A stretch of DNA of 25,663 nucleotides, taken from positions 1 to 25,663 of the IMG/VR virus record IMGVR_UViG_3300042485_000865. One strand, given 5' to 3'. Positions 1 to 25,663 of the stretch are shown here, one piece after another. How positions within the stretch are numbered: the first letter of the stretch is position 1; every line of letters starts with the position of its first letter. The stretch comes from a virus. The notes beneath the pieces are model-generated. The model was given only the letters and a program-made list of their open reading frames with translations. It was not told the DNA's origin and did not search any database. A program made the position numbers and the translations under genes.

Positions 1-1167
1 AATATTCTCATATTCCAACTCATCGTGGAGAATATGTACCACTTGTTCAGATGAGTTTATTTCCACCAAAACATCCGCATTATTGTACTCTTTTGCCACT
101 TTATATATCACATTTGGGTATAAAAGTGGACTAATTTTGTTGTTTCTATACTTGCCCACAACTATGTACGGAAACGATGTGATATCAACAATAATAAAGG
201 CAGAATAATCTCCACCCACACCCTTTGCTGTATCTGCAACGATTACATAGTTGTTACCCTTGACTGGAGTTGCTGCTATATCCAATCCATCCTTCATATA
301 TAGAAAGTCTTTTGGTACTAACTTTCCATAGGTATCTGCAGAGATAAGTGTTAGTGAAGAACCAAGGAACGAACATTCCACCTCTTGCGCAAACTTAGTC
401 TCACCCAGCATGGCTCTTTGCTTCCTTGCCCACTCGGCGTCTCTATTTGGGTGTTCAGAATAGTGAACTCTAACTGGAGTGAATCCATTAGTACCTGCCT
501 CTGCACCCTGCCAAAAATGCCAGAAATGGTTATATCCAAGTGGAGTTGATGTTATGATAATCTTGGAGGTCTTACCCGAGGATATAGTTGGATATGTAGA
601 AGTGAAGAATTCTTCGGCAATTGTATTGGGAATTATACTACATTCGTCAATATATAAAAAGTTCACTGATTTTCCACGAATACCAGATGATGAAGTTGCC
701 GCAGTGAATACTATGGACCCATTCTCAAGTTTGATATCACCCTTGTTGTATGTCGAAACTCCTTGCTGCAACCAATCCGGTAAGCACTCGTACATCTGCT
801 GATATCTGGATAGAATTTCTCGTGCTGCTGATGCCTTATTTGCAAGAATGGCAACTGTCTTGTTATCATTGAATATGGTGTAGTATAAAATGTAGGCAGC
901 AGTTGTCTGGCTTTTTCCCATTTGGCGGCTCATTAATCCACAAACCAAATTCTTATTGTGCATAGTCTCAATAAATCTGACCTGGTAATCATATAAAGTA
1001 AATGGCACTAGTCCATGATCCAACGATATGATCTTACAGTATGAGTTAACAAAATATACTGGATCCGTCTTGCACTTTACATATTCTTTTACCTGCTCTT
1101 CAGTGAACTGAACTGAAACGCCAGCGGCTTTGACATTACTATTGTTATTGTATATTTTGACGCTCAA
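1..1167 (-). CDS. 17: Terminase large subunit, T4 gp17-like (partial, C-terminus beyond left edge)
   Basis: This is the DNA-packaging motor ATPase and nuclease. The frame is open from 1167 to the left edge, giving 389 residues. A Walker A motif SRQMGKS lies at residues 80-86 and a Walker B region FLYIDECS has D174 and E175. A nuclease-domain strand VIVADTAKG, with a likely metal-binding D312, is followed by GGDYSAF; this is the order of T4 gp17. The first in-frame start is TTG at 1167-1165, which overlaps the TGA of the gp15-like gene. An AGAAGGA sequence lies just upstream but only 2 bases from the TTG, so translational coupling is likely. No ATG occurs in frame before residue 69. T4 has the small terminase gene 16 directly upstream; here the gp15 gene takes that place. 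The identity is firm, the exact start less so. Confidence 0.93.
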   Translation of the reverse strand, partial: MSVKIYNNNSNVKAAGVSVQFTEEQVKEYVKCKTDPVYFVNSYCKIISLDHGLVPFTLYDYQVRFIETMHNKNLVCGLMSRQMGKSQTTAAYILYYTIFNDNKTVAILANKASAAREILSRYQQMYECLPDWLQQGVSTYNKGDIKLENGSIVFTAATSSSGIRGKSVNFLYIDECSIIPNTIAEEFFTSTYPTISSGKTSKIIITSTPLGYNHFWHFWQGAEAGTNGFTPVRVHYSEHPNRDAEWARKQRAMLGETKFAQEVECSFLGSSLTLISADTYGKLVPKDFLYMKDGLDIAATPVKGNNYVIVADTAKGVGGDYSAFIIVDITSFPYIVVGKYRNNKISPLLYPNVIYKVAKEYNNADVLVEINSSEQVVHILHDELEYENI

Positions 1168-1892
1168 AGTCCTTCTGCCCAATTTTCATTTACCACAGCA
1201 CCAGTTGTAGTATTACCAGTTGCACTATAGGTTGCAGGTGCCGGTCCAGATATATTAGCAGACACAGTATCAATAATACCCTGACTAGAAACTGGACCGA
1301 ATAGATTTGCCTTGATCGTAAAGTTCAATGTATATGTAACAAATCTCCGTGTCTGGAAATCTCCATCATAGTCATCCTGTACATTCACGGAATTCAAAAT
1401 GATTGGTATGTCCAACACTGTATGAGTCTCCGGCACTATCTCAACCGATAGATTATATTCCGGTGCAAACCTAGGAAGTATCTGCTCAATGATCTGCAAT
1501 GCATCTTCCTGAGTTTTGGTCAGGATATACATTGAGATATCGATATTGTATGGCACAGGAACATATGTTCCGGTCAATGATCCAGTCTCGTAACACTTGA
1601 TCTGGTTCATGCGATTCAATTTCCGGGCAGGATCATAGGACATGCCGGTTATCTCAAATGCTATTCGTGGCAATAGAATGAAGGTATGCTGGTCCAGTGT
1701 TGGATCCTGTTCAATTCGCACAACCCATTTTTCCTTGCATGAATACGCAATGGGCACAGCAATGGTCTGCTCAATTGTGCCATCGACACTACCATCGGAC
1801 CTGCGTTCTATCTTGATGTTACTGAATAGATTACCAAAGGAAACAATTACTTTCCTGATGATGCCATGGTAGAATGGAGTATTGATTAGCAT
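1164..1892 (-). CDS. 15: Proximal tail sheath stabiliser / tail terminator, T4 gp15-like
   Basis: T4 gp15 forms a hexamer that caps the tail tube and sheath and joins the tail to the neck. This 242-residue product shares landmarks with T4 gp15: an N-terminal tract with FGNLFSNIKIER (T4 has GDLFSNIQIKR), a VPIAYSCKEKW segment, ILLPRIAFEITG, and a central IIEQILPRFAPEYN (T4 IVEQILPYFQPHFN). It lies between gene 14-like and gene 17-like genes, as expected from T4 order. The C-terminal 35 residues are rich in Thr, Gly and Ala and do not resemble T4. The ATG at 1892 follows the upstream collagen-like gene by 5 bases, and the TGA overlaps the terminase TTG. Identification rests on remembered family sequence and synteny. 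Confidence 0.9.
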   Translation of the reverse strand: MLINTPFYHGIIRKVIVSFGNLFSNIKIERRSDGSVDGTIEQTIAVPIAYSCKEKWVVRIEQDPTLDQHTFILLPRIAFEITGMSYDPARKLNRMNQIKCYETGSLTGTYVPVPYNIDISMYILTKTQEDALQIIEQILPRFAPEYNLSVEIVPETHTVLDIPIILNSVNVQDDYDGDFQTRRFVTYTLNFTIKANLFGPVSSQGIIDTVSANISGPAPATYSATGNTTTGAVVNENWAEGL

Positions 1893-1897
1893 TTATA

Positions 1898-2542
1898 TTA
1901 CCAAGTTCCGCCAGTCAATGTCGTTTTTGTCCAGATGTCTATCCCACCAACTGTATAGTCTGCCACGCACACATATAAGTAACCACCACCAACTGCAAGC
2001 ATGTCTGCCATATCACCAGGCAACCCCACACTTGATGCAGGAACAGCACCACCAGTTGGACCAGTAGGACCTGTAGGACCAGTAGGACCAACATCACCAC
2101 TGCTTGCTATCATAGTCCAGAATGTGCCTTCAACTGGAGTATCGCCACTATTTCCACCATTGGCATGGATTCTGTACCAAGTCTCACCACCATAAGTTGC
2201 TAGGTCACCGACGGCATATGAAGCACCACCATTATATGCACTGGTAAAATTCCATAGAGCACTAGGACCAGTAGGACCTGGAACTGTTGATGCTGCACCT
2301 GTCGGACCTGTCGGACCAGTAGGACCAGTAGGACCAGTAGGACCTGGCACTGTTGATGCTGCACCTGTCGGACCTGTCGGACCAGTAGGACCAGTAGGAC
2401 CCGTAGGACCAGTAGGACCCGGAACTAAATCAGCAGCATACAGTTCAGTGAAATTAGCATTGACCTTGGTGAATGCTGTTCTAAGTGGATCACCAGTTCC
2501 ATCATTTGGCGTTGCGCCGAGTGCTATAGTTTGTTTTGACAT
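1898..2542 (-). CDS. Collagen-like fibre protein inserted between neck genes
   Basis: A 214-residue protein. It opens with a phage-fibre N-terminal motif ([19 protein letters not shown], residues 14-32). Two Gly-Pro-Thr collagen-like tracts separated by GAASTVP follow (about residues 42-95). Next is a short aromatic segment ([18 protein letters not shown]) that resembles small carbohydrate-binding modules of the CBM5/12 type, then a third short GPT tract. The C-terminal region ends [13 protein letters not shown]...[12 protein letters not shown], a tail common in phage fibres. Collagen tracts suggest a trimeric rod. The ATG overlaps the stop of the gene 14 homologue as TAATG, so both are probably co-translated. 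Its location suggests a neck or capsid appendage, but that is inference. I do not recognise a named family for the whole protein. Confidence 0.85.
2276..2406. repeat. 66-base direct repeat in the collagen-like tract
   Basis: Two nearly identical tandem copies, offset by 66 bases, each contain ctgttgatgctgcacctgtc followed by several ggaccagta units. Each encodes [16 protein letters not shown]-type sequence (22 codons). The copies are in frame, so gain or loss of one would lengthen or shorten the collagen rod without a frameshift. Boundaries are approximate because the flanking units are themselves 9-base repeats. Confidence 0.8.
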
Positions 2543-3501
2543 TATATTGTATCCACTGTTATTAGATTGGAATCTGCGTGTATGATTGTTGAGTCTGCTG
2601 AGTGTACTATTGGTGTATATATAACTTCATCAAATGGGTTACCTGAATCAAATGTAAACTCAGATGCCTGTGCTGCAAATTTGTTATTGTCGCCATATGA
2701 TTGTGGCACATCAATATCTATACCAAACACTGCAGTTGCCGTGGCATTGCCGGTCATTGTTATGTAACTATCATCCAGGTATCTGCTGCCTGGATTCGAT
2801 ATGGTAATTGATGTTACACTGCCAGCAGTAATATGTGCAACCAACTCTGCGTCGATGCCAATACCATGCACTGTAACAACGGGTGGCATTGTATAACCAG
2901 ATCCACCATTTGTTATTGTGACTGACCTTACACCACCTGTCAGATTCATATCCATATCAGTGGTGAACGATTTCAGTGTCTCAAACACATCAATCGCAGG
3001 TATACCAGTTGTTATCCGTTCACTGCTGTACTGGAATAATTCAACCGATAACTTGTATACGTATAGTTTACCCAGTTGATAGAATGGATCCTGATGCTGA
3101 ACGAATTTGATTTCGAATAGACCACCAGTCAACGGAAAGTATAATAGGTCACCTTCACTTGGTCTGTTTGGTAACTGACCATATCCAAGTCTTCCAACCA
3201 ATTGTTCCCACCTGCGACGTGATACAGTGAGTGTTGCAGATTGTTCCATCATCAATCCAAACTTCTGGATCATTGCTCCTTGACCTTCAAATCCATCAAC
3301 ACTTTCTAAATACATTTCAATTGGAAAGGCAGCATTGAATGTTGATAGTCTGTCCTCTCCCAATATCTCATCCTTGGCAACCAGTGTGCGGGGAATATAG
3401 GTAAAGTCCTGCCCCCAGATCTGTATCGATTCCACTATCAAATCTTCGAGTAGATACTGTTCGTTGGCAGTGCCCTGAGTGAAATATACATTACGTGCCA
3501 T
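2542..3501 (-). CDS. 14: Neck protein, T4 gp14-like, with an inserted repeat module
   Basis: T4 gp14 works with gp13 to complete the head and form the neck. The 319-residue product keeps the family signatures: [17 protein letters not shown] near residue 25, [10 protein letters not shown], the central GDLLYFPL...[18 protein letters not shown] (T4 has GDLIYFPM and DPFYQLGQ), and a late SGNPFDE matching T4 SSPFDND. It is about 60 residues longer than T4 gp14. The extra length is roughly residues 190-275, where two repeats of the [10 protein letters not shown] / [10 protein letters not shown] type sit. This insert resembles beta modules found in marine phage structural proteins. It starts 5 bases after the gene 13 homologue and ends in TAATG with the collagen-like gene. 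Confidence 0.92.
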
Positions 3502-3506
3502 ATATT

Positions 3507-4247
3507 TCAGCCCATGTAGAATTCGAGTGGCGAACTTTTGGTCATCAGGTCGTCTTCCAATTCTTTTATTTCATTCATTGCCTGATCATACATTGCACCA
3601 CCATCAATAGTGACACCACCAGGTAATTGCATTCCAGTAAACTTGGATAGATTTGCACCCCATTGTTTTTTGAACTGTGCGGTCACATAATGTTTCAACC
3701 AAGGTTCACTCCAAACTTTTACAAACTCCACTGGATCAAGTGCACGATAGCACTCAACAATAACATAGTGTCCAATCTCCACATCTGCTGTCCAGTCTAG
3801 GTCAAGGTACAATCTATCCTGCATACGATTGAACCTGTATATAATATGACCATTCAATATTAGATCCAGCAACGATAGGTGACTCATCACAGTGCTGTAA
3901 TAGATAATACTGGTTGATGATAGATCGTACAAATCATTCAACCGCAATTGGTATTGTAAATCAAATAAACTCTTTGAACTACCGGACCCAGTGACGATTG
4001 GCAGTACTCGTGTAATACCATATACCATTGGTGATATTGGTATCCACTTGTTGGTAATATCGTCTTGGGTGACCATATGTTTCAGGTACAGTTTCTCAAT
4101 ACCTTCATAATGGTATAGACGGAAGTATTCCAGTGAGTCTGAGATACGGTCTTCAAGTTGCTCATCGTCGACGTTGATTTCTAGGACTGGGGCACCAAGT
4201 GCACGTAGACAGTATTGTTTCAGTCCTTCACGGGAAGTGATTGCCAT
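3507..4247 (-). CDS. 13: Neck protein, T4 gp13-like
   Basis: A 246-residue homologue of T4 gp13, the head-completion protein that builds the neck with gp14. Visible family features are an N-terminal LKQYCLRALGAPVLEINVDDEQ (T4: [22 protein letters not shown]), YHYEGIEKLYL, a middle VIVECYRALDP, and a C-terminal LPGGVTIDGGAMYDQAMNEIK (T4: LPGGVTIDGQRLIEEA). It is shorter than T4 gp13 (about 309 residues), with less sequence in the centre. The ATG at 4247 has AAGGAT about 7 bases upstream. It is the first gene of the neck and packaging block, transcribed after a 176-base gap that holds a hairpin and possible late promoter boxes. Confidence 0.92.
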   Translation of the reverse strand: MAITSREGLKQYCLRALGAPVLEINVDDEQLEDRISDSLEYFRLYHYEGIEKLYLKHMVTQDDITNKWIPISPMVYGITRVLPIVTGSGSSKSLFDLQYQLRLNDLYDLSSTSIIYYSTVMSHLSLLDLILNGHIIYRFNRMQDRLYLDLDWTADVEIGHYVIVECYRALDPVEFVKVWSEPWLKHYVTAQFKKQWGANLSKFTGMQLPGGVTIDGGAMYDQAMNEIKELEDDLMTKSSPLEFYMG

Positions 4248-4365
4248 ATAATATCCTTATTATTTCGGACAGCAGTATGCCCGATCTGTACTAGACCATG
4301 GCAAGTAAATTTGATTGGAGGATTTTACGATCACTATTTTATCATTTTTATATAAGTGAGACTGA

Positions 4366-4391
4366 GGGTGGTGCCTTTTACAGCACCACCC
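4366..4391 (-). terminator. Perfect 9-bp hairpin after the 1004-residue fibre gene
   Basis: GGGTGGTGC pairs perfectly with GCACCACCC around an 8-base loop, 32 bases past the stop of the fibre gene. The minus strand downstream is only moderately T-rich, with no clean U-tract, so it may be a weak or factor-assisted terminator or an mRNA-stabilising structure. Confidence 0.6.
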
Positions 4392-4409
4392 AGCAGTAGT
4401 TATTTCATA

Positions 4410-4417
4410 TATTTATA
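4410..4417 (-). promoter_or_regulatory. T4-type late promoter box (TATAAATA)
   Basis: The minus strand reads TATAAATA, the consensus -10 box of T4 late promoters. It lies about 160 bases upstream of the gene 13 homologue. A transcript from it would include the 9-bp hairpin. A TATAAAAA variant lies closer, at 4346-4353. Confidence 0.5.
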
Positions 4418-4423
4418 CATCTT

Positions 4424-7400
4424 TTATAGTACTACCCAACGAGCACCGGAACTAACTGTTACCGCAACACCAGAAGCAACGGTCAATGGACCTGTACTCA
4501 TAGCATTTGAAGTGCTTGGTATTACATATGATGCAGAGATAGTATCAGCATTCAAAATAATACCATTGGTTGCAGACACAACAGAGAATTCACCTGTACC
4601 ACCGGCACCTGAAGGACCAGTTGCACCTGTTGCACCTGTTGGACCTGTAAGACCAGCAATACCTTGGATACCCTGTGCACCAGCAGCACCTGCAGCACCT
4701 GTTGGACCAGCAATACCTTGGATACCCTGTGCACCATCAGCACCTGTAGGACCAGTTGCACCTGCTGTACCATTAGCACCGTCAGTACCTGCAGCACCAG
4801 CAATACCTTGGATACCCTGTGCACCGGCAGCACCTGTAGGACCAGTGGAACCTGTTGCACCTTGTGGACCAACCAACTGAGCAATAACACCAGCAGGCAA
4901 TGTACCAACATTTGACAAGTCGGCATTTGCTTTTCCAGAGACTGTAGTAACTAGAGCAGCAGCAGCAGATTCATCTGATTGTAGTGCAGTTGCGATTTCA
5001 GCAAGTGTATCCAAGGCAGCAGGAGCAGCACCAACTACAGCAGCAATTGCTGTTGATACATTGGCAGCAGTCTGGAACCCTGAATCATTCGAGAATGAAC
5101 TTAGTGCAGTTGGTTTACCTGTCAACGATGCATATGTACCGGCAGTGGCAACAGCAGATAATGTTGCAACATCTGCAGGAGTAAATCCTAGAGCAGACGC
5201 AATATTACCACTTGTCACACTTGCGGCAGAACCAGCAGCACCAGTTGGACCTGTGGCACCAGTTGGACCTGCAACGGTTGAATCAGCACCTGTTGGACCA
5301 GCAATACCTTGGATACCCTGTGCACCAGCAGCACCTGTAGGACCTGTAGGACCAGCAACGCCAGCAGCACCGGCAACGCCATCAACACCTATTGTACCAT
5401 TAGCACCTGCAGCACCAGTTGGACCAGTTGATCCAGTAATACCTTGGATACCCTGTGCACCAGCAGCACCTGTAGGACCTGTAGGACCAGCAACGCCAGC
5501 ATCACCAGTTGCACCTTGGATGCCCTGTGAACCGGTTGGACCAGTTGGACCAGTTGCACCTGTTGGACCGGACATCGCAGCAGCAGTAATTGCAGCAGAG
5601 ACAAACGGTTGTGTGGCAATTGCAACTTCTTCATTTGTTATACCAACTTTCCAGAGACCTGCGGTTTCATCCCAAACAATACGTTGGCGTGCTAGATCGC
5701 CACGGTCAATATCAAGACCAGAGTAACGAGCAGTGACACCAGATCCTTCCTGTCCCTTGTTTAGAGTAATTACATTGTCTTTGATTGATAGGTTAGTTGT
5801 ATTTACTGTAGTTGTTGTACCTGCAACAGTCAATCCACCGGAGATAGTTAGGTTACCAGATACTGTACCATCACCGGCAATTGCCACGATTGGAGCAGTT
5901 AGAGTAACTTGTGCACCAGAAGTAACACGGGTAGTTGAACCTAGACCCTCAGACTGAATCAATACATCAGCATTTGTACCATTTGTTTTTACTGTTGTTG
6001 CAGTTGCGGAATCAAGTATCAACTGACCTGTACCTGTGGTAGCAATACGCATACCTTGGTTTAGATCGGCAGAGAATTGCATAGTGTTCGCAGCTGAAGA
6101 TATTACTGCAACGCCATCAACATACAAAGTGTTTGCATCGATGTGCAATTCTTTGGTGAAAATAGACGCAAACTTATGGTTGATATCTCCAATCTTAGAA
6201 ACACCTGGTACTGCTGGCATAATATCGCCATACACTGTCAAATCTTCAACTGTGAAGTCTGTGGTCGATGTGCCACTAGATTGAGCAGGAGTATATCCTA
6301 GAGCAGTTGCAATTGATCCACTTGTTACATTGGCATCAGAACCTGTTAGACCAGTGGCACCTGTAGGACCTGTAGGACCGGCAACTGTTGAAGCAGCACC
6401 TGTAGCACCAGCAGCACCAGTTGGACCTGTGGCACCTGTAGGACCAGTTGCACCTTGGATACCTTGTGAACCTGTGGCACCTGTTGGACCAGTTGTACCT
6501 TGATCACCTGTAGGACCAGTTGCACCTGCTGTACCTGTAGCACCAGCAGCACCAGTTGGACCTGCAACACCTTGAATACCCTGTGAACCTGTGGCACCTG
6601 TTGCACCGACCAACTGAGCAATAACACCGGCAGGCAATGTTGTTACATTTGATAAATCAATATTTGCCTTACCTGCAACAGTTGTGATCAATGCAGAAAC
6701 ACCGGACTCATCTGCTGCTAATTGGTCTGCAATTTCTTTCAGTGTATTCAATGCACCTGGAGCACCACCGATAAGCAAGGAGATTGCTGTTGATACATTT
6801 TCTGCTGTTTGGAAACCAGAGTCATTGGTGAATGAACTTACCAATGTAGGTTTACCTGTCAATGATGCATATGAGTGAACATGGGTTGTATCAGATTTAC
6901 CTGCTAAACCAGAATTCACATCTGCTTCCAATGCAACTGCTGCATTGTTTACTGTTAGTTTACCACCAGATTCTTTCAAACTTACTGTGCTTACTATGCC
7001 CAATGCAATTTCTTCAGATACACTTAGTGCAACTGAATTCAAGAATTGCAATGAGAACAACACAACTGTTCCTGTCATTGCAGATGATAGATTGATTGTA
7101 CAAGTGTTTGCATCAACAATGGTCATTCCAGCAAGTACTAGAACATGATTAGCATTGTATACAAAGTACGCAAAATTGTTTGTATTGAAATTATGTTCTA
7201 CTGTCCAGGATGAACTTGCAACACCTTGGGAATGTAGATATGATGCTTGTTTGATACCGATTGGTTGCCAGGTGAACCACCCTGAACCATTTATCAATTC
7301 TGTATAGAGGTACGGAATTCCGTCCTTTATTGCTAGTGTGCGTGGTGAAGGATTCGATGGGAAGGACTCATAGTTCGATCCAAAACTTAGATCGCCCCTG

Positions 7401-7438
7401 AGACTTACATCTCCTAAAACTCTAATTTGTTCTGACAT
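4424..7438 (-). CDS. Large collagen-like tail fibre protein (1004 residues)
   Basis: A modular fibre. Residues 1-60 hold an N-terminal fibre segment (PSNPSPRTLAIKDGIPYLY ... GWFTWQPIG). Residues 77-135 hold a beta module (WTVEHNFNTNNFAYFVYN ... NTCTINLSSAMTG). A module of about 110 residues (SYASLTGKPTLVSSF ... LPAGVIAQLVG) occurs twice, near residues 190-275 and again near 760-850. Collagen-like Gly-X-Y tracts (GATGPTG, GIQG) fill roughly residues 275-370, 625-735 and 850-945. Between them is a region with TVNTTNLSIKDNVITLNKGQ and GDLARQRIVWDET, a motif set known from aquatic T4-like phage fibres. The last 35 residues (NAMSTGPLTVASG...GARWVVL) recur at the ends of two other proteins here. 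It probably forms a trimeric rod on the tail or neck. The gene ends 32 bases before a hairpin. Confidence 0.92.
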   Translation of the reverse strand: MSEQIRVLGDVSLRGDLSFGSNYESFPSNPSPRTLAIKDGIPYLYTELINGSGWFTWQPIGIKQASYLHSQGVASSSWTVEHNFNTNNFAYFVYNANHVLVLAGMTIVDANTCTINLSSAMTGTVVLFSLQFLNSVALSVSEEIALGIVSTVSLKESGGKLTVNNAAVALEADVNSGLAGKSDTTHVHSYASLTGKPTLVSSFTNDSGFQTAENVSTAISLLIGGAPGALNTLKEIADQLAADESGVSALITTVAGKANIDLSNVTTLPAGVIAQLVGATGATGSQGIQGVAGPTGAAGATGTAGATGPTGDQGTTGPTGATGSQGIQGATGPTGATGPTGAAGATGAASTVAGPTGPTGATGLTGSDANVTSGSIATALGYTPAQSSGTSTTDFTVEDLTVYGDIMPAVPGVSKIGDINHKFASIFTKELHIDANTLYVDGVAVISSAANTMQFSADLNQGMRIATTGTGQLILDSATATTVKTNGTNADVLIQSEGLGSTTRVTSGAQVTLTAPIVAIAGDGTVSGNLTISGGLTVAGTTTTVNTTNLSIKDNVITLNKGQEGSGVTARYSGLDIDRGDLARQRIVWDETAGLWKVGITNEEVAIATQPFVSAAITAAAMSGPTGATGPTGPTGSQGIQGATGDAGVAGPTGPTGAAGAQGIQGITGSTGPTGAAGANGTIGVDGVAGAAGVAGPTGPTGAAGAQGIQGIAGPTGADSTVAGPTGATGPTGAAGSAASVTSGNIASALGFTPADVATLSAVATAGTYASLTGKPTALSSFSNDSGFQTAANVSTAIAAVVGAAPAALDTLAEIATALQSDESAAAALVTTVSGKANADLSNVGTLPAGVIAQLVGPQGATGSTGPTGAAGAQGIQGIAGAAGTDGANGTAGATGPTGADGAQGIQGIAGPTGAAGAAGAQGIQGIAGLTGPTGATGATGPSGAGGTGEFSVVSATNGIILNADTISASYVIPSTSNAMSTGPLTVASGVAVTVSSGARWVVL

Positions 7439-7456
7439 TGTTTATCCTATGTTTTG

Positions 7457-7663
7457 TTATAATTGATCGCCAATGGGCTTGGCACCAACAAATAAAACCT
7501 GCCCTATCAGGGCTTTGTTTATCAGCATCAATAAATGATACTGGTGAGTAATGAATTCAATTTTATCAGCATCAGTGAAGTCCTCGCTGTCCTTGAATTT
7601 CTGTATATTCGATTGTATTTTCTCAATCCAAGCACAAATGTATGTATTATAATTACTACTCAT
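7457..7663 (-). CDS. Small hypothetical protein (68 residues)
   Basis: I do not recognise a family. The sequence is mostly helical in appearance, with a charged first half (WIEKIQSNIQKFKDSEDFTDADK) and a hydrophobic second half (HLLMLINKALIGQVLFVG). The ATG lies inside the end of the preceding 70-residue gene (8-base overlap) and the stop is 18 bases before the large fibre gene. Tight packing on the same strand supports it being real. A role as a fibre chaperone or baseplate accessory would be a guess. Confidence 0.65.
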   Translation of the reverse strand: MSSNYNTYICAWIEKIQSNIQKFKDSEDFTDADKIEFITHQYHLLMLINKALIGQVLFVGAKPIGDQL

Positions 7664-7868
7664 CTGAATTTCTCACTAATGATTCAGCACGTTCAAAGAA
7701 CTGCTTCATATAAACTATATCACTGTTGTATTGGTTTTTTATAGCAATGTCAAAAAAGTCTGCTGACTCTGCATTTTCCTTGAGTATGTCAAGGCACACC
7801 TCAATCTGAGCGAGGGTTGCATCAAAAGTTGTCAGCGTTTCTAGCCATAGATTTGGCATTTGTTTCAT
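7656..7868 (-). CDS. Small hypothetical protein (70 residues)
   Basis: This acidic, probably all-helical protein (LTTFDATLAQIEVCLDILKE ... FFDIAIKNQYNSDIVYMKQF) matches no family I recognise. It follows the 824-residue fibre gene after a 72-base gap containing a hairpin, and overlaps the next gene by 8 bases. The two small genes form a pair between two giant fibre genes, a position where fibre-assembly helpers are often found. Confidence 0.65.
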   Translation of the reverse strand: MKQMPNLWLETLTTFDATLAQIEVCLDILKENAESADFFDIAIKNQYNSDIVYMKQFFERAESLVRNSDE

Positions 7869-7896
7869 ATTACTCTCACTATCATTAGGTAAGGAT

Positions 7897-7920
7897 AGGG
7901 TGGGATTTTATCCCCACCCT
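7897..7920 (-). terminator. 8-bp hairpin after the coiled-coil fibre gene
   Basis: AGGGTGGG pairs with CCCACCCT around an 8-base A/T-rich loop, 21 bases past the stop of the 824-residue fibre gene. There is no clear U-tract on the minus strand. It resembles the hairpin at 4366-4391 in stem composition and in its place after a large fibre gene. Confidence 0.6.
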
Positions 7921-7940
7921 TCCCATTCAACTATACTAGA

Positions 7941-10415
7941 TTATAGATTTGCCATTGTTACAACAGCAATCTTAACCTTTGCAGACTCAGACAAATGCAC
8001 TGTCAATGTATTGCGATCTGTTTCTTCAACAGATACGATATCATTGCGGTACTTACCACCTGCACGTTCCACTAGAACTGTGAATGTGACAAAGTCAGCA
8101 TCCAAGTTGTGTGCGAAAGTGTGGGTAGTTGCAGCAACGCCTGCCTGGAATGTTGCATTTGCAGCATTGATTGCTGTACGGATAGCAGCATCGCCTGAAA
8201 CACGGGCAGCAGTTTCTGTATCAACACGACCACCAAGTGCAGCATCGGCAGCATTGACAGCAGAAGTCAATGCACTAACGCTATTTGCAACTGCAACTTC
8301 AGCAGCACGGGCAGTAGATGCCTCGGTTGCTAGGTTGGTTGTTAGCAATGACTCAGCAGCACGTGCTGTTGTTTCTTCGGCAGATACTAGACCAGCAGCA
8401 TATGTCTTTGCAGTATTTTCAGCATTTGTAGACTTTGTTGTTGCGTCAGCAGATGCAGTTGCAAGAGCAGCAGTAACAGCAGCAGCACGGTCACTAACTT
8501 CAGTTGCTAGAGCAGCAGCAGTTGTATCACGCTGTGCATCGATTTCATTGATAGCAGCAACAATGGTTGTTTTGTCAACAGTGGTTAGACTTGCAAGTGT
8601 ACCAATCTTACCATTTACTTGACCTTCAACTGTTGTTACACGTGTGTCAAGAGCACTGTCACCAGCAATACGGGCAGCAGTTTCTGTATCAACACGACCA
8701 CCCAATGCGACTTCAGCAGCAACAGCACGGGTAACTTCACCACCTAGATCAGATGCGCCACCTGCAGATGATGCTAGACGGGCAATTTCTTCATTGTCTA
8801 AACGAATGCCTAGAGCAACTTCAGCAGCACGGGCAGTTGTTGCCTCGCTTGATAGGTTTGTTGTAAGAACACCTTCAGCAGCACGGGCAGTTGTGGCCTC
8901 GGACTGAACAGCAGCAGTAAGAACACCTTCAGCAGCAACAGCACGATCATGCTCTGTTGTTAGGTTAGCAGAAGCAGTATTTCCCAATGCTGTGATAGCA
9001 CCGTTGATTGTACCATCTGCATCTTGGAATGCTGTTACGATTTCTGTCAAACTGTCAAGTGCAGCAGGATCGATGTTGCTTAGAACGTTATCAACACGGA
9101 CACCTAGAGCAGACTCAGCAGCACGTGCTGTTGTTGCTTCAGCACTGATAAGACCAGTCAATACAGAGTCAGCAGCGATACGAGCAGCAGATTCTGTATC
9201 AATACGACCACCAAGTGTAGACTCAGCAGAACGAGCAGCAGCAGCTTCTGAACCTAAGTTTGCTGTCAATGTTGAAACAGCAGCAGAGCGAGCAGCCTCT
9301 TCAGCAGCAACACGGGTAGTTAGAACACCATCAGCAGCGATACGAGCAGCAGTTTCTGTATCAACACGACCACCTAGAGCAACTTCAGCAGCACGGGCAG
9401 TTGTTTCTTCGTCGGATAAGTCAGAAGCAATAGCTTGCTCAGCACCCTGTGCACGACTAATCTCATTATTGAGGCTTGATGTCAATGTAGAATCAGCAGC
9501 CTGACGAGCAGATGTTTCAGTTGTAACACGACCACCCAATGCAACTTCAGCAGCACGGGCAGTAGTTGCCTCGCTTGATAGGTTTGTGGTTAGTGTACTT
9601 TCTGCACCAGTTGCACGGGTAATCTCGGCATTTAGGTTAGAAGTAATTGTGTTGTCGTTTGTTGCACGTGTAGCAGCTTCTGTATCAACACGACCACCAA
9701 GTGCTGTATCAGCATTTGTACGATCTGATATTTCTGTTGTAATGCGTGTTCCAAGACCGGACTCAGCAGTACCTGCACGGGTTGTTTCAGCAGTTACACT
9801 AACACCAAGTGCTTCTTCAGCAGCAGTTGCACGTGTTACTTCATTGCTTAGACCGCCAACAGTTGTTGATGATGTGCTTTCGAGAGCAGTTGCACGTGAT
9901 GCAAGAGCAGCCTCTGCAGCAACAGCACGGTTGAACTCAGTTGTAACACGACCACCCAATGCGACTTCAGCAGCACGTGCTGTAGTTGCTTCATCATCAA
10001 CACGAACACCTAGAGCAACATCGGCAGCATCAGAAATTGACTTGTTGCTAGCGATTGTTGTTGCGGTTGTTGTGACGAAGTTAGCATCATCACCGATTGC
10101 AGCGGCTAATTCATTTAGTGTATCTAATAGACCAGGTGCGCCATCGATTAGTGAAGAGATCTGTGCATCTGTGTATGCATTTGCAGTTGATAGAGCAGAA
10201 GCAACATCAGCAGCAATGATGTGTGATACAACTACAACACCACCGGTAGAATTTAGAGTAGAATACTTTAGTTTTTTGTCTGTAGAATTGAACCAAATGC
10301 GTCCTGGACCTACTGGACTTGGATCTGTTGCAAGAATTTCTACGTGTAGATTTTCAATAGCTGCATTAGCAGCTAGTGTAATCCCGTGGAAAATTGGAAA
10401 ATTAGAATCTGACAT
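7941..10415 (-). CDS. Long coiled-coil tail fibre protein (824 residues)
   Basis: Residues 1-60 form an N-terminal head with GPGRIWFNSTDKKLKYSTLN, a motif common in T4-like aquatic phage fibres. A GAPGLLDTLNELAAAIGDD module follows near residue 90, also seen in the 1004-residue fibre. Residues 120-740 are a long series of imperfect 18-residue repeats, such as TARAAEVALGGRVDTETA followed by ARIAADGVLTTRVAAEEA. They are rich in Ala, Glu and Thr with regular hydrophobics, as expected of a trimeric coiled coil. The C-terminal 60 residues (HTFAHNLDADFVTFTVLVE ... NTLTVHLSES) are a beta module related to those at 7045-7210 and in the 106-residue protein. Function as a long rigid fibre is inferred. 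Start is ATG at 10415. Confidence 0.9.
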   Translation of the reverse strand: MSDSNFPIFHGITLAANAAIENLHVEILATDPSPVGPGRIWFNSTDKKLKYSTLNSTGGVVVVSHIIAADVASALSTANAYTDAQISSLIDGAPGLLDTLNELAAAIGDDANFVTTTATTIASNKSISDAADVALGVRVDDEATTARAAEVALGGRVTTEFNRAVAAEAALASRATALESTSSTTVGGLSNEVTRATAAEEALGVSVTAETTRAGTAESGLGTRITTEISDRTNADTALGGRVDTEAATRATNDNTITSNLNAEITRATGAESTLTTNLSSEATTARAAEVALGGRVTTETSARQAADSTLTSSLNNEISRAQGAEQAIASDLSDEETTARAAEVALGGRVDTETAARIAADGVLTTRVAAEEAARSAAVSTLTANLGSEAAAARSAESTLGGRIDTESAARIAADSVLTGLISAEATTARAAESALGVRVDNVLSNIDPAALDSLTEIVTAFQDADGTINGAITALGNTASANLTTEHDRAVAAEGVLTAAVQSEATTARAAEGVLTTNLSSEATTARAAEVALGIRLDNEEIARLASSAGGASDLGGEVTRAVAAEVALGGRVDTETAARIAGDSALDTRVTTVEGQVNGKIGTLASLTTVDKTTIVAAINEIDAQRDTTAAALATEVSDRAAAVTAALATASADATTKSTNAENTAKTYAAGLVSAEETTARAAESLLTTNLATEASTARAAEVAVANSVSALTSAVNAADAALGGRVDTETAARVSGDAAIRTAINAANATFQAGVAATTHTFAHNLDADFVTFTVLVERAGGKYRNDIVSVEETDRNTLTVHLSESAKVKIAVVTMANL

Positions 10416-10468
10416 TTGTAATTCCTTATTATAGTTGTAAATTATTGCATCCTAGACAGCCATGACAA

Positions 10469-10476
10469 AATTTATA
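10469..10476 (-). promoter_or_regulatory. Late-promoter-like box (TATAAATT)
   Basis: The minus strand reads TATAAATT, one base from the T4 late consensus, 54 bases upstream of the coiled-coil fibre gene in a non-coding gap of about 80 bases. Confidence 0.4.
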
Positions 10477-10494
10477 ATATAATAACTGCTCAAC

Positions 10495-10815
10495 CTACAG
10501 AATTTCAATATCTGGAGTACCCGAGACCTCAAAGATTACATCAACAAATCCCTTCATTGCAGTTGTGAGAACCACATTGAAAGTATTCTTGTTGACATTA
10601 TGTATAAGTGCGTGAAACTGATTACCATTCTCGTCACGAAGTGTTGCGGTGAACCTATCTGTATTCTGATTGTGGGGTATTTCCCAGATCAGTGACAAAT
10701 TCTTTATTGCATACCTCTTATATACCGGAGGTTGCGTCTGGGATATCAGTACCTTCGGACTTGTGGGTGCGATAGTTACTAATGATGCCCTGGCATTACT
10801 TACTCGTGCTTTCAT
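10495..10815 (-). CDS. Small structural-type protein with a fibre beta module (106 residues)
   Basis: The first 45 residues are basic and Ser/Thr-rich. The second half (LSLIWEIPHNQNTDRFTATLRD ... NTFNVVLTTAMKGFVDVIF) matches the pattern of the N-terminal beta module in the 1004-residue fibre: a Trp, an HN-N-T turn, a D-NG loop, an NT-V strand, then AM-G-V. It is therefore likely a virion or fibre-associated protein rather than an enzyme. It follows the 116-residue gene after a 25-base gap. I know no named family. Confidence 0.75.
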   Translation of the reverse strand: MKARVSNARASLVTIAPTSPKVLISQTQPPVYKRYAIKNLSLIWEIPHNQNTDRFTATLRDENGNQFHALIHNVNKNTFNVVLTTAMKGFVDVIFEVSGTPDIEIL

Positions 10816-10840
10816 AATATAGAATTCATAAAAGGATTAG

Positions 10841-11191
10841 TTAGACTATAGCAACTCGTGTGATTTCCGGTGTTAGTATAACTAGACCCTCAATTACTCT
10901 AACTTTTACATTATTTAGTGCATCCACGATTTCAACATCGTATAGGTAACGACCCGGAGGAATATCCGAAGAATCATGTCCATCCAGTACCAATGTAATT
11001 TCACCCAGCACTGGTGAACCAACAATAGAGCAATCAAACTCATAGTATAATGATGAGTTGAAACTTTTTCTGAACTGTGAATAGATATCAAACCCAGTCA
11101 GATCAATGACAGATCCATCATCATTCTGGAGTACAAGTTCAGTGTGAAAATCTGAACCCTGATCCACGTATAAGTTTATAATGCCAGCCAC
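10841..11191 (-). CDS. Phage structural protein, BppU-like beta domain (116 residues)
   Basis: This 116-residue protein has a pattern common in tailed phages: INLYVDQGSDFHTELVLQND, then DLTGFDIYSQFRKS, GEITLVLDGHDSS, and PPGRYLYDVEIVDA ... RVIEGLVILTPEITR. Related beta-sandwich domains are found in baseplate and fibre-base proteins, and short stand-alone versions are common in T4-like cyanophages. The start is GTG at 11191 with AGGGGAT upstream. A TATAAATA box lies 20 bases upstream, so the gene probably begins a late transcript. Confidence 0.8.
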   Translation of the reverse strand: MAGIINLYVDQGSDFHTELVLQNDDGSVIDLTGFDIYSQFRKSFNSSLYYEFDCSIVGSPVLGEITLVLDGHDSSDIPPGRYLYDVEIVDALNNVKVRVIEGLVILTPEITRVAIV

Positions 11192-11210
11192 TATGATCCC
11201 CTTTAGTGTA

Positions 11211-11218
11211 TATTTATA
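11211..11218 (-). promoter_or_regulatory. T4-type late promoter box (TATAAATA)
   Basis: The exact TATAAATA on the minus strand lies in the 71-base gap before the 116-residue structural gene. The box ends 20 bases before the GTG start, leaving room for a short leader with the AGGGGAT ribosome-binding site. Confidence 0.65.
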
Positions 11219-11262
11219 ATAGTAAAACTCTCAGGGTTATTAGTACCTGTGCTTTGTATTTA

Positions 11263-11517
11263 TTACCAGAACAATATTGCTAAAACTCCTGCGATAGTGC
11301 CAAGTGCCCAGAATACTAGATCCATACGACTACCGGTACCAAAGTCATACCATACTCTGTTCTGGTCATATCTCTGATAGATTTCTCTCATCAACCCTGT
11401 CATGGCACTAATGATAGCTGCCATCCAGAGTGATGTGATGAATGAGAATAGTATGACTAGAACTAGAGCAACAATGAAATGTGCCGGTTGGTCTATGAAC
11501 TCTTTGTTAATGGTCAT
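11263..11517 (-). CDS. Small membrane protein (84 residues), unknown role
   Basis: Two to three hydrophobic segments are visible. Residues 12-45 form a long stretch that could be two helices (FIVALVLVILFSFITSLWMA, then AIISAMTGL). Residues 67-84 form a C-terminal helix ending at FW. Between them is a charged loop (REIYQRYDQNRVWYDFGTGS). The ATG overlaps the stop of the S74 fibre gene as ATGA, implying translational coupling. Size and topology allow a holin or lysis-related role, but no diagnostic motif is present and no lysis enzyme is visible nearby. A role in membrane attachment or superinfection exclusion is equally possible. Confidence 0.75.
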   Translation of the reverse strand: MTINKEFIDQPAHFIVALVLVILFSFITSLWMAAIISAMTGLMREIYQRYDQNRVWYDFGTGSRMDLVFWALGTIAGVLAILFW

Positions 11518-12674
11518 GCTTCTAGTGCTGCAATGCGTACTGCTTGTGCATCTACAATTGCTTTAAGTTCTTGGATGGCGGCGGTGAGAGTAGCAACCAA
11601 GAATGATGTGTCAACGCCTTGGTACTTAGGATTACCATCTTCATCTACAGCATCTTTTTCACCATTTACGCACTCAGGCACAATTTCAGCAAGCTCATGA
11701 GCAATAAAGCCTTGACCATCAGAACCGTCAACGTTCCATTTGTAAGTGACAGGTTTGAGTTGAGCTATTTTATCTAATGCACCCATCATTGGTGCGATGG
11801 TGTTCTTTAAGCGATAGTCAGAAGAAGTGTTGTAGCCAACAGTAGTCGTACTGTTTTGAGATATTGTTCCAATAGTTGTGCTGTTATACCCAAACTCAGA
11901 AAAATTGCTTCCTGAATTACCGTTTTCGTGATGCACCAGCAAAGAACCATTAGCGGCTCTAGCAATAATGGCGTTTGCAGTTGACGTAACAATAGTTGAA
12001 CCAGTAGTTCCCACCAGCAAGTTACCGCTGGAGTCGAGCGTCATTGCTTGGGTGAATGTGATTGCGTTACCTGCTGTGCCAGAGGGGGCGTTGTACCAAT
12101 AGTGAACCCCTGACTGCTGACTGTATCGGCTGGCAGCCACCGAGCTTCCAACGTAACGCCATGCCGCAGAACCGTAATAAGCGTTGGTAACAAGTTCAGT
12201 TTGATTACTAGCACCCATCAAGGCAGTGGGCTGACCAGATGCAATTTGAATTGCTTTATATCCAGCATCCCAAGCACTAGGAGTAACCCCCAAGCCGAGG
12301 TTGCCTGCGGAGTCTATCCTTGCTCTCTCACTGCCTCCAGTGTAGAAGGTCATTGGTAGGTAAGTGCCTGTACCGAGTATGCCAGAAATTAAATCAACTG
12401 ATGTAGAATTTGCTCTTAACTGCCCATAAGATGAGTTAGTTGGGTCAGAAGCATTTGCTACTACAACACCAGCAAAGTTACTTGTTCCGTTAGGAATAAA
12501 AAATGGAGTTGTTGCTCCGTTTACTGTACTTGATTGAAAAGAAACCCTGTTTGCATGAGTCGCATTGCTGAAGTCACCAGTGATGCGGTTGCCTGTTCCA
12601 GTGAAGGTTAAGTTTGTTGCTATAGTCTCAGCAGGTGTAGTAACCCCACCAAGTCCGTCCAATAAAATTGACAT
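11514..12674 (-). CDS. Tail fibre/spike with C-terminal peptidase S74 chaperone (386 residues)
   Basis: The C-terminal 100 residues, from SDYRLKNTIAPM at about residue 285, are an intramolecular chaperone of endosialidase (peptidase S74) domain. They keep the self-cleavage S-D-x-R-L-K motif, a PVTYKWNVDGSDGQGFIAHE core, and a C-terminal helix (ELKAIVDAQAVRIAALEA). In known proteins this domain trimerises the fibre and cuts itself off. The N-terminal part is a beta-rich fibre with the GSERARIDSAGNLGLGVTP motif common in S74 fibres. The mature fibre would be about residues 1-284. A TATAAATA box lies 28 bases upstream of the ATG. The stop overlaps the membrane-protein start (ATGA). Confidence 0.92.
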   Translation of the reverse strand: MSILLDGLGGVTTPAETIATNLTFTGTGNRITGDFSNATHANRVSFQSSTVNGATTPFFIPNGTSNFAGVVVANASDPTNSSYGQLRANSTSVDLISGILGTGTYLPMTFYTGGSERARIDSAGNLGLGVTPSAWDAGYKAIQIASGQPTALMGASNQTELVTNAYYGSAAWRYVGSSVAASRYSQQSGVHYWYNAPSGTAGNAITFTQAMTLDSSGNLLVGTTGSTIVTSTANAIIARAANGSLLVHHENGNSGSNFSEFGYNSTTIGTISQNSTTTVGYNTSSDYRLKNTIAPMMGALDKIAQLKPVTYKWNVDGSDGQGFIAHELAEIVPECVNGEKDAVDEDGNPKYQGVDTSFLVATLTAAIQELKAIVDAQAVRIAALEA

Positions 12675-12701
12675 ATTTTGTTTTCCTTTTGTTTACAGTA
12701 C

Positions 12702-12709
12702 TATTTATA
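12702..12709 (-). promoter_or_regulatory. T4-type late promoter box (TATAAATA)
   Basis: The exact late-box sequence on the minus strand lies in the gap of about 78 bases before the S74 fibre gene, 28 bases upstream of its ATG, with an AGGAAAA purine tract in between. Confidence 0.65.
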
Positions 12710-12752
12710 CTTTCGGTATCTGTATATTACTTTGGATACTTTGCTTTGATTG

Positions 12753-12983
12753 TCATACTACCAATGCTTTTAGTTCATCCAGCGTTGTAGCCGTATCTGC
12801 TAACTTAGTAACGTCACGGAGTCTTTGCTTTTCAGCGACGATGGCAGTGGTATCTGTACCTGATTCTAATGCACGTTGGAAAGCAACATCCTGAGCAAGC
12901 ATTAGTGGAGTGCGTTCTTGGCGTAGGCGGTCTTTTGTGATTACTTGTGCTTTAGTGAAATCAATGATTATGCCCATGTCCAT
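12753..12983 (-). CDS. Small fibre-associated protein (76 residues)
   Basis: This helical, charged protein has the pattern DFTKAQVITKDRLRQERTPL ... DVAFQRALESGTDTTAIVAE ... LRDVT ... TLDELKAL, often encoded beside phage tail-fibre genes. It resembles short tail-fibre-assembly or tail-chaperone products (an AFQRALE...KQ.LRD core is typical). It overlaps the upstream 63-residue gene by 16 bases, and the two probably act together. Function is inferred from context only. Confidence 0.75.
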   Translation of the reverse strand: MDMGIIIDFTKAQVITKDRLRQERTPLMLAQDVAFQRALESGTDTTAIVAEKQRLRDVTKLADTATTLDELKALVV

Positions 12984-13159
12984 GCTCCTCTGAATGTGCG
13001 GTCTGTTGGCACTGTATCGGTGTCTACAATCTCAAACGGAGTATTTGCCGGTACATCTTTGGCAGCGAGTTCCTCGATAGTGTGATCTTGTAGGTATTCT
13101 GGTGATGGGACTAGAACTGCTACGCCGCCATCAGGTGTTGGGTATATTATTCTTTTCAT
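12968..13159 (-). CDS. Small fibre-associated protein (63 residues)
   Basis: The recognisable protein starts MKRIIYPTPDGGVAVLVPSP and continues EELAAKDVPANTPFEIVD ... DRTFRGAWTW, a family seen next to fibre-assembly genes in many phages. I therefore chose the ATG at 13159, with AAAAGGAT upstream. An earlier in-frame ATG at 13207 would add 16 unrelated residues and overlap the preceding gene. It has no transmembrane or catalytic features. The end overlaps the 76-residue gene by 16 bases. Confidence 0.8.
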   Translation of the reverse strand: MKRIIYPTPDGGVAVLVPSPEYLQDHTIEELAAKDVPANTPFEIVDTDTVPTDRTFRGAWTWA

Positions 13160-13173
13160 TTTTATTAATCCTT

Positions 13174-13968
13174 TTAGCGGAAGACTTGGACAGAGATGAT
13201 TGAGCAATCCACATTGGTGTTGTTGTTAAAGACACCAACTGTTTTAATGATGCAATTTGTGGTGTTGTAAGCAACTGCAGCCGTAACAATGGGGCGGCTA
13301 TTATCACCTGTTATATTTTCATTAATACCAGAAACAGAATAATTCGCATCAACCATAGCAATCGTAAAGTTGACCGTGTAATTACCCGTGCTGTTATCCG
13401 TAATACTACTAACATTCCCGCTTGCACGAATAGCAACAGTGCCAGTGCCGTTGAAGTTCACCCAAGCACGACATCCGTATGCAATGGCAGCAGAACCGTA
13501 ACCAGAGTTGAAGGCAAAGCGTCCATCGGCATTGATGTCACAAAGTGCGGTAGCCGTTCCATTTCCTGTTGTTTGCCAAAATCGAAACGATGTAACGGCG
13601 GCAGAGTACAGATTATAGAAATCAGTTTCTGCAGCGCCATTTAGGTAGTTCCATTGGGCTTTAAAACCACCGCCGTTAGTATTAGGGTGCGTCTGACTAT
13701 TTTCAACGCCAGCTATTAAACCGCCATTCACATGAAGTTTAGTTGCAGGACTAGCAGTCCCAATCCCCACATTACCACTTGCATCTTTTACCAATCCACC
13801 AGCGCCTACATTCAGTGTGTCTGTAGTTGCATCACCCAGTATAGTGTTACCAGTTACAGCCAAGTTATTACTCAATGTAGCATTATTCGATGTATCAACA
13901 GTGAGGAACTCATTACCATTCTGCTGGATACCTGAGTTTAATACTCCTGCTCTAAGTGTTATTGTCAT
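13174..13968 (-). CDS. Tail fibre-like protein (264 residues)
   Basis: The N-terminus (MTITLRAGVLNSGIQQNGNE, then TLSNNLAVTGNTILGDATTD) and the KDASGNVGIGTASPATKLHV motif are typical of beta-structured phage fibres. The C-terminal half has a recurring fibre module with YGCRAWVNFNGTGTVAIRAS and NYTVNFTIAMVDANYSVSG, which in other phages forms a receptor-binding tip. No S74 or collagen segment is present. It is followed after 14 bases by two small fibre-assembly-type genes. Attachment role is inferred. Confidence 0.88.
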   Translation of the reverse strand: MTITLRAGVLNSGIQQNGNEFLTVDTSNNATLSNNLAVTGNTILGDATTDTLNVGAGGLVKDASGNVGIGTASPATKLHVNGGLIAGVENSQTHPNTNGGGFKAQWNYLNGAAETDFYNLYSAAVTSFRFWQTTGNGTATALCDINADGRFAFNSGYGSAAIAYGCRAWVNFNGTGTVAIRASGNVSSITDNSTGNYTVNFTIAMVDANYSVSGINENITGDNSRPIVTAAVAYNTTNCIIKTVGVFNNNTNVDCSIISVQVFR

Positions 13969-14006
13969 ATTTTGTAGTCCTTTTTAATATTACTATTGTG
14001 ACTGTG

Positions 14007-14363
14007 TTATTTACTGTTCCAAACTGCAACAGGCGCAGTTGCCCAGACCACTTCACCAGCAGGTGGGTAGACAGCAATCTGACGAATCACTTGGCGATAA
14101 GCAATGAACTGATCCTGATTGGATAGTCTAGGATTAGCTGTTGGTAGCCCTATGTCTGCGATGGTTGTCCAGTCTGTGCCAGATAGTAGTCCCGATGCTG
14201 TGGCTTTGTTATCCTCTGCTGTAGGTACATACGGCACGGGCCAGTTACCTGTAATGTTCTCCCAGCCATTATCAATAGCCTGTTGGATGTAGGGAAGCTG
14301 TGATGGATCAGTCTCATCGTATCCGTAGACTGTATCCGTTGCCAAATCTTTGTAGTAAACCAT
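14007..14363 (-). CDS. Tail fibre assembly-type protein (118 residues)
   Basis: The protein starts MVYYKDLATDTVYGYDETD and has the C-terminal core LLSGTDWTTIADIG ... NQDQFIAYRQVIRQIAVYPP. The pattern TDWT ... L.N...F..YR..LR.I...P is that of phage tail fibre assembly chaperones (XkdW/Tfa-like or DUF4376-type). I took the ATG at 14363, preceded by AAAAGGAT; a longer reading from 14513 would overlap the upstream gene and adds unlike sequence. It sits between two fibre-like genes, fitting a chaperone for one of them. Confidence 0.85.
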   Translation of the reverse strand: MVYYKDLATDTVYGYDETDPSQLPYIQQAIDNGWENITGNWPVPYVPTAEDNKATASGLLSGTDWTTIADIGLPTANPRLSNQDQFIAYRQVIRQIAVYPPAGEVVWATAPVAVWNSK

Positions 14364-14376
14364 TTTAGTTATCCTT

Positions 14377-14925
14377 TTAACGCAGTTCAAACCAAGTTTT
14401 GCTATTACTTGCATTAAGTAATGTAGATGTATATGTGGCTCCGTTAGGCACAATTGCTGTAAGAAAAGAATATTGCGATCCAGCAGAGCCTTGATTAACC
14501 CCGCTATATGCAATTACTGTACCGTTAACTGTGAACGAAATAGAAGAAATAAGCTGTGAAGTTGTGAAGTTTGACACCGCAACCGAAATTGGCTTTCCAG
14601 TGCTATTTGTATATGTCGTAGAAAAAATACGGCTCGCACTGACATCTGTCCAAGTCTGGTTAACTCCAAGCCCAGCATTTAAATCATTAACTGTTCCAGT
14701 ACAGTTAGTCAGCACTCCACTTGCTGGTGTACCTAAAGCTGGAGCAACCAGAGTAGCACCTGTAATAGCACTACTACCATTCACTCCAAACACTGTTCCC
14801 AAAGCACCCAAAGCACCACGTGCCAAGGTTGCTGTGCCATCTGCATTTGTTTTCAGCACAAAATTCTGAGTATCAGTTAGACTGTCTCCCAGTACAACTG
14901 AATTTGTTGTTATTTTACCTGCCAT
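14377..14925 (-). CDS. Tail fibre-like protein (182 residues)
   Basis: Residues 1-80 (GDSLTDTQNFVLKTNADGTA ... GATLVAPALGTPASGVLTNCTG) are a fibre shaft module whose last part also occurs near residue 55 of the DGR target protein. The C-terminal 100 residues (FSTTYTNSTGKPISVAVSNF ... STLLNASNSKTWFELR) form a beta-rich tip of a type common at the ends of phage fibres. It is 13 bases upstream of the assembly-type gene and 10 bases downstream of the 61-residue gene, so it belongs to the same transcript. Confidence 0.87.
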   Translation of the reverse strand: MAGKITTNSVVLGDSLTDTQNFVLKTNADGTATLARGALGALGTVFGVNGSSAITGATLVAPALGTPASGVLTNCTGTVNDLNAGLGVNQTWTDVSASRIFSTTYTNSTGKPISVAVSNFTTSQLISSISFTVNGTVIAYSGVNQGSAGSQYSFLTAIVPNGATYTSTLLNASNSKTWFELR

Positions 14926-14935
14926 ATTAAACTCC

Positions 14936-15121
14936 TTATACTACGGTTAGTGATGCACCAGTCGGGATCACTATGGAAACCCCTGTGGCAACTGTTACTG
15001 GACCGAAAAATCCGGCATTGTATCCGGCAGAAATAGTATAGTTGTCGGTAATGGTTTGAAGACACTCAACAGCAGCACTGGTATGAACACCGGCTGCATC
15101 ACCACTAATAATTGTTGCCAT
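14936..15121 (-). CDS. Small fibre C-terminal-module protein (61 residues)
   Basis: Almost the whole protein is one beta module: NYTISAGYNAGFFGPVTVATGVSIVIPTGASLTVV at its end. The same motif ends two other proteins in the window (NAMSTGP...SG...IP.GSRW.VL). It may be a stand-alone trimerisation or cap module, or a remnant of a longer fibre. An excellent AGGAG lies upstream of the ATG and a TATAAATA box 33 bases upstream, so it is probably expressed. Confidence 0.75.
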   Translation of the reverse strand: MATIISGDAAGVHTSAAVECLQTITDNYTISAGYNAGFFGPVTVATGVSIVIPTGASLTVV

Positions 15122-15153
15122 TTGTATTTCTCCTAATGTTATTCTGTTAGTAT

Positions 15154-15161
15154 TATTTATA
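15154..15161 (-). promoter_or_regulatory. T4-type late promoter box (TATAAATA)
   Basis: The exact TATAAATA on the minus strand lies in the 51-base gap before the 61-residue gene, followed at suitable spacing by AGGAG and ATG. It would separate expression of the fibre genes at 15121-12753 from the DGR genes upstream. Confidence 0.7.
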
Positions 15162-15172
15162 ATAACTGGAAA

Positions 15173-15484
15173 TTACAACGAATCAATTAGTGCCTTGGCA
15201 TCTGCGGAAGTTGCAAATCCTAGTTTGAATAGAAAACAGTTTGCATCTTCCATGAACTCATACTGATATTGTTGAGTCACAGTACCATCCGTATCCTTTA
15301 CTTCAACTACCTTATGTGTTTCATCTGTAATTCCGGCATCTGTGCCTTCTAACTTTGTTGTGGCAATCCAACCATCCTTGCCATCATAAATGCTCTGGAG
15401 GTGTGCCTTGAGTTCTACGGGGTACATCTCTTTCAAATTCAGTACATCACCCATAGAGTTTATGTATTTTGGAAATCCGATCAT
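15173..15484 (-). CDS. Hypothetical protein immediately downstream of the DGR reverse transcriptase (103 residues)
   Basis: The acidic protein begins MIGFPKYINSMGDVLNLKEM and has DGKDGWIATTKLEGTDAGITDET in the middle and FMEDANCFLFKLGFATSADA near the end. I know no named family. It is not like the basic four-helix Avd accessory proteins of DGRs. The ATG lies 4 bases after the RT stop, and the last RT codons supply its GGAG ribosome-binding site, so it is translated from the same message as the RT. It may be a structural or fibre-assembly protein; a DGR accessory role cannot be excluded. Confidence 0.75.
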   Translation of the reverse strand: MIGFPKYINSMGDVLNLKEMYPVELKAHLQSIYDGKDGWIATTKLEGTDAGITDETHKVVEVKDTDGTVTQQYQYEFMEDANCFLFKLGFATSADAKALIDSL

Positions 15485-15488
15485 TTTG

Positions 15489-16487
15489 TTATACTCCTTT
15501 CATTGAAATTGTAACTAATCTTAGACTTAGGTTATGCGTATTTGCCCATTTCAACCAACCACTTGTTGATGCAATGGATGATTGATATTGTTGTATATTT
15601 ATAATACCTTTCAGTAATCGATATGGAAGATTTCGCATCCTTTTGATCACTCGTTTGGCAGTGCTCTTTCTCAATAATATTTTCTCCGGAAAGTGCCTAT
15701 ACCCCAAAAAATCCACTCCCTGTGATACTGGAAATACTGATGACTTTGAAAATACCAATCGAAGACTTACTCCAATATAGTGTTCTATCCATGTTTTCAA
15801 TGACTGTAATTTCTTTTTACAATTATCGAACATGATAAAATCATCACAATACCTTACATAAGATTGCACCTTATGCACATGCTTTATTTTTGTATCCAAT
15901 TCATTCATATACAAATTACCGAACCACTGACTTGTATAGTTACCGATTGGAGTATTTTTCCCACCATCAAAGGATCTGATGATATTTTCAACAAGGGATA
16001 AAGTCCTTGCACATTTTATTTTTCTAGATACTATCGAAAACAATACATCATGATCAATGGACGGGTAGAATTTACGAATATCACACTTCAGGCAATATTT
16101 ATATTTTCTAACATGTTGCATTGTCTTTCTACTTGCATCATGCATTCCTTTTCCAACTCTACATGCATACGAATCATGTATCATCAAATTATCCCAAATT
16201 GGAATGAGTATTTGCAGTAATGCATGTTGTACAATTCGATCTGGGAAAAATGGTAAAATATAGATTTCCCTACGTTTGGGTTCATGGATTGTTTTAGTCT
16301 TATACTCCGAAGTTGTAAAACTCTCAGTGCATAGTAACTTCTGCAACGCAATCAGATTCCCATTGATATCCTTTTCAAATTGTCTAACCGCAAATCTTGA
16401 TGCTTTACCTCTCCTTGCCCGTTTATAGGCAAGATACAAATTTTCTGGATCTATGATCTTATCCCAAAGATTTCCGTGGCGTCTCAC
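15489..16487 (-). CDS. DGR reverse transcriptase (332 residues)
   Basis: The enzyme would reverse-transcribe the TR RNA with errors at adenines to make cDNA that replaces VR. RT motifs are in order: a basic N-terminus; IYILPFFPDRIVQHALL (residues 75-91); HDSYACRVGKGMHDA (104-118); CLKCDIRKFYPSIDHDVL with catalytic D136; the DGR-type motif 4 GNYTSQWFGN (182-191); SYVRYCDDFIMF with catalytic D215 and D216; and VDFLGYRHFPEK. About 330 residues is usual for DGR RTs, with no maturase or endonuclease domain. The start is GTG at 16487, the first start after an in-frame TGA; its ribosome-binding site is weak. The GTG overlaps the stop of the frame running through TR (GTGA), which suggests possible coupling. 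It lies 156 bases after TR. Confidence 0.95.
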   Translation of the reverse strand: MRRHGNLWDKIIDPENLYLAYKRARRGKASRFAVRQFEKDINGNLIALQKLLCTESFTTSEYKTKTIHEPKRREIYILPFFPDRIVQHALLQILIPIWDNLMIHDSYACRVGKGMHDASRKTMQHVRKYKYCLKCDIRKFYPSIDHDVLFSIVSRKIKCARTLSLVENIIRSFDGGKNTPIGNYTSQWFGNLYMNELDTKIKHVHKVQSYVRYCDDFIMFDNCKKKLQSLKTWIEHYIGVSLRLVFSKSSVFPVSQGVDFLGYRHFPEKILLRKSTAKRVIKRMRNLPYRLLKGIINIQQYQSSIASTSGWLKWANTHNLSLRLVTISMKGV

Positions 16488-16643
16488 AATATAATTTTCT
16501 CAAGGACTTTCACTTTCGTTACTAACCCCAGAGAAACAGTCGCTGTGTATTTTGCTGTATATGATTTTACATATATCAACAAGGTAAAAATGTCAGCCAG
16601 AGGACAGTTTAGCTCCGCATTTCCGACAATAAAACTCTCTGTA
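16488..16643 (-). ncRNA. DGR spacer RNA between TR and RT
   Basis: These 156 bases separate the 3' end of TR from the RT start. In the BPP-1 phage DGR, a spacer of about 140 bases here is needed for RT binding and cDNA priming. Position and length match. Its fold was not computed. Confidence 0.6.
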
Positions 16644-16760
16644 TCCGTAGCTCCTCGACCCGAATTATTCGAATTCAGATTGAGTGGGGAATTATTCCAA
16701 TTAGAAGACTGGGAACCGCAATTCACCCCATTATTCCAATTACCCCTGAGAATGCCACTA
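16644..16760 (-). repeat. DGR template repeat (TR)
   Basis: These 117 bases align without gaps to VR, at an offset of 175 bases. Read in the frame matching VR, TR gives GNWNNGVNCGSQSSNWNN and then SPLNLNSNNSGRGATD. The many AAT (Asn) codons are the preferred DGR template codon because A-mutagenesis at them can reach many amino acids without stops. TR carries 31 adenines on its coding strand, of which 21 differ in VR. Identity ends sharply at 16760 and near 16644. Confidence 0.95.
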
Positions 16761-16796
16761 CAATACATTTTTACCTTTCCGCCTTTCAACGAAATC

Positions 16797-17990
16797 TTAG
16801 AACCTATTGGTGGCTGGCTCCGCAGCCCCCCGACCCGAAGCAGCCGAATTCAGAGCGAGCGGGGAATGAGTCCAATAAAAAGACCGGGAACCGCAAAGCA
16901 CCCCATTAATCCAATCACCCCCGAGAAGGCCACGATAAGGAGCATCATAGTGTTGACCGCCAATACCTATATCATTTGCATCATAGGCATTTGCCCAAGC
17001 AGCAGCAGTATAAAGACCACCCATATCTCTGGTCCATTGCCACATAACACCACATGCATCTTCCATACCTTCATTTGAAATCATACGTCTACCGGCAGTA
17101 TCCGAGTGACCAGTTGTGGTAACTGCATCTACAGAACCCACGATATTGGTACTCTGATTGGCACCAATGGATGCCGCAACAAACTCTAACTGACTGATCG
17201 ATTTCATACCTTGACGTGCAAACCATTGCTCGAATTTGTATGTATGGAATGCAGGTGTTGATACGCCATCTGCAATTGTACCACCATTCACAGACACCAA
17301 TGTTGTGCCAGATACCGATGGTAAGTAAATATCAACCCACATATTGCAGGATGATAGGAAAGTACCTTCCTGACGTGCAATGGAACGATTGAATCTATCC
17401 CAGACAGTTCTAGGTAAAATATCACCCAATACATATCCAGTCAATGTATGACCGGCAATTGTACCAACTGAAACGCAGAGTGTATGGAAACCACCGATCT
17501 TGCGTGATGTCAATGCAGAGTAACCTGCAGGGAATGTTGAGTTGTTTGATAGAATGATACCACCAACACTTAATGCATACACATAGAAATCCTTGCCTGC
17601 ACGGTTTGATGCTGTGGCATACTGCGAATCATCCCAGTTACCGGCAGTATTGATATTCTTGGTAGTTGCAGCAATGGTTACCTGAATACTATCGACAACC
17701 ACAATAACCTGTGGCACATTCAATGTTGTGACAGATCCAGTGAATAATGCTGACTGTTCCAAGAATGTTGTTGATGCTGTTGGCAATCCAGTACAATTAC
17801 TTAGATTACCACTGATCGGTGTACCAAGTGCCGGAGCAACTAGAGTCTTATTGGTAAGTGTATCAGTTGTTGCCTTACCAACCAGTGTATCTGTTGCAAC
17901 TGGTAGAGTCAATGTATTGCTACCTGCAGTTGCCGGTGCTGCTATTGTAATACTTCCTGAAATATCTCCTGCGATGACCACGCTTGACAT
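16797..17990 (-). CDS. DGR-diversified fibre-tip protein with FGE/C-type-lectin-like domain (397 residues)
   Basis: Residues 1-75 are a phage-fibre segment (TDTLTNKTLVAPALGTP ... NLSNCTGLP). A middle beta region follows, to about residue 190. Residues 190-397 form a formylglycine-generating-enzyme-like C-type lectin fold, recognisable by TPAFHTYKFEQWFARQGMKS, MISNEGMEDACGVMWQWTRD, and the terminal GDWINGVLCGSRSFYW ... SPLALNS ... SGRGA. DGR target proteins such as Mtd of BPP-1 have this fold with the variable residues on its surface. The VR covers about residues 352-391; only six residues (PATNRF) follow it before the stop. The ATG overlaps the upstream stop as TAATG. Binding to a variable host receptor is inferred from family knowledge. 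Confidence 0.93.
   Translation of the reverse strand: MSSVVIAGDISGSITIAAPATAGSNTLTLPVATDTLVGKATTDTLTNKTLVAPALGTPISGNLSNCTGLPTASTTFLEQSALFTGSVTTLNVPQVIVVVDSIQVTIAATTKNINTAGNWDDSQYATASNRAGKDFYVYALSVGGIILSNNSTFPAGYSALTSRKIGGFHTLCVSVGTIAGHTLTGYVLGDILPRTVWDRFNRSIARQEGTFLSSCNMWVDIYLPSVSGTTLVSVNGGTIADGVSTPAFHTYKFEQWFARQGMKSISQLEFVAASIGANQSTNIVGSVDAVTTTGHSDTAGRRMISNEGMEDACGVMWQWTRDMGGLYTAAAWANAYDANDIGIGGQHYDAPYRGLLGGDWINGVLCGSRSFYWTHSPLALNSAASGRGAAEPATNRF
16812..16827 (-). promoter_or_regulatory. Hairpin at the 3' end of VR (possible DGR homing signal)
   Basis: The minus strand reads GGCTG-CGGAGC-CAGCC, a perfect 5-bp G/C stem with a 6-base loop, spanning the VR boundary. The equivalent TR position cannot form it. 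In BPP-1, an inverted repeat just past VR aids retrohoming. Confidence 0.55.
16819..16935 (-). repeat. DGR variable repeat (VR)
   Basis: These 117 bases at the 3' end of the target gene match TR except at 22 positions. Twenty-one changes are at TR adenines (coding strand) and one is a C-to-T giving Ser to Phe. The non-adenine positions are otherwise identical. The G/C-rich 3' end (GGGGGGCTGCGGA on the coding strand) is the expected place of the initiation-of-mutagenic-homing element. Confidence 0.95.
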
Positions 17991-18361
17991 TATTTGTTCC
18001 CCTTTGGATGACTGTCTTTGACTGATTGGATTGTTGCTTTCCAGGCATCTAGACCACTATGGAAAATTGTATCCAACTGATCTGCAATGCTTGGATATGC
18101 CTTGGAACGGACATCTGCCCATACACGATCTACAACTGCATCATTTATGGTTAGTCCCCATGCCTGACAGTAGGTAAAGTCAAATCCATCATATGATACA
18201 AACGCATCCAATTCTGGATATGCTGTATCTGACATTACTAAAAATGCGCCACAATCAGGTGTCTGACCAATGATGACTAAGTCAGTCTTTGGTGTTGGTA
18301 CCTGTGGTGTGCCGAAAAGTGCCTCAGCCTTGCTTGAGTTCAATACATAAAGGGTCATCAT
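17990..18361 (-). CDS. Fibre-associated accessory protein upstream of the DGR target (123 residues)
   Basis: The protein starts MMTLYVLNSSKAEALFGTP and ends with RSKAYPSIADQLDTIFHSG then LDAWKATIQSVKDSHPK. The C-terminal pattern YPSI..QLD......GLDAWKA.IQ.VK...P is common in phage tail-fibre and assembly-related proteins. The second ATG, at 18358, is better spaced from GGAGG than the first. The gene overlaps the preceding one by 38 bases and the DGR target by TAATG, so it is co-translated with the target and may help fold or attach it. Function is not proven. Confidence 0.82.
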   Translation of the reverse strand: MMTLYVLNSSKAEALFGTPQVPTPKTDLVIIGQTPDCGAFLVMSDTAYPELDAFVSYDGFDFTYCQAWGLTINDAVVDRVWADVRSKAYPSIADQLDTIFHSGLDAWKATIQSVKDSHPKGNK

Positions 18362-18911
18362 TACCTCCGAGTAAAAGTGTGTCTGCTGGAATCAATCCGA
18401 TCCCTTTCAGTGCTGCAAATGTATGTGGATTAGACATTGCATTTCTTAGTTTTGCCGGTGATGGTCTACCGTTTGCAATAATCTCTGCTTGAATTTCTTT
18501 GCCAATTGAGACTGTGAACTCATTGGCAGCATTTACTTCAAACATTTGTTCATCTGTGTAACCTGCAATCCTGGTGGTCTCTGCAACTGCATATGCCTCT
18601 GCAAGTAACCTTTCCAACATTACAATTTCTTCCTTGTTCAGCAGGAATGCTTCTTTTTGAGCAGGAAAATGTGACTCCAACTCAATAATCTCTGCCTGTA
18701 GATTCAGAATAATATGCAGTAAACCACCAGTGGTTTTCAGGTGCTCAAGTTCAGCAAGTTTTGCCTGATACTTTAGTTCAGCGACCTCTTCAAGCACTGC
18801 AGCACGCACACGACCTTCCAGGAAACCCTTCAGGGTTTTGATTTTCTCCCAGACAGTCTCACCAATAACTTGATAACGATAGTTGAATTCTGAATTCAAT
18901 TTTGATGCCAT
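18324..18911 (-). CDS. Conserved phage protein, helical (195 residues)
   Basis: The protein begins MASKLNSEFNYRYQVIGET and is strongly helical: VWEKIKTLKGFLEGRVRAA, LEEVAELKYQAKLAELEHLK, and LLNKEEIVMLERLLAEAYAV. It ends near SPAKLRNAMSNPHTFAALKG. I recall similar proteins in uncultured aquatic phages, without a defined function. The ATG at 18911 has GGAG 8 bases upstream; an in-frame ATG at 18950 would add 13 unlike residues. It may be a scaffold or assembly chaperone for fibres because of its coiled-coil content and its position at the head of the DGR cluster, but this is inference. Confidence 0.82.
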   Translation of the reverse strand: MASKLNSEFNYRYQVIGETVWEKIKTLKGFLEGRVRAAVLEEVAELKYQAKLAELEHLKTTGGLLHIILNLQAEIIELESHFPAQKEAFLLNKEEIVMLERLLAEAYAVAETTRIAGYTDEQMFEVNAANEFTVSIGKEIQAEIIANGRPSPAKLRNAMSNPHTFAALKGIGLIPADTLLLGGNDDPLCIELKQG

Positions 18912-18984
18912 ATTATAAACTCCATTGTATATTGATAAAGGGTGAAACACTCAAGTCACATCAAACGTGTAACTACAAATCTAT

Positions 18985-20346
18985 TTAGGTCAATGAGAAA
19001 CCAGCGGCAGCAGGACCACTTCTAGCAGTACCAACACCGGTAACATCAGTACTAACAACACCAGTATTTGATACTAAGTTAGTCATTGATACAGCAACAG
19101 AACCATTATGACCATACCCAAAGATTGCCTTATCTGTGCCATAACCAGCAGCAGCAGATAGATATCTAGCAGTACCAACACCAGTAACATCTGTACTGAC
19201 AACTCCAGTATTGCTCACTAGGTTGGTCATTGATACATTGACGCCAGTAGAACCATATCCAAAGATTGCCTTGTCTGTGCCATATCCAGCAGCAGCAAGA
19301 GCCCGTCTAGCAGTACCAACACCGGTAACATCAGTAGAGACAACACCAGTATTTGATACCAGGTTGGTCATTGATACATAAGCACCAGTATGACCATATC
19401 CAAAGATTGCCTTGTCTGTACCATAACTAGCAGCAGCAAGTTCATATCTAGCAGTGCCAACACCGGTAACATCAGTGGATACAACACCAGTATTACTTAC
19501 TAAGGTGGTCATTGATACAGCAACAGTAGTGGCACCATATCCAAAGATTGCCTTGTCAGTGCCATAACCAGCAGCAGCAAGAACATATCTAGCAGTACCA
19601 ACACCTGTGGTATCTGTTGCAACTACTCCAGTGTTGCTTACTAGATTGGTTATTGATACAGCGGCACCATTATAACCATACCCAAAGATTGCCTTATCAG
19701 TGCCATATCCAGCAGCAGCAAGAACATATCTAGCAGTACCAACACCAGTAACATCAGTACTGACAACACCAGTATTACTCACTAGGTTAGTCATTGATAC
19801 ATTAGCACCAGTGACACCATATCCAAAGATTGCCTTCTGTGTACCTGGACCCTTTGCTCTATGCAATGGATTCATCAGTACCATATCAGTGCCATCATAG
19901 ATCACATCTGATATCCAGTTTGTTTGGGATACCCAGGAGTTGATGAATACTTTCACTCCCTGTGCATTGTAATACTTGAAATTCTTTACACCCAATCCAG
20001 ATATGTTCAGAGTTACCGGAGTGGTACTCAATAATGCAGGAGTTGTGTGCAGTGTTACAGTGAATCTCTGTCCACTTGTATATGCAACTGCAGCAGGACT
20101 TGGAGTCAGTGTATATGCATTGCCTGTACCGGAAGTGGTGAATGCAATTGCAGATTGTGCCTGAGTGATTTGTGCTGTCTCTGAAGTACCGGAACTGAGA
20201 GTAAGAGTACCGGTAATATCTGCACCACTTGCAGTGATTGCAATAATTGGATTGGGTCCTGCCAATAATGATAGGTTACCCGAGTTATCGGAGGTGGAAG
20301 CAATACCACCTCCACCTGTTGTGATTGCCTGTATAGTTGATGTCAT
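18985..20346 (-). CDS. Fibre protein with six kelch-like repeats, copy A (453 residues)
   Basis: The N-terminal part, about 165 residues, holds fibre modules (AYTLTPSPAAVAYTSGQRFT, LNISGLGVKNFKYYNAQGVK, DVIYDGTDMVLMN). Six tandem repeats of about 47 residues follow. Each starts KAIFGYG, has a variable stretch of 5-8 residues, then a VSMTNLVSNTGVVSTDVTGV core, GTAR, a variable 3-residue spot and LAAAGYGTD. The length and Gly-rich aromatic pattern suggest a six-bladed beta-propeller of kelch type. The protein ends GFSLT like its neighbour, copy B, from which it is separated by 12 bases. A receptor- or glycan-binding role is inferred. The variation sits at two loops per repeat. Confidence 0.9.
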   Translation of the reverse strand: MTSTIQAITTGGGGIASTSDNSGNLSLLAGPNPIIAITASGADITGTLTLSSGTSETAQITQAQSAIAFTTSGTGNAYTLTPSPAAVAYTSGQRFTVTLHTTPALLSTTPVTLNISGLGVKNFKYYNAQGVKVFINSWVSQTNWISDVIYDGTDMVLMNPLHRAKGPGTQKAIFGYGVTGANVSMTNLVSNTGVVSTDVTGVGTARYVLAAAGYGTDKAIFGYGYNGAAVSITNLVSNTGVVATDTTGVGTARYVLAAAGYGTDKAIFGYGATTVAVSMTTLVSNTGVVSTDVTGVGTARYELAAASYGTDKAIFGYGHTGAYVSMTNLVSNTGVVSTDVTGVGTARRALAAAGYGTDKAIFGYGSTGVNVSMTNLVSNTGVVSTDVTGVGTARYLSAAAGYGTDKAIFGYGHNGSVAVSMTNLVSNTGVVSTDVTGVGTARSGPAAAGFSLT

Positions 20347-21190
20347 AGTAGTCTTGGATTATGTGAGTGAGAAACCAGCAGCGCTGGTGTAGTAATGGGT
20401 AGTACCAACACCGGTAACATCTGTACTGACAACGCCAGTATTTGATACTAGGTTAGTCATCGATCCACCACCACCAAATCCAAAAATTGCCTTGTCTGCA
20501 CCATAACTAGCAGCAGCAACAGCACTTTTAGTAGTACCAACACCGGTAACATCAGTACTAACAACACCAGTATTTGATACTAGGTTGGTCATTGATAAAT
20601 TGGCACCATTATAACCATACCCAAAGATTGCCTTGTCTGTGCCATATCCAGCGGCAGCAAGACTATATCTACCAGTACCAACACCGGTAACATCAGTACT
20701 AACAACACCGGTATTTGATACTAGGTTAGTCATTGATACATAACTAGGAGTATAACCATACCCAAAGATTGCCTTGTCTGTGCCATACCCGGCGGCAGCA
20801 GAACCACTTCTACTAGTACCAACACCGGTAACATCAGTACTAACAACACCAGTATTGCTCACTAGGTTGGTCATTGACAAAACAGAACCACTATCACCAT
20901 ACCCAAAGATTGCCTTGTCTGTGCCATATCCAGATGCGGATGGATATGCTCTACCAGTACCAACACCGGTAACATCAGTACTGACAACACCAGTATTGCT
21001 CACTAGGTTGGTAATTGATGTATATCCAGTACTATAACCATACCCAAAGATTGCCTTGTCTGTACCATAACCGGCGGCCGCAAGACCACGTCTAGCAGTA
21101 CCAACACCGGTGACATCAGTGGAGACAACACCGGTATTGCTCACTAGGTTAGTGATTGATACGTTAACAGAACCAGTATAACCATACCCA
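18990..21190. repeat. Twelve ~141-base coding repeats in two adjacent genes
   Basis: Six in-frame repeats per gene share a core reading ccaacaccggtaacatcagt then tgacaacaccagtatt on the plus strand, broken by short divergent stretches. The spacing is about 47 codons. The two arrays are separated by the N-terminal part of copy A. Confidence 0.85.
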
Positions 21191-21702
21191 AAGATTGCCT
21201 TCTGTGTACTCAATGTGCCAGAAGCACGACCAATCACATTCATCAGTACCATATCAGTGCCATCATAGATCACATCTGATATCCAGTTTGTCTGTGCCGA
21301 CCAACTATCAATAAACACTTTACTGCCCTGTGCATTGTAATACTTGAAATTCTTTGCTCCCAATCCCGATATGTTCAGGGTTGCAGAACCACTTGGAGTA
21401 GCATTCAAAGTAATATTGAATCTCTGTCCAGCAGCATATGCAGTCAATGCAGGGGTAGGAGTCAGTGTATATGCTGAACTTGTACCACCAGTTGTGAATG
21501 CAGTGTATGTTTGGTTTTGACTGGTTGCAGTTGATGCAACAGGGGCACCACCCACAGATAATACACCGGTAACAGCAGCACCGGCATTTGTTATGGCAAC
21601 AATTGTGGTTGCACCGGAAAGTAATGATAGGTTACCGGATGCATCGGCAGTGTAAACTAATGCACCGCTGGGTCCAGTTGTTGCTGCGATTGTTGATGCC
21701 AT
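20359..21702 (-). CDS. Fibre protein with six kelch-like repeats, copy B (447 residues)
   Basis: This is a paralogue of the neighbouring 453-residue protein: the same N-terminal modules (AYTLTPTPALTAYAAGQRFN, DVIYDGTDMVLMN), six repeats starting KAIFGYG and the same GFSLT end. The last repeat is shortened (KAIFGFGGGGSMTN). Variable stretches after GYG include YTGSVNVS, YSTGYTS, DSGSVLS, YTPSYVS and YNGANLS. The invariant core is nearly identical at DNA level between repeats and between the two genes, suggesting recent duplication or gene conversion. A TATAAATA box lies 44 bases upstream of the ATG. Propeller fold is inferred. Confidence 0.9.
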   Translation of the reverse strand: MASTIAATTGPSGALVYTADASGNLSLLSGATTIVAITNAGAAVTGVLSVGGAPVASTATSQNQTYTAFTTGGTSSAYTLTPTPALTAYAAGQRFNITLNATPSGSATLNISGLGAKNFKYYNAQGSKVFIDSWSAQTNWISDVIYDGTDMVLMNVIGRASGTLSTQKAIFGYGYTGSVNVSITNLVSNTGVVSTDVTGVGTARRGLAAAGYGTDKAIFGYGYSTGYTSITNLVSNTGVVSTDVTGVGTGRAYPSASGYGTDKAIFGYGDSGSVLSMTNLVSNTGVVSTDVTGVGTSRSGSAAAGYGTDKAIFGYGYTPSYVSMTNLVSNTGVVSTDVTGVGTGRYSLAAAGYGTDKAIFGYGYNGANLSMTNLVSNTGVVSTDVTGVGTTKSAVAAASYGADKAIFGFGGGGSMTNLVSNTGVVSTDVTGVGTTHYYTSAAGFSLT

Positions 21703-21745
21703 TTTTATTTTCCTAGTTTAGTTGTTGATAACCACGACACTCAGT

Positions 21746-21753
21746 TATTTATA
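21746..21753 (-). promoter_or_regulatory. T4-type late promoter box (TATAAATA)
   Basis: The exact TATAAATA on the minus strand lies in the 70-base gap before kelch-like copy B, 44 bases upstream of its ATG. Confidence 0.6.
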
Positions 21754-21772
21754 AGAATTGAAATTTCAGACT

Positions 21773-22216
21773 TTACAGCACCATCCACCTGGATCCAAGT
21801 GGTATTGTTACTTCTGCACCACTGTTTATAGTGATAGGACCAGTGGACATAGCATTTTTACCGGATGTAACAGTGTAACTTGTGGTGATAATTTGAGAAT
21901 TCTCGTAGAATACATCATCAGTACTACCACCCCGTGCTCCACCACCACCGCCAATAGCACTCCATGCACCCAACTTATACCCTTCAAATGCCGGAGTATC
22001 ACTGTTGAATCGAATCATACCATCAACAGGGGTGGGTTGCTCTGCAGTGGTACCGGCAGGCACTTTTATGGCACCAGTACCGGATAATGTGATGATATTG
22101 GCAGATGCCTCAACCTTATCAGTGTTTAGATTGATAAAGTTGTTGTCCAATTCAGTATTGGTCAGAGGAGCATTTTTTGCCGTGCCCCCAGTGAGTCTTG
22201 TAACGATAGTAGTCAT
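21773..22216 (-). CDS. Fibre-like protein (147 residues)
   Basis: The N-terminus (RLTGGTAKNAPLTNTELDNNF) is a phage-fibre start shared with the next gene upstream (VKGVPLTNTEVDTNF). The middle has TAEQPTPVDGMIRFNSDTPA and FEGYKLGAWSAIGG, a short fibre domain found on many tail proteins. The last 40 residues (TSYTVTSGKNAMSTGPITIN ... IPLGSRWMVL) are the same C-terminal module as in the 1004-residue fibre. It lacks any larger tip domain, so it may be a short fibre or an adaptor. It is 8 bases downstream of the S74 fibre gene. Confidence 0.85.
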   Translation of the reverse strand: MTTIVTRLTGGTAKNAPLTNTELDNNFINLNTDKVEASANIITLSGTGAIKVPAGTTAEQPTPVDGMIRFNSDTPAFEGYKLGAWSAIGGGGGARGGSTDDVFYENSQIITTSYTVTSGKNAMSTGPITINSGAEVTIPLGSRWMVL

Positions 22217-22224
22217 TTTATTAT

Positions 22225-23388
22225 TTAGTTAGATTGGTTTATACACTTTTTCAATTCACTTATCTGGACTTGTTGCTCCTTGATTGCCTCGATCAATAGT
22301 GGAATCAATTTCTCATATTGAATTGTCAAGTAATTCTCACCGGACTTACTATATTCACTGCCGTCCTCTGCCTGTGCTATATCAAATGGTGCCGGAACAA
22401 CCACTTGTGGCAGTACCTTCTGTACTTCTTGTGCGATCAGTCCAACCTGTTCACTATCTGAAGTGTATCCATAACCACGGGCGACCTCATTACCTTTGTA
22501 TATAACTCCATTCAGAGACAATACTGCTTCCAATGGACTTTTGATATTACCAAGCACATCTTTCAATCTAAGATCAGAGTAATATGCCGTAATGTTATTT
22601 GTGGCACGTATTTCACCTGTAACTCCAGATGCCGGTGTGCCAACTCCCAGAGACTTTATCTGATAACTATTTGTGGTGACCAATGCTGCCGCAGTGCCAG
22701 TACCACTTATCCAACTTGTACCATTCGATGTCAGTACATTACCACTGCCTCCGGGTGCAACAGTTTGCACTGCTGAAGTTCCATTCCCAAGTACCACACT
22801 ATTGGCACTTAGAGTAGATGCACCGGATCCACCCTGAGATACAGATAATGGAGTGAGTAGTCCAGTCAATGAAGTAATATCACTATTGGCACCACGGGTC
22901 GCTGCGGATAGGTTTATTCTGGCATCTGTTGGATCAGTGGCACCAGTTCCACCGGATGCAACTGCCAATGTACCGGATAATCCTGCAGCAGTTCCAGTGG
23001 TATTTTGATTCCAAATTGTTGGTGTACCGGTCAATCCAGTATATGCAACAGTACCTGCCGATCCAGTAACATTACCACTTACATTGCCTATTACATTGCC
23101 ATTGATGGGACCAATGAATAATGTTGCAGTGATCGTACCGGCAGAAAAGTTACCGGCAGTACGAGATACAATTGAGTTTCCAACTAGATCACTACTGGTG
23201 GCATTCAATCCATCCAGCAAGTCTGCATCAAGTCCACTACCAGCACCGTCCACTGTCTTTAGTTTGATCAATACATCAGATGCGGTATACTCTTCAATTC
23301 CTACTTTCAGATTGGTGAAGTTGGTATCTACCTCAGTATTTGTTAGAGGTACACCTTTGACTGCTCTTAGGACTATTGATACTGTCAT
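22225..23388 (-). CDS. Tail fibre with C-terminal peptidase S74 chaperone (387 residues)
   Basis: The N-terminus carries the fibre adaptor motif VPLTNTEVDTNFTNLK, then beta-shaft sequence with GNVIGNVSGNVTGSAGTV and SGTLAVASGGTGATDPTDA, typical of phage fibres. From about residue 272 an S74 chaperone domain follows: SDLRLKDVLGNI with the S-D-x-R-L-K self-cleavage motif, VGLIAQEVQKVLPQVV, and a terminal coiled coil (LLIEAIKEQQVQISELKKCI). The mature fibre would be roughly residues 1-271. It is one of two S74 fibres in the window; their shafts differ, so they are not a recent duplication. Confidence 0.92.
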   Translation of the reverse strand: MTVSIVLRAVKGVPLTNTEVDTNFTNLKVGIEEYTASDVLIKLKTVDGAGSGLDADLLDGLNATSSDLVGNSIVSRTAGNFSAGTITATLFIGPINGNVIGNVSGNVTGSAGTVAYTGLTGTPTIWNQNTTGTAAGLSGTLAVASGGTGATDPTDARINLSAATRGANSDITSLTGLLTPLSVSQGGSGASTLSANSVVLGNGTSAVQTVAPGGSGNVLTSNGTSWISGTGTAAALVTTNSYQIKSLGVGTPASGVTGEIRATNNITAYYSDLRLKDVLGNIKSPLEAVLSLNGVIYKGNEVARGYGYTSDSEQVGLIAQEVQKVLPQVVVPAPFDIAQAEDGSEYSKSGENYLTIQYEKLIPLLIEAIKEQQVQISELKKCINQSN

Positions 23389-23394
23389 GTTATA

Positions 23395-23631
23395 TTATCC
23401 TTTGGGACTATTTTCAATCATTGAAAGTAAGATTTGCTTTATGTCCATCAAATCTGTCTTTATATTATTTATATCTATTTCCTGCTGCAATATCTGATCT
23501 CTGCGGTTCTGTGCCAATGCCTGCTGCTTCTGATAGTTATCAAAATCGGATGCACTGTTATTGATAATGGCACCAGTGGACATATCCCGGACCAAACTAT
23601 CTGCCCCAACAACTTTCAAGAATTGTGCCAT
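23395..23631 (-). CDS. Small coiled-coil structural accessory protein (78 residues)
   Basis: The first 30 residues contain FLKVVGADSLVRDMSTGAII, a pattern I recall from small proteins beside tail genes in T4-like cyanophages. The rest is a strong amphipathic helix (QILQQEIDINNIKTDLMDIK then QILLSMIEN). The ATG overlaps the stop of the large structural gene as TAATG. It could be a short trimeric adaptor or connector. No enzyme motif is present. Confidence 0.8.
   Translation of the reverse strand: MAQFLKVVGADSLVRDMSTGAIINNSASDFDNYQKQQALAQNRRDQILQQEIDINNIKTDLMDIKQILLSMIENSPKG
23466..23473 (-). promoter_or_regulatory. Possible late promoter box inside the 78-residue gene
   Basis: The exact TATAAATA on the minus strand lies 78 bases upstream of the S74 fibre gene at 23388. 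It overlaps coding sequence, so it may be chance in A/T-rich DNA. Confidence 0.35.
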
Positions 23632-25663
23632 TATGCGCAGCAGATAATTCGTAGGTCTTTCACACGGGTCACGGCAGAACTATTCGTTGTCTTCATTACC
23701 AATTTCACCTGCACTGCATCGAATGGTACCAGACCAACTATAGAGTAATCAACATCAGTGAATGTCTCATTGCCATTCTGAACCTTGACGATGCTCTTGT
23801 CCGCATTGAATAGTGTCCAATTGATGGTTTCTGGAGTATGGGTAGATCCAACTTCAATCGTCTTATAGTAAACAAGTAGATCTGCCTCGTCCGGTACATT
23901 TGCTGCCAACTTCACTCGAATGTAGGTGGATGGGTTTTCCAAGTTGATAATCCTAGACACATACTTACTATGAGCACTAGATCCAACCGGAGCAATCTCA
24001 TCAACAAACATTTTCCGCACTGCAACTGTAGTACCGGCAGCACCTGCTTCTCCGGCAAAGGTCTTACCGGATACAGTGATAGTACCATTGGTGCCATCAT
24101 CAACATTACCGGAAACTAGGTATGTGCCATCATTACCGGCAGTGGTTGAGGCAGACACTGTGATATACTTACCTACCTGGACAGTCTTGATCAGGTTACG
24201 CACAGTTGCATTGGTTGAAGTAATGGTTGAACCGGAGAAACTGAACGCACCAGTGGCACCCGTAAACAAGGTTGCTGAGTCCAGTGCAGATACATTCATA
24301 TTTGCCTCTGTCGGTGAATTCACCTTGTTTGATATGGCAATCAATGATAACCGATGCGTGTCAATAATAGGAGACAATGCATCATTGGTACTTGATATTT
24401 GAGCACTGAATGCCAGAGATTTATTGCCACTAATGGATAATGTCTCATTGGTACCGGATGCAACCATTGACGGTGTATATAGTGTATTAGTTGCATTTGC
24501 CAAACAACCTTCAAAGGATCCCAGTGTATATGGAGTTTGTGATCCATCCACTGCCTTACCAGAGGTCATTTTGATTGAGTAGTTTGCCGTGGTCTCTGTA
24601 AATAGTTGACTCTGTACAATTGGATGGAATGCATCGTACTGTACATTTTTAGTTGCTCTGACAGTTGAACCACCAAAGTATCCAGTTGTATTGGCATTGG
24701 TCGTTGTGGTGATTGTGTATGAATCCAAATCAACATCACCGATAACCTGCGACTTGTATATTTCAGTGACTGGAATCCCGGCAATAGGAGCAGCAATATA
24801 GTATGCACCCCCAGCAACGGCAACTGCAGCATTTGCAACTAACACTAGATTCAAATCATCAGTCACACTGGCAACAACACCGATCAATACTCCGGCAGAG
24901 TTATATAGAACTGTACCGGCACCAACTGTGGTTGTACCAATGGAAGTATTGAATAATGTGGCAACACCAACCACTGCTGTACTTGCTATACCACAGGTAA
25001 TGGTACCAACACCGGCAGTACCGGCAATGTTTGCAGTTGTCAGGTTAGTCAATTCCACTGTGGATCCGACCGGCATTCCATGATCTCTATGCCACACTCG
25101 CACTGTGTTTGATCCTGACTTTACTTCAATTGGAGCAACGTCCAATGTATCATATGGTAGTACATCATTTACAAATTCAACATTACCCACGACACCTGTG
25201 TCAAACTTTGCGCGCCAGATAGTGAACTTCAAATCCTGGTCCTGATTGGCAGTCCAGGTAGATGCATTCTGAGACTTGAACAGAACACCGTTATATGGTT
25301 GCTCGGATATTGTCTGGGATGAATCCGGTATTGCATCACCCATATTTGATATCCAAACCTTATAGTTACTGGAATCACTTAGCAAGACCACACAGTACTC
25401 TTCCTTATCCTGAACGAATACTGGACTTGGGAAGGTGAATGAAGTTAGTGTATCGTACTTCGGTACTTCATCGGTCAGTCCAGTTGCTTTATCAACAATA
25501 GACACGATATTGGTGGAAAGATTTACATCCTCTGGATTCAATGATACACGGGAGAATGGTAATACTCTTTTGCCTGGATATCCGTTCACTACTTCACGCA
25601 ATTCCATTGTGACTGGAATCTTTGTATCCTTGCTCGCAAAGAATACATCAATCTTAGTGATGA
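23631..25663 (-). CDS. Large virion structural (baseplate/tail) protein, partial at right edge
   Basis: The frame is open through the right edge: codons before the ATG at 25607 read TKIDVFFASKDTKIPVTM and lead straight into ELREVVNGYPGKRVLPFSR, so the true start is outside the window. At least 676 residues are present. Motifs known from large tail or baseplate proteins of T4-like cyanophages include FPSPVFVQDKEEYCVVLLSD, YKVWISNMGD, EQPYNGVLFKSQNASTW, and near the C-terminus KYVSRIINLENPSTYIRVKL and LLVYYKTIEVGS. By position it corresponds to the T4 gene 10 area, but I cannot show homology to gp10. A virion role is likely; the exact component is uncertain. Confidence 0.85.
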   Translation of the reverse strand, partial: ITKIDVFFASKDTKIPVTMELREVVNGYPGKRVLPFSRVSLNPEDVNLSTNIVSIVDKATGLTDEVPKYDTLTSFTFPSPVFVQDKEEYCVVLLSDSSNYKVWISNMGDAIPDSSQTISEQPYNGVLFKSQNASTWTANQDQDLKFTIWRAKFDTGVVGNVEFVNDVLPYDTLDVAPIEVKSGSNTVRVWHRDHGMPVGSTVELTNLTTANIAGTAGVGTITCGIASTAVVGVATLFNTSIGTTTVGAGTVLYNSAGVLIGVVASVTDDLNLVLVANAAVAVAGGAYYIAAPIAGIPVTEIYKSQVIGDVDLDSYTITTTTNANTTGYFGGSTVRATKNVQYDAFHPIVQSQLFTETTANYSIKMTSGKAVDGSQTPYTLGSFEGCLANATNTLYTPSMVASGTNETLSISGNKSLAFSAQISSTNDALSPIIDTHRLSLIAISNKVNSPTEANMNVSALDSATLFTGATGAFSFSGSTITSTNATVRNLIKTVQVGKYITVSASTTAGNDGTYLVSGNVDDGTNGTITVSGKTFAGEAGAAGTTVAVRKMFVDEIAPVGSSAHSKYVSRIINLENPSTYIRVKLAANVPDEADLLVYYKTIEVGSTHTPETINWTLFNADKSIVKVQNGNETFTDVDYSIVGLVPFDAVQVKLVMKTTNSSAVTRVKDLRIICCA

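Follow-up and report, generated by a model that had tools for sequence, protein, structure and literature searches.

The diversity-generating retroelement (DGR) of phage BPP-1, arranged as mtd/avd/TR/brt in a 42-kb genome, is the best-studied of its kind, and there Avd is essential and a stem-loop on the side of the variable repeat (VR) is required for full activity (PMC12875486). Related elements are known from the archaeal virus ANMV-1, where an Mtd-like target (AdtA), a DGR reverse transcriptase (RT) and a close pair of VR and template repeat (TR) lie near fibre genes and an Avd is depicted by Paul et al. (2015; PMC4372165), as well as from the metagenomic phage DGR clades 1, 4, and 6, which are broadly active and whose C-terminal VRs diversify tail proteins, the main text of that study naming no T4-like host (Roux et al., 2021; PMC8144416). 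DGRs have also been reported in lytic phages (PMC7981956).

The locus described here lies in a stretch of 25,663 nt, the IMG/VR record IMGVR_UViG_3300042485_000865, hereafter the window. It shares with BPP-1 a homologous RT (35.5% identity), a homologous Mtd target, a VR at the 3' end of the target gene, adenine mutagenesis and the order TR-spacer-RT, but differs from it in having neither avd between VR and TR nor a detected VR-side stem-loop, in the N-terminus of its fibre protein and in belonging to a T4-like myovirus. The closest annotated record is vir525 (Caudoviricetes sp., Methanosarcinales virus, BK063673), with an RT 56% identical and an Mtd-like target 49% identical over about 203 aa, the same target-TR-RT order, the same spacer RNA family and no Avd found; unlike the window, vir525 has a gene for a 97-aa predicted OB-fold protein behind its RT and gives no T4-type gp15 match. 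As for ANMV-1, its RT is 38% identical, it has a gene of the OB-fold type, contrary to the window, and neither of the two Avd models used here matches in it. The type of DGR is already known, and what is new is that it runs without a recognisable copy of Avd.

Layout of the element

Open reading frames and repeat comparison place the target gene with VR, TR and RT one after the other on the minus strand (Table 1), and the element is confirmed as a DGR. An earlier note, made from the letters of the window, had proposed this classic order on one strand, and all of its parts are present; its description of the DGR as complete is right as regards RT, TR, VR and target, though not as regards Avd, for which no gene was found. 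The interval 16797-16960 that it assigned to VR does contain VR but is slightly too wide, the part matching TR being shorter and the target ORF ending 17 nt beyond it.

Table 1. Features of the element, by position in the window; the last row gives loci in other contigs.
Feature	Position	Strand	Evidence and remarks
DGR target	16797..17990	-	397-aa Mtd-like tail-fibre/receptor-binding protein; Pfam mtd_2nd, PDB Mtd, BLASTP
VR, final codons of target	16814..16938	-	Repeat match to TR; alleles vary at TR-A in L002 and L003
G/C-rich, IMH-like 3' terminus of VR (approximate extent)	16814..16838	-	Differences from TR fixed in three alleles
TR	16639..16763	-	Same sequence in L002 and L003; 33 adenines; 11 mutable codons, all AAT (Asn)
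IMH*-like 3' terminus of TR (approximate extent)	16639..16663	-	Similar A-to-G offsets in relatives
Structured spacer RNA between TR and RT	16488..16628	-	Covariance model R1, 105.8 bits (window itself in model); covariation
Covarying spacer helix	16497..16535 (arms 16535-16525 / 16507-16497)	-	Position from model alignment
DGR RT	15489..16487	-	332 aa, GTG start; RVT_1, phrog_1423, BPP-1 bRT 8ub7, tree
97-aa family, example loci	L007:7001-7300, L013:7002-7295, L098:8986-9279, L102:3607-3903		79 further loci

Adenine-specific variation of VR

VR and TR are 125-nt copies, 80% identical and offset by 175 nt, which cease to match both upstream and downstream of this tract. TR adenines carry 22 of the 25 mismatches between them (hypergeometric p=1.9e-13), which is the TR/VR signature of a DGR.

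The expectation that variation would be confined to the VR sites facing TR adenines was borne out among three assembled contigs, standing in for read mapping: the window and the IMG/VR contigs L002 and L003, which come from other samples and, VR apart, share ~99.9% identity with the window. Leaving aside a swapped fibre region described below, the window differs outside VR from L002 at 5 of 4746 nt and from L003 at 8 of 7776 nt, and the TR of both is identical to its own. Within the 125 sites of VR, there are 18 differences between the window and L002 (17 at TR-A), 17 between the window and L003 (16) and 15 between L002 and L003 (15), hence 48 of 50 pairwise differences at TR-A sites, with p about 1e-10 for each pair. 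Regarding the core of the repeat, changed cells amount to 46/72 at TR-A against 1/174 at non-A. Such adenine-confined differences between alleles with an invariant TR indicate that the element was recently active in nature and, with 14% of sites differing between VR alleles against 0.1% in the flanks, diversification cannot predate the split of the contigs. A fourth contig, L018, ends 10 nt into VR, as expected if assembly failed at a hypervariable site.

In the repeat alignment, the 3' ends of VR and TR differ in the manner of an IMH/IMH* pair, the putative IMH and IMH* being distinguished at repeat positions 108, 111, 115, 120 and 121, identically in the window, L002 and L003; similar A-to-G offsets at the 3' end of TR recur in relatives. 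Five TR-A sites preceding the IMH are identically changed in all three alleles, which was counted against the best explanation. Besides, all three VR alleles carry G at two TR-A sites within the variable tract, 16885 and 16860 (TR positions 53 and 78); one of these changes is silent (CCA to CCG) and recurs in L004 and L009. This shared G may reflect bias, common ancestry or a TR polymorphism.

The mutable AAT codons of TR cannot yield a stop, and the theoretical repertoire from the 11 Asn-coded positions is about 3e13 proteins. A search of the window, L002, L003, L018, L099, L100 and L101 revealed no second VR belonging to this TR.

Reverse transcriptase and target protein

The RT matches RVT_1 (Pfam, 2.5e-16) and phrog_1423 (2e-111), and among solved structures its closest match is the BPP-1 bRT (8ub7, 1.6e-52), compared with 2.9e-22 for a group II RT. 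Both motifs read earlier from the translation were recovered, namely IGNYTSQW, which fits [IVL]GxxxSQ, and the YCDD active site. Clustering with retrons was not seen: in a maximum-likelihood tree holding two retron-type RTs as the non-DGR comparison and no group II introns, the RT groups with phage DGR RTs, apart from the retron-type ones. As regards group II introns, the PDB scores prefer bRT over group II.

The target is homologous to Mtd, the tropism determinant of BPP-1, as indicated by matches to Pfam mtd_2nd (PF21916; 3.8e-15, 56.6 bits, cut-off 24.6), to PDB Mtd structures (2.8e-17) and to BPP-1 Mtd itself, with 30% identity over 271 columns in an alignment starting at residue 131 (BLASTP); this homology extends into the VR part. 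As to the N-terminal beta-prism of Mtd, the first 100 or so residues instead resemble a fibre N-terminus common to hundreds of other fibre loci, and the protein is thus a chimera of a generic fibre base and an Mtd-type receptor-binding tip. The formylglycine-generating-enzyme part of the ending formerly proposed for the target was not recovered, no FGE-sulfatase model matching an otherwise Mtd-like protein; its C-type-lectin part is predicted from homology to Mtd, the AlphaFold2 model having reached a pLDDT of 29, on which the variable residues could not be placed.

Spacer RNA between TR and RT

The spacer is conserved among relatives, and a helix within it shows double changes in 7 of 10 pairs. 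Over the whole structure, 35 double-change cells were counted compared with 12.9 in shuffles, counts that related sequences inflate, and the structure scores far above slid versions of itself. Outside the sequences that built covariance model R1, matches were obtained in vir525 (3e-12) and L016 (7.5e-7). The spacer of L003 carries a difference that creates a helix pair, unpaired in the window. Single-sequence folding gave no excess stability (z=-0.84), so that it is covariation that supports the structure, and no family was found in Rfam. By comparison with BPP-1, this RNA is probably the counterpart of Sp, the spacer recruiting the RT.

Host phage, relatives and neighbouring fibre genes

Downstream of the cluster lie gp15-like (3e-74), gp14-like (4e-79) and gp13-like (5e-39) genes and a terminase of the gp17 type, the nearest named gp15/gp13 relatives being T4-like cyanophages and phages of Pelagibacter, Methylophilales, Stenotrophomonas and Caulobacter, at ≤48% identity. 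These matches support a divergent T4-like myovirus as the source virus; of the placement between baseplate and neck genes put forward earlier, the neck side is evident, whereas the baseplate side was not clearly seen.

Beyond the sister contigs, relatives comprise 14 RTs, together with vir525 and ANMV-1. A-biased VR/TR pairs in the target-TR-RT layout occur in 11 of the 14 and in vir525; as exceptions, the VR of L006 is truncated, L005 begins in the TR region, the match in L014 is a contig-end repeat and L016 has no clean pair. In the maximum-likelihood tree, the window RT groups with those of L004 and L005 (100/100), inside a larger clade with vir525. The other genes tested in L005 are not of the T4 type, and the DGR module has thus probably moved between phage types; for the same reason, a T4-like identity of L004-L006 was rejected. 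Among the matches listed (about half of 158), no DGR-bearing phage record is recognisably T4-like by name, and among the titles and abstract beginnings listed by a full-text literature search there is no account of such an element in a T4-like phage.

The window holds further fibre-like ORFs, one (4424-7438) encoding a 1004-aa collagen-like protein (GPTGPTG) and another (7941-10415) an 824-aa protein with TTARAAEVALGGRV-type repeats. Within ORF 13174-13968, L002 and L003 carry, in place of the segment 13183-13832, a sequence that differs from it and is partly related to it (in L002 371 nt long); fibre genes thus vary here by recombination as well as through the DGR. Two adjacent paralogues (18985-20346 and 20359-21702) consist of repeats of about 47 aa (TDKAIFGYG...SNTGVVSTDVTGVGTAR), coded by 141-nt tandem repeats, the first having no Pfam or PHROG match. 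In sister contig L018 (G017), positions 6706-13131 hold an open frame (about 2146 aa) that includes the protein cut at the right edge of the window (phrog_358, unknown function).

Avd and a candidate alternative accessory

PF22296 and phrog_3206, both of which recover the BPP-1 Avd, gave no match in the window, the sister contigs, the relatives, the circular vir525 or ANMV-1, a search in which the window is a genome fragment and which divergent Avds may escape. PF05635 had been considered as an Avd model and was dropped, as the BPP-1 Avd matches PF22296 instead. The Avd model is also without a match in several other DGR phages, and a divergent Avd could therefore be present here too. Between VR and TR, no perfect stem of at least 6 bp was found, and weaker stems may be present. 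Directly behind the RT, ORF 15173-15484 encodes a 103-aa protein of the type MxGFPKxINxxxD, similar ORFs recurring among the fibre genes of DGR relatives; for this recurrence and for want of a family match, it was set aside as a candidate accessory.

In all 11 of the 11 relatives outside the window's branch, as well as in vir525 and ANMV-1, the gene for a 97-aa protein adjoins the RT. This family has no Pfam match and a weak PHROG match only; its model (pLDDT 83) is OB-like in arrangement and matches SSB and PriB weakly, the best structure matches (Z 7.3, Foldseek E 0.03) reflecting a common arrangement only. Used as bait, the family retrieved 88 loci, 9 of them previously known through their RT; a DGR-type RT is present in 86, and the RT match ends less than 300 nt upstream in 69. 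In a control, the family was found in 0 of 79 fibre loci. An Avd match was obtained in 0 of 49 records with the family compared with 4 of 11 DGR phages without it. The 97-aa family is a candidate DGR accessory, alternative to Avd. The window, its sister contigs and the window's branch yielded no member. It is conceivable, if rather less than an even bet, that the window belongs to an Avd-free DGR lineage where the OB-fold protein replaces Avd in handling RNA/cDNA, and that the window's branch lost this gene and may use a protein encoded elsewhere, e.g. the T4-type single-stranded-DNA-binding protein.

Proposed mechanism and alternative explanations

The anatomy of the element, the allelic diversity confined to adenine sites while TR stays invariant, the homology of RT and target and the covarying spacer RNA are matters of observation, and the element is almost certainly a functional DGR that sits in the tail-fibre region of its host virus, a divergent T4-like myovirus, and redraws an Mtd-like fibre tip. 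An RNA spanning TR and the structured spacer would be transcribed; as in BPP-1, the RT would be primed from the spacer, copy TR and misread its adenines. The mutated cDNA would then replace VR, guided by the difference between IMH and IMH*, with the outcome that the 11 Asn-coded C-terminal positions of the Mtd-like receptor-binding protein would be re-drawn, and the resulting VR variants may alter host attachment.

That VR diversity would stem from ordinary recombination between tail-fibre alleles, with no reverse transcription involved, draws on the swapped segment in the adjoining fibre gene among the same contigs, where fibre recombination does occur; it is very improbable, since alleles exchanged in this way have no reason to follow a template 175 nt away, as 48 of the 50 pairwise VR differences do. 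An RT of the retron, group II intron or defence type, lying by chance beside a repeat, would agree with the NCBIfam and PADLOC matches to group II and DRT models, but every NCBIfam score falls below its cut-off (best 131 vs 300 bits), the BPP-1 bRT comes ahead of the group II RT by 30 orders of magnitude and both the IGNYTSQ motif and the tree position apart from the two retron-type RTs speak against it, which makes this coincidence scarcely credible.

A decaying DGR, recently active and now unable to retrohome without Avd and stem-loop, its VR alleles being relics, deserves somewhat more weight, as neither Avd nor an OB-fold partner was found in the sequence examined and no VR-side stem-loop was detected. 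Against such decay, RT and target are intact, the contrast between VR alleles and flanks dates diversification to the split of the contigs or later, the change in the L003 spacer makes a helix pair that is unpaired in the window and Avd is equally undetected in the complete circular genome of vir525; decay is accordingly judged unlikely, and a functional DGR is retained as the explanation.

Meaning for T4-like phages

T4-like phages rank with the most abundant viruses of aquatic environments. Here, the same phage was found with three different receptor-binding tips in three near-identical contigs, and the element offers a ready test of a large lytic-type phage exploring hosts by programmed mutation. 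While Avd is essential in the best-studied DGR, the element of the window diversifies without a recognisable Avd nearby, and its sister lineages carry a DGR-linked family that has no name in Pfam.
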